Part shown: positions 1 to 64,000 of the stretch, in pieces
Layout of the letters: the number at the start of each line of letters is the position of its first letter
Position numbering within the stretch: the first letter of the stretch is position 1
Source: Dyella japonica A8
GTDB lineage: Bacteria; Pseudomonadota; Gammaproteobacteria; Xanthomonadales; Rhodanobacteraceae
Assembly: GCF_000725385.1 (NCBI RefSeq)
Contig: NZ_CP008884.1
Location: 2,108,001-2,172,000, forward strand
DNA length: 64,000 nt
Reading direction: 5' to 3'
Program-made: the position numbers and the translations under genes
The notes under the pieces: model-generated
Told to the model about the DNA's origin: nothing
The model's input: only the letters and a program-made list of their open reading frames with translations
Database searches by the model: none

Positions 1-1227
1 GCCGCGCGTCGCGAGAACCTCGAAGCATTCGCCGAAGGCGGCCTGCCCGACACCCGCATGGAGGCGTGGAAGTACACCGCGCTTCGTGCGCTTGGCCAGC
101 GCCGTTTCGCCTCCGTCGATGCCCAGGCCGCCACGCTTGCGGTGGACGTCGATGGCTTCGCCTTGCCGGGCATGGAAGGCCCGACGCTGGTGTTCGTCAA
201 CGGCGTGTTTCGCCGGGAACTGTCGCGCATCGATCAGCTGCCCTCCGGCCTGAGCCTGCAGCCGCTGACGCAGGCGCTGCAGGGCGATGCCGAACCGCTG
301 CGCTTCGCGCTGTCGCGCCACTATCGCGAGCGTGGCGACGTGTTCGCGCGCCTCAATGCGGCGCTTGCCGGCGACGGCGTGGTGTTGCGCGTGGCAGCCG
401 GCGCCAAGGTGGAGCAGCCCGTGCGCCTGCTGTTTGTCGGTGCTCCCGCGGAAGAACAGGTTGCCTGGCATGTCCGCCACGTGGTCGAGCTGGGCGAAGG
501 CGCGGAGCTGTCGCTGGTTGAGCAGCATGCCGCCATCGATACTCACCAGAACCTTGGCACGCAGGTCACCGACATCGTGCTGCGTCGTGGCGCCAGGCTG
601 CGCCATGTGACCCTGCAGGAGGCCGCCGAAGGCAGCACGCTGGTGCGTCACGACAACGTCCAGCTGGATGAGGATGCCCATGCGGCGCTCTACGTCCTGG
701 AGCTTGGCGGTTCGCTGGTGCGCCACGACCTGCATGCGGTGCTCGCGGGCGACCGATCGCGGCTCGATACGCGCGGCGTGTTCGCCCTGCGTGGTCGCCA
801 GCATATCGATACGCAGATGGCCATTCGCCACCAGGCGCTCAACACGGCCTCGGAGTCGGTGTGGCGCGGTGTGGCGGACGAGCGTTCGCGCGGCGTGTTC
901 CGCGGTGCCATCGTGGTGGCCCAGGGTGCTGACGGCAGCGATGCCAGCCTCTCCAGCAAAAACCTGCTGCTTTCCGGACAGGCCGAGATCGACACCAAGC
1001 CGGAGCTGGAAATCTACGCCGACGAAGTGAAGGCGGCGCACGGCGCCACCGTGGGGCAGCTCGACGAGCGCTCGCTGTTCTACCTGCGCTCGCGCGGCAT
1101 TCCGCTGGCGGAAGCGCGCGCCATGCTCACCACGGCGTTCTGTCGCGCGGTGTTCGAATCGCTGCCCGACGAAGGGCTGCGCGAACGCATCAACCAGCGA
1201 CTGATGGCACAACTGCCCTCCGCCTGA
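1..1227 (+). CDS. sufD: Fe-S cluster assembly protein SufD (5' end outside the window)
   Basis: Scaffold subunit of the SufBC2D complex that builds Fe-S clusters in the cytoplasm. The reading frame is open from base 1 and the first residues already look like SufD: a GLPDTR-EAWKYT block matches the conserved N-terminal GLP..R.E.WKYT motif of the family. The true start therefore lies upstream and the ATG at 58 is internal. The rest is the long beta-helix typical of SufB/SufD, with no nucleotide-binding motif. The stop codon overlaps the next possible start (TGATG), as expected in a suf operon. sufB and sufC are presumably just upstream, but this cannot be seen here. Identification is by family pattern and by the adjacent sufS. 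Confidence 0.93.
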   Translation, partial: AARRENLEAFAEGGLPDTRMEAWKYTALRALGQRRFASVDAQAATLAVDVDGFALPGMEGPTLVFVNGVFRRELSRIDQLPSGLSLQPLTQALQGDAEPLRFALSRHYRERGDVFARLNAALAGDGVVLRVAAGAKVEQPVRLLFVGAPAEEQVAWHVRHVVELGEGAELSLVEQHAAIDTHQNLGTQVTDIVLRRGARLRHVTLQEAAEGSTLVRHDNVQLDEDAHAALYVLELGGSLVRHDLHAVLAGDRSRLDTRGVFALRGRQHIDTQMAIRHQALNTASESVWRGVADERSRGVFRGAIVVAQGADGSDASLSSKNLLLSGQAEIDTKPELEIYADEVKAAHGATVGQLDERSLFYLRSRGIPLAEARAMLTTAFCRAVFESLPDEGLRERINQRLMAQLPSA

Positions 1228-1262
1228 TGGGCGGCCCGACAGCAACCGGTGAAACGAACACG

Positions 1263-2510
1263 ATGAACGCACAGACCCGCCCGAGCCCCACCGTCTTCGA
1301 TGTGCAGCGCGTCCGCGCCGATTTCCCTCTGCTGTCGCGCACCGTGCACGACAAGCCGCTGATCTATTTCGACAACGCCAACACCAGCCAGAAACCCTTG
1401 AGCGTGATCGAGGCGGTGGATCAGCATTACCGCCTGCGCAACGCCAACGTGTCGCGCTCCGTGCATCTGGTCGGCGAGGAAGCCACGGCGGCCTACGAAG
1501 GCGCGCGCGACAAGCTGGCGCGCTTCATCAACGCCACCTCGCGCAACGAGGTGATCCTGAACTCGGGCACCACGCAGGCGATGAACATGATCGCCTACAG
1601 CTACGCGTTGCCGCGGCTGAAGGAAGGCGACAGCATCCTCACCACGGTGATGGAGCATCACGCCAACATCGTGCCGTGGCAGCTGGTGGCCGGCCGCACC
1701 GGTGCGACGGTGAAGGCCGCGCCGATCGATGAGCGCGGTGAGCTGATCCTCGAGAAGTACTTCGAGATGCTCACGCCGGATGTGAAGCTCGCCTGCGTCA
1801 CGCATGTGTCCAATGTGCTGGGTACGGTCAACCCGGTGCGCGAGATCGCCCGCGAGTGCCGCAGGCGCGGTATTCCGCTGGTGGTGGACGGCTCGCAGGC
1901 CGTGCCGCATCGCCCGGTGGACGTGCAGGCGCTGGGCTGCGATTTCTATGCCTTCACCGGCCACAAGATGCTCTCGCCCACGGGCACGGGCGGGCTGTGG
2001 GCGCGCAAGGAGCTGCTGGAGGAGATGCCGCCGTTCTTCGGTGGCGGCGAGATGATCCGCGAGGTGAGTTTCTCCGGTACCACCTTCGCCGCTCCGCCAC
2101 ACAAGTTCGAGGCGGGCACGCCGAACATCGCCGGTTTCGCCGGCGTGGGCGCGGCAGTCGACTACTACGATTCGCTCGGCTTCGACGCCATCCATGCGTG
2201 GGAACAGCAGTTGCTGGCCTATTTGACCGAGCGCCTGCGCGACATCCCCGGCCTGCGCCTGTTCGGTGAGGCGAAGGAGAAGGAGCCGGTCGTCTCCTTC
2301 CTGATCGAAGGCGCGCAGGCCACCGACCTGGCCACGCTGCTGGATCTGCAGGGCGTGGCCGTGCGTTCCGGCCATCACTGCGCGCATCCGCTGATGCAGT
2401 TCTACAAAGTGCCGGCCACGCTGCGCGCCTCGCTCGCGTTCTACAACACGCGCGAAGAGGTCGACGCCTTCATCACGGCCTTGCTGAAGGTGCGCAAGCT
2501 GTTGATGTGA
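1263..2510 (+). CDS. sufS: Cysteine desulfurase SufS
   Basis: PLP-dependent class V aminotransferase-fold enzyme that removes sulfur from L-cysteine as a persulfide and feeds it to the SufBCD scaffold. Visible hallmarks are the PLP lysine in FTGHKMLSPTGTG (about K235) and the catalytic cysteine in RSGHHCAHP (about C373). That cysteine motif is the group II (SufS) form, not the IscS form. With the ATG at 1263 the protein has 415 residues, close to the usual 405-415. An in-frame ATG at 1227 overlaps the sufD stop and would add 12 unconserved residues; I prefer 1263 because MNAQ..P..FDV leads directly into the family N terminus. Cotranscribed with sufD. Confidence 0.95.
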   Translation: MNAQTRPSPTVFDVQRVRADFPLLSRTVHDKPLIYFDNANTSQKPLSVIEAVDQHYRLRNANVSRSVHLVGEEATAAYEGARDKLARFINATSRNEVILNSGTTQAMNMIAYSYALPRLKEGDSILTTVMEHHANIVPWQLVAGRTGATVKAAPIDERGELILEKYFEMLTPDVKLACVTHVSNVLGTVNPVREIARECRRRGIPLVVDGSQAVPHRPVDVQALGCDFYAFTGHKMLSPTGTGGLWARKELLEEMPPFFGGGEMIREVSFSGTTFAAPPHKFEAGTPNIAGFAGVGAAVDYYDSLGFDAIHAWEQQLLAYLTERLRDIPGLRLFGEAKEKEPVVSFLIEGAQATDLATLLDLQGVAVRSGHHCAHPLMQFYKVPATLRASLAFYNTREEVDAFITALLKVRKLLM

Positions 2511-2576
2511 TGTCGGGCGAGAGCCCGCGATACCGGCTTGGACTCCCCGTGGTGAATGCCAGGGGGAGCGGCTGGC

Positions 2577-2687
2577 AGAGCCTGTTCAAAATCTCGCTAT
2601 AGCACCTTGCTTCCCCTCGCCGTCATCCCCGCGTTCGCGGGAATGACGTGAGGAAACTTGAGACTTGAGGGAAATCGTGACAGGCCC
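2577..2687. repeat. Short palindromic element, reduced copy of the MITE-like family at 12.6 kb
   Basis: About 110 bp between sufS and the lipoprotein gene. It opens with AGAGCCTGTTCAAAATCT, contains the palindrome GTCATCCCCGCG / CGCGGGAATGAC, and closes with GACTTGAGGGAAATCGTGACA followed by GGCCCT, a degraded inverted copy of the opening. The same blocks in the same order occur inside the element at 12598-12861. The right end abuts the stop codon of the lipoprotein gene. No coding potential is seen. Confidence 0.6.
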
Positions 2688-2960
2688 TCAGGGTTTCATG
2701 TCCTTGGGCATCACGCATTGGTGATCGCGGAACAGCGCCCATTCTTCGCATTGCCTGCCATCGGCAAAGACGCAGATACCCATGGCATTGCCTGCCGCAT
2801 CCTTTCTCAGGTCCAGCTTGCCGCCCTGGTTGATGCAAGCGACGGACGCGGGATTGGCCATGCCGACGGCAGGGCCGGCGTCGGCATGGTCTGGCGCGGG
2901 CGTGGTCGTCGCACACGCGCAAAGGGTCATGGCGAGCAAGGTGGCGAAGAGGGTTTTCAT
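2688..2960 (-). CDS. DUF333 family small lipoprotein
   Basis: A 90-residue protein with a lipoprotein signal: a hydrophobic stretch ending in the lipobox L-C-A-C, with lipidation expected on C16. The mature part carries the DUF333 pattern ANPAS..C...GG.L......G...G.C.F.DG..CE.WA, with paired cysteines, as in the E. coli YoaF-type putative hemolysin/lipoproteins. The function of DUF333 is not established; an envelope role is inferred from the signal peptide. It is a single gene convergent with sufS, and a palindromic repeat abuts its stop codon. It is one of the genes separating sufS from the probable suf tail genes at 11.7-12.6 kb. Confidence 0.82.
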   Translation of the reverse strand: MKTLFATLLAMTLCACATTTPAPDHADAGPAVGMANPASVACINQGGKLDLRKDAAGNAMGICVFADGRQCEEWALFRDHQCVMPKDMKP

Positions 2961-3050
2961 GGGGCATCCGGCGCGAGTGCGTTGGCGGGACTATAGCGCC
3001 GCGCCGTGACGGCAACATCTAGACGGTTCTGGGGCCGTCGCCCGGGTGAC

Positions 3051-3089
3051 TGCAGAAAAGAAAACCCGCGGGCATCAGGCCCGCGGGTT
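3051..3089 (-). terminator. Rho-independent terminator of the M13 peptidase gene
   Basis: On the minus strand a perfect 10-bp stem, AACCCGCGGG / CCCGCGGGTT, closes a 7-nt loop and is followed by TTCTTTTCTG. It lies about 33 bases past the stop codon of the M13 peptidase gene. Confidence 0.85.
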
Positions 3090-3121
3090 CCCTTTTCATC
3101 CCAAAGCCGTGGTGACGGCAA

Positions 3122-5161
3122 TTACCAGATCTTCACCTGCTTGTCCGCCGGACGCACCATGGCATCGCCCGCCTTGCACTGGAACGCCTGCGCGAACGCC
3201 GGCATGTTCGACGGTGCGCCGATGGCGCGGAACTGCGCCGGTGCATGCGGATCGGTGTTGAGCAGGGTGAGCTGGGCTTCCGGACGGATGCTGCCACGCC
3301 ACACGCGCGCCCAGTTGAGGAAGAAGCGCTGGTCCTGCGTGTAACCGTCGATCTTCTTCTTCGCCTCGGCGGGGTTGCGGGCCAGCGCCATCTGCAGTGC
3401 GTCGTAGGCGGCGTTGAGGCCGCCGAGGTCGCCGATGTTCTCGCCCATGGTGAGCTTGCCGTTGACGAACTTGCCCGGCAGCGCCTCGTAGTGGTTGAAC
3501 TGGTCGGCCAGCAGGTCGGTGCGCGCGTCGAAGGCCTTGCGGTCTTCGTCGGTCCACCAGTTGACGTTGTTGCCCTGCGCGTCGAACTTGCTGCCCTGGT
3601 CGTCGTAGCCGTGGCCCATTTCATGGCCGATCACGGCCCCGATGCCACCGTAGTTGAGCGCGTCATCCACCTTGGCATCGAAGAATGGCGGCTGCAGGAT
3701 GGCGGCCGGGAACACGATCTCGTTCTTCAGCGAGTTGTAGTACGCGTTCACCGTCTGCGGCGTCATGCCCCATTCGGTGCGGTCCACCGGCTTGCCGATC
3801 TTGCCGACCATGTAGTTGTAGTTGAACTGGTCGGCGGCCTGCACGTTGTCGAAGTAGCTGCCGGTGGGCTGGATGGTCAGGCCTGTCCAGTCACGCCACT
3901 TGTCGGGGTAGCCGATCTTCGGGGTGAACGTGGCCCACTTTTCCAGCGCCTTCTTCTTGGTGGCTTCGCTCATCCACGGCAGGTTCTCGATGCGGTGCTT
4001 GTAGGCGGCGCGCAGGTCGGCCACCAACTGCTCTGCACGGGCCTTCGACTCCGGCGAGAACGTCTGCGCCACGTAGAGCTGGCCCAGCGCCATGCCCATG
4101 CCGCCCTCCACGCTGTCCAGCGTGCGCTTCCAGCGCGACTTCATTTCCTTCTGGCCGTTGAGCGTCTGCGCGTTGAAGGCAAAGTCTTCCTTCTGGAACG
4201 GCGTGGACAGGTAGGGCGATGCGGCGTCGATGGCGTGGAAGCGCAGGTAGGCCTGCCAGTCGCCCACCGGCACGTCGGCGAGCATCTTGTCGAACTCGGC
4301 GAAGTATTTCGGCTGCGACAGCGAGAAGCCGTCCTTCACCTCGGCGCCCTGTGCCTTGAAGAACGCGGCCCAGTCGAAGTGCGGGGTCACCTTGTCGGCG
4401 TCGGCGATGCTCACGTAGTGGTAGCGGTTTTCCGGCTGGCGCAGCTCGGTGGGAACGAGCGAGGCGGCCGCGAGGCGCGTTTCGAAGGCCATCACTGCCT
4501 TGGCCTGCTTCTGCGCGTCCGCTTCGCTCACACCCACCAGCTGCAGCGCGCGGGCGATGTGCGCCACGTATTCGGTGCGGATCTTTTCGAAATCCGGCTT
4601 GCTGTAATAGTCGGCGGTCGGCAGGCCCAGGCCACCCTGGTTCACGTAGGCGATCTGTCGGCTGGAATCCTTGAAATCCGCGTTGCCGAAGAAGCGGAAC
4701 GTCACCGGATGACCCTTGGCGTAGCTGTCGCTGATGTAGGCGACGACGTCCTTGCTGTTCTTCAGGCTGTCGATACGCGCCAGCTCCGGCTTGATCGGAT
4801 CGAAGCCGGCCTTCTCGATGGCCGCTTCGTCCATGCCCGAGGCGTAGAAGTAGCCGATCTTCTGCTCGATGGAGCCGGGCGTGGCGCTGCTAGCGTCCTT
4901 GGCCGCCTTGTCCACGATGGCGTGCTGCACATTCAGGCTGTCCTCGCGCAGTGCGTCGAACGAACCCCAGCGCGTGCGATCGGCCGGAATCGGGTTGGCG
5001 GCGAGCCATTTCGCATTGACGAAGCCGTTGAAGTCATTGCAGACGTTCTTGCCAGTGTCCAGTTCCTTGATGTCGAAGGAGCCGGTAGGGGCGGCCAGCG
5101 CGCCGGTGCACAGGGCCATGCCCACGGCCAGCGCGAGCGGTTTCACAAAGCGGTTCTTCAT
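3122..5161 (-). CDS. M13 family zinc metallopeptidase (PepO/neprilysin-like), secreted
   Basis: Secreted or periplasmic zinc endopeptidase of the neprilysin family; these usually cleave short peptides. The 679 residues begin with a type I signal peptide (MKNRF, then a hydrophobic core ending ALAA). Hallmarks are the zinc-binding HEMGH at about 513-517, the third-ligand motif GENIGDLGG about 60 residues later, and the substrate-binding block NAYYN...PAAILQPPFF. The C terminus ends VKIW. Length matches the full M13 fold (N plus C domains). It has its own terminator, and upstream lies a two-component system on the same strand after a 160-bp gap. A close paralogue is encoded at 59095-61221; that one is a lipoprotein. 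Confidence 0.95.
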   Translation of the reverse strand: MKNRFVKPLALAVGMALCTGALAAPTGSFDIKELDTGKNVCNDFNGFVNAKWLAANPIPADRTRWGSFDALREDSLNVQHAIVDKAAKDASSATPGSIEQKIGYFYASGMDEAAIEKAGFDPIKPELARIDSLKNSKDVVAYISDSYAKGHPVTFRFFGNADFKDSSRQIAYVNQGGLGLPTADYYSKPDFEKIRTEYVAHIARALQLVGVSEADAQKQAKAVMAFETRLAAASLVPTELRQPENRYHYVSIADADKVTPHFDWAAFFKAQGAEVKDGFSLSQPKYFAEFDKMLADVPVGDWQAYLRFHAIDAASPYLSTPFQKEDFAFNAQTLNGQKEMKSRWKRTLDSVEGGMGMALGQLYVAQTFSPESKARAEQLVADLRAAYKHRIENLPWMSEATKKKALEKWATFTPKIGYPDKWRDWTGLTIQPTGSYFDNVQAADQFNYNYMVGKIGKPVDRTEWGMTPQTVNAYYNSLKNEIVFPAAILQPPFFDAKVDDALNYGGIGAVIGHEMGHGYDDQGSKFDAQGNNVNWWTDEDRKAFDARTDLLADQFNHYEALPGKFVNGKLTMGENIGDLGGLNAAYDALQMALARNPAEAKKKIDGYTQDQRFFLNWARVWRGSIRPEAQLTLLNTDPHAPAQFRAIGAPSNMPAFAQAFQCKAGDAMVRPADKQVKIW

Positions 5162-5322
5162 GCGGATCGGTGCTCCCTCTGAAATCGACGCGCGGCGGCC
5201 GGGTGATCCGGTGCGCGGGCCGTAATGAATCGATCCCGGAGGCTAGTCATCGCTGGAGCAGGCGGCACAGTGTCGAAGGTCATGTTCGCGCAAGCTTCGC
5301 GCTGTGCCGGGGGGGGGGCCGC

Positions 5323-6681
5323 TCAGGCGGCGAGGGGGAAGCTCAGCTCCACCACCAGGCCCGGCTGTGCGTCGCGCAGCGAGAGCTGTATCCCGTGGAG
5401 ATCCGCGACGGCGCTGACCAGGGCCAGGCCCAGGCCGCTGCCAGGCGTGCTGCGGCTGCTGTCCAGGCGCACAAAGCGGCGCAGCACGCGTTCGCGATCG
5501 CCGGCGGGTATGCCGGGGCCGGAATCGGTGACGCGGCCGACCAGGCGCCCGGCGCGGCCTTGCAGATCCAGGTGGATGCGGGAACCCGCCGGGGTGTGGT
5601 GCAGGGCGTTTTCGATCAGGTTGGCCAGCATCTGGGCCAGCAGTGCCTGGTCGCCACGCAGATGCTGGTTCGCGTCGATATCCGCCGACAGGTGCTGGCC
5701 GAGGTCTTCGGCCACCGGGCGGTAGGTTTCCGCCAGCGCGTCGAACAGCGCCGACAGGTTCAGCTTCTCGAACCCCGAACGGCGCTGGCGGGATTCCACG
5801 CTGGCGATGCGCAGCAGCGCGCGGAACGTGGCGAGCAGGTCGTCCACCTCCGCGAGCGCGCGTTGCACGCTGTCGCGCAATCGGGCTTCGTCGGTGTGGG
5901 GATCGCTGCCGGCCTCAAGGCGTTGGCGCATCCGCATCAGCGGCGTGCGCAGGTCGTGCGCGATGTCGCTGGACACCTGGCGCATGCCGTCCATCAGCAC
6001 GTGCATGCGGGTAAGCATGCGGTGGAGGCGGTCGGCCAGCCGGTCGAATTCGTCGTCTTTGCCGGAGCGGGCGATGATGAAATCGGCCTCGCCTTCCAGC
6101 GCACGCTCGGCAAGCTCGCCCAGCGCATCGATGCGGCGCATGTACAGCCAGCCGCCGATGCCACCGGTCAGCAGTACGAGCAGCAGGGCGGATACGCCGA
6201 TCTCCAGGAAGCGGCGGCTCAGCAGTTCGCTCAGTTCCACCACGCTGCGGTTATCGCTGCCGGCGATCAGCCAGCGGCCGTCGGGCAGGCGTGTTGCGTA
6301 CAGGTGCACCTCGTCGGCATCGGTGTTGTCTTCGCCCAGCGCACCCTGCAGGGGGACGGTCCGCCAGCCCGTGGCCGTGGGGCGATAACGCAGATTGCCG
6401 GCGATGCGCCGCCCCTGGGCGTCGGCCAGCAGGTAATAGTCCGGCCCGAGCGGCATCACCGCGACGCGCTGCTGGATCTGCCGGTCCAGCGTGCCGTCCG
6501 CGGCGGCCTGGAGCAGGCTGGCCATGTCGGTTTTCACGTTGGCGCGCAGCTGGGCTTCGGCGTATTCGCTGACGCTCCACCAGGCGATGCCCAGCAGCAC
6601 GGCGACCAATACCGCGAACAGCGACGCCTGGATCAGCGTCATGCGGAATGCAGCGGTGCGTAGCGGATTAATTCTCGCCAC
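5323..6681 (-). CDS. Two-component sensor histidine kinase
   Basis: Inner-membrane sensor kinase, 452 residues. It has an N-terminal transmembrane segment (about residues 12-35), a periplasmic sensor region, a second membrane segment around 160-185, a HAMP-like linker, then a HisKA domain with the phosphoacceptor H242 in SDIAHDLRTPL. The HATPase domain shows N-box NLIENALHHT, G1 box DSGPGIP and G2 box GSGLGLALV. It starts 5 bases after the response regulator stop, so the two are one operon. The stimulus is unknown; the operon is divergent from a TonB receptor gene, so control of that receptor is a reasonable inference. A run of ten G lies just past the stop. Confidence 0.93.
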   Translation of the reverse strand: MARINPLRTAAFRMTLIQASLFAVLVAVLLGIAWWSVSEYAEAQLRANVKTDMASLLQAAADGTLDRQIQQRVAVMPLGPDYYLLADAQGRRIAGNLRYRPTATGWRTVPLQGALGEDNTDADEVHLYATRLPDGRWLIAGSDNRSVVELSELLSRRFLEIGVSALLLVLLTGGIGGWLYMRRIDALGELAERALEGEADFIIARSGKDDEFDRLADRLHRMLTRMHVLMDGMRQVSSDIAHDLRTPLMRMRQRLEAGSDPHTDEARLRDSVQRALAEVDDLLATFRALLRIASVESRQRRSGFEKLNLSALFDALAETYRPVAEDLGQHLSADIDANQHLRGDQALLAQMLANLIENALHHTPAGSRIHLDLQGRAGRLVGRVTDSGPGIPAGDRERVLRRFVRLDSSRSTPGSGLGLALVSAVADLHGIQLSLRDAQPGLVVELSFPLAA

Positions 6682-6686
6682 GCAGG

Positions 6687-7364
<678 letters not shown>

Positions 7365-7426
7365 GGGCGTCATTCCAATGGCTTGCCTGTGCATGCGGCC
7401 GCGAATGCGACGCAGGTCACGCGCTT

Positions 7427-7444
7427 CCTTACCGATAGGTAAGG
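7427..7444. promoter_or_regulatory. Candidate operator palindrome CCTTACC-N4-GGTAAGG
   Basis: A perfect 7-bp inverted repeat with a 4-base spacer (CCTTACC GATA GGTAAGG) lies in the divergent region between the response regulator and the TonB receptor gene. Position and symmetry suggest a protein-binding site for either direction. No -10/-35 pair could be assigned with confidence, and the site does not look like a known consensus. Confidence 0.4.
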
Positions 7445-7569
7445 CCGCTGCATCCTGCTAGTCATAGCAGTTCCTTAGTGTCGGTTGGATGACAGCACAT
7501 GCATGTCGGGCGCCGCTCGACAGCGTGATGCAAGGCCGTCTTTGCATTCATTCATCGAAGGGTTCATCC

Positions 7570-10398
7570 ATGGCAGCAAAACGTGCAGGCAGCATTCTCG
7601 TGGGCGTCGCTGCGTTGGCAGGCGCGGGTCTGGCCCATGCGGGCGGCACCGCTTCGCTCAAGGGCGTCGTCGAAAACGACCATCACCCGGTGGCTGGCGC
7701 GCAGGTGGCGCTGAGCGAACTCAACCGCAGCGTGGTGACCGACCAGAACGGCACGTACACGCTGGACGGCGTCGATCCCGGCGACTACAACCTGGTGGTG
7801 AGCGCCGAAGGGGAGGCGCCGGTGCAGCGGCAGGTGATGCTGCGCGCCGGCCAGACCATCGAGCAGGACGTGGAGCTTGGCGGCGCGGCGAAGACGCTGC
7901 AGGCACTGAAGGTGACGGCGCAGACCACGCCGTTGGACCTCGCGCGCAGCATCCAGCAGGACTCGCCCAACCTGGTGAACGTGCAGCCGGCCACCGAGAT
8001 CCGCAAGCTGCCCGACGTGAACGCCGCCGAGGCCGTGCGCCGCGTTCCCGGCATTTCGCTGGAAAGCGATACCGGCGAAGGTCGATTCATCAATATCCGC
8101 GGCCTGGATGCCGACCTCAATGGCGCCACTTTCGACGGCGTGCGCCTGCCGCCCACCAATCCCGCATCGCCGATGGGCGGTGGCCGTGCGGTGGCATTCG
8201 ATTCGATTCCCACGGGTCTGATCGGCGCCATCACCGTCACCAAGACCAATACGCCCGACCAGGATGCCGAGGCGCTGGGCGGCGCTATCGAGATCACGCC
8301 CAAGCAGGTGCCGCCGGGCAAGGACCAGTTCCTTGAGGTGGAGCTGGGCACCGGTTTCGAGAACCTGCGCGATACGCCCATCAAGGATTACCAGGTGAGC
8401 GGCGGCAGCCGCTTTGGACCCGGCAATGCCTTCAGCTTCATCGGCACCATGGCCTACTACGAAGACAAGCGCGGCGTGGACGACATCGAGGGTTCGTACG
8501 CGGACGACCAGGCCAACGGTACGCCCGACAAGGTCATGAACGACTTCGAGCAGCGCTATTACCAGTACCACCGTCGTCGCATCGGTTATGGCGGCGAGCT
8601 CAACTACCAGCCCGACGACGACAACCGCTGGTACGTGCGCTACTTCAAGGCCGGCTATACCGAATCGGTGAACCGCCAGCGCCTGACCTACAACCTGTTC
8701 GGTGGCGGCACCGGTTCGGTGACGGTCGATCCGTCCAACCCGAAGGGATTTATCGATCCCAGCGTCACCTACGACAAGACGCTGCGCGACGAGAGGGAAA
8801 CCATCGCCACGCGCGTGGCCTCCATCGGTGGCGAGAATAATTTCAAGAGCTTCAAGATCGACTACCTGCTGGCCGCGACCTACGGCACGTACGACAAGCC
8901 GCACGATTACAACAGCACGTTTGCCAACCCGAACACCTACACGGTGGCCTACGACAACATCAGCGACCCGCGCTACCCGCGCTTCAACCCGCTGAATGGC
9001 AATCCGCTGGATCCGTCGGCCTATACGTTCTCCGATTTCCAGAACAGCACCGAGCACGACCACACCCAGGAATACACCGGCGCGTTCAACGTCACCATCC
9101 CCACCAGCTGGTTCGAGGGCAGCGACGAGAACATCAAGTTCGGCGTAAGCGCGCGCAAGAAGGATCGCCACGTCGACATCACGCGTTTCGACGGCGTGCC
9201 GCCGGCGCTGCCGATAACGCAGTTCACCGGCAGTAAGCCGGTGACGTTCTACGACGGGCACTATCAGAACGGCTACAACCTGTATGCGCAGGGCTTGCGC
9301 GACCTCTACGTGAACAACCAGGGCTTGTTCCCCGAGGCCGATCCGCTGGCGGACCAGCAGGCCGCGGCGCAGGGCGCGTCCAACGGCAAGGAGGGCGTCT
9401 ACGCGGTATACGGGCAGTACCAGTTCAAGCCGGTTGAGAAGCTGGACATCCTGGCGGGCGTGCGCTGGGAGCGCACCGTGGCGACCTATGGCGGCAATCA
9501 GGTGCTGCTTGATCCGAACACGGGCGCCTTCGCCGGCGCGACGCCGATTTCGACGGGCCACAGCTACAACAACTTCTTCCCGACCGTGCAGCTCCGCTAC
9601 GAGTTCGCGGAGTCCCTGATTGGCCGTGCCGTCTACTCCAAGACGATTGCCCGCCCGGGCTTCAACCAGGTCACCACCTCGACGCTGATCGATCCCTCGT
9701 CGGACGCCGTCACGCAGGGCAACCCCAACCTCAAGCCCACCACCAGCGACAACTTCGACTTGTCGCTGGAGTACTACCTGGACAACGGTGGCATTGCATC
9801 GGTGGGCGTGTTCGACAAGGAGTTGAGCAACTACATCATCAACAAAGAAGAGACCGGCGTGACGTTCCCGAACAACGGGTTGTTCGCCGGCTTCACCGGG
9901 GCGGCCAAGGTCTATACCTTCGCCAACATCAACGATGCGCACGCACGCGGGATCGAGCTGAACTACCAGCAGAAGTTCAGCACGCTGCCGGGCTGGCTGG
10001 CCGGTTTCGGCGTGGGTGCCAACTACACCTACGTGGATTCCAGTGGCGAGATCCGCCCGGGCGACCATTCGCAGCTGCCGTCGACCTCGCGCAACACCGG
10101 CAACTTCATGATGTTCTACGACCTGGGCGGCTTCAGCGCCAACCTCGGCGCGTACTACGTGAGCAAGGACATCTTCGGCGTCGGCAGTTCGTCGGCCACC
10201 GATGTGTGGTCGCAGCCGCGCTTCTCGCTGGATCTGGGTGCGACTTACGCCTTCGACGACCAGTGGTCGGTGTTCTTCAACGCCAAGAACCTCACCAATA
10301 CGCGCCTGAAGTTCACCGAAGGCCCGGCTGCCGATCGCCCGATCCAGCGCGAGTTCTACGGCCAGACCTATATGGCTGGCGTCCGCTTCAAGCTCTGA
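7570..10398 (+). CDS. TonB-dependent receptor with N-terminal carboxypeptidase-like domain
   Basis: Outer-membrane gated channel of the Xanthomonas/Caulobacter TonB receptor class, about 942 residues. From the ATG at 7570 (GAAGGG eight bases upstream) there is a signal peptide ending AGLAHA. It is followed by a regulatory-like beta-sandwich domain (KGVV..D...VAGAQV......T.TDQNGTY.L..V.PG.Y), a plug domain (LPDVNAAEAVRRVPGIS, then INIRGLDADLNG) and a C-terminal beta-barrel ending in aromatic/hydrophobic FKL. The VNAAEA.RR.PG.S....G form is typical of receptors for carbohydrates or other non-siderophore ligands. It is followed 27 bases later by a YncE-like protein and lies divergent from a two-component system. 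The substrate cannot be read from the sequence. Confidence 0.92.
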   Translation: MAAKRAGSILVGVAALAGAGLAHAGGTASLKGVVENDHHPVAGAQVALSELNRSVVTDQNGTYTLDGVDPGDYNLVVSAEGEAPVQRQVMLRAGQTIEQDVELGGAAKTLQALKVTAQTTPLDLARSIQQDSPNLVNVQPATEIRKLPDVNAAEAVRRVPGISLESDTGEGRFINIRGLDADLNGATFDGVRLPPTNPASPMGGGRAVAFDSIPTGLIGAITVTKTNTPDQDAEALGGAIEITPKQVPPGKDQFLEVELGTGFENLRDTPIKDYQVSGGSRFGPGNAFSFIGTMAYYEDKRGVDDIEGSYADDQANGTPDKVMNDFEQRYYQYHRRRIGYGGELNYQPDDDNRWYVRYFKAGYTESVNRQRLTYNLFGGGTGSVTVDPSNPKGFIDPSVTYDKTLRDERETIATRVASIGGENNFKSFKIDYLLAATYGTYDKPHDYNSTFANPNTYTVAYDNISDPRYPRFNPLNGNPLDPSAYTFSDFQNSTEHDHTQEYTGAFNVTIPTSWFEGSDENIKFGVSARKKDRHVDITRFDGVPPALPITQFTGSKPVTFYDGHYQNGYNLYAQGLRDLYVNNQGLFPEADPLADQQAAAQGASNGKEGVYAVYGQYQFKPVEKLDILAGVRWERTVATYGGNQVLLDPNTGAFAGATPISTGHSYNNFFPTVQLRYEFAESLIGRAVYSKTIARPGFNQVTTSTLIDPSSDAVTQGNPNLKPTTSDNFDLSLEYYLDNGGIASVGVFDKELSNYIINKEETGVTFPNNGLFAGFTGAAKVYTFANINDAHARGIELNYQQKFSTLPGWLAGFGVGANYTYVDSSGEIRPGDHSQLPSTSRNTGNFMMFYDLGGFSANLGAYYVSKDIFGVGSSSATDVWSQPRFSLDLGATYAFDDQWSVFFNAKNLTNTRLKFTEGPAADRPIQREFYGQTYMAGVRFKL

Positions 10399-10425
10399 TC
10401 TCTTTTGACCACCCAGGAAAACCGC

Positions 10426-11436
10426 ATGAACAACACGACTCATCGCTGGATGCCGCGCGCGCTGTGGCTGGCCCTTGCCCTGGCCGCACCCTCCATGGCC
10501 GCCGCGCCCGACATGCCTTATGCCGTGACCCAGCACTACGCGCTGGGCGGCCCGGGCGGCTGGGACTACCTCAGTCTCGATGCCGCGGCGCATCGCCTGT
10601 TCATTGCGCGCGACGACCGCGTGATGGTGGTCGATGCCAGCTCGGGCAAGCTGCAGGGCGAAATCGCCGGCATGCAGCACGCGCACGGCGTGGCCCTGCT
10701 GCCTGCGGCGCATCAGGCGTTCGTGAGCAACGGCCATGGCGACAACGTCACCGTGGTGGATACCGATGCGCTCAAGGTCACCGGCCACATTGCCATCAGC
10801 GGCAAGGATCCTGACGCCATCGTGTTCGACGATGCCTCGGGCCACCTGCTGACCATGAACGGCCACAGCAGCAACATCAGCGTGATCGATCCGAAGGCCG
10901 GCAAGGAGCTGGCGACCATCGCCGTGCCGGGCCGTCCGGAATTCGCAGTGAGCGATGGCACGGGCCAGTTGTTCCTCAACCTGGAAGACAAGAGCCAGCT
11001 CGTGCGGGTGGACCTGGCCAACAAGAAGGTGCTGAACGTGTGGTCGCTGGCGCCGTGCGACGGCCCGACTGGCCTGGCGCTGGACAAGGCGAACCATCGC
11101 CTGTTCTCGGTGTGCGCCAACGGCTGGCTGATCGTCACGGATGCTGGCGACGGCCATCAGGTCGCCAAGGTGGCGATCAGCAAGGATCCGGACGCGGTGG
11201 TGTTCGACGCGCAGCGCAAAGTGGTGCTGAGCCCGGGTGAAGAAGGCCAGCTCAGCGTCGTCGCACAGGACGATGCGGACCACTACCACCTGGTGGGCAA
11301 CCTGCCGACGCAGCCGAGCGCGCGCACGCTGGCGCTCGATCCGCAGACGCATGCCGTTTACCTCGCTGCTGCCAAGGCAGCCGCCAAGGGCAAGCCGGTG
11401 GAAGGTTTTGGCGTGCTGGTGGTGAGTCCGCGCTGA
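10426..11436 (+). CDS. YncE-family beta-propeller protein, periplasmic
   Basis: About 336 residues with a signal peptide (hydrophobic LWLALALAAPSMA, cleavage near AAA). The mature part is made of repeating beta-propeller blades of the YVTN/YncE type, for example HRLFIARDDRVMVVDASSG, QAFVSNGHGDNVTVVDTDA and LLTMNGHSSNISVIDP. E. coli YncE is a periplasmic propeller linked to iron limitation and binds single-stranded DNA in vitro; the role here is unknown. The ATG at 10426 has CAGGAAA upstream and follows the TonB receptor stop by 27 bases, so the two are probably one operon. That suggests a periplasmic partner for the receptor's substrate, which is an inference. Confidence 0.82.
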   Translation: MNNTTHRWMPRALWLALALAAPSMAAAPDMPYAVTQHYALGGPGGWDYLSLDAAAHRLFIARDDRVMVVDASSGKLQGEIAGMQHAHGVALLPAAHQAFVSNGHGDNVTVVDTDALKVTGHIAISGKDPDAIVFDDASGHLLTMNGHSSNISVIDPKAGKELATIAVPGRPEFAVSDGTGQLFLNLEDKSQLVRVDLANKKVLNVWSLAPCDGPTGLALDKANHRLFSVCANGWLIVTDAGDGHQVAKVAISKDPDAVVFDAQRKVVLSPGEEGQLSVVAQDDADHYHLVGNLPTQPSARTLALDPQTHAVYLAAAKAAAKGKPVEGFGVLVVSPR

Positions 11437-11496
11437 GTTGTCCCCACGGCGGCAGGTGCAACGCCTGCCGCCACGAAGGTGCCGGCCGCTCATGCT

Positions 11497-11644
11497 CGTC
11501 ATTCCGGCGCACCCCGCAAAAGGGGGCGAGGGCCGGAATCCAGTAGCGTCATGGCGCGGTTGTCGCGGTGCCCATCGTCAATACAGATGGTCGCGACAAC
11601 CCAGCATTACTGCTACTGGATTCCGGCCTGCGCCGGAATGACGG
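11497..11644. repeat. Dispersed palindromic repeat pair (CGTCATTCCGGCGC family)
   Basis: An inverted pair: CGTCATTCCGGCGC at 11497-11510 and GCGCCGGAATGACG at 11630-11643. Each is next to a GGAATCCAGTAGC-like block that is also inverted, so the region could fold into one large hairpin. The same architecture, CCGTCATYCC...GGAATCCAG, recurs at 2.6, 12.7 and 54.8 kb. It fills most of the gap between the propeller gene and the GNAT gene. Confidence 0.65.
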
Positions 11645-11719
11645 GTAGGAAAGGACGGGGCGGTCGTGGCGGGTGGCTTCGATGCTGCCTGCGATTCCCA
11701 CAGCCGTTATGATCAACGG

Positions 11720-12268
11720 ATGCACAACCCCACCCAGCTCACCTTCCGCATGGCGAACAGCCATGACGTCCCCGCCATCGTCGCCCTGGTCGAATCCGCC
11801 TATCGCGGCGAATCCGGCCAGCGCGGCTGGACCACCGAATCCCATCTGCTGGACGGCCAGCGTACTGATGCCGACAGTGTTGCCGGGTTGATCGGCAGCG
11901 GAGGCAGCATCGTGCTGCTGGCGGAGCAGGGCGGCGAACTGGTGGCCTGCTGCCATATCGAGCGGCAGGATGCCTCGGGCTACTTCGGCATGTTCGCCGT
12001 CAATCCGCTGTTGCAGCGTGCGGGCCTCGGTCGCGCCGTGCTGGCGGAAGCCGAGCGCATCGCGAAGTCGACGTGGCAGGCCAGTGCGATGCGCATGTCG
12101 GTGATCGAACAACGCGGTGAATTGATCGCCTGGTACGAGCGCCGCGGGTACCGGCTCACTGGCGAAACGCGGCCCTTCCCTTATGGCCAGCCCCGTTTCG
12201 GCATCCCGCGTCGTGACGACCTGCGTTTCGTCTGGCTGAGCAAGCCGCTGGCGGAGGTGACGGCATGA
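11720..12268 (+). CDS. GNAT family N-acetyltransferase
   Basis: About 182 residues with the GNAT fold: an N-terminal FRMAN..DV.AIVALVE.AY block, the acetyl-CoA motif A in FAVNPLLQRAGLGRAVLAEAE (shown in part; LQRAGLGR is the Q-x-x-G-x-G site) and the terminal WYERRGYRLTGET. The target is unknown. The ATG at 11720 is chosen because MHNPTQLTFRMA leads directly into the fold. The gene overlaps the downstream Rieske gene by four bases (ATGA). In Xanthomonas genomes, as I recall them, a GNAT gene and a Rieske ferredoxin gene follow sufS, so this pair may be the displaced tail of the suf operon. Confidence 0.85.
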   Translation: MHNPTQLTFRMANSHDVPAIVALVESAYRGESGQRGWTTESHLLDGQRTDADSVAGLIGSGGSIVLLAEQGGELVACCHIERQDASGYFGMFAVNPLLQRAGLGRAVLAEAERIAKSTWQASAMRMSVIEQRGELIAWYERRGYRLTGETRPFPYGQPRFGIPRRDDLRFVWLSKPLAEVTA

Positions 12269-12585
12269 ACCTGTCCGAGTGGATCTTCGTGGGCACGCGC
12301 AGCGAATTGCTGCCCGGCGAGTTCAAGGTCGTGTGGGACGGCGACACCGCCATCGCGGTCTACAACATCGACGGCGACCTCTACGCCATCGAAGACGTAT
12401 GCAGCCATGACGGCGGCGATCTCGCCGGCGGCGAGGTGCATGGTTTTGAAGTGGAATGCCCGCGCCACGGCGCGCGCTTCGATGTGCGCACGGGCGCGGT
12501 CACTTGTCCGCCGGCGTATGAGCCGATCGCCAGCTTTCCCGTGCACGAAGTGGATGGGCAGATCTGGACGCGGGACGATAGGTGA
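12265..12585 (+). CDS. Rieske [2Fe-2S] ferredoxin, non-heme oxygenase ferredoxin type
   Basis: A 106-residue soluble Rieske protein. Both ligand pairs are present: C46-x-H48 in VCSHDGGDL and C65-x-x-H68 in ECPRHGARFD, spaced as in ferredoxin components of non-heme iron oxygenases (BphF/NirD-like). No oxygenase gene is nearby, so it may serve as a general [2Fe-2S] electron carrier. It overlaps the GNAT stop by four bases and is translationally coupled to it. Association of this pair with suf operons in relatives points to a role in Fe-S biology; that is inferred, not shown. Confidence 0.92.
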   Translation: MNLSEWIFVGTRSELLPGEFKVVWDGDTAIAVYNIDGDLYAIEDVCSHDGGDLAGGEVHGFEVECPRHGARFDVRTGAVTCPPAYEPIASFPVHEVDGQIWTRDDR

Positions 12586-12597
12586 AGCGACGGGTGC

Positions 12598-12861
12598 GTG
12601 AAGAGGCGTGAGAAGTAAGAGCCTGTTCACTATCTTCTTCAAGTCTCAAGCTTCCTCACCGTCATTCCCGCGAAAGCGGGAATCCGGTGTCTTTTCCCTT
12701 GGTGCTCAAAGCTTAAAGGCACTGGATGACCAGCCCTTCGGCTGTTGAAGGACGCCTCCCGCTTCCGCGGGAATGACGGTGAGGGGGAGCGGGGTGCCAT
12801 GGCAAGATTTCGAACAGACTCAAAGATCGTGAGCAGGCTCTTACCTCTCACGCCTCTTCAT
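12598..12861. mobile_element. MITE-like element with 39-bp terminal inverted repeats
   Basis: A 264-bp non-coding element. The left end (12598-12636) reads GTGAAGAGGCGTGAGAAGTA, then AGAGCCTGTTCACTATCTT. The right end (12823-12861) is its inverse, with about 35 of 39 positions matching by eye. Inside lie two further inverted palindromes of the CCGTCATTCCCGCG type. It sits just after the Rieske stop and just before the mipA stop. No transposase is encoded. A reduced relative is at 2577-2687. Target-site duplications were not evident. Confidence 0.6.
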
Positions 12862-12875
12862 CTACCCCAGGCAGC

Positions 12876-13673
12876 TCACAGCCGATAGACGAACGCCAGT
12901 GTCGTCGTCACCTGGTTGCGCGAGCCATACACGCGCACCAATGGACTCTCGGCCGCCTGGCCGAGCAGGCGCGTGTAGTTGATCGCGAACGCAAACCCCG
13001 TGTGCAGGCTGGTGGGCATGTAAGCGTCGTATTCGAAGGCGATCTGCTGGCTGCCCTGGCCGGGCGACCATGGCGTGATGTTGAGTTTCGCGGCCTGGTC
13101 CGGCGACACGCCGAAGAAGCGCCGCATGGCGGGGCCATTCATCGCCTGCCACTGCACCTGCAGGTTGTGGTTGAGATAGCCGATGGCGGGCAGATCGTAG
13201 TCGGCGTACAGGTTGAGGTAGGCGCCTGCGCCCTGCGTGTCGTGGCTGAGTTCGGTGCCCAGATTGAGCTGGGCCGTGGCCTGGTATTCGAGATAGCCGC
13301 CGCCATTGATGCGGGGGCCCAGCGAATCGACCACGCCGCGGAGTTTCGGGCCCAGCTCCTCGCTGTCGCGACCCCACATGTAATTGCCGTACAGCCCGCC
13401 GCGCCACTGGTCGCCGTGAATCAGGTCGACGGTCAGGCCGTCGAGCGTGGACAAGGTGATGTGCCAGGGCAGTTCGGCCTGGATATAGGGGATGGCCTGG
13501 TTGCGATGGTCTTTCGATCCCAGCCAGGCCGGCATGCGCTGCATGCCCACGCCGAACATGTCATTGGGGCCGTCAGTCGGGTTGTCCGCCATGACCGCCG
13601 CCGACGCCGTCACTGCCAGCGTCAGGGCAGTGACGCGCATCAGGGATGCGGGCAGGGAACGACGACGACTCAT
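12876..13673 (-). CDS. MipA/OmpV family outer membrane protein
   Basis: 265 residues with a signal peptide (hydrophobic TALTLAVTASAAVMA). It has the MipA/OmpV pattern: early GVG..R.PA..GS, IPYIQAE, then alternating beta strands, GLYGNYMWGRDSEELGPKLRG, and a C-terminal aromatic strand ending FVYRL. E. coli MipA is a scaffold between the lytic transglycosylase MltA and PBP1B; other members are outer-membrane porin-like proteins induced by antimicrobial stress. It starts 11 bases after the adaptor stop and is the last gene of the exporter operon, which suggests it works with that exporter in the envelope. Exact role not known. Confidence 0.85.
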   Translation of the reverse strand: MSRRRSLPASLMRVTALTLAVTASAAVMADNPTDGPNDMFGVGMQRMPAWLGSKDHRNQAIPYIQAELPWHITLSTLDGLTVDLIHGDQWRGGLYGNYMWGRDSEELGPKLRGVVDSLGPRINGGGYLEYQATAQLNLGTELSHDTQGAGAYLNLYADYDLPAIGYLNHNLQVQWQAMNGPAMRRFFGVSPDQAAKLNITPWSPGQGSQQIAFEYDAYMPTSLHTGFAFAINYTRLLGQAAESPLVRVYGSRNQVTTTLAFVYRL

Positions 13674-13684
13674 ACGGGTACGAC

Positions 13685-14629
13685 TCAGTTGCCGGGCTTG
13701 GCGGGCTGGGCAGTGTTGTTGGCGTTGAACTGGACGATGACGCGCTGGCCGATGCGCAGCGAGGCCGGCGGCGGCTGGTCGAACACCAGCACGCAGGTCA
13801 CGGTACGGGTGTTGGCGCGGATGAGCGGATCCTCTTCCAGCGCGCTGGGGCCGAACACGGTGCCGATGCGCTGCACGTGGGCGCTCAGCGTGGGCGCGCC
13901 GCTGCCGCTGTCGTCCACCACCTGGGCCGGCATGCCTTCATGCACGACACCGACGAACGATTCGTTGAGTTCGGCGCGCACGATGCGTGGCTGTTCCGGC
14001 AGCATCACGAACACCGGGCCGCCTTGCGGCGACACCGTCGCGCCGGGCTGGATGTCGCGTTCCACGATCTGCCCGTCGAACGGGGCCGCCAGGGTGCGCT
14101 GCGACAGCTCGTAGCGGGCGGCGTCGAGCTTCTGGGTGGCCAGCGCTTCTGCCGCGTGGGCATTGTCGAGTTCGCCCTGGAGTTGCTGCGCGGCATCCTT
14201 CGCGTCGTCCGCACTCTGGCCGTCACCGGCGCCAGCGGCGGCCGCGGTCGCCAGGCGGGTGGCGCGTTGCTGCGATGCCTTCAACCGGGCGTCCAGCGAG
14301 CGGCCCAGCGCCTGTGCCTGCTTGAGCTCGGCTTCCGCCGCGTTCACGGCGAGCTGGGCAGGGCGGGTGTCGAGCACCGCCAACACCTGGCCCTTGTGCA
14401 CATGGTCGCCCTCGCGCACCTTGATCTCGGCCACCACGCCTTCGCGCGGCATGCCCAGCTTGAGCAGGCCGCCCTCGATGTCGACGCGCCCGCGTGCCAC
14501 TGCGGCATAGGCCGGTGCCGGTGCCGCCGTCGACGTGGCGTTCTTGTCCGCCTCGTTGTGCGAGCAGGCAGCCAGCAGCGACGCGGCAAGTGCCAGGGCG
14601 AGCAGGGAATGGGCGGGACGCAGGGTCAT
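13685..14629 (-). CDS. HlyD/MacA-type periplasmic adaptor, lipoprotein
   Basis: 314 residues. A lipoprotein signal peptide ends in the lipobox LAAC (C22). There is a biotinyl-lipoyl half-motif (IKVREGDHVHKGQVLAVLDTR), a coiled-coil region rich in A, Q and E (about 85-150, ELKQAQALGRSLDARLKAS), the second lipoyl half (RTLAAPFDGQIVERDIQPGA) and a beta-barrel domain (IGQRVIVQFNAN). This is the membrane fusion protein linking the ABC permease to the outer membrane factor. It overlaps the ATPase stop (ATGA), so translation is coupled. Anchoring by lipid in place of a transmembrane helix resembles RND adaptors. Confidence 0.9.
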   Translation of the reverse strand: MTLRPAHSLLALALAASLLAACSHNEADKNATSTAAPAPAYAAVARGRVDIEGGLLKLGMPREGVVAEIKVREGDHVHKGQVLAVLDTRPAQLAVNAAEAELKQAQALGRSLDARLKASQQRATRLATAAAAGAGDGQSADDAKDAAQQLQGELDNAHAAEALATQKLDAARYELSQRTLAAPFDGQIVERDIQPGATVSPQGGPVFVMLPEQPRIVRAELNESFVGVVHEGMPAQVVDDSGSGAPTLSAHVQRIGTVFGPSALEEDPLIRANTRTVTCVLVFDQPPPASLRIGQRVIVQFNANNTAQPAKPGN

Positions 14630-15390
14630 GCAGAAGGTTCCTCGAGGCCTGACGTGGGCGTCGATGTCGGGGATGGCACACGGTCACTAAGGATACGGCC
14701 ATCCTCCATGGCCAGCACGCGGTCGGCGTGCCCGACCAGGCGTGGGTCATGGCTGACGCACAGCACCGTGGTGCCGTGCGTGCGGGCGATGCGATGGAGA
14801 ATGTCGATGATGATCTGGCCGTTGGCGGCGTCGAGCGCACTAGTAGGCTCGTCGGCGAACAGCAGGTCCGGTTCCTTGGCCAGCGCGCGGGCGATGGCGA
14901 CGCGCTGCTTCTCGCCGCCGGAGAGCTCGGACGGCCGCAGGCCCATGCGCGGCCCCAGGCCCACTTCCTCCAGGGACGCCATCGCGCGGCGGCGGGCTTC
15001 GACAGGCGAGAGGCCCAGGTAGCTGAGCGGCAGCTCCACCTGTTCCAGCGCGTTGAGCGCCGGGAACAGGTTGAAGCCCTGGAAGACGAAGCCGGTGTGC
15101 AGCAGGCGGAAACGTTCCAGCGCACGGGTGTTGAGGTGGTTGAGATCCTGCTCGAGCGCGATGACCTGGCCGCCATCCGGGCGCTGCAGGCCACTGAGGA
15201 TCGCCAGCAGCGTGCTCTTGCCGCAGCCGGAAGGGCCGGAGATGAGCGTGAGTTCGCCCGCGCGCACGTCCAGCGTGAGGTCGTGCAGCACCGTGCTGCG
15301 GATGTCGCCGGAGGTGAACGACTTGCTGACGTTGCGCGCCTGCAGCGACACCGCGGGTTTGGCCTGAGGGGCCGGGAATGCGTGACTCAT
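14626..15390 (-). CDS. ABC transporter ATP-binding protein, MacB/LolD/DevA type
   Basis: 254-residue ATPase. Walker A is GPSGCGKST (52-60), the signature is LSGGEKQRVAIARAL, Walker B is LLFADEPTSALD, and the switch histidine lies in CVSHDPRLVGHADRV. This arrangement is that of the MacB/LolD/DevA subfamily, which powers mechanotransmission or tripartite export instead of classical import. It lies 3 bases after the permease stop and overlaps the adaptor start, within a five-gene minus-strand operon. The substrate is unknown. Confidence 0.94.
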   Translation of the reverse strand: MSHAFPAPQAKPAVSLQARNVSKSFTSGDIRSTVLHDLTLDVRAGELTLISGPSGCGKSTLLAILSGLQRPDGGQVIALEQDLNHLNTRALERFRLLHTGFVFQGFNLFPALNALEQVELPLSYLGLSPVEARRRAMASLEEVGLGPRMGLRPSELSGGEKQRVAIARALAKEPDLLFADEPTSALDAANGQIIIDILHRIARTHGTTVLCVSHDPRLVGHADRVLAMEDGRILSDRVPSPTSTPTSGLEEPSA

Positions 15391-15393
15391 GGC

Positions 15394-16527
15394 TTACCTC
15401 AGCAAGGTGGCCGGATCGGCGCGGCGCAGGCTGCGCATCGCCGCCAGTCCCGACACGATGGCCAGGCCCATGCACAGCGACAGGCACGTTACGGTGGCCC
15501 ACGGCCCCAGTGCCACCGGCACGCTGCGGCTGCGTGCGAGGGCCAGGGCGAGGGCGCCCAGCAGGGCGCTGCCCAGCAGCCCCAGTGCACCCACCCAGAA
15601 CGCCTGTTCCATCACCACCTTGCGCAGCGCGCCCACGCCCACGCCCAGGGCGTTGAGCGTGGCGTACTCGCGGATCGAGCCGATCACGGCGGCGACCAGG
15701 GTCTGGCTGGTGATCACCACGCCCACCAGGAACACGATGCCGGCCAGGAACAGCACACCGGCGCCGGCGCCGGTATCGAAGATCCAGTACAGCTGTGAGC
15801 GGCGGGCGAAGTCCTTGGCGGTCCACACGTCGTAACTGCCGAAGGCGCTGTTGCCGCGCAGGCGCGCCGCCACTTCCTCGGCATCGGCCGGGTTGCGCAG
15901 TTTGGCCACGAAATAGGTCATGCGGCTGGCGTTGGACGGATCGGTATCCAGCGATGCCGCGGTAGCCAGCGATGCCACCACGTTGACGCCACCCAGGGCG
16001 CGCAGGCCGCTGCTGACACCCACCACGCGCACGCGGTGGCCATTGATCACCGCGCTGTCGCCGACACCGACGCCCAGGCTTTCCAGGTCGGCCTTGTCCA
16101 CAATGACCGCATCCGGCTCGTTCAGGCGCGCCCGCAAGGCAGGCAGCAGCGCATGCGCGAACAGCATGCCGTCCGGTCGGGCGTTAATGCCGGAGACGAA
16201 CACCGACACGCCGCCGGTATCGTTGGGCCCGCGCCAGTCGGCATCGACCCAGTGAAAGGGTTCGACCGCGCTCACCGCCGGGTCCATGCGCAGCCGCATT
16301 TCCACGCCGGCATCGATGGAGCGGCCCAGGTTGACGCTCTGCGTGCCGGGGTAGCCGGCCCACAGGTCGCCCGAGGAGCCGGTGATATACACCGCGGCGC
16401 TGCCGAAGATGCCGAGCACCAGCGCGACCTGCAGCAACTGCAGCAGGCCGGCGAAACCCACCGCCACCACGGCAGGCAGGAAGCGGCGCCATTCGTAGAT
16501 GAGGGTCTTGCGTGCCAGCGCGACCAT
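15394..16527 (-). CDS. ABC transporter permease, FtsX/MacB-like (DevC type)
   Basis: 377 residues. One N-terminal transmembrane helix (about 18-42), a large extracytoplasmic domain (about 45-245) and three C-terminal helices (about 250-275, 305-330, 340-365) give the four-helix type VII ABC architecture of FtsX/MacB/DevC. The text RKTLIYEWRRFLPAVVAVGFAGLLQ at the start resembles the DevC branch (first 20 residues diagnostic). Its start shares a base with the outer-membrane-factor stop (TGATG). It works with the ATPase and adaptor in export; substrate unknown. Confidence 0.9.
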   Translation of the reverse strand: MVALARKTLIYEWRRFLPAVVAVGFAGLLQLLQVALVLGIFGSAAVYITGSSGDLWAGYPGTQSVNLGRSIDAGVEMRLRMDPAVSAVEPFHWVDADWRGPNDTGGVSVFVSGINARPDGMLFAHALLPALRARLNEPDAVIVDKADLESLGVGVGDSAVINGHRVRVVGVSSGLRALGGVNVVASLATAASLDTDPSNASRMTYFVAKLRNPADAEEVAARLRGNSAFGSYDVWTAKDFARRSQLYWIFDTGAGAGVLFLAGIVFLVGVVITSQTLVAAVIGSIREYATLNALGVGVGALRKVVMEQAFWVGALGLLGSALLGALALALARSRSVPVALGPWATVTCLSLCMGLAIVSGLAAMRSLRRADPATLLR

Positions 16528-17963
16528 CAGTCCGTGCTCCCCTGCGCCGTCGGCGCGGTAGCCGGCGACGGTGGGTTGGGCATGGGCGCGCCGCCCAGGG
16601 CTTTATAGAGCGAGACGTAGGCCAGGTCGCGCGCGGCGATGGCGCTGACCAGTTCAAGCTGGGCGCGCTGGTTCTCGATCAGGCCGTCCTGCACGTCGAG
16701 GTTGCTGCCCAGGCTGAGTTCAGCGCGCTTGCGCAGCGCGGCCATGCTGCCGTCCAGCGCCTCGCTGGCACGCTGCGTGGCTTCCTCGCGCATGCGCAGC
16801 TGCTCCAGGTCGCCCATGGCCGTTTCCGCCTCGGCGACGCCTTGCAGCACGGCCTGCCGATACCCGTACACGGCGGCCTTGAGTTCGTGGTCCTTGGCAT
16901 GCGCGGCAGAGATGCGCTGGCCCCAGTCGAACAGCGGCACGTCGATGACGGGGCCGACCGAAGAGATGGCTTCGCCCGTATGCGCGCGATAGTTCGAGAG
17001 GATGTTCGCCGACCACTGCAGCGATGCGCCAAGGCCGATGTGCGGCCAGATGTCCGCGCGGCTCATGCCCAGTTCGCCGGCGGCGCGCAGCACTTCGGCT
17101 TCGGCGCTGGCGATTTCCGGCCGGGCCCGCAGCATGTCGGCGGGAGCCGTGGTCAGCTGCCACTGGCCCAGACGCGGCTGTGGGCCGGGCGTGAGCCAGG
17201 CGGGGTCGGGTTCGGGCTGGCCAAGCAGCACGGCCAGCTGCTGCGCGCTGGCGTTGATCGCCTGCTGCGGCTCGGCCAGGGCGGCCTCCGTGCGCGCCAG
17301 TTCGGCCTGGGTCTTGGCAACCTCGACCGGCGGCGCCAGCTTCAATTGCTCGCGTACCTGCACTAGGCGGAGTTTTTCCTGTTGCGCATCGCGGATGCCG
17401 GTGAGCAGGCGTGCCTGCTCCTGGGCCGAGCGCAACTCGACCCAGCGTCGGGTGACCTCGGCCACCATCGACACCTGGGCGCCACGCAGGGCGGCGCTCG
17501 CACCGTTTTCCTGTCCCTGCGCCAGGCGCTTGCTGCTCTGCCAGGCGCCGAACAACGGCAGCTCCCACAGCGCATCGAAACCGACCACGAAATACGACGC
17601 CGTCGTGTCCGGATCGATCACATCATTGGTACGGCCGTGCAGGGACGGCAGGTAGGGGTCATGGGCGTTGCGGTTCAGCACGCGGGCGGCGCGCAGGCGT
17701 TCGGCGGCCTGGGCCACGTCCAGATTGTTCTGCAGGGCCCGGTCGATCAGGCCGTCCAGCTCAGGGTCACCCAGCGCCTGCCACCAGCCATGCAGGTCAG
17801 CGGAGGGCGGGGCCACGCCCGCCGGCGCGTTGCGCCAGGCATCGGGCACAGGGGGCTTGAGCTCGGGCAGCGGGGCGACCGAGCAGCCGGCCAGCACCAC
17901 GAGTCCCAGCGCCAACAGGCCGCTGGCGAGTGGATGGCGATCCCGGCGAGGCGCAGCTTCCAT
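16527..17963 (-). CDS. Outer membrane efflux lipoprotein, NodT/OprM family
   Basis: About 478 residues. A lipobox LAGC follows a hydrophobic segment (SGLLALGLVVLAGC). The mature protein shows the two repeated OEP domains with long amphipathic helices, for example DGLIDRALQNNLDVAQAAERL and VLQGVAEAETAMGDLEQL (each quoted in part), giving the TolC/OprM beta-barrel plus alpha-barrel fold. I place the start at the ATG at 17963; a TTG at 18020 would add 19 residues before the signal peptide. It is the first gene of the exporter operon and supplies the outer membrane exit duct. Putting the outer membrane factor first is less common than adaptor-first order. Confidence 0.9.
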   Translation of the reverse strand: MEAAPRRDRHPLASGLLALGLVVLAGCSVAPLPELKPPVPDAWRNAPAGVAPPSADLHGWWQALGDPELDGLIDRALQNNLDVAQAAERLRAARVLNRNAHDPYLPSLHGRTNDVIDPDTTASYFVVGFDALWELPLFGAWQSSKRLAQGQENGASAALRGAQVSMVAEVTRRWVELRSAQEQARLLTGIRDAQQEKLRLVQVREQLKLAPPVEVAKTQAELARTEAALAEPQQAINASAQQLAVLLGQPEPDPAWLTPGPQPRLGQWQLTTAPADMLRARPEIASAEAEVLRAAGELGMSRADIWPHIGLGASLQWSANILSNYRAHTGEAISSVGPVIDVPLFDWGQRISAAHAKDHELKAAVYGYRQAVLQGVAEAETAMGDLEQLRMREEATQRASEALDGSMAALRKRAELSLGSNLDVQDGLIENQRAQLELVSAIAARDLAYVSLYKALGGAPMPNPPSPATAPTAQGSTD

Positions 17964-18097
17964 GTTCGGCAGATCCGGGTTGTTTCGACGCTGAAGCACG
18001 AAATTCCTGGGGTTGACCAACGTAGCGTCAGGGAGCAGGCAAGGATACCGGAAGGTACCCCGCCGATGTCTTATTTATATTGAACCGACTGCTTTAA

Positions 18098-18111
18098 GAA
18101 TAACCTTATTC
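18098..18111. promoter_or_regulatory. GAATAA-CC-TTATTC palindrome upstream of the HAD/aminotransferase operon
   Basis: A perfect 6-bp inverted repeat with a 2-base centre lies in an AT-rich pocket (TTATTTATATTGAAC just upstream) between two divergent operons. The local AT-richness marks the likely promoter region of the HAD gene, and the palindrome is a candidate operator. No regulator can be named. Confidence 0.35.
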
Positions 18112-18197
18112 GCGCAGCTTCTTTCGGATAAGGAAAGGAGGCCGAAAGGGGGTGGAACCTATCGTGTCACCATCCTGCAAGAGTGGAGCTGCACCTC

Positions 18198-18899
18198 GTG
18201 ACTGGTTGGACCATCCTCTGCGACTTCGACGGCACCATCTCTGTCGAGGACGTGATCGACTCCCTGCTCGACCGTTTCGGCCGCCCCGGCTGGGAAACGC
18301 TGGAGCAGGACTGGCGCGCCGGCCGCATCGGCTCGCGTGAGTGCATGACCGGCCAGGTCGGCCTGCTGGACATGACCCAGGAAGAACTGGACAAGCACCT
18401 GTCCTCGCTGTGGATCGATCACCACTTCCCGGATTTCGTGAAGATGGCCCGCGCCACCGGCACGCCGATGCACATCGTCAGCGACGGCCTGGACTACGCC
18501 ATTCGCAAGATCCTGGGCCGCTACGGCCTGGATGACCTGCCGCTGGCGGCCAACCACCTGGCCCCGGCCACGCCGCCGCAGAAGTGGCAGCTCACCTCGC
18601 CGTTCCAGGCCGATGGCTGCCGCAGCGGCACCTGCAAGTGCGCCGTGGCCGCCCAGGCCAGCAAGGGCGGCACCAAGACCCTGCTGATCGGCGATGGCGC
18701 CTCCGACTTCTGCGCCGCCGACCGCGTCGACTTCGTTTTCGCCAAGCACCGCCTGATCGAACATTGCCGCGCCGCGGGCATCCCTTACGTGCCGATCACC
18801 GGCTTCGAGGATGCGCTGGAACTGCTGCCGCGCCTGCTCGATGGCAGCCTGCTTGCCGAGCATGCGCCGGCCGCCCCCGCGCTTGCCATTGCCTCCTGA
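18198..18899 (+). CDS. HAD-IB family phosphatase, MtnX/SerB-like
   Basis: About 233 residues. HAD motif I is CDFDGTIS near the N terminus (nucleophile D9, acid/base D11), motif II is in MHIVSDGLD, and motif III is K in ..GGTKTLLIGDGASDFCAAD (quoted in part; the GDGASD acidic pair is motif IV). A helical cap between motifs I and II matches subclass IB, as in phosphoserine phosphatase and MtnX. A cysteine-rich strip, GCRSGTCKCA, is also present. I chose the GTG at 18198 because GGAG lies 9 bases upstream; GTG at 18183 is an alternative. 52 bases before an aminotransferase gene, so likely one operon. Substrate unknown; a phosphorylated amino compound is a guess. Confidence 0.82.
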   Translation: MTGWTILCDFDGTISVEDVIDSLLDRFGRPGWETLEQDWRAGRIGSRECMTGQVGLLDMTQEELDKHLSSLWIDHHFPDFVKMARATGTPMHIVSDGLDYAIRKILGRYGLDDLPLAANHLAPATPPQKWQLTSPFQADGCRSGTCKCAVAAQASKGGTKTLLIGDGASDFCAADRVDFVFAKHRLIEHCRAAGIPYVPITGFEDALELLPRLLDGSLLAEHAPAAPALAIAS

Positions 18900-18951
18900 G
18901 ATCAGGTCCCCCTCCTGATCGACTTCTTTCAAACGTTTTCGGATTTCCCCA

Positions 18952-20361
18952 ATGAACGCTTACGACAAGAACGCCGCTGGCGTCGTGATTCCTGACGCCC
19001 AGCTGCTGGCCGATGAGGCCGAGTGGAGCTCGTTCGGCGACACCGTGCACTACGTCGACCCGCCGAAGATCTTCCGCCACGGCGAAGGCAGCTGGATGAT
19101 CGATACGGCCGGCACGCGCTTCCTCGACCTGCAGATGTGGTACTCGGCCGTCAACTTCGGTTACGGCAACAAGCGCCTCAACGACACGCTCAAGAACCAG
19201 ATCGACGTGCTGCCGCAGGTTGCATCGCAGTACCTGCACCAGACCCGCATCGAGCTGGCCAAGACCATTGCGGTCGACGCCCAGCAGAAGTTTGGCCTGA
19301 AGGGCCGCGTGCACTTCAACGTCGGCGGCGCGCAGGCGGTGGAAGACTCGCTGAAGCTGGTGCGCAACTACACCGGCGGCAAGAGCCTGATGTTCGCCTT
19401 CGAGGGCGGCTACCACGGCCGTACGCTGGGCGCTTCGTCCATCACCTCCAGCTACCGCTACCGTCGTCGCTTCGGCCACTTCGGCGAGCGCGCCATGTTC
19501 GTGCCGTTCCCGTACCCGTTCCGCCGCCCGAAGGGCATGACGCCGGAAGAGTACTCGGACGCCTGCGTGCGCCAGTTCGCCCGCCTGTTCGAAACCGAAT
19601 ACAACGGCGTGTGGGATCCCAAGGTCAACCAGGCTGAATACGCCGCCTTCTACGTCGAGCCGATCCAGGGCACGGGTGGTTACGTCCTGCCGCCGATGAA
19701 CTTCTTCAAGGACCTGAAGAAGGTGCTGGACCAGTACGGCATCCTGATGGTCGTCGACGAAATCCAGATGGGCTTCTGGCGTACCGGCAAGCTGTGGTCG
19801 ATCGAGCACTTCGGTGTGACGCCGGACATCATCGTCTTCGGCAAGGCGCTGACCAACGGCCTGAACCCGCTGTCCGGCCTGTGGGCGCGCGAAGAGATGA
19901 TCAACCCGACCATCTTCCCGCCGGGCTCCACCCACTCCACCTTCAACTCCAACCCGCTGGGCACCGCCCTGGGCCTGGAAGTGATCAAGATGGGTTACGA
20001 GCTGGACTACGAGACCAGCGTGCCGAAGAAGGGCGCGCACTTCCTCGAAGGCCTGCGCGACCTGCAGAAGCGTCACAAGGAAATCGGCGACGTCGACGGC
20101 CTGGGCCTCGCGCTGCGCGCCGAGATCTGCACCGAGGACGGCTTCACGCCGAACAAGGCGCTGCTCGACAAGATGGTGGACATCGGCCTGGCCGGCGACC
20201 TGGAGCACAACGGCAAGAAGATCGGCCTCGTGCTCGACGTGGGTGGCTGGTACAAGAACGTGATCACCTTCGCGCCGTCGCTCGACATCACGCACGAAGA
20301 GATCGACCTGGCCATCGCGCTGCTCGACCAGCTGCTGACCAAGGCCAAGAAGGAAATGTAA
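18952..20361 (+). CDS. Class III (omega) aminotransferase, PLP-dependent
   Basis: 469 residues of fold-type I class III aminotransferase. Visible are the phosphate-binding region (HFNVGGAQAVEDSLKL), GGYHGRTLGASS, the aspartate of MVVDEIQMGFWRTG that holds the pyridine nitrogen, and the Schiff-base lysine K298 in VFGKALTNGLNPL. The phosphate-binding GST of PPGSTHSTFNSNPLG is also there. The C-terminal block is NVITFAPSLDIT; the arginine often present here (NV.R..PPL) is threonine, so substrate carboxylate binding may differ. Probably cotranscribed with the HAD phosphatase and ending at a strong terminator. The amino donor and the product cannot be assigned. Confidence 0.9.
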   Translation: MNAYDKNAAGVVIPDAQLLADEAEWSSFGDTVHYVDPPKIFRHGEGSWMIDTAGTRFLDLQMWYSAVNFGYGNKRLNDTLKNQIDVLPQVASQYLHQTRIELAKTIAVDAQQKFGLKGRVHFNVGGAQAVEDSLKLVRNYTGGKSLMFAFEGGYHGRTLGASSITSSYRYRRRFGHFGERAMFVPFPYPFRRPKGMTPEEYSDACVRQFARLFETEYNGVWDPKVNQAEYAAFYVEPIQGTGGYVLPPMNFFKDLKKVLDQYGILMVVDEIQMGFWRTGKLWSIEHFGVTPDIIVFGKALTNGLNPLSGLWAREEMINPTIFPPGSTHSTFNSNPLGTALGLEVIKMGYELDYETSVPKKGAHFLEGLRDLQKRHKEIGDVDGLGLALRAEICTEDGFTPNKALLDKMVDIGLAGDLEHNGKKIGLVLDVGGWYKNVITFAPSLDITHEEIDLAIALLDQLLTKAKKEM

Positions 20362-20444
20362 GTCCATGCAGCGCCGCGGGGTCACACCCGCGGCGTCTGA
20401 TGAAGGTTTGTCTCAAGTTGTTCCCATGCAGGGGAAGTGTGACA

Positions 20445-20477
20445 ACGGCGACGCTCATGCGTCGCCGTATTTTTTTG
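20445..20477 (+). terminator. Rho-independent terminator after the aminotransferase
   Basis: A perfect 10-bp stem, ACGGCGACGC / GCGTCGCCGT, with loop TCAT, followed by AT and seven T. An additional GC hairpin without a T run (CGCCGCGGG / CCCGCGGCG) lies nearer the stop codon. Confidence 0.92.
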
Positions 20478-20498
20478 TGCAAAGGCACAGGCATGTTT

Positions 20499-20585
20499 GT
20501 GGGAGCGCACCCTGTGCGCGACTGCGGCGCCGCGTCGATGCCTCGCACCTGGGAAGCTCAGTCGCGCACAGGGTGCGCTCCCACA
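20499..20585. repeat. Inverted REP pair (GTGGGAGCGCACCCTGTGCG type)
   Basis: One REP sequence, GTGGGAGCGCACCCTGTGCG followed by CGAC, and its inverse copy ending GTGCGCTCCCAC flank about 38 bases. The arms are nearly perfect over 24 bases. The same REP is tandemly arrayed at 58471-59004. It lies between the aminotransferase terminator and the end of the histidine kinase gene. Confidence 0.82.
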
Positions 20586-20597
20586 AGGGGGCGGGAA

Positions 20598-22064
20598 TCA
20601 GCCCAGTGTCTTGGACGTACGCGCCGGCGGAAACACCACTTCCACGCGCAGGCCGCCGGTGCTGCCATTGAGGAAGCGCACCGTGGCGCGGTGGCGTTCG
20701 GCGATGCGCTGCACGATGGCAAGGCCCAGTCCCGTGCCTTCCTCGGTGATGCCGGGCACGCGGAAAAAGCGTTCGCCAAGGCGTTCCAGGAAGGCCGGGG
20801 GCACGCCCGGGCCATTGTCTTCCACGCTGATGCAAGGGCCTTCGCTTTGCACCGAGACGCCCACGGTGACGATGCTCTTGCGGCCGGCGTAGCGCATGCT
20901 GTTGTCGATCAGGTTGTCCAGCATCTCCTGCAGGGAGATGCGGTCGCCGTCGATCCATAGCGGACCCGCTGGCCCTTCATACCCAAGATCCACGCCCGCC
21001 GCGATGGCGTCATGCACGCGCACGCTCAGCAGTTCGGGAATCAGCTGGGCCAGGTCGAGCAGGCACAGCGGCGCGGTTTCACTGAGTTCCGGCGACTGCG
21101 CGCGGGTCAGCGCGAGCAGCTGGCTGGACGTGCGGCTGGCGCGTTGGGTGAGCCGCAGGATGTGTTGCAGGGCGTCGGCCACGGTTTCCTTGCTGGGATC
21201 GATCTGCGCGCGCTCCACGTGGACGCGCAGGCCTGCCAGCGGCGTCTTCAGCTGGTGCGCCGCATCGGCGATGAAGCGATCCTGCAGGGCCAGCATGCCG
21301 CGCTGGCGCGCGAACAGGCCGTCGATGGTGCGGGTGAGCGGCAGGATTTCCACCGGCACGTCGGCATCGCCGATCGGTGCAAGGTCGTGTTCGCGTGCGC
21401 CCAGGCGCGCGGTGAGCGGGTCTAGCTGGCGCAGGCCCACGCGTACCCCGTAGAACACCAGCAAAAACACACTGGCGATCAGCATGGCTTGCGCCGGGAT
21501 GCTCAGCAGCAGGATCTCGCGTGCACGCTGGTGACGGTCGTGCAAGGTCTCGGCCATGGTGACCGTGAGCTGGTCGCTCGGATCCTGCAGGTTGGGAATG
21601 CGTACCGTGGCGGCGCGCAGCTCACGACGTTTTTGCTTGGGGGTGTAAAGCGAGGTGCTGTAGAGCGTGGGCTCGCCGTCGGAATTCGCGGCGCTCAGCG
21701 GTGCCGGCTGCAGCTCGGCCGAGCCGGCCAGCAGACCATGCTTCTGGCTGCTGACGTTGAAGTAGTTGTGCCCTTCCGGCGCGTATTCGAGCAGGAAGCG
21801 AGCCTGCGGCGAGATCTGCCCGCCCAGGTCTTCCTGGCTGAGCATCTGGGCGAGCGTCATGGCGTCGTCGCCCAGGTCGCGGTCGTGCACGTGATTGGAA
21901 TAGATCAGCGCGCCGCCGTAGGTGATGAGGCTTTCCACCACCAGCAACAGCATCAGCGGAACCAGCAGCGAGGAGAGCAGGCGACGCCGCAGGCTGGGAC
22001 GGCCATCGGGCTCAAGCATGCGGTAGAGCCATGGATCGTCCCGCTTCGGCATCGCGTTGCTCAT
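20598..22064 (-). CDS. Two-component sensor histidine kinase, TctE/QseC-like
   Basis: 488 residues. Transmembrane helix 1 is at about 31-55, with a periplasmic 2CSK_N-type sensor domain to about 185, transmembrane helix 2 to about 210, and a HAMP-like linker. HisKA carries H270 in IADAAHQLKTPLAGL. The HATPase has NLIDNSMRYAG, VEDNGPGVP and EGTGLGLAIV. The AAHQL(K/R)TPL form and the N-terminal domain match the TctE/QseC subgroup, which often responds to carboxylates or envelope signals. It overlaps the response regulator by four bases. The pair is divergent from the flavinylation operon at 22991. Confidence 0.93.
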   Translation of the reverse strand: MSNAMPKRDDPWLYRMLEPDGRPSLRRRLLSSLLVPLMLLLVVESLITYGGALIYSNHVHDRDLGDDAMTLAQMLSQEDLGGQISPQARFLLEYAPEGHNYFNVSSQKHGLLAGSAELQPAPLSAANSDGEPTLYSTSLYTPKQKRRELRAATVRIPNLQDPSDQLTVTMAETLHDRHQRAREILLLSIPAQAMLIASVFLLVFYGVRVGLRQLDPLTARLGAREHDLAPIGDADVPVEILPLTRTIDGLFARQRGMLALQDRFIADAAHQLKTPLAGLRVHVERAQIDPSKETVADALQHILRLTQRASRTSSQLLALTRAQSPELSETAPLCLLDLAQLIPELLSVRVHDAIAAGVDLGYEGPAGPLWIDGDRISLQEMLDNLIDNSMRYAGRKSIVTVGVSVQSEGPCISVEDNGPGVPPAFLERLGERFFRVPGITEEGTGLGLAIVQRIAERHRATVRFLNGSTGGLRVEVVFPPARTSKTLG

Positions 22065-22750
22065 GCTTCGGATTCCTTGCCTTCCTTCACTTCTTCCAGC
22101 AGGTAGCCAAGGCCGCGGATGGTGCGCACCTGCGTGCCTGAGTCAGCGAGCTTGCGGCGCAGGCGGTAGATGGCGATATCCAGGCCGTTGTCGGTGAGTT
22201 CCTCGTCCCAGCTGCACAGGGCCTCGACCAGTTGCGCGCGGCTGGTCACGCGGTCGGGGCGCGCGGCCAACGCTTCAAGCAAGCCGAACTCGCGGGCGGT
22301 GAGTTCGAGCGGCTTGTCGTCGATCCATGCGCGGTGGCCGGGCAGATCCAGGCGAAGCCGGCCGATGGTGAGTTCCGGTGCGCCCTGTGAGGTGTAACGG
22401 CGCAGCAGGGCACGCACGCGCGCCTCGAACTCGGCCAGCGCGAAGGGCTTCACCAGGTAGTCGTCGGCGCCGAGGTCGAGCACGCGTACGCGCTCGCGCA
22501 GGCCTTCGCGCGCGGTAATCACCAGCACGGGCAGGCCGGTGCCGCGCTTGCGCAGACGCTGCAGTACATCGGCGCCGTCGAGGTTGGGCAGGCCCAGGTC
22601 AAGGATAAGCAGGTCGTACGGCGTGTCACGGAGTGCCGCGTCGGCCTTGGCGCCGTCGGTGACGGCGTCCACCGCATGGCCGCCCTGGCGCAGCGAGGCG
22701 CTCACACCGGCGGCAATAGAGGGGTCGTCCTCGGCAATCAGGATGCGCAT
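22061..22750 (-). CDS. OmpR-family response regulator, TctD/QseB-like
   Basis: 229 residues: receiver domain with ED at residues 7-8, phosphoacceptor D51 in LLILDLGLPNLDG, and conserved K in LVKPFAL; then a winged-helix domain (LTAREFGLLEAL..., DNGLDIAIYRLRRKL, GLGYLL). The RILIAEDDP start at 22750 is the only sensible start. First gene of a two-gene operon, with the kinase start inside its end (ATGA). The 240-bp region upstream is shared with the PepSY gene and contains a Fur-like site, so iron may influence either direction. Confidence 0.94.
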   Translation of the reverse strand: MRILIAEDDPSIAAGVSASLRQGGHAVDAVTDGAKADAALRDTPYDLLILDLGLPNLDGADVLQRLRKRGTGLPVLVITAREGLRERVRVLDLGADDYLVKPFALAEFEARVRALLRRYTSQGAPELTIGRLRLDLPGHRAWIDDKPLELTAREFGLLEALAARPDRVTSRAQLVEALCSWDEELTDNGLDIAIYRLRRKLADSGTQVRTIRGLGYLLEEVKEGKESEA

Positions 22751-22815
22751 ATCGGTTTCCAGAAGGGGCGGTAAATCGGCGCTTGGGGAAGCGCGTCATC
22801 CATGGTGATTGAATT

Positions 22816-22834
22816 GCGAGTGATTCTCATTTGT
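22816..22834. promoter_or_regulatory. Fur-box-like site between the two-component system and the PepSY operon
   Basis: The reverse strand reads ACAAATGAGAATCACTCGC, matching about 12 of 19 bases of the Fur consensus GATAATGATAATCATTATC, including the core AATGAGAATCA. It is placed about 155 bases before the PepSY gene and 65 bases before the response regulator gene. Function of the downstream genes in envelope redox/iron fits Fur control. Confidence 0.55.
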
Positions 22835-22990
22835 GGCAAGATCCCGCGTCGGTGCCAGGAACAGGCCGCCCAAGCGGGCAGCTTAGCGCTCTGGTGGAGG
22901 TTGAGACAGCGGGCGGGCGTGTCGGTTGCATGGCTTGCCCGTGATATGGCGTTGATGCGCTAGACCATCAACGGGGTCTGAAAGGCAGGC

Positions 22991-23635
22991 ATGGAATCGG
23001 CGGCACGGTCGCACAACGGCAAGATGGGATCGGGCCGCGCGTTCTGGCTCAAGCAGCTCCATCAATGGCACTGGATCAGCTCCGCGCTGTGCCTGGTCGG
23101 CATGCTGTTGTTTGCCATCACGGGCTTCACGCTCAACCACGCCGGGCAGATCGAGGCGCAAACGACCACCGTGCATCGCAGCGCCCAGTTGCCAGCGCCG
23201 CTGCTCAAGGCCGTCGCAGGTGACGTCGAACGCAAGGGCGTGGCGCTGCCTGCCGCGGTGGCGGACTGGATCGCGGGCGCACTCGACGTGGACGTCGCGG
23301 GGCGCGCTGGCGACTGGTCATCCGACGAAATCTACATCGCCATGCCGCGCCCCGGCGGCGATGCGTGGGTAAGCATCGATCGCGAGACGGGCAAGGTGGA
23401 AGCCGAGCGCAGCTCGCGCGGCGTCATCGCCTATCTCAACGACCTGCACAAGGGGCGCCATGCCGGACCTGCGTGGGGCTGGTTCATTGATGTCTTCGCC
23501 TTGGCCTGTGTGATCTTCTCGGTCACCGGCCTGCTGCTGCTGAAGATGCACGCCGCGCAGCGCGGCGCGACCTGGCCGCTGGTGGTGTTCGGGCTGGTGC
23601 TGCCGCTCGTGCTCGCGTTGATCTTTATCCATTGA
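22991..23635 (+). CDS. PepSY-associated transmembrane protein
   Basis: 214 residues. A short cytoplasmic N terminus is followed by LKQLHQWHWISSALCLVGML (first membrane helix, histidines at its start), a periplasmic PepSY-like domain (about 60-140: WVSIDRETGKVEAERSSRG, LNDLHKGRHAG) and two C-terminal helices (about 155-178 and 188-213). The H-x-W...H pattern and LHKGRHAG are typical of PepSY membrane proteins of the PiuB/FoxB-like kind, where histidines can ligate haem. First gene of a five-gene operon downstream of a Fur-like site. I infer it passes electrons across the inner membrane toward the flavinylated DUF2271 protein. Confidence 0.82.
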   Translation: MESAARSHNGKMGSGRAFWLKQLHQWHWISSALCLVGMLLFAITGFTLNHAGQIEAQTTTVHRSAQLPAPLLKAVAGDVERKGVALPAAVADWIAGALDVDVAGRAGDWSSDEIYIAMPRPGGDAWVSIDRETGKVEAERSSRGVIAYLNDLHKGRHAGPAWGWFIDVFALACVIFSVTGLLLLKMHAAQRGATWPLVVFGLVLPLVLALIFIH

Positions 23636-23645
23636 AGCGGGAAAT

Positions 23646-23713
23646 GAGTGAAGAAGAGTGAGAAGTATGAGTCGTGCTTTTCTCTGTTTTCCCACTTCTC
23701 CTTACTCACTTCT
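23646..23713. repeat. Inverted repeat in the PepSY-DUF2271 gap
   Basis: GAGTGAAGAAGAGTGAGAAG at the left and ACTTCTCCTTACTCACTTCT at the right form an imperfect hairpin that fills the gap between two operon genes. Its arms resemble the outer part of the terminal repeats at 12598-12636 (GTGAAGAGGCGTGAGAAGTA). It could attenuate or stabilise the operon mRNA. Confidence 0.5.
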
Positions 23714-23734
23714 TGCCCTTGCCAAGGAATAACC

Positions 23735-24250
23735 ATGCGTCGTCTCTCCCTGACTCTTCCCGCGATCCTGCTGACGGCACCGGCCGTCGCGGCTGACCTC
23801 AACGTCACCGTGCAGATTCCCCAGCTCAACGTGGCGGAATATCACCGCCCCTATGCGGCGGTGTGGGTGGAGCGCGAGGATCATTCCGTCGCGACGCAAC
23901 TGGCCGTCTGGTATGCGCAGAAAGAATCGAAGGAGGGCGCCGGCACCAAGTGGCTGCCCGAGTTGCGCCAGTGGTGGCGTCGCGGTGGCCGCGAGCTGGA
24001 GCTGCCGGTGGATGGCGTATCCGGCGCAACGCGTCCGGCCGGCGACCAGAAGCTGAGCTTCCACGAAGGCAAGGCGCCGTTGGGACAACTCGCGCCGGGC
24101 AAGTACGAATTGGTGGTGGAGGCCGCACGCGAAGTCGGTGGGCGCGAAGTGGTGCGCGTGCCGTTCACCTGGCCGGCGAACGCACCGCAGCAAGTCACCG
24201 CGCAGGGCAGCAGCGAGCTGGGCGCCGTCAAGCTCGACCTCGCCCCGTAA
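23735..24250 (+). CDS. DUF2271 protein, predicted flavinylated periplasmic redox carrier
   Basis: 171 residues with a signal peptide (RRLSLTLPAILLTAPAVAA). The DUF2271 pattern is clear: QIPQLNVAEYHRPYAAVWVE, VATQLAVWY, W.PELRQWWRRGG and VDGVSGATRP (each in short form). The segment D93-G-V-S-G-A-T99 fits the ApbE flavinylation consensus D-x-x-(S/T)-G-A-T; the threonine would carry FMN through a phosphoester bond. The ATG at 23735 is preceded by AAGGA. It lies two genes before apbE in the same operon, which supplies the modifying enzyme. I infer a covalently bound FMN and a role in extracytoplasmic electron transfer. Flavinylation itself is predicted, not shown. Confidence 0.88.
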   Translation: MRRLSLTLPAILLTAPAVAADLNVTVQIPQLNVAEYHRPYAAVWVEREDHSVATQLAVWYAQKESKEGAGTKWLPELRQWWRRGGRELELPVDGVSGATRPAGDQKLSFHEGKAPLGQLAPGKYELVVEAAREVGGREVVRVPFTWPANAPQQVTAQGSSELGAVKLDLAP

Positions 24251-24268
24251 CCGAAGGAGAACGACATC

Positions 24269-25081
24269 ATGATGAAGCACTCGTGGAAGTGGGGCGTGCT
24301 GGCCCTGGCGTTGGCGCTGCCGATGGGCGCGCAGGCCCACAAGATGTGGCTGGTGCCCTCGGCCACCAATGTGTCCGGCGCGGATCCGTGGGTGACGGTG
24401 GATGCGGCCGTGTCCAACGACCTGTTTTATCCCGACCACATGCCGGTGGCGCTGGACCGCGTGGCCATCACCGCGCCGGATGGCCAGACGGCCAAAGCCG
24501 AGAATGCAGTGACCGGCCAGTACCGCAGCGTGTTCGACGTGCATCTCACCCAGCCGGGCACGTACAAGATCGCCGCGGTGAACGGCGGCCTGTTCGCCAG
24601 CTACGAAGCGGATGGCCAGAAGAAGCGCTGGCGCGGCGACGCGGCCGAGCTTGCCAAGGCGATCCCCGCCCACGCGAAGAACGTCGAGGTTTCCGAGTCG
24701 ATCAACCGCGTGGAAACCTTCGTGACCAACGGCAAGCCCAGTGATGGCGCGCTCAAGCCCGGCGGCAAGGGCCTGGAGCTGGTGCCGGTGACGCGCGTCA
24801 CCGACCTTGCTGCGGGCGAGGCCGCCACCTTCCAGTTGCTGCGGGACGGTAAACCGGCGCCAGGCCTCAAGGTCATGGCCATCGCCGGCGAGACGCGCTA
24901 TCGCAATGCGCAGGAAGAGATCGACGCCACCACCGACAAGGACGGCAAGTTCAGCTTCACCTGGCCGCACGCCGGCATGTACTGGGTGAGTGCGAGCACG
25001 CAGGACGACAAGTCCAGCATCAAGCCGGCCAAGCTGCGTCGCCTTTCGTACGCCGCCACGTTGGAAGTGTTGCCGCAGTAA
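24269..25081 (+). CDS. DUF4198 periplasmic protein
   Basis: 270 residues with a signal peptide (GVLALALALPMGAQA) and mature start HKMWLVPSATNVSG, the hallmark of DUF4198 (NikM/CbiK-like periplasmic domains, where an N-terminal histidine may bind metal). Later come beta-sandwich segments, including GKPAPGLKVMAIAGETRYRN and TDKDGKFSFTWPHAGMYWV (in short form), which look like a carboxypeptidase-regulatory or transthyretin-like repeat. SD AAGGAGA lies 8 bases before the ATG. It sits between the DUF2271 and apbE genes, so it is probably a periplasmic metal-binding or substrate-delivery partner of the redox chain; that role is inferred. Confidence 0.87.
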   Translation: MMKHSWKWGVLALALALPMGAQAHKMWLVPSATNVSGADPWVTVDAAVSNDLFYPDHMPVALDRVAITAPDGQTAKAENAVTGQYRSVFDVHLTQPGTYKIAAVNGGLFASYEADGQKKRWRGDAAELAKAIPAHAKNVEVSESINRVETFVTNGKPSDGALKPGGKGLELVPVTRVTDLAAGEAATFQLLRDGKPAPGLKVMAIAGETRYRNAQEEIDATTDKDGKFSFTWPHAGMYWVSASTQDDKSSIKPAKLRRLSYAATLEVLPQ

Positions 25082-25108
25082 TGCGGTGGATGGCGTGGAG
25101 TGGTGTCG

Positions 25109-26080
25109 ATGAGTGATCCCGTCGTGCAGTCCGTGCAGGGCGAAACCATGGGCACCTTCTGGTCGGTGCGTGCGGTGGTGCCGGCGGCGCTGTCGCTGGC
25201 GTCGCGTGTGAACGATTTGCAGGCGGTGCTCGATCTGGTCGACGGGCAGATGAGCACCTACAAGCCTGCTTCCGCGCTGTCGCGTTTCAACGCGGCGCCC
25301 GGCGGCACCTGGCATGTGCTTCCTGCCGAGTGCTTCGAGGTGGCAAGGCATGCGTTGCAGGTGGCGCGCGAAAGCGATGGCGCCTACGACCCCACGGTTG
25401 GCCCGCTGGTCAACCTGTGGGGGTTTGGGCCGGATGCCGCGCGACGCGAGCCGCCTGCGCGCGATTCGATCGAGGCGGCGCGCGAACGCATCGGCTGGTG
25501 GCGCATCAAGCTGGATGCCGCGACGCACAGCCTGTTCCAGCCCGGTGGTATTTATCTTGACCTGTCGTCGGTGGCCAAGGGCTACGCCGTGGATCAGGTA
25601 GGGCAGTACCTCGACAACACAGGCATCGCATCATGGCTGGTGGAAGTCGGCGGTGAACTGAAGGGCAAAGGCAGGAAGCCCGATGGATCGCCCTGGCGTA
25701 TCGGCATCGAGCGCCCTGGTGCGGCGACGGGTGCGGTGCAACGCATCGATCAGCTGAGTCAGGTGGTTTGCCTGTCTGGCCGTGCGATTGCCACCTCCGG
25801 TGACTATCGCCGCCGTTTTGACGCCCAGGGCGTCACCTATTCGCATCACATTGATCCGCGCACCGGCTGGCCGGTGCCGCACGCTGTCGCCTCGGTCAGC
25901 GTGCTGGCCAGCGAGGCGATGCAGGCCGATCCGTTGGGAACGCTGATGACCGTGCTCGGTCCCGAGCAGGGCATGGCGTGCGCCCGTAAGCGGGGGCTGG
26001 CCGTGATGTTCATCCTGCATGGCGCACAGGGCCTGGAAGAACGCCTGTCACCTGCGTTCGAGGCCGCGTTGGCGTCATGA
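25109..26080 (+). CDS. apbE: FAD:protein FMN transferase ApbE
   Basis: About 323 residues. It transfers FMN from FAD to threonine or serine of extracytoplasmic proteins. Motifs: GETMGTFWSV at the start, AYDPTVGPLVNLWGFGP, DLSSVAKGYAVDQV (FAD/Mg site), VEVGGELKGKGRKPDG, ATSGDYRRRF and HHIDPRTGWP. I see no signal peptide or lipobox from the ATG at 25109, which is unusual for a periplasmic ApbE; GTG codons just upstream at 25100 and 25103 do not add one. Some ApbE proteins lacking signals are cytoplasmic. The likely substrate is the DUF2271 protein two genes upstream. It overlaps the next gene by four bases (ATGA). Confidence 0.93.
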   Translation: MSDPVVQSVQGETMGTFWSVRAVVPAALSLASRVNDLQAVLDLVDGQMSTYKPASALSRFNAAPGGTWHVLPAECFEVARHALQVARESDGAYDPTVGPLVNLWGFGPDAARREPPARDSIEAARERIGWWRIKLDAATHSLFQPGGIYLDLSSVAKGYAVDQVGQYLDNTGIASWLVEVGGELKGKGRKPDGSPWRIGIERPGAATGAVQRIDQLSQVVCLSGRAIATSGDYRRRFDAQGVTYSHHIDPRTGWPVPHAVASVSVLASEAMQADPLGTLMTVLGPEQGMACARKRGLAVMFILHGAQGLEERLSPAFEAALAS

Positions 26081-27717
26081 ACGTCACGCCTGTCGCGTCG
26101 CCGCGTCCTGCCTGGGGCAATGTCGTGCTGTGCTCCTTGCTTGGCGCGCTGGTGCTGGGGCTGATGGCATGGCATGCGCGCGAAGGGGAATGGCACTCGC
26201 CGGGCGCGTCGCGCTGGTGGTGGGCATCCGCCGTGTTGCTGGCATGGGTTGGTTTCACGGGTTGGATGGGCTGGCATCGCCGGGAACGGCCGAGCAGGCG
26301 AAACGCGCTGGCGTCATCGACGCATGCGCCGGAGACGGATCCCGTGTGGATCGTTTTCGCCACGCAGACCGGCACCGCCGGGCAATGGGCGCGGCAAACC
26401 GCGCAGAGCCTGCAGGCTCATGTGGCGGTGCAGCTGGTTGAGCTTGGACAGATCGATGCGGCCACACTCGCCCGTGCCCGCCGCGTGCTGTTCGTGGTCA
26501 GCACCACGGGCGAAGGCGACGCGCCGGACAGCGCGGCAGGCTTTGTCACCCGATGCATGCGCGCACCACAAGCACTGGCGGCCTTGCACTATGGCCTGCT
26601 CGCCCTGGGTGACAGCGATTACGACAACTTCTGCGGATTCGGCCGCGCCCTGCAGCAATGGTTGCAGCAGAGTGGCGCGACGCCGTTGTTCGATGCCGTG
26701 GAAGTGGACAATGGCGACCCCGCTGCGTTGCGCCATTGGCAACATCACCTGGCGTTGCTTTCCGGGGAGGCCGAATGGCCAGACTGGCAGGCGCCTGACT
26801 ACCAGCGCTGGCAGTTGACGGAACGCACGCTGCTCAACCACGGCAGTAGCGGCGGGCCTTGTTTTCATCTTGCGCTGCGCCCGCTCGACGGCGAGTCGAC
26901 ATGGCAGGCAGGCGATCTGGTGGAAATCGGGCCCAGACACGCCTCGTCCGTGATCGACGCATGGCTGGCCGCGCGAGGGCTCGATGGCACGGCAAACGTC
27001 GAACACCGGGGACGCCGTGCACCGTTGGGAGATTGGCTGGCCGCTAGCCATTTGCCAGAGGCCGGGCATGCGCACGGCGACACGCCGCAACAGATCGTCG
27101 CCGCACTGCAGGCGCTACCGCATCGCGAATACTCGATTGCCTCGGTGCCGTCCGATGGGGCCTTGCACCTGCTCGTTCGCCGCATGCAGCGCGCGGACGG
27201 TTCGCTGGGCATCGGTTCCGGATGGCTCACGCAACACGCCGGAGTGGGGGGCGACATCGCCTTGCGCATCCGCGCGAACCCCGGGTTCCACATGCCCGCC
27301 GATGAGCGGCCGCTGGTGCTGATAGGCAACGGTACCGGACTGGCTGGTTTGCGCGCCTTGCTGAAGGCGCGCATCGAGGCGGGCAGGTCGCGTCACTGGC
27401 TGCTGTTCGGCGAGCGTGAATCCACGCGCGACTTCTATCATCGCGACGAGATCATGAACTGGCACCAGCAGGGCTGGATCGAACGGATCGACCTGGCCTG
27501 GTCGCGTGAGGGCGACACGCGCGACTACGTGCAGGATCGATTGCGCGCGCGCCGCGATGTGTTGCGTCAATGGGTGGGCCAGGGTGCGGCGATCTACGTG
27601 TGCGGCAGCCTGGCCGGCATGGCGCCCGGCGTTGATGCAGTGATGCGCGAAGCACTGGGCGACGATGCGGTCGAGCGCCTGCGCGAGCAGGGGCGCTACC
27701 GGCGGGACGTCTACTGA
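26077..27717 (+). CDS. Membrane-anchored flavodoxin/FAD-NADPH reductase (sulfite reductase alpha-like)
   Basis: 546 residues. Two N-terminal membrane helices (about 12-32 and 46-65) are followed by a flavodoxin domain (VWIVFATQTGTAGQWARQTA; FVVSTTGEGDAP; LGDSDYDNFCGFGRAL) and an FAD/NADPH reductase domain with REYSIAS (FAD), GNGTGLAGLRALL (NADPH), LLFGERES and YVCGSLAGMAPGV. This diflavin layout resembles CysJ and P450 reductase, but with a membrane anchor. No sulfite reductase gene is nearby. In this operon it probably takes electrons from NADPH on the cytoplasmic face and delivers them to the PepSY membrane protein. Ferric-siderophore or copper reduction is a reasonable but unproven output. 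Confidence 0.9.
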   Translation: MNVTPVASPRPAWGNVVLCSLLGALVLGLMAWHAREGEWHSPGASRWWWASAVLLAWVGFTGWMGWHRRERPSRRNALASSTHAPETDPVWIVFATQTGTAGQWARQTAQSLQAHVAVQLVELGQIDAATLARARRVLFVVSTTGEGDAPDSAAGFVTRCMRAPQALAALHYGLLALGDSDYDNFCGFGRALQQWLQQSGATPLFDAVEVDNGDPAALRHWQHHLALLSGEAEWPDWQAPDYQRWQLTERTLLNHGSSGGPCFHLALRPLDGESTWQAGDLVEIGPRHASSVIDAWLAARGLDGTANVEHRGRRAPLGDWLAASHLPEAGHAHGDTPQQIVAALQALPHREYSIASVPSDGALHLLVRRMQRADGSLGIGSGWLTQHAGVGGDIALRIRANPGFHMPADERPLVLIGNGTGLAGLRALLKARIEAGRSRHWLLFGERESTRDFYHRDEIMNWHQQGWIERIDLAWSREGDTRDYVQDRLRARRDVLRQWVGQGAAIYVCGSLAGMAPGVDAVMREALGDDAVERLREQGRYRRDVY

Positions 27718-27726
27718 CCCGGCGGC

Positions 27727-28296
27727 TCAGGCCGCCGGAAGGCGGGCCAGCACGATCTCGCCGCCGCCCTCGATGCGTATGGGGTGGCCGGGGATCGGGT
27801 CGATCCACAGCATGTCGTTCGCTTCCAGCTGCTGCGAACGGTGATCGGCGATCACCTTCGCTCGCCCGGAAAGCAACAGCAGAAACCAGCGCCATCCGGT
27901 GGGCGCGAGCAGCACCATGGCGCCGTTCAGCGGGCGGGCAATGAGTTCGCCCTGGGCATCGCCGCGCAGCTTGAGGTTGAAGGTGCGCGTGGGTGCGGTC
28001 GGCAGGCAGGCGCGCGGTTGGTTGCCTGCGTCGAACTCGGTCATCTGGAAGCGGGTGAGGTGTTGCACACGACCGTCGGGGAAGGCGATGTCCACCGGGG
28101 CGTCCAGCGGCACGAACTGCCGCCGCAGGTCAGTGTGTGCTGGAAAATCGACCTCCTGCTCCATGCCGATCATCGTCATCTGCCACTGCCAGTCATCGTC
28201 CGTCGGCCCGCAGGCGATCGTCGTGATGAATGCCGTGCCCTTGGCGCAGTGCGCGCCCAGAAGGCTTTCGGCAGGCAGGCGGCTGAGCTGGCTCAT
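27727..28296 (-). CDS. HutD/Ves family cupin-like protein
   Basis: About 189 residues. The pattern follows the HutD/Ves family: N-terminal ..LP.ES..G...., then TTIACGPTDDDWQWQMTMIG, ..FP.HTDLRRQFVPLD, and a C-terminal cupin half (MLWIDPIPGHPIRIEGGGE). The canonical WKNG motif near the N terminus is not evident. E. coli Ves is cold-induced; HutD occurs in histidine-utilisation operons, but no hut gene is seen here. The start at 28296 overlaps the end of the upstream acetyltransferase gene (ATGA). Convergent with the flavoreductase gene; a GC-rich hairpin spans the stop codon. Confidence 0.75.
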   Translation of the reverse strand: MSQLSRLPAESLLGAHCAKGTAFITTIACGPTDDDWQWQMTMIGMEQEVDFPAHTDLRRQFVPLDAPVDIAFPDGRVQHLTRFQMTEFDAGNQPRACLPTAPTRTFNLKLRGDAQGELIARPLNGAMVLLAPTGWRWFLLLLSGRAKVIADHRSQQLEANDMLWIDPIPGHPIRIEGGGEIVLARLPAA

Positions 28297-28832
28297 GCCG
28301 AGGCGCGGCGCTTTTCGAGGCAGGGGCGGTAGTACGCGAAGACGTGGTTGTGCGCACCGAAGAAATCCATGTCTTCGATGTGTTCTCCGCCCAGCCGTTC
28401 GGCGACGCGGTCGGATGCTTCGTTGCCGATCTTCACCAGGCTGATGACGCGGGGCGCGGTCATGGAGTGCCACACGAAATCCAGGATGGCGCCGCCGGCT
28501 TCGGTGGCGTAGCCGTGGTGGCGGAAATCGGGCTTGAGCATCCAGCCGAGCTCCAGGTCGGGCCAGCCTTCGGGACACATGAGGCCGGCGCGTCCGATGA
28601 ATTCGCCGGTGTCCTTCAGCTCCAGCGCCCACATGCCGTAGCCGCGCAATTGCCAGTGGCCGATCAGCATGGCCAGCGAGCGCCACGCGTTGGTACGGTC
28701 CAGCGGCTGGCCGTCGCCGATCCAGCGGGTGCTCGCCGGGTCGGCCAGCATCGCGGCGTAATCGTCGAAGTGGCGCTCGGCGAGAGCGGTAAGGCGCAGT
28801 CGCGCCGTTTCAATGACAGGTACGTCGATCAT
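28293..28832 (-). CDS. GNAT acetyltransferase, RimJ/RimL type
   Basis: 179 residues with the Acetyltransf_3 pattern: IETARLRLTAL near the start, WALELKDTGEFIGRAGL, LELGWMLKPDFRHHGYATEA (acetyl-CoA loop RHHGYATE), and late SLVKIGNEASDRVAERLG. Such proteins acetylate N-terminal or small-molecule amines; the substrate here is unknown. It overlaps the HutD-like gene and follows the SET gene by 5 bases, so SET-GNAT-HutD is probably one operon. Confidence 0.88.
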   Translation of the reverse strand: MIDVPVIETARLRLTALAERHFDDYAAMLADPASTRWIGDGQPLDRTNAWRSLAMLIGHWQLRGYGMWALELKDTGEFIGRAGLMCPEGWPDLELGWMLKPDFRHHGYATEAGGAILDFVWHSMTAPRVISLVKIGNEASDRVAERLGGEHIEDMDFFGAHNHVFAYYRPCLEKRRASA

Positions 28833-28837
28833 GATCT

Positions 28838-29317
28838 TCAGCTAGCAAGTCGGGTGCCATCGAGCAGGACCGCCAAAGCGTGAGTGCTCGTCCGAAGGCT
28901 TTCGATCCATGGCAGGCCCACGATGCGCTGCCCGCTGGCAGCGTCGACGAAGGCTTCTTCCTCGCCCGGAGGCAACAAGTGGCGGTAATCCACCGTCATT
29001 TCCGTGCCGGCCGGCAAATCGCGCGCGGCAAACACGAAACCCAGATGCCACAGCCCCGTGGGTTCGAAGCTGTGGTTGATGTAGCACTCGTCCGGCCAGT
29101 CCGGGGACACGGTGTAACGGTCCTCGAACCAGCGGGCGCTCGCGTAAAGCTGGGCCGAAAGCTCCGGCGAGCCGGTCAGCTCGTCGTAGCGATACGTGCG
29201 GTCAATGGCGTCCGGCGCCGTCACGATCTGCCCGGCGGCGACGTCTTCAAGTAAGAACAACCCCTGACCCGCACCAGCAATGTTCGACGCGGCAATGCGA
29301 TAACGCGGAACAATCAT
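28838..29317 (-). CDS. SET domain-containing protein
   Basis: About 159 residues, a stand-alone SET domain. Seen are the N-terminal GAGQGLFLLEDVAAGQIV (G-x-G loop binding S-adenosylmethionine), CYINHSFEPTGLWHLGFVFA (the INHS.-pseudoknot motif) and ARDLPAGTEMTVDYRHLLPP (the catalytic tyrosine motif DY). There is no post-SET cysteine cluster. Bacterial SET proteins may methylate lysines on own or host proteins; no target is suggested by context. I chose the ATG at 29317 (MIVPRYRI); an in-frame start at 29359 adds 14 residues. First gene of a probable SET-GNAT-HutD operon. Confidence 0.85.
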   Translation of the reverse strand: MIVPRYRIAASNIAGAGQGLFLLEDVAAGQIVTAPDAIDRTYRYDELTGSPELSAQLYASARWFEDRYTVSPDWPDECYINHSFEPTGLWHLGFVFAARDLPAGTEMTVDYRHLLPPGEEEAFVDAASGQRIVGLPWIESLRTSTHALAVLLDGTRLAS

Positions 29318-29422
29318 GGCAGCCCTAACCGATGGCAAGGCGGCCGAGTGTAGGCGCATCCGGCGAGGGATTCCATACCTCGCCGGCTCTGATTCTTGAA
29401 CGCAAGTGGTTGATGGGTTTGG

Positions 29423-29767
29423 TTATTGCTCGGCGGGCTTGGCTGCCTTGGGTGCCGGCTTGGCGGGTGCGGGCGCGCTGGCGGCCGGTTTGGCCGGGGC
29501 GTCGGCGTCGCCCAGCAGGATGGCGCTGCGGTTGCGCTCGAGCGTGGCCGGGCCAATGCCCTTGACGTGCGTCAGGTCGTCGGCGCTCTTGAACGGGCCG
29601 TGCTCATCGCGGTACGCGACGATGGCGGCGGCCTTGCTCGGGCCGATGCCATCCAGTGAACTGGCCAACGTGGCGGCATCGGCCTTGTTGACGTTGACGG
29701 GCGTGGCGGCAAAAGCCGGCAAGGCCAGGGCGAATGCCAGCAGCGCGGCTGCGATCTGCTTGATCAT
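29423..29767 (-). CDS. ComEA-like helix-hairpin-helix DNA-binding protein
   Basis: 114 residues. Signal peptide IKQIAAALLAFALALPAFAA, then a double helix-hairpin-helix domain: VNVNKADAATLASSLDGIG, PSKAAAIVAYRDEHGPFKSA and DDLTHVKGIGPATLERNR. The C-terminal tail is rich in A, K and P. ComEA is the periplasmic DNA receptor that pulls DNA through the outer membrane during natural transformation, working with type IV pili; pilus genes occur further on in this window. The M20 peptidase gene is divergent. The start at 29767 is set by the signal peptide. Confidence 0.93.
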   Translation of the reverse strand: MIKQIAAALLAFALALPAFAATPVNVNKADAATLASSLDGIGPSKAAAIVAYRDEHGPFKSADDLTHVKGIGPATLERNRSAILLGDADAPAKPAASAPAPAKPAPKAAKPAEQ

Positions 29768-29960
29768 GGTGAACCTCCCTCGGTTAGACGCGGCCTCCTC
29801 TCGGCCGCCAGGCGACTGTGCCGCGCCCACCACGACTTGACTGTCGGCAAGAGGGAAACCACAGGGAGGATTTGTGCGCGTCTGTGCGTGGGCTGGCGGC
29901 CGGGAGCTCTCGCAGGGGCTGATACAATGGTCGTCTTTCCCCACGCTGCAGGAGTCGCCC

Positions 29961-31385
29961 ATGGATACCGCTCGCCTCAACCGTTTCATCAGCGGACTGT
30001 GGGATGACGAGATCGTGCCGCAGCTGGTCGAGTACATCCGTATCCCGAACAAGTCGCCGATGTTCGATCCCAAGTGGGTGGAGCACGGCTACATGGATGC
30101 CGCCGTCAAGCTGATGGAGACCTGGGCGCGCAGCAAGCTGTCCTCGCTGCCGGGTTCCAGGCTCGAAGTGGTGCGCCTGGAAGGCCGCACGCCGCTCATC
30201 TATATCGAAGTGCCCGGCACGGGCGACGACACCGTGGTGCTTTACGGGCATCTGGACAAGCAGCCGGAAATGACGGGCTGGGCCGAGGGCCTGGGCCCGT
30301 GGACCCCGGTGATCAAGGGCGACAAGCTCTATGGCCGCGGTGGCGCGGATGACGGTTACGCCATCTTCGGTTCACTGGCCGCGCTGCTGGCGCTGCACGA
30401 GCAGGGCGTGCCGCATGCGCGTTGCGTGGTGCTGATCGAAGCCTGCGAAGAATCCGGCAGCTATGACCTGCCGTACTACGTCGACCATCTCGCCGACCGC
30501 ATCGGCAATCCCTCGCTGGTGGTGTGCCTGGACTCCGGTTGCGGCAACTACGACCAGCTGTGGCTCACCACGTCGCTGCGTGGCATGACCGGTGGCGAAC
30601 TCACCGTGCAGGTGCTGGAAGAAGGCGTGCACTCGGGCGACGCCTCGGGCGTGGTGCCATCCAGCTTCCGCATCCTGCGTGACCTGCTGAGCCGCCTGGA
30701 GGACCAGGAAACCGGCACGATCAAGCCGAAGGAGCTCTACGTCGACATTCCGCCGCAGCGCATCGAGCAGGCGAAGAAGTCCGCGCAGGTGCTGGGCACG
30801 GCGGTGTACGACAAGTTCCCGTTCGTGGAAGGCATGCACCCGGTCACCGAAGACCTGACCGAGCTGGTGCTCAACCGCACCTGGCGTCCACAGCTGGCCG
30901 TGACCGGCGTGGACGGCATGCCGCCGCTGGAAAGCGCCGGCAACGTGCTGCGCCCCAAGACCTCGGTGAAGCTGAGCCTGCGCGTGCCGCCGACGCTCAA
31001 CGGCGCCAAGGCCGGCCAGTTCCTCAAGCAACTGCTGGAAAAGGATCCGCCGTACGGCGCCAAGGTCACCTTCAAGCTGGAGAAGGACGGCAGCGGCTGG
31101 AACGCGCCGCAGCTGTCGCCGTGGCTGGAAGAGGCCGTGGCCAAGGCTTCGGAAACCTACTTCGGCGCGCCGGCGGCCTACATGGGCGAGGGCGGCAGCA
31201 TTCCGTTCATGGGCATGCTGGGCGAGAAATTCCCCAAGGCCCAGTTCCTGATCACCGGCGTGCTGGGTCCGCACTCCAACGCGCATGGCCCCAATGAGTT
31301 CCTGCACATCCCCACCGGCAAGAAGGTGTCGATGGTGGTGGCCGACGTGGTGGCTCGCCACTTCGAACAGGGCGCCAAGGCCTGA
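29961..31385 (+). CDS. M20 family metallopeptidase (CNDP dipeptidase-like)
   Basis: 474 residues. The M20 metal centre is visible: H and D in VVLYGHLDKQPEM, bridging D in YGRGGADDGYAIF, the general base pair EE in LIEACEESGSYD, D in VVCLDSGCGNYD and the last H near GPHSNAHGPNEFLHIP. The insert between 200 and 390 is the dimerisation domain. This is a cytosolic dipeptidase of the carnosinase branch; no signal peptide is seen. AGGAG lies upstream of the ATG at 29961. Single gene followed at 110 bp by yggS in the same direction. Confidence 0.92.
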   Translation: MDTARLNRFISGLWDDEIVPQLVEYIRIPNKSPMFDPKWVEHGYMDAAVKLMETWARSKLSSLPGSRLEVVRLEGRTPLIYIEVPGTGDDTVVLYGHLDKQPEMTGWAEGLGPWTPVIKGDKLYGRGGADDGYAIFGSLAALLALHEQGVPHARCVVLIEACEESGSYDLPYYVDHLADRIGNPSLVVCLDSGCGNYDQLWLTTSLRGMTGGELTVQVLEEGVHSGDASGVVPSSFRILRDLLSRLEDQETGTIKPKELYVDIPPQRIEQAKKSAQVLGTAVYDKFPFVEGMHPVTEDLTELVLNRTWRPQLAVTGVDGMPPLESAGNVLRPKTSVKLSLRVPPTLNGAKAGQFLKQLLEKDPPYGAKVTFKLEKDGSGWNAPQLSPWLEEAVAKASETYFGAPAAYMGEGGSIPFMGMLGEKFPKAQFLITGVLGPHSNAHGPNEFLHIPTGKKVSMVVADVVARHFEQGAKA

Positions 31386-31495
31386 TCGTGATCGTCGCCC
31401 CGGCCCAGCGCCGGGGCGATGCGTTTTCCGCCCGCGCCGGGCGCCGGTATCGACTGGCCTGATGCCTGTGCGCGGCATGGCAGGGGTAGCCAGTG

Positions 31496-32227
31496 ATGAC
31501 CGATTCTTCCAACGAGTTTTCCTATCTCGCCGAGAACTGGGCGGCCGTGCGCGGCCGCGTGGATGCCGCGTGCCGCGACGCCGGTCGCGATCCGGCCGAG
31601 GTATCCATCCTGCCTGTCAGCAAGACCTTCGGGCCCGAGGCGGTGCGCGCCGCCATGGCGCTTGGCCTGCATCGCTTCGGCGAGAACAAGGTGCAGGAGG
31701 TGCGCAGCAAGGCCGAGGCCCTGGCGGGCGAGCCCCTCGAGTGGGTGGTCATCGGCCACCTGCAGACCAACAAGGCCAAGGACGTCGCGCGGCTGGTCAG
31801 CGAGGTGCAGTCGCTCGACCGGCTGGAGCTGGCCGAGGTCCTGCAGCGGCGGCTGGAGATCGAGGACCGCGCCATCGACGTGCTGATCGAGGTAAAGACC
31901 TCGCCGGAAGAGAGTAAGCATGGCCTGGCCCCCGGACAGTTGCCTGCCTTGCTGGACACCCTGCGTGGGTATAACCGCCTGCGGGTGCGGGGGCTCATGA
32001 CCCTGGCCGTGCAGTCGGACGATCCGGCGGCGGTGCGCGCCTGCTTCCGTCAGTTGCGCCAGTTGCGCGATGCGGAGCAGGCGAGGGGCCACGACCTGCC
32101 GCGGCTTTCCATGGGCATGAGCGGCGATTTCCCCCTGGCCATCGCCGAAGGGGCGACCGAAATCCGGGTCGGAACGGCGATTTTTGGTGTGAGACACGTC
32201 TCAAACATACGACACCGAATTGAATAA
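31496..32227 (+). CDS. YggS family PLP homeostasis protein
   Basis: 243 residues. A single-domain alanine-racemase-like TIM barrel that binds PLP and buffers its level in the cytoplasm. K43 in PVSKTF is the PLP lysine. Other family motifs are FGENKVQEVRSKAE, WVVIGHLQTNKAKDVARL, VLIEVKTSPEESKHGL, LRVRGLMTLA and SMGMSGDFPLAIAEGATEIR (up to 20 residues), then VGTAIFG. ATG at 31496 with AGGGG upstream; GTG at 31493 is also in frame. An inverted repeat AATTAG-TTCA-CTAATT covers the stop codon. Confidence 0.94.
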   Translation: MTDSSNEFSYLAENWAAVRGRVDAACRDAGRDPAEVSILPVSKTFGPEAVRAAMALGLHRFGENKVQEVRSKAEALAGEPLEWVVIGHLQTNKAKDVARLVSEVQSLDRLELAEVLQRRLEIEDRAIDVLIEVKTSPEESKHGLAPGQLPALLDTLRGYNRLRVRGLMTLAVQSDDPAAVRACFRQLRQLRDAEQARGHDLPRLSMGMSGDFPLAIAEGATEIRVGTAIFGVRHVSNIRHRIE

Positions 32228-32259
32228 TTAGTTCACTAATTGATCAATATGTAACCAAT

Positions 32260-32451
32260 TTGACACATGTTTCGGCGGTAAATCAGTCACTTAGGCCTAA
32301 TGCATAGGCTGTGCCAAGTTTCGAAACGACGGAGTTCAGTTAACCCCATCCGAACAAACGATCTATATCCCTTTGCTAAGTTCACGGCTCCATCACGGTC
32401 CGTCCGCGTAGCGGCGGTGTAACTAACGAACTGCAAAGGGATTTGTCCCAC
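32260..32451 (+). promoter_or_regulatory. Promoter region and structured 5' leader of the NlpC/P60 gene
   Basis: The 224-bp gap is AT-rich at its start, with a perfect TTGACA hexamer at 32260-32265; no convincing -10 could be placed at 17 bp. Closer to the gene, ATCCCTTTGC (32367-32376) pairs perfectly with GCAAAGGGAT (32433-32442). The helix continues after a 2-base bulge through AGTTC (32379-32383) with GAACT (32428-32432). The loop holds a small CCGC-GTA-GCGG hairpin. The AAAGGGA Shine-Dalgarno sequence is inside the helix, so the leader would block translation unless opened. It matches no riboswitch that I recognise. Confidence 0.55.
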
Positions 32452-33153
32452 ATGCCAACGAAGCGAATTTTCGCCGCTGCTGCGCTTGCTGGTGCACTGC
32501 TCACGTCCCTTCCGCTCTTCGCTGAACCGCTGGCCGCCACGTCGCCGTCATCCTCCGCTGCCGCACCGAACCTCATGGGCCAGCTGGCCGTGTTCTCGCC
32601 GGCAGCGATGCTCGCCCAGTCCGCCGCCCCCGCCGCCAAGACTCCCGCCAGCAAGTCCGCCGGCTGGAGCGATGACGACGACATGGACAGCGGCATGCCG
32701 GACGCCGGCGTCGACAAGGGCGCGGTCGCGTCGCTTGCCAACGACACCTCCGACCTTCGCAAGACCCTGATCGGCCTGGCCATGCAGCTGCGTGACATCC
32801 GTTACGTGCGCGGCGGGCGCGATCCTTCCACCGGTTTCGATTGCAGCGGCTTCGTTCGCTACGTGTTCGCCCATGCCGTCGGCCTCGAGCTGCCGACCAA
32901 CTCCGCCTCGCAGTTCCTGGCGGGCCTGAAGGTCAACCGCGGCGACATGAAGCCGGGCGACCTGGTGTTCTTCCGCACCGCAGGCAAGCGCGGCCAGGGC
33001 CGTATTTCGCACGTGGGCATCTATATCGCCAACGGCCAGTTCATTCATTCGCCCTCGCACGGCAAGACCGTGCGCGTGGACAGCCTGGACGAGTCCTACT
33101 GGGCCCAGCGTTTTGCCGGCGCCAAGCGCCCGGGCGCGCTCGCGCGCAGCTGA
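32452..33153 (+). CDS. NlpC/P60 (C40) peptidoglycan hydrolase
   Basis: 233 residues. Signal peptide PTKRIFAAAALAGALLTSLPLFA, a low-complexity A/S/P-rich and acidic linker (about 25-95), then a C-terminal NlpC/P60 domain. The catalytic cysteine is C131 in GFDCSGFVRYVF, the histidine is in ISHVGIYIANGQFIHSPS, and a G-D-L-V-F-F strand sits between. It cleaves gamma-D-Glu-meso-Dap type bonds in the periplasm (family knowledge). The ATG at 32452 is 11 bases beyond AAAGGG; a TTG at 32443 is too close to that site. Transcription ends at a strong terminator. Translation may be controlled by the leader helix described upstream. Confidence 0.92.
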   Translation: MPTKRIFAAAALAGALLTSLPLFAEPLAATSPSSSAAAPNLMGQLAVFSPAAMLAQSAAPAAKTPASKSAGWSDDDDMDSGMPDAGVDKGAVASLANDTSDLRKTLIGLAMQLRDIRYVRGGRDPSTGFDCSGFVRYVFAHAVGLELPTNSASQFLAGLKVNRGDMKPGDLVFFRTAGKRGQGRISHVGIYIANGQFIHSPSHGKTVRVDSLDESYWAQRFAGAKRPGALARS

Positions 33154-33174
33154 TTTGGAACGTTACCGTCAGTC

Positions 33175-33203
33175 AAAGGCCGCCCCTGGGGCGGCCTTTT
33201 TTT
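33175..33203 (+). terminator. Rho-independent terminator after the NlpC/P60 gene
   Basis: Stem AAAGGCCGCCCC / GGGGCGGCCTTT with a very short loop, running into seven T. About 22 bases after the stop codon. Confidence 0.93.
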
Positions 33204-33225
33204 ATGCCTTGCGTGAGTGCGTTGC

Positions 33226-33867
33226 TCAGTCGCCCAGCTGCTGGAGCTCGTCCGACTCCACGATGCGCAGGCCGCTCCCGGGTGCCTCGGCCAGCCGCCA
33301 CATGGCCCGCGCCACGGTGCCGGCCTCGATGCCGCGCCAGCGGCCCGGCAGGATGCGCGAGAACGGTGCCGCCAGCACCTCGCCCATGCGTGGCTTGTGG
33401 CGGGCGCCCAGCAGCAGTGAGGGCCGCACGATGGAGAGCCGCGGCCAGTCCTGCTTCTGCAGTGCCAGTTCCAGCTCGCCCTTGGTGCGGTTGTAGAACA
33501 GGCGCGAGGAGGGATCGGCGCCGAGCGCACTGATCACCAGGTAGTGGGTGGCGCCCAGGGCGCGGGCATGCCGGCCCAGCGACACCGGCAGGTCGTAGTC
33601 CACCATGCGGAAGGCTTCGCGCGAGCCGGCCTGCCGGATGGTGGTGCCAAGGCAGCAGAACACGGTGTCGACCCGCCCGTGCAACTGCGCGACCAGGTGG
33701 CTGACCATGCCCACCGGATTTTCAAGCTTGGGGTGCGCCGGCAGCGGGCGGCGTGTAGGGGCAAGCACATGCGCGACGCCATCGTCCGCGAGCAGTAGCC
33801 CGAGCAGCTTCTGCCCGGTCAGCCCGGTGGCACCGGCAAGCAGGACGTGGCGTGGCGCAGCGTTCAT
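33226..33867 (-). CDS. NAD(P)-binding Rossmann-fold protein (HTATIP2/TIP30-like)
   Basis: 213 residues with an atypical short-chain dehydrogenase fold. The nucleotide motif is LLAGATGLTGQKLL (G-x-x-G-x-x-G), followed by PTRRPLP, the FCCLGTTIRQAGSREAFR block and YNRTKGELELAL in place of the classical YxxxK. The sequence fits the bacterial HTATIP2/YwnB-type group, which bind NADPH and have few assigned reactions. Convergent with the NlpC/P60 gene and sharing its terminator region. Function unknown beyond cofactor binding. Confidence 0.82.
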   Translation of the reverse strand: MNAAPRHVLLAGATGLTGQKLLGLLLADDGVAHVLAPTRRPLPAHPKLENPVGMVSHLVAQLHGRVDTVFCCLGTTIRQAGSREAFRMVDYDLPVSLGRHARALGATHYLVISALGADPSSRLFYNRTKGELELALQKQDWPRLSIVRPSLLLGARHKPRMGEVLAAPFSRILPGRWRGIEAGTVARAMWRLAEAPGSGLRIVESDELQQLGD

Positions 33868-33964
33868 GGCGACATTCTAGGGCCGGATTCGTTATTCCAA
33901 TGGAAGGCTTGCCTGGCTGGCCAGGAACCCCATGTTGAGAAATCGTTTTCATGGAGCTGTCTTG

Positions 33965-34492
33965 ATGTCGCTTTCCCATCTTCTGGACATGCCGGGCGTC
34001 AACACGCCCGAAGCCGCCACCCGTGGTTATGTCTTCAACCACACCATGATCCGCGTGAAGGACCTGGCTCGTTCGCTGGATTTCTATACCCGCATGCTGG
34101 GCTTCACGCCGGTGCATCGCCAGGACTTCCCGGACGCTGCCTTCACCATCGTGTACCTGGTGCTGGTGGCCGATCGCGCGATCATTCCGGAGGATGATGC
34201 CGCCCGCCTGCAGTGGGTGCTCGGCCAGCCGGGCGTGCTGGAGCTGACGCACAACCACGGCACCGAGCATGACGAGTCATTCCGTTATCACCACGGCAAT
34301 GCCGAGCCGCGTGGGTTCGGCCATCTGTGCGTGTCCGTGCCCGACGTGGAAGAAGCCTGCGCCCGTTTCGAGGCGATGGGCGTGACGTTCCAGAAGCGCC
34401 TGACCGATGGAAGGATGAAGCACATCGCCTTTATTCGCGATCCGGACGATTACTGGATCGAGATCCTGCAGCCCGCTTCGATCATCGCCTGA
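33965..34492 (+). CDS. gloA: Lactoylglutathione lyase (glyoxalase I)
   Basis: 175 residues, one VOC-fold chain. Metal ligands fit GloA: H26 in FNHTMIRVKD, E93 in GVLELTHNHG, H120 in GFGHLCVSVPD and E166 in DPDDYWIEILQP. It converts the methylglyoxal-glutathione hemithioacetal to S-lactoylglutathione. The long form with an inserted FRYHHGNAEPRG loop matches the zinc-activated, eukaryote/Pseudomonas-like class and not the short nickel-type E. coli enzyme; that is inferred from length. ATG at 33965 with GGAG upstream; an in-frame ATG at 33932 would add 11 residues. Convergent with the M28 gene. Confidence 0.94.
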   Translation: MSLSHLLDMPGVNTPEAATRGYVFNHTMIRVKDLARSLDFYTRMLGFTPVHRQDFPDAAFTIVYLVLVADRAIIPEDDAARLQWVLGQPGVLELTHNHGTEHDESFRYHHGNAEPRGFGHLCVSVPDVEEACARFEAMGVTFQKRLTDGRMKHIAFIRDPDDYWIEILQPASIIA

Positions 34493-34502
34493 GGCGCGGC
34501 CA

Positions 34503-36146
34503 TCACAATCCCTGCATGCTTTCCGGGCGGCGGTAATCGCTGCCCGGCTTCCATTGCGGGAAGGTGTCTTCCATCGACAGCCGGCTGCCGACCATGAACA
34601 GCGCGCGGACGTCTTCCACGGTACCGCTGAGATTCCAGTGCGGATCAAAGGCGTCGTGTGAGCCCACCGTGTCACCGGCACTGGGCGCCGCGTCGGGCAG
34701 GGTTGCCGCCGAGCGCGCATAGAGCACCGGCACGCCGGCACGGGCGAAGCTCAGCTGGTCGGAGCGGAAGAAGAAGCCCTTCTCCGGGGCCAGGTCGGGA
34801 GTGACGCGCCGGCGTTGCGCATGGGCGGCGTCCACCAGGTAGTCGTCCAGCTGCGACTGGCCGAAACCGATGACCGCCAGTGCACTGGCGGGGCCGTCCA
34901 CCGGCAGCATGTCCAGATTAATGTCGGCGACGGTATGGGCCAGTGGCACCAGCGGGTGCTGCACGTAGTAGCGCGAGCCGATCAGTCCGCTTTCGTCCAG
35001 GGTGGTGGCGATGAAGAGGACCGAGCGATGCGGCTTGGGCGCGCGGTGCGCGAATGCCTCGGCGATTTCCAGCAGGCCGGCCACGCCGGTTGCGTTGTCG
35101 ACCGTGCCATGCGGCGGTTCGCCCGCGGCCGCAACGTGGTCCCAGTGCGCGGAGTACACGATGGTTTCGTCGGGGCGACGGCTTCCGGTCACCTTTCCGA
35201 CGACGTTGTTCGACTCGCCATGCGCAATGCTGCTGTCGAAGTGTGTGTCCAGCGACGCCTCCAGCGGCACGGCGGTGAAGCCGCGCTGGCCGGCCTGCCG
35301 TTTGAGTGCGTCGAAGTCGGCGCCGGCCTGCGCGAAGAGCCGGCGGGCAGCGTCGGTGGTCAGCCATCCGGCCACGGGCAATCGTGGCGTGGCGCCTACG
35401 TCCGCAGGCAGATCGAATCGCGCGATGCTCCAGCTCTGGCGCACCGAATCCCACGGGTAACCGGCGGCGTCGGTGTCATGCACGATGAAGGCGGCGGTGG
35501 CACCTTCGCGGGCGGCTTCCTCGAACTTGTAGTTCCAGCGGCCAAAGTAGGTGTATTCGCGGCCATGGAACAGCGCCGGGTCCTGGCTGGCCCAGCCCGG
35601 ATCGTTCACCAGGATGATGACCGTCTTGCCCTTGAGGCTGGCGCCGGCGTAATCGTTCCAGTGCTCGCCGGGGGCGTGGATGCCATAGCCGACGAAGACC
35701 AGCGGTGATGCTTCCAGCACGCTATGGGTCTGCTCGCCCAGCGTGCCGACCACCATGTCCTGCCCGAACGCGAGCGTGGTCGCGCCGTTCCTGCCGTGGA
35801 CATCGAGCGTTGTCGTGTCCGCGTGCTGCAGTGTTGCGGCCACGTATGGCACGGCCTGGAGCCAACGGCCGTTGTTGCCGGGTTCAAGGCCGATCCGCTT
35901 GTACTGCTGGATGATGTAGTCGACGGTGCGTTGTTCCGGCGCGCCACCGACAGTGCGGCCAAGCAGTGCGTCGGAGGAAAGCACCTTCACGTGTTGCGCG
36001 ACGTCGTCCACCACGATGCCGGGCGAGAAGCTGTCGTACGACGGCAAGGCCGCACTCGCATCGCCATCGTTGCCGTTGTTCGTCTGATGATGCTGGCAGG
36101 CGCATAGCGCGAGGCTCAGCACGATAAGGGACCACAGGTGACGCAT
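34503..36146 (-). CDS. M28 family zinc peptidase, lipoprotein
   Basis: 547 residues. The lipoprotein signal ends LALCAC with a lipidated cysteine near 17. A PA-type insert (about 130-290, LVFVGYGIHAPGEHWNDYAG) precedes the M28 catalytic domain. Zinc ligands are visible as SAHWDHV (H, D), VDNATGVAGLLE (bridging D), TTLDESGLIGS (the usual EE base is DE here) and INLDMLP (D); the last histidine is in GSHDAFDP. Substrates are probably peptides in the periplasm. 127 bases after the TonB receptor stop on the same strand, with a perfect 30-bp palindrome between. Confidence 0.9.
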   Translation of the reverse strand: MRHLWSLIVLSLALCACQHHQTNNGNDGDASAALPSYDSFSPGIVVDDVAQHVKVLSSDALLGRTVGGAPEQRTVDYIIQQYKRIGLEPGNNGRWLQAVPYVAATLQHADTTTLDVHGRNGATTLAFGQDMVVGTLGEQTHSVLEASPLVFVGYGIHAPGEHWNDYAGASLKGKTVIILVNDPGWASQDPALFHGREYTYFGRWNYKFEEAAREGATAAFIVHDTDAAGYPWDSVRQSWSIARFDLPADVGATPRLPVAGWLTTDAARRLFAQAGADFDALKRQAGQRGFTAVPLEASLDTHFDSSIAHGESNNVVGKVTGSRRPDETIVYSAHWDHVAAAGEPPHGTVDNATGVAGLLEIAEAFAHRAPKPHRSVLFIATTLDESGLIGSRYYVQHPLVPLAHTVADINLDMLPVDGPASALAVIGFGQSQLDDYLVDAAHAQRRRVTPDLAPEKGFFFRSDQLSFARAGVPVLYARSAATLPDAAPSAGDTVGSHDAFDPHWNLSGTVEDVRALFMVGSRLSMEDTFPQWKPGSDYRRPESMQGL

Positions 36147-36201
36147 AGAAAGAGACGGGCAACACGGTAGCCCACTCTAGCGCGTCCACGACGCCAGTGA
36201 T

Positions 36202-36231
36202 GGGTGCCGGAAGACATGTCTTCCGGCACCC
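36202..36231. repeat. Perfect 30-bp palindrome between the TonB receptor and M28 genes
   Basis: GGGTGCCGGAAGACA followed directly by its exact inverse TGTCTTCCGGCACCC. On the minus strand the seven-T run comes before the hairpin and not after it, and no T run follows on the plus strand either, so it is not a standard terminator. It may be an mRNA-stabilising hairpin or an operator. Confidence 0.65.
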
Positions 36232-36273
36232 CTTGGTCGCAAAAAAATACGGATGGATGAAGGGCGCGGGGGG

Positions 36274-38865
36274 TCAGAACTTGTAGTTGAAGCCCAGCGT
36301 GACGAAACGTCCTCGCGGATCCGCCTGCGTGATGTCGAAGTAGGGCGTCGACGGATCCCACGGCGGACGCTTGTTCTGCAGGTTCTGCACCGCCAGCGTA
36401 ATCGTCGTCTTCGCAAACCCCGTGTAAGCCACGGACAGGTCGAACGTACTCCAGTTCTTCACCCAGGTGGGATACGCGGGCGTCAGCAGGTTCTCCGGGT
36501 TCTGCTTGTAGCCGCCCACGTAGTACCAGGTCAGCGTGCTGGATACATCGCCGATGCCCCAGGTGAGTCCCGTCGTGCCGCGCCACTTCGGCAGCGAACC
36601 GAAGATGTTCGTGCCTGCGCCATTCACCGGAGCGTCGCCCGCCACCAGCGGCTGACTGAACTTGAGCAGCCGCGTGATGGAACTGTCGAGCGAGAAATCG
36701 CCCCAGCCCTGCGTGTGCAACGCCTGGTGGAAATCGATGTCCACGCCGTCCGTCGTCAGGCTCTGCTGGTTCTGGTACTGGTTGTAGATGGTGATGATGC
36801 GGCCCTGCGCATCGCGCTGCACGCGGGGATCCTTGCGCTGCACCAGCGCGGCGTCGTTGTCGGGGCCGATGATGCCGTTCTGCACGATGTGGTAGTAGTC
36901 CAGGCCAAAGCTCGTGCTGCTGGTGGGCGACACGACGAAGCCCGCGTTGTAGTTGGTGGAGCGCTCGGGGCGAAGGTGCGGGTTCGCCGTAAAGACGTCC
37001 GTATAGCCACGGCGCTGGCCGGGGGTGACGGGATCGTACGGATCGACCACCGTGCTGTAACTCACCGCCGTGCTGTTGGTGATCTCGGGCAGGGACGGTG
37101 CGCGGAAACCGCGTGAGTACGAGCCGCGCAGCAGCAGCCAGTCCAGCGGCTGGTAGCGCAGACTGAACTTGGGCGCGAAGGCATTGCCGAAGTCGCTGTA
37201 GTGGTCCAGCCGTCCCGCGACGTTGGCTTCCAGCGTGCTGAGCACCGGGATGTTGAATTCCGCGTAGGCGGCGTTGACGTCACGCGAGCCCTGGATGATG
37301 TCGATCGCGGGGCGCAGCTCCGAGCCCGACAGCACCGCCTGCGATGTGCGTGAGTTCATGGCCTCGTGGCGGAACTGGTAACCCGTCGCGAAACCCACGG
37401 CACCGGCCGGCAGGTCGAACAACTGCGTGCTCGCCGTGGCGTCGATCGTGGTGAGCCGCGACACCGCCGGCCGGATGGTGGACAGGCGCAGCGCATCCAC
37501 GGCGGACGCTGGGTTGTCGTTGCTGGCGAAGTTATAGCCGCCACTGGCCAGCAGCGACTGGAACGCGTAGCGGTTGCCGAAGTCTGTCACGTATTCCTTC
37601 AGGCTGCTCTCCGAATGCTGTGCGGAGGCATCCCAGTCCCAGGCGCCGGTGTGGCCTTTCACGCCCAGCAGGAAGCGCGTGAAGATCGTGCGGTCACGCT
37701 TGTTGCGTTGGCCGACATCCCACAGGTTGGTGTTCACCGGTGTCGGCACGTCATATGGATTGGCGGGGTTGCCCACCGGCAGCGTGGTGTTGATGTTCAC
37801 CAGTCGCTGATCGGTGTTGTCCCACGCGCGCAAACCGCTACCGATGGCCAGTGGCGGACCGAAGATGAAGGACGCATGGCTGCGGCTGTAGATCGCCTCG
37901 CCATAGCCTTCGATGTTGTCGGTGAGTTTCACCGTGGCGCGCAACACCGCGTGGTAACGCTCGACGCCCGGTATCACCGAATCGTACTGCGCCGGGTTGT
38001 AGGCCCACACTTCGCCGGTCTTGCCTGGCGTGATGGCACCATAGGGCACCTTCTGCACCGGCCCGACGGCATTGGCGAAGCCCTGCGTGGGGTCGTTGTT
38101 GTAGTAGTTGGTGGGCACCCAGTTGAGTTGGCCGCCGGGCTTGTTGCGGAAATCCTCGTTGCGCAGCCAGCTGACGTCGCTCGCGTTGAGCTGATTGCTA
38201 CGCGTGCCATCGAGCGCGAAGAACACGTTGTAGCCGTCCTTCTTCACGTCACCCTTGCCGAGCAGCAAGTGGAAGTCGTTCTGCGTCTGCCCGGTGCCTT
38301 CGGTGCTGCCGCCAAAGCTCGCGCCCGCTTCGGCGCCCTGGTAGTTCTGCTTCAGGATGATGTTGACCACGCCGGCGATGGCATCGGAGCCATACACCGC
38401 CGAGGCACCGTCCTTGAGCACTTCGATGCGTTCCACCGCGGCAAGCGGCAGCGAGTTGAGGTCGACGAAGGTGTCCTGCAGTTCATACGCCGTGGCGTAG
38501 TTCGCCACGCGCTTGCCGTCGACCAGGATCAACGTGTTCTTCTGGCCGAGTCCGCGCAGCGACATGCCGGCGGTGCCCGCCGAGAAGCTGCCAGTGAGCT
38601 GTTCGTTGACGCTGTTACCGGTATTGGCCGAGATGGCGCGGAGGAAATCAGGCAGCGTGGTCTTGCCGCTGACCTTGATCTGGTCCGCCGTAATCACCTG
38701 CACCGGGCTCGGGCCTTCGATGTCGGTGGTCTTGATGTTGGAGCCGGTCACCGTTACCGCTTCGAGCTGGGTCGGCTTGTTGCCGTCCGTGGCGTCTTCG
38801 GCGTGCAGGGTGGGAATCGCCAGTGCCGCGGCAATGGCAAGGGGGAGCAAACCTGGCTTGAACAT
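36274..38865 (-). CDS. TonB-dependent receptor, Oar/CirA-like plug with QVITADQI motif
   Basis: 863 residues. Signal peptide FKPGLLPLAIAAALAIPTLHA, then a TonB box-like LEAVTVTGSNI. The plug shows SPVQVITADQIKVSGKTTL, MSLRGLGQKNTLILVDGKRV, and VERIEVLKDGASAVYGSDAI followed by AGVVNIILK. The barrel ends with a strong terminal strand, FVTLGFNYKF. The GSNI...P..V....I...G...L.D.LR form is common in Xanthomonadales receptors clustered with peptidases. It lies upstream of an M28 lipoprotein peptidase in the same direction, so peptide uptake is a plausible inference. The upstream 678 bp holds its promoter. Confidence 0.93.
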   Translation of the reverse strand: MFKPGLLPLAIAAALAIPTLHAEDATDGNKPTQLEAVTVTGSNIKTTDIEGPSPVQVITADQIKVSGKTTLPDFLRAISANTGNSVNEQLTGSFSAGTAGMSLRGLGQKNTLILVDGKRVANYATAYELQDTFVDLNSLPLAAVERIEVLKDGASAVYGSDAIAGVVNIILKQNYQGAEAGASFGGSTEGTGQTQNDFHLLLGKGDVKKDGYNVFFALDGTRSNQLNASDVSWLRNEDFRNKPGGQLNWVPTNYYNNDPTQGFANAVGPVQKVPYGAITPGKTGEVWAYNPAQYDSVIPGVERYHAVLRATVKLTDNIEGYGEAIYSRSHASFIFGPPLAIGSGLRAWDNTDQRLVNINTTLPVGNPANPYDVPTPVNTNLWDVGQRNKRDRTIFTRFLLGVKGHTGAWDWDASAQHSESSLKEYVTDFGNRYAFQSLLASGGYNFASNDNPASAVDALRLSTIRPAVSRLTTIDATASTQLFDLPAGAVGFATGYQFRHEAMNSRTSQAVLSGSELRPAIDIIQGSRDVNAAYAEFNIPVLSTLEANVAGRLDHYSDFGNAFAPKFSLRYQPLDWLLLRGSYSRGFRAPSLPEITNSTAVSYSTVVDPYDPVTPGQRRGYTDVFTANPHLRPERSTNYNAGFVVSPTSSTSFGLDYYHIVQNGIIGPDNDAALVQRKDPRVQRDAQGRIITIYNQYQNQQSLTTDGVDIDFHQALHTQGWGDFSLDSSITRLLKFSQPLVAGDAPVNGAGTNIFGSLPKWRGTTGLTWGIGDVSSTLTWYYVGGYKQNPENLLTPAYPTWVKNWSTFDLSVAYTGFAKTTITLAVQNLQNKRPPWDPSTPYFDITQADPRGRFVTLGFNYKF

Positions 38866-39543
38866 GGCAGTACGTAGTCCTTATGCGCACGCCCGTCCCG
38901 GCTCTCGGCCAGGGTAAGGGCATGTGGGTGTAAACAGCGGGGGAGCTGTCAGGGGAATTGCCGTGGGGACGGCCAAAGGGCGAGCGTGGGGACGCTCAGA
39001 GCTGGTAGATCAGCCGATGCGACACATTCGACGGCGACAACAGCACGCGGCGCCGTGCGATGCGGCGCGAATCGTGGTCGAGGCAGGGAAGTTGGCGTGA
39101 AGCATGTGAATCACCGGGAAGACGAAGGTCTTGCGGAAGCGGCGAGTGGCCGCGCGGGGTATCTGCGGGAGTTGCGATCAACAGCCGCAACACATCGCCG
39201 CGAGGCGGTGTGCGGTGTCGATGGCCATGCAGAAACGCCGGGTGTTCACGATGCAACGTATCCTTGGAGGAGAAACCGCGATGAACTAAATGGCGGTATG
39301 GACGTCTATTTGCGCATCAAGTTTTCACGGTGTCAACATACGCCCGCCGGCAGCCGGGGTTTTCTGTCGCGTAAACCTTGCGGCCTGGGACGAAATCCCT
39401 TGCGGCTGTAGGTCTGAGCTGACAGGCAGGGGTGGGTGTGGCGAATTGTCGCACCCTGTGCCAGGGAGGCTGGACAGGCCGCCTGGGCGGGCGTGGCGGC
39501 GCCGGGCCGGTACGGTTACGCTTGGCGGGATTCGCCTTGAGGA
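38866..39543. other. 678-bp intergenic region without a supported gene
   Basis: Separates the divergent TonB receptor and rhomboid genes. Open frames on both strands (to 141 codons) overlap one another, have poor codon bias and match nothing I recognise. A TTG-started frame on the minus strand (38996-39256) has a Shine-Dalgarno-like AAGGA but no family signature. A GGAGGAGAAACCGCGATGAA at 39261-39282 is followed by a stop after two codons. Promoters of both flanking genes must lie here, but I cannot place them. Confidence 0.5.
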
Positions 39544-40206
39544 ATGCCTTCCGACATGCCGTTCGATCTTCCGCCCATCACGCGCAACCTGTTGATCGCC
39601 AATGTGGCGGTGTTCCTGCTGCAGCAGATCATGGGCGAAACCCTGCTGACCTATTTCGCGCTGTGGCCCTGGGGGCCGGACCAGGTGGCGCAGGGCGCCC
39701 ACGGCCTGGTGTCGGTGGGCTTCCGCCCGTGGCAGCTGGTGACTTATGCCTTCATGCACGGCAGCGTCCTGCACCTGTTCTCCAACATGCTGGCGCTGTT
39801 CATGTTCGGCGGGCAGATCGAGCGCGTGTTCGGTACGCGCAACTTCGTCATCTATTACTTCGTGTGCCTGCTCGTCGCCGCGCTGGCCCAACTGGTGGTG
39901 GTGAACTGGTTCACCGGCGGGTTCTACCCGACGCTGGGTGCCTCCGGCGCCATTTTCGGCATCCTGCTGGCCTTCGGCATGTTGTTCCCGCACGAGAAGA
40001 TGATGCTGATCTTCCTGCCCATTCCCATCTCGGCCTGGTTGTTCGTCACGCTGTACGCGCTGGCCGAGCTCTACATGGGCGTGACGGGCACGCAGGCGGG
40101 CATCGCCCACTTCGCGCACCTGGGCGGCATGCTCGGCGGTTTCGTCCTGATCCAGTACTGGCGGGGCAAGCTGCCCATCAAGCCGCAGCGCCGCCTGTGG
40201 CGCTGA
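39544..40206 (+). CDS. Rhomboid family intramembrane serine protease
   Basis: 220 residues with six membrane helices (about 14-30, 62-88, 101-122, 130-148, 155-178, 186-206). The catalytic serine is S134 in TLGASGAIFG on helix 4 and the histidine is H192 in FAHLGGMLGG on helix 6. HGSVLHLFSNMLALFMFG on helix 2 carries the conserved H and N of the oxyanion site. This compact six-helix GlpG-type protease cuts transmembrane segments; substrates unknown. ATG at 39544; ATG at 39556 is an alternative. The amino acid permease gene follows 31 bases later. Confidence 0.95.
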   Translation: MPSDMPFDLPPITRNLLIANVAVFLLQQIMGETLLTYFALWPWGPDQVAQGAHGLVSVGFRPWQLVTYAFMHGSVLHLFSNMLALFMFGGQIERVFGTRNFVIYYFVCLLVAALAQLVVVNWFTGGFYPTLGASGAIFGILLAFGMLFPHEKMMLIFLPIPISAWLFVTLYALAELYMGVTGTQAGIAHFAHLGGMLGGFVLIQYWRGKLPIKPQRRLWR

Positions 40207-40237
40207 TCGTCCCATTCCACGTTTTCCGGCAGTTCCG

Positions 40238-41623
40238 ATGACCCAGCATCTCCAGCGCCGCCTCACGCCGCGCCATATCACCTTCATGGCGCTTGGCATG
40301 GCCATCGGCGCGGGCCTGTTCCTGGGCTCGGCCGATGCGATCAAGCTGGCCGGTCCGTCCGTGCTGTTCGCCTACATGGTCGGCGGCGTGATGATCTTCA
40401 TCATCATGCGTGCATTGGGCGAGATGACCGTGCGCGACCCGGTGCCCGGTTCCTTTGCCGTCTACGCGCAGCGCTATCTCGGCTCGTTCGCGGGTTACGC
40501 CACCGGCTGGAACTACTGGCTGCTGATGGTGGGCGTGGGCATGGCCGAAGCCACCGCCGTGGGTGCCTACATGCAGGCGTGGTTTCCCGACTGGCCGCGC
40601 TGGATCTGGGTGCTGGCCAGCGTGGTGATGATCGGTGGGCTGAACCTGCTCACCGTGAAGATCTACGGCGAGATGGAATTCTGGTTCACCCTGATCAAGG
40701 TGGTCACGGTGCTGGCGATGATCGCCGGCGGCCTGGCCATCATCTTCCTGGGCTGGGGCAACGGCGGCCAGCCGACGGGGCTGTCGAACCTGTGGTCGCA
40801 CGGCGGTTGGTTCCCGCATGGCCTGCTCGGCATGGTCATGGCCTTGCCGGTGGTGGTGTTCTCCTTCGGTGGCGTGGAAACCGTAGGTATCGCGGCAGGC
40901 GAGGCGGCCCAGCCGGAGCGCACCATTCCGCGCGCGGTGAACTCGGTGCTGTGGCGCATCCTGATCTTCTACGTGGGTGCGCTGTTCGTGATCATGGCGA
41001 TCTACCCGTGGACGGGTCTGGGCGAGCACGGCAGCCCGTTCGTCACCACCTTCGCCAAGCTGGGCATTCCGCAGGCGGCGGGCCTGATCAACTTCGTGGT
41101 GATCACGGCGGCGTTGTCGGGTTTCAACAGCACCACCTTCAGCGGCAGCCGCATGCTCTACAGCCTGGCCTGCAAGGGGCAGGCGCCGGCAGCGCTGGGC
41201 AGGGTGAACGGACAGGGCGTGCCGGTGCGCGCCATCCTGTCGACCCTGGCGGTGCTGTTGCTGGCCGTGCTGCTGAACTACCTGCTGCCGGCCAAGGTGT
41301 TCGGCATGATGATGTCCATCCTCTCGTTCAACACTGTCTGGACGTGGACGATGGTGCTGCTCGCGCACTACAGCTTCCGCCGCCACCTGCGTGCGCAGGG
41401 CGAATCCCCCAGCGGATTCCGCCTGCGTTGGTGGCCGTTCACCGGCATCCTCTGCCTGGCCTTCTTCGCCTTCGTGGTGGTGATGCTGGGTGTGAACCCG
41501 GAAACGCGCGTAGCGCTTTACGTGGGCGTGGCGTGGATTGCGCTGCTTAGCGTCGCGTACAAGTTGTGCGGCGTGCGCGGTCGCATGGTGCAACGCGAGT
41601 CGGTGGCTGCCGAAGCCGCGTAA
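40238..41623 (+). CDS. Amino acid permease, APC superfamily (AAT family)
   Basis: 461 residues with about 12 membrane helices. The N-terminal LTPRHITFMALGMAIGAGLF and LFLGSADAIKLAGPSV are the AAT signature (GxAIGxGLFLGS with the substrate carboxylate site), and SFAVYAQRYLGSFAGYATGW matches helix 3. SFGGVETVGIAAGEAAQPER in helix 6 and the following loop fits AnsP/GabP/ProY relatives. It imports amino acids by proton symport. The substrate is not determinable; an Asp/Glu racemase gene lies 92 bases downstream. Starts 31 bases after the rhomboid stop and may be cotranscribed with it. Confidence 0.93.
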   Translation: MTQHLQRRLTPRHITFMALGMAIGAGLFLGSADAIKLAGPSVLFAYMVGGVMIFIIMRALGEMTVRDPVPGSFAVYAQRYLGSFAGYATGWNYWLLMVGVGMAEATAVGAYMQAWFPDWPRWIWVLASVVMIGGLNLLTVKIYGEMEFWFTLIKVVTVLAMIAGGLAIIFLGWGNGGQPTGLSNLWSHGGWFPHGLLGMVMALPVVVFSFGGVETVGIAAGEAAQPERTIPRAVNSVLWRILIFYVGALFVIMAIYPWTGLGEHGSPFVTTFAKLGIPQAAGLINFVVITAALSGFNSTTFSGSRMLYSLACKGQAPAALGRVNGQGVPVRAILSTLAVLLLAVLLNYLLPAKVFGMMMSILSFNTVWTWTMVLLAHYSFRRHLRAQGESPSGFRLRWWPFTGILCLAFFAFVVVMLGVNPETRVALYVGVAWIALLSVAYKLCGVRGRMVQRESVAAEAA

Positions 41624-41715
41624 TGTTGGCCCTACAGAAATGAAAGACAATGGTTGGCCGCGAAGCCGTTAGACTCCGGTAGAGCTGTTGAGTCTGTGGC
41701 ATACCGGAGTTTTCC

Positions 41716-42417
41716 ATGCGCACCATTGGCATCATTGGCGGCATGAGCTGGGAATCCAGCGCGCTTTACTACCAATGGATCAACCGTGCAGTCAGGGACC
41801 GCCGTGGTCCGTTGCATTCCGCACGGCTGTTGCTCGATAACCTGGATTTCAGCCAGGTAGCCCAGTGGCAGCGCGACGGTGACTGGGATACTGCTGCCCA
41901 GGCGCTTGCCGCGTCCGCCCGAAGGCTGGAAGCAGGCGGCGCCGAGTGCATCGTTCTGGCGACGAACACCATGCATAAAGTAGCCGATGCGGTGATGCAC
42001 GCTACCCGCCTGCCGTTCATTCATATCGCTGATCCGACCGGTGAAGCCATTCGGCGTCGAGACATGAACAACGTGCTCCTGCTGGGTACGGCGTTCACCA
42101 TGAATGAAGGCTTCTACCGATCGCGTTTGCTTGCCAAATATGGCGTGCACTGCTTGCTACCCAGCGAGCAGGATCGAGCAGAGGTGCATCGCATCATCTA
42201 CGACGAGCTCTGTACGGGTGTGATCAGCGATGCGTCACAGGTGATCTATCGAGGCATCGTGGCGAAGGCGCATGCGGATGGGGCGCAGGGTGTCATCCTC
42301 GGCTGCACGGAAATCGGGTTGCTGTTGCGACAGGAGGACAGCCCCGTGCTCTTGTTCGATACAGCGGCATTGCACGCGGCGGCCGCGGTGGATTTCGCTT
42401 TGGGTGATGCGGCATAG
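41716..42417 (+). CDS. Aspartate/glutamate racemase, YgeA-like
   Basis: 233 residues. Starts MRTIGIIGGMSWESSALYY, the YgeA signature. Position 83 in LATNTMHKVAD is threonine and position 197 in LGCTEIGLLL is cysteine, exactly the T83/C197 pair described for E. coli YgeA, an L-aspartate/L-glutamate-specific racemase with an atypical active site. Classical two-cysteine racemases have cysteine at both positions. It probably handles D/L-Asp or Glu outside the essential MurI role. Follows the amino acid permease by 92 bases; convergent with the GFA gene. Confidence 0.93.
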   Translation: MRTIGIIGGMSWESSALYYQWINRAVRDRRGPLHSARLLLDNLDFSQVAQWQRDGDWDTAAQALAASARRLEAGGAECIVLATNTMHKVADAVMHATRLPFIHIADPTGEAIRRRDMNNVLLLGTAFTMNEGFYRSRLLAKYGVHCLLPSEQDRAEVHRIIYDELCTGVISDASQVIYRGIVAKAHADGAQGVILGCTEIGLLLRQEDSPVLLFDTAALHAAAAVDFALGDAA

Positions 42418-42443
42418 CCTATGGGCATGTCGCGAGTCGACGC

Positions 42444-42899
42444 TTACGTGTAAAGCGGGCCGTCCCAGCCTTCCAGGTACTTGGGAAGGTCGTCGACGAC
42501 GTCGAAGACGCGCGATGCGTAGAACAGGTGCATGGTCGGCATGAGGCGCTCGGGCAGCCAGCCGTCATGGTGTCGCGCGAACCGGGCATTCGGAATCACG
42601 ATCATGCCCAGCCGGTTCCGGCCATGGACCAGCTCGCCGCAACGGCGGCAGCTATAGCGGTGCATGTCGCGCACCGGGTGCGCATAGTCGAGCAACGCCG
42701 CGCTGTCGCCGTGGTGTTCGACCTGTTCGGGCATCCACGCCGTGGCCATCAGCAGGCTCGAACCGTAAAGATCACGGCAGGCGTTGCAATGGCAAACGGC
42801 GCGAGCCACCGGTTCACCGGATACCTTCATGACGATGGCGCCGCAATCGCAGCGCAACGTCTCTTTAGTGATTTCCGGCATCTCGGGCGTCCGTTCCAT
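42444..42899 (-). CDS. GFA family zinc-binding protein
   Basis: About 151 residues of the GFA/CENP-V fold related to glutathione-dependent formaldehyde-activating enzyme. Zinc cysteines are visible in LRCDCGAIVMKV, AVCHCNACRDLYGSS and YSCRRCGELVHG. The C-terminal half has HLFYASRVFDVVDDLPKYLE, usual for proteobacterial GFA proteins. True formaldehyde-glutathione activity is not established for most members. Start at 42899 or at the ATG at 42881 (MPEITKETL). Convergent with the racemase gene; RapA lies upstream on the same strand. Confidence 0.88.
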   Translation of the reverse strand: MERTPEMPEITKETLRCDCGAIVMKVSGEPVARAVCHCNACRDLYGSSLLMATAWMPEQVEHHGDSAALLDYAHPVRDMHRYSCRRCGELVHGRNRLGMIVIPNARFARHHDGWLPERLMPTMHLFYASRVFDVVDDLPKYLEGWDGPLYT

Positions 42900-42921
42900 G
42901 GATCGTCGTATCCGGGCGCGC

Positions 42922-45762
42922 TTAACGAAGCGCCAGGAAGTCCGGGCTCACCACGAAGCGTACGGCATCCAGGCGCAGGCGCGCTTCCGGCAGGGCCTTC
43001 AGCATCGCGGTGCGTTCGTCTGCCACGGCGGCGATTTCCGCCTCGCTGATCGCCGGGTTCACCGCGCGCAGGGCGAGCAGGCGGGACAGCTCCGCGTCGA
43101 GCACCTCGGTGGCCTGGGCGACGGCGTCGTCGATGTTCACCTTGGCGCGCTCGCTGGCGATGGCTTCCGCCTTCTCCAGCATGGGCGGCACCAGCTTGCC
43201 GAGGAACTTGCGGTAGCGCGCCACCTCGATGGTGCGGTCGGCGGCCTTGCGCAAGGCGATGTCGCTGGGACGGAAGTCCGCGCGTTCGGCGAGGCGGGTG
43301 TCGATGGTGACCACGATGGGCTGCGGCGGCAGGAAGCGCTCGGCGTCCAGCTTGCGGTCGGCCACGCATTCGACCAGGAACACCGATTGCAGCAGCGCGC
43401 TGCGCGGGGGCAGGGCGTCGTCCACGAGGAAGGCGGCGTTGCCCTGTTCGTTGGACAGCGTAAGGTCCAGCGCGCCCATCACCATCGGGTGATCCAGCCG
43501 CAGCAGCGGCAGCTCTTCGCGAGCCAGTGCGACCTCGCGAGCAAAGGTGACGGCCTGCGGGCCTTCGGCGAAACCGGGCAGCGCATCGGTAGAGAGGTAC
43601 TGCGGATCGAGCAGCAGCACCTTGCCGCCCAGTTCCTCGGCATGGATGCCGAAGCGCTCGAGCAGGCCCTGGATAAAAGCGTCGCGGCTCGGGTCGTGGT
43701 CCTCGCGGGTGAAGGCCTGCTGCAGCTCGTCGGCATGCAGGTCGCGGCTGGCGGCGAGTTCGAGCAGGTGGTCGCGGCCGTCGCGGATCAGTGCGGCCAT
43801 TTCCTCGTGGGCGCCGCGCGTTTCGGCGAGCAGCACATCCAGCTCCTGGTCGCGGTTGTCGTCGCCGCGCGCATGTTCGTCGGCGAGGCGTGCCAACGCG
43901 TCGCCGAAGCGGCGCAGCAGTTCGCGGCCGTCGGCCGGGCTGATGCGGAACGCATCGATGCCTTCGTCGTACCAGCGAGCCAGCACATGCTGCGCGCTGT
44001 CGGCGACGGCGAGGATGTGGATGCTGATGTCGTGCTTCTGGCCAATGCGGTCGAGGCGACCGATGCGCTGCTCCAGCAGGTCCGGGTCCAGCGGCAGATC
44101 CCACAGCACCAGGCGATGGGCGAACTGGAAGTTGCGACCTTCCGAGCCGATCTCCGAGCACAGCAGCAGGCGCGCGCCATCGGGCTGCGCGAAATACGCC
44201 GCGTTGCGGTCGCGCTGCACGATGCCCAGACCCTCGTGGAACCGGGCGACGCCCACGCCGCTGCGGGTACGCAGGGCTTCTTCCAGCGCGAGCACCTTGG
44301 CCTGGCTGCGGCAGATCAGCAGGAACTTGTCCTGCGGATGCGCCTCGAGCAGGGCGACCAGCGTGTCGATGCGCGGATCGCTGGTGTAATCCACCTCGAT
44401 GGCCGGCGGCGGCTGCTGGATGTCGGCATGGAACTCGGCAAGCAAGGCCTGGCGGCCATCCTCGCTCAAAGCGTCCTTGTCGATCAGGTGCCACTCGGGG
44501 ACGCGCTTCGGGAAGCCACCGATGCTGGCGCGCCGGTTGCGGAACATGGCGCGGCCGGTGCCGTGGCGGTCGATCAGCGCGGCCAGGATCTCGCGCGCGT
44601 TCTCTGCCTTGGCCGTGTCGGTCAGGCGGCCGAGCAGGGCGTCGTCGCCGGCGAAGGCATCGCGCAGCGTGGCGAGCTGGGCATCGTCGAGCGCCTGGTT
44701 TTCCAGCAGGCGGTCCGCGACCTTCGACAGGTTGTGGAACCGGTCGGACTCGGACAGATAGACGTCCAGATCGTGATAACGCTGTGGATCAAGCAGGCGA
44801 AGGCGCGCGAAATGGCCGCTGCGGCCCAGCTGTTCCGGCGTGGCGGTGAGCAAGATCACGCCCGGCGTGGCGGCGGCGAGCTGGTCCACCAGGGTGTAGC
44901 GCGGGCTGGCCGCCTCCGGCGTCCAGGCCAGGTGATGGGCTTCGTCCACCACCAGCAGGTCCCAGTGGGCGTCGAGCAACTGCTGCGCGCGCTTGGGCGA
45001 CTGCTCCAGAAAGGTGAAGTCGGCGATGACGAGCTGTTCATCCTCGAAGGGGTTCGCGCCGTCGCCAGCCTGTTCCAGCGCCTCGCAGCGTTCTTCGTCG
45101 TAGATGGCGAAGCTGAGGTTGAAGCGGCGCAGCAGCTCCACGAACCATTGGTAGACCAGCGTGTCGGGCAGCAGCAACAGCACGCGGCCGGCGCGGCCGG
45201 TGGCGAGCTGGCGGGCAATGATCATGCCCGCTTCGATGGTCTTGCCCAGGCCCACTTCGTCGGCCAGCAGCACGCGGGGAGGGCGGCGCGACGCGGCGAT
45301 GCCGGCTACGCGCAGCTGGTGCGGCACCAGGCCGATGCGCGAGGCACCCAGGCCCCAGGCCGGCGACCGGCGCGCGTCGGCGCGGCGCTTGAGGCCTTCC
45401 AGGCGCAGTTCGAAGTGGGAGACGGGGTCGGTGCGGCCACCGATCAGGCGGTCGTCGGCCTGGCTCACGCTCTGCTCGTCGTCGAGCTGGCCTTCCTCGA
45501 GCTCGCGGCCCTCACCGCGATAGACGAGCAGGTCCTCGCGCACTTCCACCCGCTCGACCAGGAAGGCGATGCCCTTGCCCGCCACGCGCTGGCCGGGGCG
45601 GAACTCCGCGCGCACCAGCGGCGCCGAGTCGATCGCGTAGGGGCGCAGCACGCCCGCCTTGGCGAACAGCACCTGCACACCGCGTCCCTCGACGCGCAGC
45701 ACGGTGCCAAGGCCAAGCTCAGGCTCGGCGGTGGAGATCCAACGTTGACCGGGAACGAACAT
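42922..45762 (-). CDS. rapA: RNA polymerase-associated helicase RapA (HepA), SWI/SNF family
   Basis: 946 residues from the ATG at 45762. RapA is an ATP-dependent translocase that binds RNA polymerase and helps it recycle. The N-terminal tandem Tudor-like domain begins FVPGQRWISTAEPELGLGTV, as in RapA orthologues. The helicase core has Walker A DEVGLGKT (K174) and motif II DEAH (273-276), ILLTATPEQLG (motif III), and C-terminal motifs V and VI (SEIGSEGRNFQFA, DRIGQKHDI). Length and N terminus match E. coli RapA (968 aa). An in-frame TTG at 45783 would add 7 residues. Single gene preceded by the pilY1 terminator. Confidence 0.95.
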   Translation of the reverse strand: MFVPGQRWISTAEPELGLGTVLRVEGRGVQVLFAKAGVLRPYAIDSAPLVRAEFRPGQRVAGKGIAFLVERVEVREDLLVYRGEGRELEEGQLDDEQSVSQADDRLIGGRTDPVSHFELRLEGLKRRADARRSPAWGLGASRIGLVPHQLRVAGIAASRRPPRVLLADEVGLGKTIEAGMIIARQLATGRAGRVLLLLPDTLVYQWFVELLRRFNLSFAIYDEERCEALEQAGDGANPFEDEQLVIADFTFLEQSPKRAQQLLDAHWDLLVVDEAHHLAWTPEAASPRYTLVDQLAAATPGVILLTATPEQLGRSGHFARLRLLDPQRYHDLDVYLSESDRFHNLSKVADRLLENQALDDAQLATLRDAFAGDDALLGRLTDTAKAENAREILAALIDRHGTGRAMFRNRRASIGGFPKRVPEWHLIDKDALSEDGRQALLAEFHADIQQPPPAIEVDYTSDPRIDTLVALLEAHPQDKFLLICRSQAKVLALEEALRTRSGVGVARFHEGLGIVQRDRNAAYFAQPDGARLLLCSEIGSEGRNFQFAHRLVLWDLPLDPDLLEQRIGRLDRIGQKHDISIHILAVADSAQHVLARWYDEGIDAFRISPADGRELLRRFGDALARLADEHARGDDNRDQELDVLLAETRGAHEEMAALIRDGRDHLLELAASRDLHADELQQAFTREDHDPSRDAFIQGLLERFGIHAEELGGKVLLLDPQYLSTDALPGFAEGPQAVTFAREVALAREELPLLRLDHPMVMGALDLTLSNEQGNAAFLVDDALPPRSALLQSVFLVECVADRKLDAERFLPPQPIVVTIDTRLAERADFRPSDIALRKAADRTIEVARYRKFLGKLVPPMLEKAEAIASERAKVNIDDAVAQATEVLDAELSRLLALRAVNPAISEAEIAAVADERTAMLKALPEARLRLDAVRFVVSPDFLALR

Positions 45763-45854
45763 CAGCGGTACCGCAAGTTGCAAGGACCGCCAATTATCCG
45801 CTCAGTGGTTGTGGATGCCTAGAGAAAGCTGGGTTCCCCGTCCCCAGAAACAGG

Positions 45855-45876
45855 AAACCCGGCCGGGGCCGGGTTT
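45855..45876 (-). terminator. Terminator hairpin after pilY1
   Basis: Stem AAACCCGGCC / GGCCGGGTTT, perfect over 10 bp with a 2-base loop; on the minus strand it is followed by CCTGTTTCTG. It lies 10 bases past the pilY1 stop and before rapA. Confidence 0.65.
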
Positions 45877-45885
45877 CTTGCTGCG

Positions 45886-48800
45886 TCAGTTGGAAAGGAC
45901 TTCCCGCCAGTTGACGCGTTGCAGGTACTGGTTGTTGCTACCGCCGCGCATGTTCGCCATCTGCGGTGCGCCGGTGGCCTGGCCGTACAGCAGTGCCAGT
46001 GTCGTCGTGCCGGGGAGTTGCACCTGCTCGATCTTGGTGGGCGCGGATGCCACTGTCTGATATGCCATCTGGTTGCCGCTGCTGTCCACCAGCACCGAGG
46101 CGCCGCTGCCGTAGCTGACGGCATAGATGTTGCCAGCCAGGGTGCAGGGGTCGGTGGTGGGGGTCATGGTCGCCCAGGTCAGCGTGTAGACACCGGCGGC
46201 TGCATCGGGATCGATCACGATGCGTTCCGTGCCGCCGTTGGTGCCGGCCGACCCGGTGAGGTCGTAAAACCAGCCCGCGTCCGTGTCCTGCATGGTGACG
46301 CCCTGCTTGAGGTCGGTCACCTGGTGCAGCGTTGTGGTCTGGCGCTTGATGGGCAGGCCGGTGGTGGAGGGCGTGGCGCTGTCGCCATCGCGGAGCGCGT
46401 ACATGGTTTCCACCTGCGTGCTGTTCAGGTCGGTGGTATCGAGCGCCTGGCCTGTGCCTACGAACACCCAGCGACGCGTGTCGAGCTGGTTGGAGTTCAG
46501 GTCGAGCTCGATGCGGGGTGCCGTGGTCACCGGCTGCACGGATCCGTCGGGAGCGGTGAGCGTCGCGAGGAGCGTCGGCGCCGGGTAGGTGCCCGTGCCC
46601 GAAAGATCGAAGCGCCACACATTGCCCAGCAGGTCGCCGGCATAGACCTGCTCCACCGTGTTGTCGGTGATGTCCTTGGTAAAGCCCGTGGCATAGGTGA
46701 GGCCGCTGGGTGAGCTGGCCGTGCCCACGGTGGTGCTGAGGGTCTCCAGCAGCGTGCCGTTGGTCGGGTTGACAATATAGAGGTGACCGTTGCCGCTGGG
46801 GTTGTCGTAGCCCGAGGTGAACAGTACCACCCAGCCGTACTTGCGCGTCTTGACGACCAGCGGCGGGCCGTAGCTGTAGCCCATGTCCGTAGCGGTGAAT
46901 TCCCACAGCACCGTGCTCGTCGCCAGCGTCTGTTCCGTCGCCGCGGTGCTGCTCTTCGCGTCGATGGCCGACGGCACGGTGGTGATGTTGAGCGCGTAAT
47001 AGCCCTTGCCGCCCTTACCAAGGCCGCCAACCAGGATCGTCTTCCAGCTCGCCGTCGTCGCCGTGCTCTTGGCGGGCGCGCTGGTGTAGGGTGTTCCACC
47101 GGAGTACGTGTAGTTGAAATCGACGTCAGCAACGGTCGGCGTCGCGTCCACGTAGAAGTGGTGGGCGTAGCTGAGGTAGTTGCTGCTGCTGTCCTGGGTG
47201 ACGCCATTGAGGATGGAAAGCGCCTGCAGTCCGTTCGTCTGCGGTGTGCTGGTCGGCCCGTTGTAGACGAAGCTGGGGACATAGGCGAACAGCTCGCTGC
47301 CGCCACCGGTCACCTGGTTGGTGGCGGTCGCACTGGGCACGGAGAAGTCACCCTCGAAGGCATGCAGCATGCCGTCGTTCGCGCCCGCGTAGACCACGGG
47401 AGCGCGGCTGGCCACGGTGGTGGAGAACGCCGAGTAGCCGGGGTTGAAGCTGTCGCTGTACTTCGGCGACAGCGCGTTCTGCACCAGCACCGGTTCGGAA
47501 TGCACGATGTCACCCAGGATATGCAGGCGTGCTCGATAGGTGGAGCTTTCCTTGCTCTGGTCGCCACGCAGATAGTTCAGCAGGGTGCTGCCGTTGCTAC
47601 CCAGTGCCGTCTGTTCGGCGGAGGAGAGATTGCTCCAGCGGAACGGAATGGGGCCGGTTCCGCTGTACGAAATGATGCGGCGGCCGGTGTTCCAACCCAG
47701 GTTGCCGGTGGTGCCGGTGGCTTGGGCCAAGGCATCGAGCTTGCCCTGGGCGCTCCAGGTCTGGCTGCCGCTGACCGGCGTCACCGAGCCGGGCACGGTG
47801 GCCGTGGCTACATAGCCCTGGACATCGCCGACCCAGGCCGAGGGCGTGTAGCTCACCGTGTAGATCGGGAAGCCGGCGACCGGGGAGTAATAGGGTGGCT
47901 GCGTACTGTCGGCCACGACATTGGTCAGGATACGGCTGACGTTGATGCCCGGGCCGGCCGCGCTCTGCGGTGTCGTCGAGACCTTGTTGAAGATCTGTTT
48001 CAGGCCATTCTGAAGCAGGTCGGGCTGGTTACCTGGGAAGTAGTTGTCCGGGCGCAGGTTGTAGTTGGCCGCCGTACTGTTGTTGGTATGCCAGGTCAGG
48101 AAATTGGCGGGCTTGCCGTCACCATTGATGTCGTTGAAGCCGCCGTACTTGGCCGCGAGCCAGTAAACGTTCGGGCCGGGGCCGCCGCTGGTGGTCTTGA
48201 ACGCGCCGGGGTTGTAAATCGCCGAACCGTTGCTGTTGCCGTCATAACCACCTGGCTCGAGCACGTCGACCGTATAGGTGTCCACGGTCTGTTTGCCGGG
48301 CAGCGGGTCGGTGGTGCCGGCAGCCGTGGGGGCGGGGCGAATATCCTGCGTATGCGCGAAATACGCGAGGCCCGCCATGTTGTAGGTCGCATCCGTCGTG
48401 CCATTGGGCTCGCTCACGTTGCCAAGCGATACTGCCGTGCTCAACTTGGCGGCCGCCGTGTAGACCGATGCCATGGTGGTCGCTGGGGTCGATTCAACCA
48501 ATGGCAGGTTGCCGAGCTTCGTCGCATAGAGCCCGGCGTCTGCACCATTCACCGGGGTGAGCGGTGACTGGTTGGGCGAGGAGGCGGCCGGCGGCGAACC
48601 GGTGCTCGGCACATAGGTGTCCCACCATGTGTGCGAGTCGCCGATGGTGACGATGGCATTGGCCTGGCACGAGTACTTGACCGGGTCGTTGAGCGACGTC
48701 CCTGTGTACATCGGAAAGTTGACGTCCATGGTGTTGCTGGCGGTCGCCGCGGAGGTATAGCCCGTGTCCAGCGGCACGTGCATCAGATAGGCCAGCGCGG

Positions 48801-49998
48801 CCCAGTAGAGGTCGCCAATGTTGTCGTACTGCTCGTAACCGTTGTTGTAGCCGAACTTGTTCAGATAGTTGATGGCGCCGGATGTCGTGGCCGCGCCACC
48901 GCCAGGAGCGAGATTGCCGGCGGAATCAGGATACGGGTTGGTGCTGAATACGCCCGTCATGCAGTCCCATTCGCTGTTGGGGTTCTGATTGGTGGCGGAA
49001 CAGGGGGCGTAGCCGCGGGCGCCGGTGCCATTGTAGGTATCGGGGCCGTTGTCTCGGGCCAATGCGCGTATGACGCCATTGCCGGGAGCCGTATTGCCTT
49101 TCTGGTAGAGATAGGCCGCAGCGCCCACGCGAATGCGTTGGTAGTTCTGCTGGATCAGGCCTTCCGGTTTGTTGTACTTGCCGGAATTGGGGTACGTGTT
49201 CTTGGGGTTGGCGTTGCAGTTGCTTTCCAGCATGTTCGCCTTGCAGACCTGCACGGCAGCGTTGTAGGTCACCACGAGGCCGGTATGGCTTTGGCCGCTG
49301 GAATCCGTCCACTGCGTCTGGAACCCGCTGTTGTCCGAGATCTCGAACTGCGAGTTCTGCTTGTAGTTGCGGATATAGACCAGTGACGTATTGGAAAACG
49401 TTGTATCGCCGATGACCGTGGTCACCGCCACATTGGGTACGCTACCGATCTGCTTGTCCGGGAAGTTGCCGGAACTGCTCTGGCTGTTGAGCTTGGAGCG
49501 CAGCAGCACGGTCAATGACGTGGTATCGCCGTTCGTCGCGGTGCCGGGTGATGGCAGTGCCCGGTTGCCGCCCGTCAACGCCTGGCGGAATTCATCCAGT
49601 GCCGTCATCGTGGCCCAGTTGAGCATGGCGCCGCTCCAATGGGCCACGTTGCTGGAATCCACGCAGCTGCCGCTGCTGATATTGCCGACCGGCACGAAGT
49701 ACTGGGCGTTGTTGTTGGTTGTATCCGTCTTGTAGTCGTAGCATTTCGTGTTGTCGAAATAGCCAAGGTAGGTGAGGCTGGTGCTGAAGTCCGTGGTGCC
49801 CTTGTAGGCCGCCACGGTGCCGGTGGGGTATTCCACCGACAGCGTCATGATCAGGTTGGCCGGCACGCTGGACGCCGTGCCCACCGGAATGTCCGACAGC
49901 GTGGTGGCAGCGCTCGCACCCGATACCAGGGTGAGCGCGCACGTGGCCAGGAAGCTGTGGCGGCGGCGGTTGAAACGATGGCGATGAAAGATACGCAT
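45886..49998 (-). CDS. pilY1: PilY1/PilC family type IV pilus tip adhesin
   Basis: 1370 residues. Signal peptide (HSFLATCALTLVSGASA), a long variable N-terminal half rich in N, T and S with several cysteines, and a C-terminal beta-propeller (PilC domain, about 830-1340) with blades such as YVPSFVYNGP, VGGLGKGGKGYYALNIT and VYAGDLLGNVWRFDLSG. PilY1 sits at the pilus tip, supports pilus extension and mediates adhesion. The Ca2+ loop usually found just before YAGDL.GN.W.FDL is degenerate here (DITDNTVEQ). A D-x-x-G-D-G-K loop (NDINGDGKPANF) is present about 650 residues from the start. Last gene of the minor-pilin operon. Confidence 0.93.
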   Translation of the reverse strand: MRIFHRHRFNRRRHSFLATCALTLVSGASAATTLSDIPVGTASSVPANLIMTLSVEYPTGTVAAYKGTTDFSTSLTYLGYFDNTKCYDYKTDTTNNNAQYFVPVGNISSGSCVDSSNVAHWSGAMLNWATMTALDEFRQALTGGNRALPSPGTATNGDTTSLTVLLRSKLNSQSSSGNFPDKQIGSVPNVAVTTVIGDTTFSNTSLVYIRNYKQNSQFEISDNSGFQTQWTDSSGQSHTGLVVTYNAAVQVCKANMLESNCNANPKNTYPNSGKYNKPEGLIQQNYQRIRVGAAAYLYQKGNTAPGNGVIRALARDNGPDTYNGTGARGYAPCSATNQNPNSEWDCMTGVFSTNPYPDSAGNLAPGGGAATTSGAINYLNKFGYNNGYEQYDNIGDLYWAALAYLMHVPLDTGYTSAATASNTMDVNFPMYTGTSLNDPVKYSCQANAIVTIGDSHTWWDTYVPSTGSPPAASSPNQSPLTPVNGADAGLYATKLGNLPLVESTPATTMASVYTAAAKLSTAVSLGNVSEPNGTTDATYNMAGLAYFAHTQDIRPAPTAAGTTDPLPGKQTVDTYTVDVLEPGGYDGNSNGSAIYNPGAFKTTSGGPGPNVYWLAAKYGGFNDINGDGKPANFLTWHTNNSTAANYNLRPDNYFPGNQPDLLQNGLKQIFNKVSTTPQSAAGPGINVSRILTNVVADSTQPPYYSPVAGFPIYTVSYTPSAWVGDVQGYVATATVPGSVTPVSGSQTWSAQGKLDALAQATGTTGNLGWNTGRRIISYSGTGPIPFRWSNLSSAEQTALGSNGSTLLNYLRGDQSKESSTYRARLHILGDIVHSEPVLVQNALSPKYSDSFNPGYSAFSTTVASRAPVVYAGANDGMLHAFEGDFSVPSATATNQVTGGGSELFAYVPSFVYNGPTSTPQTNGLQALSILNGVTQDSSSNYLSYAHHFYVDATPTVADVDFNYTYSGGTPYTSAPAKSTATTASWKTILVGGLGKGGKGYYALNITTVPSAIDAKSSTAATEQTLATSTVLWEFTATDMGYSYGPPLVVKTRKYGWVVLFTSGYDNPSGNGHLYIVNPTNGTLLETLSTTVGTASSPSGLTYATGFTKDITDNTVEQVYAGDLLGNVWRFDLSGTGTYPAPTLLATLTAPDGSVQPVTTAPRIELDLNSNQLDTRRWVFVGTGQALDTTDLNSTQVETMYALRDGDSATPSTTGLPIKRQTTTLHQVTDLKQGVTMQDTDAGWFYDLTGSAGTNGGTERIVIDPDAAAGVYTLTWATMTPTTDPCTLAGNIYAVSYGSGASVLVDSSGNQMAYQTVASAPTKIEQVQLPGTTTLALLYGQATGAPQMANMRGGSNNQYLQRVNWREVLSN

Positions 49999-50107
49999 AA
50001 GCGATCCCGGATTGCTGGTAGGGGGCCGCGCGGCAAGAGCCGCGCAGCAGCCTGGATGGAAAACGCGTTTGATCCTTCACCCGGTGCCGGGAAAGGATGC
50101 TTCACAC

Positions 50108-50701
50108 TCAATGCAACATCGTCTGCACGAACGTCGTGGCGCCCTTGGGTCCCACGATGCGAATGGTCAAGCGATAGCCGGCCAGCGCGCCTGCGGTGAA
50201 ACCGCCCTGGTTCCCGGTGGTCGAACCGCCCGTCACGGTTGCACCGGGCACCAGGCATTGGTTCGGCGCCACAGTGAGCGGCGGGCCCGCCTGTGGACAC
50301 AGGCGCTCCACGACATAGCTGACTTTGTCGGTAGTCCCGCTCGGCATGGTGACGGACTTGCCTGCCGTGCCATTGGCCAGCGCTGTCGGTACACCGCGGC
50401 TGTCCACGGTCTGCAGAGAGGCGAAGTACCAGGTAGGAGTGCCCAGGTTGGCTTCGCCGATCCCGGTCGACCCGCTAAACGAGGACTGGTTGCTCAGCAT
50501 GTCCTTGTAGGCAAGCTCGGCTTCCTGCGTCGCGGCCTGCTTGAACGCGATGCTGCCGGCAAGCGTGTTGCTGGTGTCGACAGAGCGCAGCAGTGCGACC
50601 GCTGCCAGCAGCGTCACCAGCAGCACGACGACGGCGATCAGCGTGGACACGACGCCGCGCTGCCGATGGCCTGCTTGAGGGTTCTTGGAGTGAGTACGCA
50701 T
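50108..50701 (-). CDS. pilX: Minor pilin PilX
   Basis: 197 residues. The prepilin-like start RQRGVVSTLIAVVVLLVTLL is a PilX-type class III signal and membrane helix, lacking the Glu at position 5 that most pilins have. Downstream are LAGSIAFKQAATQEAELAYKDM and two cysteines in a C-terminal loop (RLCPQAG...PNQCLVPG). PilX helps prime pilus assembly and interacts with PilY1. Starts 10 bases after the pilW stop; pilY1 follows after 109 bases, so all are likely one transcript. Confidence 0.85.
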   Translation of the reverse strand: MRTHSKNPQAGHRQRGVVSTLIAVVVLLVTLLAAVALLRSVDTSNTLAGSIAFKQAATQEAELAYKDMLSNQSSFSGSTGIGEANLGTPTWYFASLQTVDSRGVPTALANGTAGKSVTMPSGTTDKVSYVVERLCPQAGPPLTVAPNQCLVPGATVTGGSTTGNQGGFTAGALAGYRLTIRIVGPKGATTFVQTMLH

Positions 50702-50711
50702 GGCAGCCGGC

Positions 50712-51920
50712 TCAGAACAACCGCGTGATCAGCGAGTTGCGGATGGGAATGGTGGTGTCGTAGATCTTGTAGCGGTACTGCGTCTGCGTGCTGATCGTGT
50801 ACTGGTCAGCGGCAGGCAGGTCCTTGAACAAGGTCAGCGTGGTCGACCCACCGGTGTAGTCGGTACTGTGCTCCGGCAACTGGCTGCGCGAGACCACCAC
50901 CAGGCGGATCGCCTTGATCTGCTTGTACGCCTGCGCGGCTACCGTCTGGCTGGCCATGATGGCGCTGATAGACCACGTCGTGCCCGATGGCTTCACCCAT
51001 TCGTCGATGATGCCGTCGCCGGCCACGCCACTGCCGGGAATGCTGGCCGTGGTCGTCCCGTCGTCGACGCCATAGAGCGCCTTGATCGCCACGATGCCTT
51101 CATTGATGGGCTGCGTTGTCAGGCCATCACCGCGCAGCATGTCGTAGGTGACCAGCGAGCTGGTCGTCGTGTCGACGCCATACAGGCTGAAGACCGGTTG
51201 CTGGCCGATGTCGAACACGTAAGTCGCAGCGGTCATACCGGTGGACGGGCCGTCGTTGGCCGACAGGCTCATCTGGTTGGTCGACAGCGTCACGGTACTG
51301 GCTTTGCCCATGATGCAGTTGCCACCTGTCGTGGCACCGATGAGATAGTCGCCGCTGGCAATGCCGAGCGCGTTGTCCAGCACCAGCGTCGAACTGGTCG
51401 ACGTTGCCTGGACGGCGCCCTTGAACACCGTGCCGGCCGGATTGCCGGACACCACGGCCAGCGTGTCGGAAGCGGCATTGCCATTCGCATCCGTACCACC
51501 CGCCGAGATCAACACAGGCATCACGATGAGGTTGACCGGTGTGGCCGGCGAGCTTTGCGGCCAGCCGTTAAAAGGGGCGGGGAGCGCCCTGGCGGCAGGT
51601 ATGACCTCGTTGCCGCCAGCATAAGCCGCGATGGTGCAGCCCCACAGGCCGTAGGCATAGCCCTGGGTAAACCCCGAACCTGCCGTGCGAATCTGGCGCT
51701 CCATCTCGAACAGCGAGTAGCTGCCGTTCTGCTGCGCATCGCCGCCGCTGGTGGCGGTGCGCTTGGGACCTTCGAAGGCGGCAAACGCCGCCATCATGGC
51801 GAGCACGCAGATGATGCTCACCACGACGCCGACCAGCAATTCGACCAGTGTGAAGCCGCGCGCGCACTGGCGCTCGCTACACGCAAGGGGGTACGTCATC
51901 GGGGTGTCCAGTCGTGCCAT
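50712..51920 (-). CDS. pilW: Minor pilin PilW
   Basis: About 402 residues. The prepilin peptidase site is RG followed by FTLVELLVGVVVS (E at +5), with a leader of about 21 residues from the ATG at 51920 or 14 from the ATG at 51899. The large globular C-terminal domain is typical of PilW (GGDAQQNGSYSLFEMERQIR, then GSGFTQG). It is a structural component of the pilus tip priming complex with PilV, PilX, FimT/FimU and PilE. Starts 7 bases after the pilV stop. Confidence 0.88.
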   Translation of the reverse strand: MARLDTPMTYPLACSERQCARGFTLVELLVGVVVSIICVLAMMAAFAAFEGPKRTATSGGDAQQNGSYSLFEMERQIRTAGSGFTQGYAYGLWGCTIAAYAGGNEVIPAARALPAPFNGWPQSSPATPVNLIVMPVLISAGGTDANGNAASDTLAVVSGNPAGTVFKGAVQATSTSSTLVLDNALGIASGDYLIGATTGGNCIMGKASTVTLSTNQMSLSANDGPSTGMTAATYVFDIGQQPVFSLYGVDTTTSSLVTYDMLRGDGLTTQPINEGIVAIKALYGVDDGTTTASIPGSGVAGDGIIDEWVKPSGTTWSISAIMASQTVAAQAYKQIKAIRLVVVSRSQLPEHSTDYTGGSTTLTLFKDLPAADQYTISTQTQYRYKIYDTTIPIRNSLITRLF

Positions 51921-51927
51921 CGTGCGC

Positions 51928-52368
51928 TCAGGGCTGAATCTGGGTGGAGGCGACATAGGTGTGAAGAATGTTGTCGTCGGGCGACTGCCACTTGATGGTC
52001 ACGGTGACGTTGTTGTTGCCGTCGACCACGATGGTGGGCACATTGCCCTTTGCCCCCGGCAGGCCGCTGTTGGCGGTGAGCGTGGTGACGTTGGCAGCCC
52101 ATGTCTTGTAGGCCGCGCCGTCAGGGCTGTTGAAATTCGTCGCGATCGTGCCGCTGGGCGCGTTGCTGTACGTCCACATCTGCGCGATCACCTGATCGGC
52201 CAGCATCGCGGCGTCGGTACGGTACTTCGCGGCGCCCGTCAGCCCCACGGCTGCCGACAGCAGGTGCATCAGGCCAAGGATGCCGATCGAAAAGATCACG
52301 ATGGCGACCAGCGCGTCCATCATCACGATGCCGCGATTCTTCCGGCAGGAACGGGGGCGCCTGTTCAT
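51928..52368 (-). CDS. pilV: Minor pilin PilV
   Basis: 146 residues. Leader MNRRPRSCRKNRG, then IVMMDALVAIVIFSIGILGL, the pilin helix; position +5 is aspartate where glutamate is usual. Remaining features are the PilV-like GAAKYRTDAAMLADQVIAQM and VTVTIKWQSPDDN (a common PilV C-terminal strand, ..V.V.W..). Overlaps the fimT stop by four bases (ATGA), so translation is coupled. Confidence 0.86.
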   Translation of the reverse strand: MNRRPRSCRKNRGIVMMDALVAIVIFSIGILGLMHLLSAAVGLTGAAKYRTDAAMLADQVIAQMWTYSNAPSGTIATNFNSPDGAAYKTWAANVTTLTANSGLPGAKGNVPTIVVDGNNNVTVTIKWQSPDDNILHTYVASTQIQP

Positions 52369-52949
52369 AGGGTGGCGCACCCTTGCGGACTGGTGGCAAG
52401 GCTCAGCTGCGGATCGCAGACGTGCACCATGCCGCCTGCGGCGACGGTGGTGACGAGCCAGCGATCGCCCGCCTGGGCGGATGTGTCGATGCGCTTGAGG
52501 TCGGTGGTGCCGCTGTAGCTGAGTGGGCGCCCCAGTGAGGTGAATGTGATGCCGATATCGGTGGTGATGCCGGAAGTAAGCTGCGTGGTCAGCGTACCGA
52601 TCGAGGTTCCGACGTTGACCTTGACGTTGCTGGCGCCGCCCGCGGCGTTGAACGACTGCAGCGTGGTGGCTCCCGTGCCGGTGCAGCCAGTGGCGCCGTT
52701 GAGCACACAGACCGTCCAGCTCGCATCCGTCGTGTTGGTGAATTCGAAGCGTACGTTGGTACCCAGCTGCGCCGCCTGGGTGCGCGCGTAGCGCAACGCG
52801 TTCTGGACGGATTCCGTCGCGTTGCGGATGCGCGTATCGCGCACCCACCGCTGGTAGCTGGGGACACCCAGCGAGCCCAGGATCGCGAGAACGGCCAGCG
52901 CGACCAGCAACTCGATCAGGCTCATGCCCCTCTGTTCGCGCTTAGCCAT
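52365..52949 (-). CDS. fimT: FimT/GspH family pseudopilin
   Basis: 194 residues. Leader MAKREQRG and helix MSLIELLVALAVLAILGSLG with E at +5. The GspH/FimT domain follows (RNATESVQNALRYARTQAAQ, then RFEFTNTTDASWTVCV). FimT/FimU is a minor pilin; in relatives of this group FimT binds DNA during natural transformation. The ATG shares its A with the pilE stop (TGATG). The ComEA gene elsewhere in the window would fit a competence role. Confidence 0.86.
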   Translation of the reverse strand: MAKREQRGMSLIELLVALAVLAILGSLGVPSYQRWVRDTRIRNATESVQNALRYARTQAAQLGTNVRFEFTNTTDASWTVCVLNGATGCTGTGATTLQSFNAAGGASNVKVNVGTSIGTLTTQLTSGITTDIGITFTSLGRPLSYSGTTDLKRIDTSAQAGDRWLVTTVAAGGMVHVCDPQLSLATSPQGCATL

Positions 52950-53398
52950 CAGCAGCCACCCTTGCTCGTGGACCAGCACCCGCTTGTCGCCGAGGTCCAG
53001 CCGCTGGGGACGCTCACCGTCTGGCGGGTATTGGTGTTGTCGATCGAATAGACCAGGCCGTTCATCGGCGTGTTGGCGTTGGCCGTGGCCTTGGCGACGA
53101 AGGTCTGGGCAGCGGTATTACTGGCATCGGCTGCGACCGTGCAGGAGAAGGTGAAGTACTGCGAGGTGGGATACGCGGGACCTGTCGTCGGGCAGGCGTA
53201 CACGCGATTGTCCTGGTAGTACTGCTCCATGCTCACGCGATACGCGGACAGGCCATTCATGCCGTCGACCAGTTTGCTGCGCGTGACGTACTGGGCGTAC
53301 TGCGGATAGGCGATCGCCGAGAGAATGCCGATGATCATGACGACGATCATGATCTCGAGCAGGGTGAAGCCTGCCTGCCGGCGGGAGATGCAGGACAC
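52949..53398 (-). CDS. pilE: Type IV pilin protein PilE
   Basis: About 149 residues from a GTG at 53398, giving leader MSCISRRQAG before FTLLEIMIVVMIIGILSAIA (E at +5, a standard pilin helix). Downstream are YPQYAQYVTRSKLVDGMNGL and YYQDNRVYACPTTG, a PilE family hallmark, with cysteines forming the D-loop pair. AGGGG lies 6 bases before the GTG. An in-frame ATG at 53506, also with AGGGG, would give a 46-residue leader, too long for a type IVa pilin. First gene of the cluster; in Xanthomonas-type loci pilE usually follows pilY1. Confidence 0.85.
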   Translation of the reverse strand: MSCISRRQAGFTLLEIMIVVMIIGILSAIAYPQYAQYVTRSKLVDGMNGLSAYRVSMEQYYQDNRVYACPTTGPAYPTSQYFTFSCTVAADASNTAAQTFVAKATANANTPMNGLVYSIDNTNTRQTVSVPSGWTSATSGCWSTSKGGC

Positions 53399-53753
53399 GG
53401 AAACCCCTGGCTTGGAAGCGGACGTGACGGTCGGGCCAGGCGCGGCGTTGAGCGCGCGCGATCCACGGCACCGAGCCCCCGCAGAGCGGGACGGCAAAAT
53501 AGACATAGCGGTTTCCCCTGTTCCTTTGATGCTTCGTCGGCGTGGTCGCAATGACCTGTCGTTACGCCAACACGCGCCCGATCCATCGGAAGGAGCGATA
53601 GGAGAATTGTCTTATGGCGGGCGAGGGAGTTCGACTGCCGCTTGTCGGAAAAATACTGCCTTCCGTCATGGATAAGTGATTGAGTTCAAAGAACTCCGTC
53701 GCAAGGTTTTGCGATGACTCATCCAGCAGGTTGGCCACTGGATCTGTCGAGCC
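53399..53753. other. 355-bp region upstream of pilE; no other gene seen
   Basis: Contains the pilE promoter and the end of the piuC transcript. A perfect inverted repeat GAGTTC-AAA-GAACTC lies at 53682-53696. The frame upstream of pilE is open from 53551 but has no recognisable content. No sigma-54 or other consensus promoter could be assigned. Confidence 0.4.
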
Positions 53754-54431
53754 TCAGGTCTCAGCCCATTGCCTGAGCAGGTTGTGATACACGCCCGTGA
53801 GTTGCAGCAGCGCCTGCGCATCGGCGTTGCCCTGGGCAAGGGCCTGGATGGAGGCGTCAAGGTCGAACAGCAGGCGCCGCTTGCCATCGTCGCGGATCAG
53901 GCTTTGCACCCAGAAGAATGCCGCGACACGCGCGCCGCGTGTCACCGGGGCCACGCGATGCAGGCTGCTGGAGGGGTAGACGATGATGTCGCCGGCGGGC
54001 AGCTTCACCTCGTGTTCGCCGTAGGTGTCGCTGATGATCAACTCGCCGCCGTCGTACTCCTCCGGCTCGGCAAGGAACAGTGTGCAGGAGACATCGCTGC
54101 GCAGCTGTTCGCCGCCGGGCAGGGACATCACGGCGCCGTCGATATGGAAGCCATACTGGCCGCCGCCTTCATAGCGGTTGAAGCGTGGCGTGAGCGTGCG
54201 CAGCGGCAGGGTGGCAGCGTGATAGGTCGGGTTGCGCGCCAGTGCGTCGAGCACGATACGGCCCAGTTCCGCGCGCAGGGGTGATGCGTCAGGCAGCTGC
54301 AGGTTGCGCTTGACCTTGGCGCCCTGGTGGCCCACGGTCTCGCGCCCGTCGGTCCATGCGCCCTGGTCGAGCGAATCGCGCATGGCGCGAACCTGTGCCT
54401 TGTCGAGGATGTCCGGAATGTGCAGCAGCAT
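53754..54431 (-). CDS. piuC: Fe(II)/2-oxoglutarate PKHD-type hydroxylase, PiuC/YbiX-like
   Basis: 225 residues from the ATG at 54431 (MLLHIPDIL, the usual family start). The jelly-roll iron site is H96 and D98 in YGFHIDGAV with H158 in SSLHRVAPV, and R168 in [12 protein letters not shown] binds 2-oxoglutarate. YbiX/PiuC genes lie next to catechol-siderophore receptor genes fiu/piuA and are iron-regulated; the substrate is uncertain, possibly a siderophore or related compound. It lies about 490 bases after the Fiu-like receptor gene on the same strand, the gap being repeats. Probably controlled from the Fur-like site before the receptor. Confidence 0.92.
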
Positions 54432-54543
54432 GATGGGGTCCGGTGCTGGTTGCGTTAGTGCAGTGGTCCGCGGGAAGGTTTGCTCATGGGCTTGCTCCTG
54501 TGCCCTTTGCATCATGCCTCACCGTTACCCGTTCTTTATTTCT

Positions 54544-54790
54544 TACCGCCATCCCCAGCCCTCACCGCCATCCCCAGCCCTCACCGTCATCCCCAGCCCT
54601 CACCGTCATCCCCAGCCCTCACCGTCATCCTCAGCCCTCACCGTCATCCCTAGCCCTCACCGTCATCCCCAGCCCTCACCGTCATCCCCAGCCCTCACCG
54701 TCATCCCCAGCCCTCACCGTCATCCTCAGCCCTCACCGTCATCCCTAGCCCTCACCGTCATCCCTAACCCTCACCGTCATCCCTGCGAAA
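54544..54790. repeat. Thirteen-copy 19-bp tandem repeat
   Basis: Unit CACCGTCATCCCCAGCCCT repeated with a strict 19-base period from 54544 to 54790. Units vary at a few sites (GCC/GTC; CCCCAG, CCTCAG, CCCTAG, CCCTAA). The CCTCAG-CCCTAG pair recurs 95 bases later, so a block of five units was duplicated. The unit's CCGTCATCCC is the arm of the dispersed palindrome that follows at 54774. It lies in the transcribed gap between the Fiu-like receptor and piuC. Confidence 0.92.
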
Positions 54791-54864
54791 GCAGGGATCC
54801 AGCGTCTTTCGTTCTTGTACGCACATCCAAAGGCACTGGATCCCTGCTTTCGCAGGGATGACGG
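54774..54864. repeat. Dispersed palindrome (CCGTCATCCCTGCGAAAGCA type)
   Basis: CCGTCATCCCTGCGAAAGCA plus GGGATCCAG at the left and its inverse, CTGGATCCCTGC plus TTTCGCAGGGATGACGG, at the right. Each arm is itself a hairpin. It belongs to the same family as the repeats at 2.6, 11.5 and 12.7 kb. Confidence 0.75.
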
Positions 54865-54923
54865 GCAAGAACAGGAGCGACGGGCAAGAGCAGCGGCGAC
54901 GGGCGACAGCAGGGCCGCCCCCA

Positions 54924-57230
54924 TCAGAAGCGGACGTTCGCCGTAATCATCGCCGAACGTGGCGTGCCCGGCGTGTAACGGTAACCGCTCTTGTTGATCG
55001 CCGCGACATAGTCCTTGTCAAGTAGGTTGTACAGGTTGAGGCGCAGGTCGACATGCTTGTTGATCGGATACGAGGCCATCGCGTCGACCACCCAGTACGC
55101 CTTCGTGTACGCGGGCGTGCCGATGGCGCCGTCGACGCCGCGCTGCATGTCGCCGTTGTAGCGTGCACCGCCACCGATGGTCAGGCCGAACGGCAACAAA
55201 TAGCTGGTCCAACTGGTGAACGCCTTCTTCGGCGTATAGGCGAGGTCCGATGAACCGTCCTGCGCCACGGAGGTGCCGGAAAGCACGCTGGCATTCATGG
55301 TGGTGAAGCCGGCGCTTACTGCCCAGTGCTCAGTGAGCTTGCCGACGGCACTCAACTCCACGCCCTGCACGCGCTTCTTGCCGATCTGGTAGTAGAGCAG
55401 GGTGACCGGATCCTGCACGAGGTCGTTGCTTACCGTGGTCTGGTACAGCGCGCCGGTGAGCAGGATCTTCTCGTCCAGCAATTCCCATTTCGTGCCGACT
55501 TCATAGGTGCGGGCGCGCTGCGGCTGTAGGTTCGGGTTGTCGGCGCTGTTGGCGGCGCTCGACAACGTCAGCGTGTTGCCCCCGGGTGGTTCGGCTGACA
55601 CGGCGTAATTGACGTAGAACGAGCCGTTGGGTGCCGGCTTGTAGAGCACGCCGAGCTTCCAGTTCCACAGGTTGTCGCCCGTCTTCGTATCCAGGCCCGG
55701 CACGGCGCTGCCGGTAGGCAGGCTGCCGCATGTCGGCGCGCCCTTCGCACCACACTGCACCATGCTGGCGTAGTCGGTGTTGTAGTGGTCCAGGCGCACG
55801 CCGGCATTCACCTGCCAGTGCTCGGCGAACTTCAGCGTGTCGAACACATAGCCCGAGGCGGTGTTGGTCTTGCCATGGCTGTAGGCGCCGTTCTGGCCGA
55901 CGATGAGTCCGCTCACATTCCAGTTCGGGTCATACAGGTTGGCTGCCGGCCACGTGGTGCCGTTGAGTGCGCCGTAACCGGTGGCGTTGGCCTTTTCCTG
56001 CGTGAGCTCGATGCCGGTGCTCAGGTTGTGCGTGATCGCACCCGTCTCGAAGCTCGCCGTGAGGTTGGCCTGGTCGGTGATGATGCGGTTGTCCTGGTGC
56101 TTGAACGTCGGATTGCTGCGGGCGATGGTCCAGGTCGACGGATCATTCGGGTTCGGCGTGAGCAGGTTTGCCGCCGTACCCATGAAGGAGGTCAGCAGAT
56201 AGTCTTCGGTGGTGCGGCCCCAGCGAAACGTGTTGTGGAACGCGAGCCGGTCGTTGAAGTCGTGCTCGATGCGCGCCGTGAACATGTCGGCGGTGACGTG
56301 GTCGTGGTCCGCCGTGGTGCCGTAGAAGTTGGATGAATCCACTTCCAGCGCGTTGGTCAGGACCGGCCGCTTCGGGTCGGGGCTGCTGTAGCCGGGCAGG
56401 CCGATGGTCGGCACGCCACCGTCGGGCACGTTGTCCTGCTTCACGTGCATGTAGTCGAGGTACACGCGCGTGGCCGTGCCGATACCGAAGGCGAAGCTCG
56501 GCGCGACGGCCCAGCGGTTGTTCTGCACCTTGTCGCGCCCGGGTACGCCGCTGTCCTGGCCCATCACGTTGAGGCGGACGGCCGAGGTATCGGAGATACC
56601 CTGATTCCAGTCCGCCGTGGCGCGGCGCTGGTCGGCGCTGCCGTAGGAGAGCGATGCGCTGACCGCGTTGCCCAGTTCCGGTTGCTTGCTGACCATGTTG
56701 ATCGCGCCGGTGGGGGCGGTGCGGCCGTTGTCGGTGCTGGCCGGCCCCTTGACCACTTCCACCGACTCGGTGTTGAACACGTCGCGCGAAATGGTGCCGA
56801 GGTCGCGCACGCCGTCGACGAAGATGCTGCCGGAGGTGTCGAAGCCGCGCATGTAGATCGCGTCGCCCGTCGAGGTGGTGCCGTTCTCGCCGACATAGAA
56901 CGTACCCACGCCTGGGCTGTTGCGCAGGGCCTCGGTCAACGTGGTGGCGCCTTGCTGCAGGAACAGGTCCTTGCTGATCACGCTGATGGTCTGCGTGGTA
57001 TCGAGGATGGGCTGCGTGACCTTGGGCGAGGAGAGGTTGTCGACCTTGTAGTCGCTCGTGGTGGAGGCTTGCACCTGCACGCCGGCCAGGTTCTTGGTCG
57101 TGGTGGCGTCGGCTGCTGGATCGGCGGCCAGCGCGGGCTGCGTCATGGCCAACCCGGTCATGAGGGTCGCGGTGGCGATGCCCAGGGTGTTGCGGCTGAC
57201 AGGGTGCTTGCGGCTCGTGATGTGGGCCAT
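54924..57230 (-). CDS. fiu: TonB-dependent siderophore receptor, Fiu-like
   Basis: 768 residues. Signal peptide (LGIATATLMTGLAMTQPALA), then plug features: QPILDTTQTISVISKDLFLQ (siderophore-receptor form), GATTLTEALRNSPGV, IYMRGFDTSGSIFVDGVRD and VEVVKGPASTDNGRTAPTGA followed by INMVSKQP. The barrel ends AMITANVRF. This plug form is that of Fiu/PiuA-type catecholate siderophore receptors. A PiuC/YbiX-like hydroxylase follows on the same strand and a Fur-like site lies about 180 bases upstream, supporting the assignment. The exact siderophore cannot be read. Confidence 0.93.
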   Translation of the reverse strand: MAHITSRKHPVSRNTLGIATATLMTGLAMTQPALAADPAADATTTKNLAGVQVQASTTSDYKVDNLSSPKVTQPILDTTQTISVISKDLFLQQGATTLTEALRNSPGVGTFYVGENGTTSTGDAIYMRGFDTSGSIFVDGVRDLGTISRDVFNTESVEVVKGPASTDNGRTAPTGAINMVSKQPELGNAVSASLSYGSADQRRATADWNQGISDTSAVRLNVMGQDSGVPGRDKVQNNRWAVAPSFAFGIGTATRVYLDYMHVKQDNVPDGGVPTIGLPGYSSPDPKRPVLTNALEVDSSNFYGTTADHDHVTADMFTARIEHDFNDRLAFHNTFRWGRTTEDYLLTSFMGTAANLLTPNPNDPSTWTIARSNPTFKHQDNRIITDQANLTASFETGAITHNLSTGIELTQEKANATGYGALNGTTWPAANLYDPNWNVSGLIVGQNGAYSHGKTNTASGYVFDTLKFAEHWQVNAGVRLDHYNTDYASMVQCGAKGAPTCGSLPTGSAVPGLDTKTGDNLWNWKLGVLYKPAPNGSFYVNYAVSAEPPGGNTLTLSSAANSADNPNLQPQRARTYEVGTKWELLDEKILLTGALYQTTVSNDLVQDPVTLLYYQIGKKRVQGVELSAVGKLTEHWAVSAGFTTMNASVLSGTSVAQDGSSDLAYTPKKAFTSWTSYLLPFGLTIGGGARYNGDMQRGVDGAIGTPAYTKAYWVVDAMASYPINKHVDLRLNLYNLLDKDYVAAINKSGYRYTPGTPRSAMITANVRF

Positions 57231-57406
57231 GGGGTGCTCGTCGTGAAAGTGGGGCAGTCGGCCCAGGCGGGGCCGGTGAGTCGACGAGTGGCGGCGGCGG
57301 GCGTCGATCGCTGCGTGGATCTAACTAATTGAATTGAAATGCCTTTGCCTGACCGGTGATCCATCACCTGAAACAACCCGCCGGCCTGCATTCACTAAAT
57401 GTTATT

Positions 57407-57425
57407 GGTAATGAGAATGAGTTGC
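57407..57425. promoter_or_regulatory. Fur-box-like site upstream of the Fiu-like receptor
   Basis: GGTAATGAGAATGAGTTGC matches about 13 of 19 bases of the Fur consensus GATAATGATAATCATTATC, with core TAATGAGAAT. It lies about 180 bases upstream of the receptor start and 97 bases before the PanE-like gene. Best fits repression of the receptor by iron-loaded Fur. Confidence 0.6.
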
Positions 57426-57521
57426 AATTGATTGTGTAAGACTTGCATCGCCCCGAGTAGGGAAGAGCGGACACACGTGTCTGGGGTAGCCTCTGTGGTC
57501 TGAGTGCTTGGAGGACGAACG

Positions 57522-58451
57522 ATGCGGACGTTGGTGATAGGAGCGGGGGCCATCGGTGGCTATTTCGGTGGGCGCCTGCTGGAGAGCGGGGAAGACGTGA
57601 CCTTCCTGGTGCGCGAGAAGCGCGCGGCGCAACTGGCCGAACATGGGCTGGTGATCCGCAGCAGCCTCGGCGACGCCACCTTGCCAAATCCCGCCACCAT
57701 GCTGGCGAGCGAACTGCGCGAGCCCCACGACCTCATCCTGCTGAGCTGCAAGGCGTACCACCTGCCGCAGGTCATCGAGGACATGGCGCCAGCGGTGGGG
57801 CCGGACACCGTCATCCTGCCCGTACTCAACGGCATGCGGCATCTGGATCTACTGGATGCGCGCTTCGGCGCGGCGCGCGTACTGGGTGGCCAGTGCGTGA
57901 TTGCCGCCACGCTGGACGCGCTGGGCACCGTGCGCCATCTCAACCAGTCGCACAGCGTCACTTTCGGCGAGCGGGACGGCTCGCGTTCGGAACGTGTCGA
58001 ACGCATTCTCGCGTCGATGTCGAAAGCGAAGTTCGAGCCGCGCCTGAGCACCACCATCCTGCAGGACATGTGGGACAAGTGGGTGTTCCTCGCCTCGTTG
58101 GCCGGCATCACTTGCCTGATGCGTGCGCCGGTGGGCGACATCATGGTCGCGCCAGGCGGTGAGCAGGCGACGCTGCAGCTGCTGGAGGATTGCCGCCGCG
58201 TAGCCCGACACAACGGCCACGAACCAAGCGATGCGGTGATCGCGCGTGCGCGCGGGGTGTTGACTGAGAAGGGCTCGGCGCTGAGCGCCTCGATGATGCG
58301 TGACCTGGAGCAGGGCGGCCTTATCGAGGCGGATCACGTGGTGGGCGACCTGTTGGCGCGATCGGGCGCGGCGGAGGATGCTTTGCGGATGCTGCGCACG
58401 GCTTATGCGCACCTGAAGGCGTATGAGGCACGTTGCTCGCGCGGCAAGTAA
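57522..58451 (+). CDS. 2-dehydropantoate 2-reductase (PanE/ApbA) family protein
   Basis: About 309 residues. NADP-binding start RTLVIGAGAIGGYFGGRLL, then VTFLVREKRAAQL, LLSCKAYHLPQVI, and ILPVLNGMRHLDLLDARFG with the catalytic lysine in SCKAY and N in LNGM. The C-terminal domain has WDKWVFLASLAGITCL and SALSASMMRDLEQGGLIEAD, matching ketopantoate reductase. PanE reduces ketopantoate to pantoate for CoA; other ketoacid reductases share the fold, so the substrate is uncertain. ATG at 57522 with GGAGG upstream. Divergent from the Fiu-like receptor; a REP array follows. Confidence 0.9.
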   Translation: MRTLVIGAGAIGGYFGGRLLESGEDVTFLVREKRAAQLAEHGLVIRSSLGDATLPNPATMLASELREPHDLILLSCKAYHLPQVIEDMAPAVGPDTVILPVLNGMRHLDLLDARFGAARVLGGQCVIAATLDALGTVRHLNQSHSVTFGERDGSRSERVERILASMSKAKFEPRLSTTILQDMWDKWVFLASLAGITCLMRAPVGDIMVAPGGEQATLQLLEDCRRVARHNGHEPSDAVIARARGVLTEKGSALSASMMRDLEQGGLIEADHVVGDLLARSGAAEDALRMLRTAYAHLKAYEARCSRGK

Positions 58452-58470
58452 GCCGGAGCCTGCCTAGCCT

Positions 58471-59004
58471 GTGGGAGCGTCCCCTGTGCGCGACAGCCGC
58501 ACGCTGCGGTATCGCCGTAGCTCTGCGGTCGCGCACCAGTGCGCTCCTACAAGGGGTATAGGCAGCGCGCGCGGGGAGCTCGTTTGTGGGAGCGCACCCT
58601 GTGCGCGACAGCCGCACGCTGCGGTATCGCCGTGGCTCTGCGGTCGCGCACCAGTGCGCTCCTACCAGGGGTATAGGCAGCGCGCGGGGTACTCGTCTGT
58701 GGGAGCGCACCCTGTGCGCGACAGCCGCACGTTGTGGTATCGCCTTAGCTCTGCGGTCGCGCACAAGTGCGCTCCTACAAGGGACAAGGGCAGCGCGCGG
58801 GGTGCTCGTCTGTGGGAGCGCACCCTGTGCGCGACAGTCGCACGTTGCGGTATCGCCGTGGTTCTGCGGTCGCGCACCAGTGCGCTCCTACAAGGGATAT
58901 AGGCAGCGTATGGTTGTTCGTTGTAGGAGCGCACTTGTGCGCGACCGCAACGCCCCGCCGATCCAGCTCCGTGCGTCTGTCGCGCACAAGGTGCGCTCCC
59001 ACAA
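58471..59004. repeat. Tandem array of REP/BIME elements, about 4.7 units
   Basis: Units of 113-115 bp start at 58471, 58586, 58699 and 58812, with a diverged inverted fifth part to 59004. Each unit opens with GTGGGAGCGCACCCTGTGCG and closes with the inverted REP GTCGCGCACCAGTGCGCTCC plus TACAAGG, so each is a back-to-back hairpin pair. The same REP occurs at 20499-20585. Long overlapping open frames here are by-products of the repeat. No RAYT transposase gene lies in the window. Confidence 0.92.
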
Positions 59005-59030
59005 AATAGGCAGGGCAGGGCGGGTACCAA

Positions 59031-59062
59031 AGAAAAAGGGCGCTGCCGATGCAGCGCCCTTT
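59031..59062 (-). terminator. Rho-independent terminator of the second M13 gene
   Basis: On the minus strand stem AAAGGGCGCTGC / GCAGCGCCCTTT with loop ATCG runs into TTCTTT. It lies 33 bases past the stop codon, the same layout as at the first M13 gene. Confidence 0.9.
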
Positions 59063-59094
59063 GTCCTTGCAGACGTCCAAACGTCAGCGAAGCA

Positions 59095-61221
59095 TTACCA
59101 GATCTTCACCTGCTTGTCGCCCGAACGCACCATGGTGTCGCCCGGCTTGCACTGGAACGCGGTGGCGAAGGACTCCATGTTCGACGGGGCGCCGACGGCG
59201 CGCAGCGAAGCCGGTGCATGCGGGTCGGTGTTGAGCGACAGCAGCGCCTGCTTCTCACGCACGCTGCCGCGCCACACGCGGGCCCAGTTCATGAAGAAAC
59301 GCTGGTCTTCGGTGTAACCGTCGATCTTCTCGCCGGCTTCCTGCGGGTTCTTCTTCAGCGCTTCCTGCAGGGCGTCGTACGCCACGTTCAGGCCGCCCAG
59401 GTCGGCGATGTTCTCGCCCAGGGTCAGCTTGCCGTTGACGTGTGCATCCGGCTTGTCCTTGATCGGGGCGTAGTCGTTGAACTGAGCCACCAGGCGGTCG
59501 GTACGCTGGTCGAACTTCTCGCGATCTTCCTTCGTCCACCAGTTGGCGTTGTTGCCTTCGCCGTCGAACTGGCTGCCTTCGTCGTCGAAGCCGTGGCTGG
59601 CTTCGTGGCCGATCACGGCGCCGATGCCGCCGTAGTTGATGGCGTCGTCGCCGTTGGCGTAGAAGAACGGCGGCTGCAGTATCGCGGCCGGGAAGTTGAT
59701 CGTGTTGTCGGTCGGGTTGTAGTACGCGTTGACCGTCTGCGGGGTCATGCCCCATTCCTTGCGGTCGGTCGGCTTGCCGATCTTGTTCAGGTCGTACTGG
59801 TAGTTGAACTTGGCGGCAGCCATCACGTCGCCGTAGTAGTCGCCCTGCTTGATGTCCAGGCCATCCCAGCTACGCCACTTGTCCGGATAGCCGATCTTGG
59901 GCAGGAAGGTGTTCCACTTGGCGATGGCCTTTTCCTTGGTGGCGTCGCTCATCCAGTCGAGGTTCTGGATGCGCACCTTCAGCGCGTTGCGCACGTTGTC
60001 CACCAGCACCTGCGCACGCTCCTTGGCTTCCGGCGTGAACACCTTGGCCACGTACAGCTGGCCCAGTGCCTCGCCCATCGACTCGTTCACGCCGCCGAGC
60101 ACGCGCTTCCAGCGCGGCTTCTGTTCCGGCTGGCCGGACAGGGTCTTGCCGTAGAAGTCGAAGCGGTTGTCCTGGAAGGCCTTGCTGAGCAGCGGCGAGG
60201 CGTCGTCGATGGTGTGGAAGCGCAGGTAGGCCTGCCACTGGTCCACCGGCGCGCTGGCGAGCAGCTTGTCGAACTCGGCGAAGAACTTCGGCTGCGACAG
60301 CGAGAAGCCCTTGTCGACGGTCACGCCCTGAGCCTTGAAGAAGTCTTCCCAGCTGAAGTGCGGGGTGATCTTGTCGGCTTCCTTGAGGGTGACGAAGTGG
60401 TACTGGTTCTCCGGCGCGCGCAGTTCCACCGGCGCCAGCGAGGCCTTGGCCAGCTCGGTTTCGAACGCCAGCACCTGATCGGCCTGCTTCTTCGCATCAG
60501 CCTCGGACACGCCGGTCAGCTCGAGCGTCTTGGCGATGTGGGCCACGTAGGCGTCGCGAATGTCCTTGTACTTCGCGTCGGAGTAGTAGTCCTTGGTCGG
60601 CAGGCCCAGGCCGGCCTGCTGGGTGAAGCCGATCTGCATCTTGGCGTCCTTGAAGTCGGCGCCGGAGCCGAACTGGAACACCTGCATGTCACCCGTGGTG
60701 AAATTCTGGGTCAGGTAGCCGGCGACGTCCTTGCCGGACTTCAGCGCGGCGATGGCGTCGAGCTTGGGCTTGATCGGGTCGAAGCCCGCCTTCTCGATGG
60801 CGGCCTCGTCCATGCCCGAGGCGTACAGGTAGCCGATCTTCTGCTCGATGGAACCCGCCTGCGCGCTGGCGGCGCCCTTGGCGGCGGCATCGACGATGTC
60901 GTGCTGGGTGTTCAGGCTGTTCTCGGCCAGCTTGTCAAAGGCGCCCCAGCGGGTGCGGTCGTTCGGGATCGGGTTGGCGGCGACCCACTTGCTGTTGACG
61001 AAACCGTTGAAGTCCTGGCACGCCTGGATGTTGCTGTCCAGTTCGCTGATGTCGAACACGCTCTTGGGCGCGGCGGCTGCGGTGGCGGCGGTGCTGGCGG
61101 CGGCCGGTGCGGTGCTGCTGGCGGCCGGGGCCTTCTCGGCCTCCTCGTGCTTGCCGCAGGCGCTGAGCGACAGGGCAAGGCTCACGGCGAGCGCAATGGG
61201 CTTCATATACGGTTTGGTCAT
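59095..61221 (-). CDS. M13 family zinc metallopeptidase, lipoprotein
   Basis: 708 residues from the ATG at 61221, which has AGAGGGA 6 bases upstream. An extension to 61305 is open but unsupported. Lipoprotein signal: KPIALAVSLALSLSAC with lipidated cysteine near 21, then a linker of A, T and E/K residues. The catalytic zinc motif is HEASH (539-543), followed by LGENIADLGGLNVAYDAL. NAYYN...INFPAAILQPPFF is conserved, and the C terminus ends VKIW. Closely similar throughout to the secreted M13 peptidase at 3122-5161, so the two are paralogues that differ in anchoring. Terminates at a strong hairpin next to a REP array. Confidence 0.94.
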   Translation of the reverse strand: MTKPYMKPIALAVSLALSLSACGKHEEAEKAPAASSTAPAAASTAATAAAAPKSVFDISELDSNIQACQDFNGFVNSKWVAANPIPNDRTRWGAFDKLAENSLNTQHDIVDAAAKGAASAQAGSIEQKIGYLYASGMDEAAIEKAGFDPIKPKLDAIAALKSGKDVAGYLTQNFTTGDMQVFQFGSGADFKDAKMQIGFTQQAGLGLPTKDYYSDAKYKDIRDAYVAHIAKTLELTGVSEADAKKQADQVLAFETELAKASLAPVELRAPENQYHFVTLKEADKITPHFSWEDFFKAQGVTVDKGFSLSQPKFFAEFDKLLASAPVDQWQAYLRFHTIDDASPLLSKAFQDNRFDFYGKTLSGQPEQKPRWKRVLGGVNESMGEALGQLYVAKVFTPEAKERAQVLVDNVRNALKVRIQNLDWMSDATKEKAIAKWNTFLPKIGYPDKWRSWDGLDIKQGDYYGDVMAAAKFNYQYDLNKIGKPTDRKEWGMTPQTVNAYYNPTDNTINFPAAILQPPFFYANGDDAINYGGIGAVIGHEASHGFDDEGSQFDGEGNNANWWTKEDREKFDQRTDRLVAQFNDYAPIKDKPDAHVNGKLTLGENIADLGGLNVAYDALQEALKKNPQEAGEKIDGYTEDQRFFMNWARVWRGSVREKQALLSLNTDPHAPASLRAVGAPSNMESFATAFQCKPGDTMVRSGDKQVKIW

Positions 61222-61952
61222 GGAATTCCCTCTGTGGATTCGTTGGCCGCGCGGGGCGGCCAAGGGTGGTAGCGATCGCTTAGGGTCCCTGGCGCTACCC
61301 GGCATCGCATGGATGACTTTTCAGGCTAGGCCGCAAGTCACGGTCAAGACAGTGTCAAAGGTCAGGGGGCCGGCCCGCAACCAGGGTAGCCGGGCGCGGA
61401 AGACGGGGCGGGGCCAGGGTGTCGCCGCCGCGCCAGGCTGGCGCCATTCTCTGGTGTGGATGGTTGCCGGAAAGTGGCAGGGGAGCCTGGGAGGGCAGAG
61501 GGCGTCCGTTGGCTGTCCGTCGGGGTGGCGGGCCGCCGCCGGCGGTGACGATAACGGCAGGGATGCAGCTCATCGCGCGTGCAGCCCACCGTTTCCCGCG
61601 GGACGACGCCACGCCGGGCGCAAGCCTCATGGATCGGTCGGCACGGCACCAAGTCTTCCTTGAACCATCTATAGCGGGCCATGCATCCCCGGCGGCCAAC
61701 ATCACTTCGCGCTCAGGCGCGGGTGCATCAAGAAAGGAAGGCAGCATCGCCTGTCGTTTCGATGATGCTCGCGGGTCTGTTCGATGGGCTTCTGGCATCG
61801 GCGTTGATCGTCATCTTGCGATGACCGTCGCGTATCGCGAATCGCAGGAAAATACGGTGGTGGTTGTTATTCACCTGTCACCTTGCCTGCCTATCGTTTG
61901 CGGCCTCCGCGCTTGAGGGGAAGCGCATCACCGCGACCGTAGGGGATCATCC
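61222..61952. other. 731-bp intergenic region without a supported gene
   Basis: Lies between the divergent M13 and phosphoesterase genes. Open frames on both strands are mutually overlapping, GC-driven and lack recognisable motifs. A CTGTCACC near 61876 resembles half a Pho box but its partner is out of register. Promoters for both genes are expected here and cannot be placed. Confidence 0.5.
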
Positions 61953-63614
61953 ATGCGAAACAAACTCGCAGCTTGTCTTGCCGCGTGTGTTCTGAGTGCT
62001 TCCGCCATTTCCCTCGCCCAGATTCCTGTTCACGCTGAAGAAGCCCAAGGCTACGGCTGGCGCCATGGGGACGTCCATACGTCCACGCCGATCAAGCATC
62101 TGGTGGTGATCTTCCAGGAGAACGTCTCCTTCGATCACTACTTCGGCACCTACCCGAACGCCGCCAATGCGCCGGGCGAGCCGGCGTTCTACGCGCGTCC
62201 GTTCACCCCCAAGGTCAATGGTCTCACCACGGCCCTGCTGGCCAACAACCCGAACAAGAACAACAGCGCCAACGGCACGGGTGCGATCAATCCGTTCCGC
62301 CTGTCGCGCGCGCAGTCCGCCACGGCCGACCAGGATCACGACTACGGTCCGGAACAGCAGGCGTTCGACGGCGGCGCGATGGATCTGTTCCCCGCCTTCA
62401 CCGGTTCGGGCGAAACCCTGCCGGGCGCTCCCGCCGATGAAAACGGCAACGGCCAGGTGATGGGCTACTACGACGGCAACACCGTCACCGCGCTGTGGAA
62501 CTACGCACAGCGGTTCGCCATGAGCGACAACAGCTACAACACCACGTTTGGCCCGTCCACGCCGGGCGCGATCAACCTCATCTCCGGCCAGACCAACGGC
62601 GTCACGCAGACCCTCAACGGCACGGCGAACGAAATCGCCGACGGCCAGGGCGGCCTCACCCTGGTCAGCGATGCCGACCCGATCGGCGACGTGTGCTCGT
62701 CGCCCACCGGCAACCAGGTGCAGCTGGGCGGCAAGAACGTGGGCGACTTGCTGAACCAGGCGAACATCACGTGGGGTTTCTTCGAGGGCGGCTTCGACCT
62801 GACCCAGGTGAATGCCAACGGCACCACCGGCTGCAAGCGCAGCACGACATCCGCCGTGACGCAGGTGAAGAAAGCTGACTACATTCCGCATCACCAGCCG
62901 TTCCAGTACTACGTGTCCACCGCCAACCCGACGCATGTGCGCCCGACGTCGACGGCCTTGATCGGCCACCAGGGTGACGCGGCGAACCACCAGTACGACC
63001 TCAATGATTTCTACGCCGCCGTGGAAGCGGGCAACTTCCCGGCCGTGAGCTTCCTGAAGGCCTCGGGCTACCAGGACGGCCACGCCGGCTATTCCGATCC
63101 GCTGGACGAACAGCAGTTCATTGTGCACGTGATCAACTTCCTGCAGCAGCAGCCGGATTGGCGCGACACGGCCGTGGTGATCGCGTATGACGACTCCGAC
63201 GGCTGGTATGACCACCAGGCCGCGCCGCGCGTGAACGCATCGGCCACCACCGAAGACGCGCTGGACGGCACGGGCGTGTGCAACGCACGCGGCACGCTGC
63301 CGGGCGTGAACAGCAACGGCCAGCCGGTGCAGGGGCGCTGCGGTTACGGTCCGCGCCTGCCGCTGCTGGTGATCTCGCCGTGGGCCCGCAGCAACCATGT
63401 GGATCACACGCTGACCGACCAGTCGTCCATCACGCGCTTCATTGAAGACAACTGGCTGCACGGTGAGCGTATCGGCGGCGGTTCGTTCGACGCCATGGCC
63501 GGTTCGCTGGATCACCTGTTCGACTTCTTTCAGCCGTTCCCGCAGCATCGCAAGCTGATCCTGGACGAGCAGACCGGCCAGCCGGTGAAGCACGTCCACT
63601 CGCCGCGCGGCTGA
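61953..63614 (+). CDS. Phosphoesterase, phospholipase C/acid phosphatase family
   Basis: 553 residues. Signal peptide (RNKLAACLAACVLSASAISL, cleavage near IPVHA). Phosphoesterase-family hallmarks: IKHLVVIFQENVSFDHYFGT (metal E and H, probable catalytic T/S region), a long insert, then FLKASGYQDGHAGYSDP, VVIAYDDSDGWYDH (metal DD) and LPLLVISPWARSNHVDH. This is the AcpA/PlcN-type family of bacterial phospholipases C and acid phosphatases; no twin-arginine motif, so Sec export. It probably releases phosphate from phospholipids or other esters. Ends at a strong terminator; a Tat multicopper oxidase gene follows. Confidence 0.9.
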   Translation: MRNKLAACLAACVLSASAISLAQIPVHAEEAQGYGWRHGDVHTSTPIKHLVVIFQENVSFDHYFGTYPNAANAPGEPAFYARPFTPKVNGLTTALLANNPNKNNSANGTGAINPFRLSRAQSATADQDHDYGPEQQAFDGGAMDLFPAFTGSGETLPGAPADENGNGQVMGYYDGNTVTALWNYAQRFAMSDNSYNTTFGPSTPGAINLISGQTNGVTQTLNGTANEIADGQGGLTLVSDADPIGDVCSSPTGNQVQLGGKNVGDLLNQANITWGFFEGGFDLTQVNANGTTGCKRSTTSAVTQVKKADYIPHHQPFQYYVSTANPTHVRPTSTALIGHQGDAANHQYDLNDFYAAVEAGNFPAVSFLKASGYQDGHAGYSDPLDEQQFIVHVINFLQQQPDWRDTAVVIAYDDSDGWYDHQAAPRVNASATTEDALDGTGVCNARGTLPGVNSNGQPVQGRCGYGPRLPLLVISPWARSNHVDHTLTDQSSITRFIEDNWLHGERIGGGSFDAMAGSLDHLFDFFQPFPQHRKLILDEQTGQPVKHVHSPRG

Positions 63615-63631
63615 TCTGAGCGCATGCTCTG

Positions 63632-63667
63632 ACGCCCCGGACATGCGTCCGGGGCGTTTCCTTTTTT
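63632..63667 (+). terminator. Rho-independent terminator after the phosphoesterase
   Basis: Stem ACGCCCCGGA / TCCGGGGCGT with loop CATGCG, then TTCC and a run of six T. Confidence 0.93.
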
Positions 63668-63683
63668 ACGGAGGTGGTGAACC

Positions 63684-64000
63684 GTGCATCCCCCGCGTCG
63701 ACGTTTTCTCCAGGGCATGGGGCTCGTGGCGGGCGCCGGTGCCCTGCGTGCGCTGGGCACGCCCATGCACATGCCCATGCCTATGCCGGCCCGCAAAGGC
63801 GACAGCCTGTGCAAGCACGCCGTGGCCGATCAGTCCGAGGTGCCCCGGTTGCTCGACCCGTCGCGCCTCACCCCGTTCGTCGACCCCCTGCCGGTGCCGG
63901 ACGTGCTGCGACCCAAGGCGGGAGTCGCCTTGCGTATCGCCATGCGCGAGAGCACGCAGCGCCTGCATCGCGATCTGCCGCCGACGCGGCTATGGACCTA
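63684..64000 (+). CDS. Multicopper oxidase, Tat-exported (3' end outside the window)
   Basis: 105 residues are visible to the window edge. GTG start at 63684 with GGAGGTGG upstream. A twin-arginine signal (PPRRRFLQGMGLVAGAGALR) is followed by a methionine-rich strip PMHMPMPMP. Then come SRLTPFVDPLPVPDVLRP and LHRDLPPTRLWTY, the N-terminal pattern of CotA/SufI-like multicopper oxidases. Copper ligands lie further on and cannot be checked. The methionine-rich strip near the signal could bind copper. The gene is separated from the phosphoesterase by a terminator, so it has its own promoter or depends on read-through. Confidence 0.82.
   Translation, partial: MHPPRRRFLQGMGLVAGAGALRALGTPMHMPMPMPARKGDSLCKHAVADQSEVPRLLDPSRLTPFVDPLPVPDVLRPKAGVALRIAMRESTQRLHRDLPPTRLWT

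Follow-up and report, generated by a model that had tools for sequence, protein, structure and literature searches.

How can an ApbE flavin transferase that carries no export signal put FMN onto a protein that is secreted? An operon of the soil bacterium Dyella japonica A8 raises this question. Its five plus-strand ORFs are packed close at positions 22991-27717 of a 64-kb stretch of contig NZ_CP008884.1 (the window). Judging from sequence, and with a probability of roughly 0.6, we read the operon as a PepSY-like ferric-reducing system in which a cytosolic ApbE would flavinylate the DUF2271 precursor, followed by export.

The locus holds a conserved PepSY-like flavinylation operon

The original prediction named five genes running in one direction with short gaps or overlaps, and the ORF coordinates and Pfam matches bear this out. 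The genes, all on the plus strand, code for a PepSY_TM-like membrane protein (22991-23635; PF16357, E 7e-85, and PF03929, E 7e-12), a secreted DUF2271 protein as the putative FMN carrier (23735-24250; PF10029, E 1e-50), a secreted DUF4198 protein (24269-25081; PF10670, E 8e-62), a leaderless ApbE FAD:protein FMN transferase (25109-26080; PF02424, E 4e-84; ORF open from a GTG at 25100), and a membrane-anchored NADPH diflavin reductase (26077-27717; Flavodoxin_1, E 1e-23, and NAD_binding_1, E 3e-8). The intergenic distances are 99, 18, 27, and -4 bp in gene order. The two-component system expected at the operon head is also present. Pfam identifies an OmpR-type response regulator (22061-22750) and a sensor histidine kinase with 2CSK_N, HisKA, and HATPase_c domains (20598-22064), both on the minus strand and divergent from the operon. 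A kinase-regulator pair stands at 30/135 loci, and all 30 belong to the window's family.

By its domain content, the operon is of the published PepSY-like flavinylation cluster kind. A PF03929 and PF16357 protein, either family being diagnostic, lies beside ApbE and DUF2271; the DUF2271 substrate carries [ST]GA[ST] in DGVSGAT; and a DUF2271 leader, called by hydrophobicity and by eye, provides the signal peptide expected on at least one target gene. The available part of Meheust et al. (2021; PMC8238504) describes 3220 such clusters as a class, 2833 with DUF2271 and 1500 with DUF4198. The window shares with them a PF16357 membrane protein, an ApbE, a DUF2271 protein with SGAT, a secreted DUF4198 protein, and the proposed iron reduction. 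In contrast to them, its ApbE is leaderless and its diflavin reductase is a separate protein, whereas 1077 of the PepSY-like genes have their own NAD-binding domain.

Searching for the five families across genomes, as had been suggested, we find the gene order kept: all five stand in window order at 56/72 order-level and 14/40 phylum-level DUF2271 loci. The lack of co-conservation that would have counted against the original prediction is not seen. Since this order is conserved in other genomes, the locus is more than a chance arrangement. The counts leave out 5 duplicate loci and 3/80 order-level regions without a DUF2271-model match (L164, L166, and L167). The window and 22 comparison loci that were chosen by reductase similarity all have the full operon; this is a biased sample, and co-conservation therefore rests on the DUF2271-driven counts.

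A conserved Fur-like site suggests a link of the operon to iron

The original prediction also placed a Fur-like site at the operon head. The divergent intergenic region indeed holds an inverted repeat, TGCGAGTGATTCTCA (22815-22829, no strand assigned), the only 15-mer in the window to score 12/14 against what we take to be the palindromic Fur consensus (14 scored positions). Sites of at least 11/14 occur upstream of 93/129 loci, versus 2.1% of shuffled upstream regions. This predicted Fur-like site is conserved upstream of the operon.

Caulobacter crescentus CC3059-3063 (CCNA_03155-03159; PMC3751524, PMC12004947) carries, according to its annotation, genes of the same five families arranged as in the window. 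This operon is Fur-controlled (PMC3751524) and iron-linked, and it has an EDTA fitness phenotype. A divergent two-component system, as seen in the window, is not mentioned in the available parts of the two papers. From its sequence features, the window operon most likely uses NADPH to reduce ferric iron in the periplasm.

It seems improbable to us that the system acts on nickel or copper instead of iron. A DUF4198 protein with a solved Ni-bound structure binds Ni with a Kd of 18 nM via His1 and His18 (PMC12537917, available in part), a PepSY_TM protein supports heme-copper oxidases (PMC13038864, available in part), and a heavy-metal model picks up the window's response regulator, albeit below the cut-off. 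Its best NCBIfam models are PmrA, TctD, and QseB, each under its cut-off. The conserved Fur-like site argues for iron, as do the Fur regulation and the EDTA phenotype in Caulobacter. Moreover, position 18 of the mature DUF4198 protein is a Trp, invariant in a 14-row alignment, and the conserved His lies at mature position 34; at position 18, the protein therefore departs from the published Ni site. Comparison of DUF4198 with solved chains gave weak or no matches and no alignment to 9GCB.

DUF4198 may nevertheless bind a metal, as the original prediction proposed. If its leader is cut between AQA and H (placed by eye), His24 becomes residue 1, the N-terminal His looked for in a metal-binding DUF4198 protein; its codon lies at 24338-24340 on the plus strand. 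The His24 residue is kept in 128/132 rows, and His57 (mature His34) in 106/132. This predicted first mature residue was absent from the original prediction.

The same prediction held that such systems are known in outline, with parts unsettled. The first half was right. The second is less open than stated, given the published class (PMC8238504), the Caulobacter operon (PMC3751524), and the DUF4198 Ni structure (PMC12537917), each as far as its available text goes.

PepSY and the diflavin reductase would form the electron route

The PepSY protein has three hydrophobic segments (residues 25-51, 158-189, and 191-214) and conserved histidines at His27 (129/129), His50 (124/129), His153 (129/129), and His187 (114/129). 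We predict that it is a transmembrane heme b cytochrome; no solved chain matched it in the structure-sequence comparison. In the reductase, a single segment (residues 11-35) rises above the hydrophobicity line, and a second stays below. The protein matches the CysJ chain 6efv (E 5e-43), scores 231 bits against the CysJ equivalog model (below the cut-off of 668), and conserves R350-x-Y352-S353, S476-R477, and Y484-V485-Q486. We take RxYS to be the FAD motif and SR...YVQ to be the NADPH residues. Along with the flavodoxin module, they make up the features of a CysJ/CPR-like diflavin reductase.

At one Pseudomonas locus (L032), a TonB receptor gene immediately precedes a gene whose single product combines, by Pfam, a PepSY_TM domain with flavodoxin and NAD-binding domains. 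This fused PepSY_TM-flavodoxin-FNR reductase is homologous to the window's (~50% identity) and differs in being joined to a large PepSY_TM protein. The window's DUF2271, DUF4198, and ApbE had no match in the fetched Pseudomonas loci. The originally predicted route from NADPH over the diflavin reductase and PepSY to DUF2271 is supported in part, agreeing with the conserved motifs, the gene order, and this fusion.

The window ApbE lacks an export signal

The ApbE of the window has neither a signal peptide nor a lipobox. About 12 residues precede its TMGT motif, with no hydrophobic stretch among them. A mis-called start was rejected, as a stop in the same frame, about 20 codons ahead of TMGT, leaves no space. 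The domain itself is intact, with a full-length PF02424 match and the FMN transferase 5mgy as the closest solved chain (E 1e-68). The original prediction had overlooked the missing export signal. On the other hand, the DUF2271 protein, the genome's sole PF10029 match at E 0.001, begins with the leader MRRLSLTLPAILLTAPAVAA. The genome (one contig) contains two ApbE matches, both leaderless, so a leader-bearing ApbE elsewhere in it was rejected. Next to the second ApbE lies an FMN_bind protein that, like the window's DUF2271, carries a leader and SGAT.

We checked leaders in the related loci by hydrophobicity (score line 1.5) and by eye, not by SignalP. In this partly visual assessment, 82/109 ApbEs were judged leaderless, and the partner DUF2271 scored with a leader in 82/82. 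The DUF2271-driven sets alone gave 60/86 leaderless ApbEs. At or above the 1.5 line lie 14/82 of the leaderless calls, 8 of them among 23 phylum-level rows. A signal-peptide-truncated ApbE is mentioned for Amantichitinum in the available text of PMC8238504. Calls such as that of Chitinolyticbacter, of the same family (L074, score 2.13, called leaderless), may therefore be wrong. The operon ApbE was the sole ApbE match in 43/52 leaderless-ApbE genomes checked (22/29 order-level and 21/23 phylum-level). The order-level genomes were hand-picked, 30 that looked leaderless; G138 had no ApbE in the fetched stretch, leaving 29.

Could the leaderless ApbE be exported in some way not yet recognised and flavinylate DUF2271 in the periplasm, as in textbook systems? 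We find this unlikely. ApbE is typically secreted, and an early study found its periplasmic location essential, according to the available text of a review (PMC12052999); related operons of the same order also have a leader or lipobox on ApbE. However, the short N-terminus of the window ApbE offers nothing hydrophobic, and the tree shows leaderless ApbEs at three separate places, those of Dyella sitting within leader-bearing relatives. The leaderless enzymes have more Cys on average (2.45 vs 1.0). With 2-4 tree switches (the second count excluded four fused ApbE-DUF2271 rows and L156), this difference was not significant, and Cys content was dropped as proof of location.

DUF2271 is the probable flavinylation target

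The flavinylation motif SGAT of DUF2271 lies at 24020-24031 on the plus strand (in DGVSGAT, residues 93-99), with the predicted acceptor Thr99 at 24029-24031. This Thr is kept in 134/135 DUF2271 rows, and the published motif [ST]GA[ST] (PMC8238504) in 74/135. The motif is found in 35/82 DUF2271 proteins beside a leaderless ApbE vs 22/27 beside a leader-bearing one. This makes flavinylation less certain where ApbE is leaderless, although SGAT is present in the window's own DUF2271.

The lower count would also fit a leaderless ApbE with a cytosolic target, DUF2271 working without covalent FMN or not being a substrate. The cytosolic ApbE of Klebsiella pneumoniae, likewise without a signal peptide, serves a soluble fumarate reductase rather than a secreted protein (PMC12052999, available part). 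The window reductase contains an SGAT too, and the stretches fetched for 9/72 order-level and 17/40 phylum-level loci yielded no ApbE. We nonetheless hold this alternative to be quite improbable. The acceptor Thr is nearly invariant, and flavinylation of one DUF2271 protein, that of Amantichitinum, was shown experimentally, as the available text of PMC8238504 reports. The longer pattern D..[ST]GA[ST] is absent from all aligned rows of PepSY, DUF4198, ApbE, and the reductase, and bare [ST]GA[ST] is limited to 17/105 reductase rows and 1/109 ApbE rows. A second ApbE target within the operon was rejected, there being no conserved motif.

Flavinylation probably precedes export

Given an ApbE without an export signal, the window's DUF2271 protein probably receives its FMN while still in the cytosol. 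On proteins co-expressed in E. coli, ApbE can modify a tag of only seven residues, which means that the native target fold is not required (PMC12052999, available part). The twin Arg of Tat leaders is lacking in 60/82 DUF2271 leaders beside a leaderless ApbE and is found in 11/22 beside a leader-bearing one (four fused rows and L153 omitted). Twin Arg thus does not track the ApbE state, and Tat export was rejected as the general answer. Dyella itself may use Tat, because most of its leaders start with MRR. In our literature searches, we came across neither a report of flavinylated proteins passing through Sec nor a discussion of cytosolic flavinylation before export by a leaderless ApbE.

For the favoured reading, cytosolic flavinylation in a ferric-reducing system, we infer the following course. 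Fur would repress the operon at plentiful iron, and under iron limitation it would become active. ApbE would load FMN onto the DUF2271 precursor in the cytosol, and the flavin-bearing protein would then be exported, by Sec in most lineages. Electrons from NADPH would pass to the FAD of the membrane-anchored diflavin reductase, to its flavodoxin FMN, and to the putative heme b groups of PepSY. Having traversed the membrane, they would reach the covalent FMN of DUF2271 and reduce Fe(III), free or siderophore-bound. DUF4198, with its predicted N-terminal His, would probably hold or pass on the metal ion.

Discussion

The operon was already known; what the window contributes here is chiefly a further iron-linked locus whose regulatory site is conserved. 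Of greater weight is its leaderless ApbE, which runs counter to the usual picture, where ApbE acts on secreted targets from the periplasm (PMC12052999, available part). We tentatively put a wider proposal, at slightly less than an even chance: envelope flavinylation often precedes export, many Pseudomonadota having a cytosolic ApbE as their only one and passing the flavinylated polypeptide through Sec, and ApbE has switched membrane side at least twice, with the operon and substrate kept.

Leaderless enzymes would escape a survey that demands a signal peptide of every ApbE; PMC8238504, in its available part, retained a cluster when at least one of four target genes encoded such a peptide. If the proposal is true, a protein that has already received its covalent flavin could pass through Sec. 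The proposal would also explain how flavinylated envelope proteins arise in bacteria that lack a periplasmic ApbE, and no FAD would be needed outside the cytosol. Sister lineages with and without an ApbE leader offer a ready natural experiment.

Conservation and regulation of the five-gene operon

The PepSY (22991-23635), DUF2271 (23735-24250), DUF4198 (24269-25081), ApbE (25109-26080), and reductase (26077-27717) genes lie on the plus strand as originally predicted. Successive genes are separated by 99, 18, and 27 bp, the last two overlap by 4 bp, and Pfam bears out each family name. Searching with PF10029, we found DUF2271 matches in 79 of 250 genomes of the order and in 70 of 398 genomes of the phylum (65 of the 70 over cut-off). 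We fetched 80 order-level and 40 phylum-level regions; removal of 5 duplicates and of 3 regions without a match to our own DUF2271 model left 72 order-level loci. The order PepSY-DUF2271-DUF4198-ApbE-reductase is kept in 56 of these 72 and in 14 of the 40 phylum-level loci, and the lack of co-conservation named as a refuting condition was therefore not observed. Within the fetched stretches, the 40 phylum-level loci miss only ApbE in 8 cases, only the reductase in 7, and both in 7. Convergent with the operon end, an ORF at 27727-28686 (-) matches HutD (PF05962) over residues 156-312. Some 1.1 kb beyond the 3' end of the operon, 28838-29359 (-) encodes a protein whose SET-domain match (PF00856, E 7e-6) exceeds the cut-off.

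The operon is already known. PMC8238504 describes this operon type as a class, and Caulobacter CC3059-3063 has the same five genes under Fur control (PMC3751524), with an EDTA fitness defect.

The Fur-like site and the two-component system expected at the operon head are both present. Scoring against a palindromic consensus, we find that the core at 22815-22829 is the sole 15-mer of the window reaching 12/14. Among 129 upstream regions, 63 reach 12/14 and 93 at least 11/14; when each region was shuffled 20 times by mononucleotide, 0.04% and 2.1% of the shuffles did so. Of 135 loci, 30 have a divergent kinase-regulator pair beside the operon, and every one of them belongs to the window's family; the Fur-like site is also present without the pair (e.g. 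loci L022, L026, and L087).

Putative electron path and metal site

By Pfam, the window reductase consists of a flavodoxin module and a NAD-binding module, with no FAD_binding_1 match in the scan; an R-x-Y-S stretch is conserved. Among solved structures it is closest to the sulfite reductase flavoprotein 6efv (E 5e-43); the two have in common SR and YVQ residues that we take to be NADPH contacts. The nearest named relatives of the window reductase are from Dyella (up to 77% identity), which places the genome with that genus. Two Rhodanobacter loci (L028 and L030) carry a reductase homologue with the other four proteins unmatched in the fetched stretch, which in L030 starts only about 2.5 kb upstream of the homologue.

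In the Pseudomonas loci retrieved by similarity to the reductase, the match covers the C-terminal portion of a larger ORF. In the one such locus scanned (L032), PepSY_TM makes up the N-terminal portion and the preceding gene encodes a TonB receptor. This fusion argues for direct electron transfer between reductase and PepSY and for a role in siderophore-bound iron. His27 and His153 of PepSY are invariant (129/129 rows), whereas His50 is present in 124 rows and His187 in 114. This pattern fits a predicted heme site, in line with the His pairs that PMC11334425 reports to bind heme in a PepSY-like protein.

Cleavage after AQA would make His residue 1 of mature DUF4198, and this His is present in 128 of 132 rows. 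A solved DUF4198 protein, described in PMC12537917, binds nickel through His1 and His18, whereas the window protein has Trp at mature position 18. A conserved His at position 34 (106/132 rows) may belong to the same nickel site, displaced by a loop, or to another one.

Leaderless ApbEs next to secreted DUF2271 proteins

The window ApbE, the FAD:protein FMN transferase, begins MSDPVVQSVQGETMGT, and a stop codon interrupts the reading frame shortly before that start. We called leaders by hydrophobicity score (line 1.5) together with a reading of each N-terminus. Of 109 ApbEs compared, we judged 82 to be leaderless, and the other 27 carry a leader, lipobox, or anchor; the split is 82 versus 22 without four ApbE-DUF2271 fusions and L156, and 60 versus 26 in the DUF2271-driven sets alone. 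Of the 82, 68 score under the line at every possible start; for the other 14 the call comes from inspecting the N-terminus. The 23 phylum-level ApbEs all count as leaderless, in 8 cases on inspection and contrary to the score. By the same score, the partner DUF2271 proteins of leaderless ApbEs have leaders in 82 of 82 cases. In place of a leader, ApbEs from other groups (L074, L182, L193, L199, L202, L207, L210, L211, and L217) share a similar [RE]-[VI]-[LA]-[IV]-P stretch at the N-terminus, about 15-30 residues ahead of TMGT.

In a quick IQ-TREE run (SH-aLRT support only), 20 leaderless Dyella-type rows group together (99) with three leader-bearing rows as sister (98), nested within a larger leader-bearing set of the order. 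The tree needs at least 4 leader-state changes, 3 of them forced by the starred branches, or 2 when the fused rows and L156 are left out. The leader was probably lost in the Dyella lineage.

The operon ApbE is the sole ApbE match in 22 of 29 hand-picked order-level genomes and, at phylum level, in 21 of 23. Six of the other seven order-level genomes (G039, G046, G085, G111, G195, and G211) have further ApbEs that are anchored or leader-bearing; the N-terminus of the second ApbE in the seventh, G189, shows neither anchor nor leader. The window genome, one contig at 100% completeness, holds one further ApbE, leaderless too, which adjoins an FMN_bind protein with a leader and ISGAT. This second flavinylation cluster lies outside the window (contig C1, about 3970900-3974000; locus L178, 971-3772, minus strand). 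The cluster comprises a DUF6662 protein, the FMN_bind protein (SGAT), the ApbE, and a 169-aa protein with multiple helices, several His, and no Pfam match, which is a candidate membrane cytochrome.

Cytosolic ApbEs are named for Klebsiella and two trypanosomatids in the review PMC12052999. In the portions of the DUF2271/ApbE literature covered, we found no discussion of a leaderless ApbE paired with a secreted substrate; supplementary file 1 of PMC8238504, which contains signal-peptide predictions, may hold the raw fact.

Proposed FMN attachment ahead of export

The acceptor Thr of DUF2271 is kept in 134 of 135 rows, and the variants are SGAT (50), TGPT (34), TGAT (22), SGPT (9), and some less common forms; 6 rows do not fit the pattern searched for. 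The published motif [ST]GA[ST] is met in 74 of the 135; TGPT and SGPT replace it in other rows, and SGAT-type sites are kept in the window protein and its Dyella relatives. At four loci in other genomes of the order (L163, L165, L168, and L169), a single protein joins ApbE to DUF2271 and has a leader as judged by eye; its DUF2271 part is without [ST]GA[ST], and a DUF4198 gene is nearby in three of the four.

If the ApbE is cytosolic and the sole one, DUF2271 would have to receive FMN before export or stay unmodified. The published motif is rarer next to leaderless ApbEs (35/82) than next to leader-bearing ones (22/27), so either TGPT-type sites also serve leaderless ApbEs as substrates, or flavinylation is missing from some of these DUF2271 proteins. 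This scarcity counts against modification before export. So does the ApbE of Amantichitinum, termed signal-peptide-truncated in PMC8238504, while we call the ApbE of Chitinolyticbacter, from the same family, leaderless. In favor of pre-export modification, leaderless constructs of DUF2271 and ApbE yielded flavinylated protein in E. coli (PMC8238504), and a seven-residue tag recognized by ApbE was modified in co-expressing E. coli, according to PMC12052999. We infer that FMN would be put on DUF2271 ahead of export and that the flavinylated protein would then be exported, by Sec in most lineages because 60 of the 82 DUF2271 leaders partnered with leaderless ApbEs lack the twin Arg.
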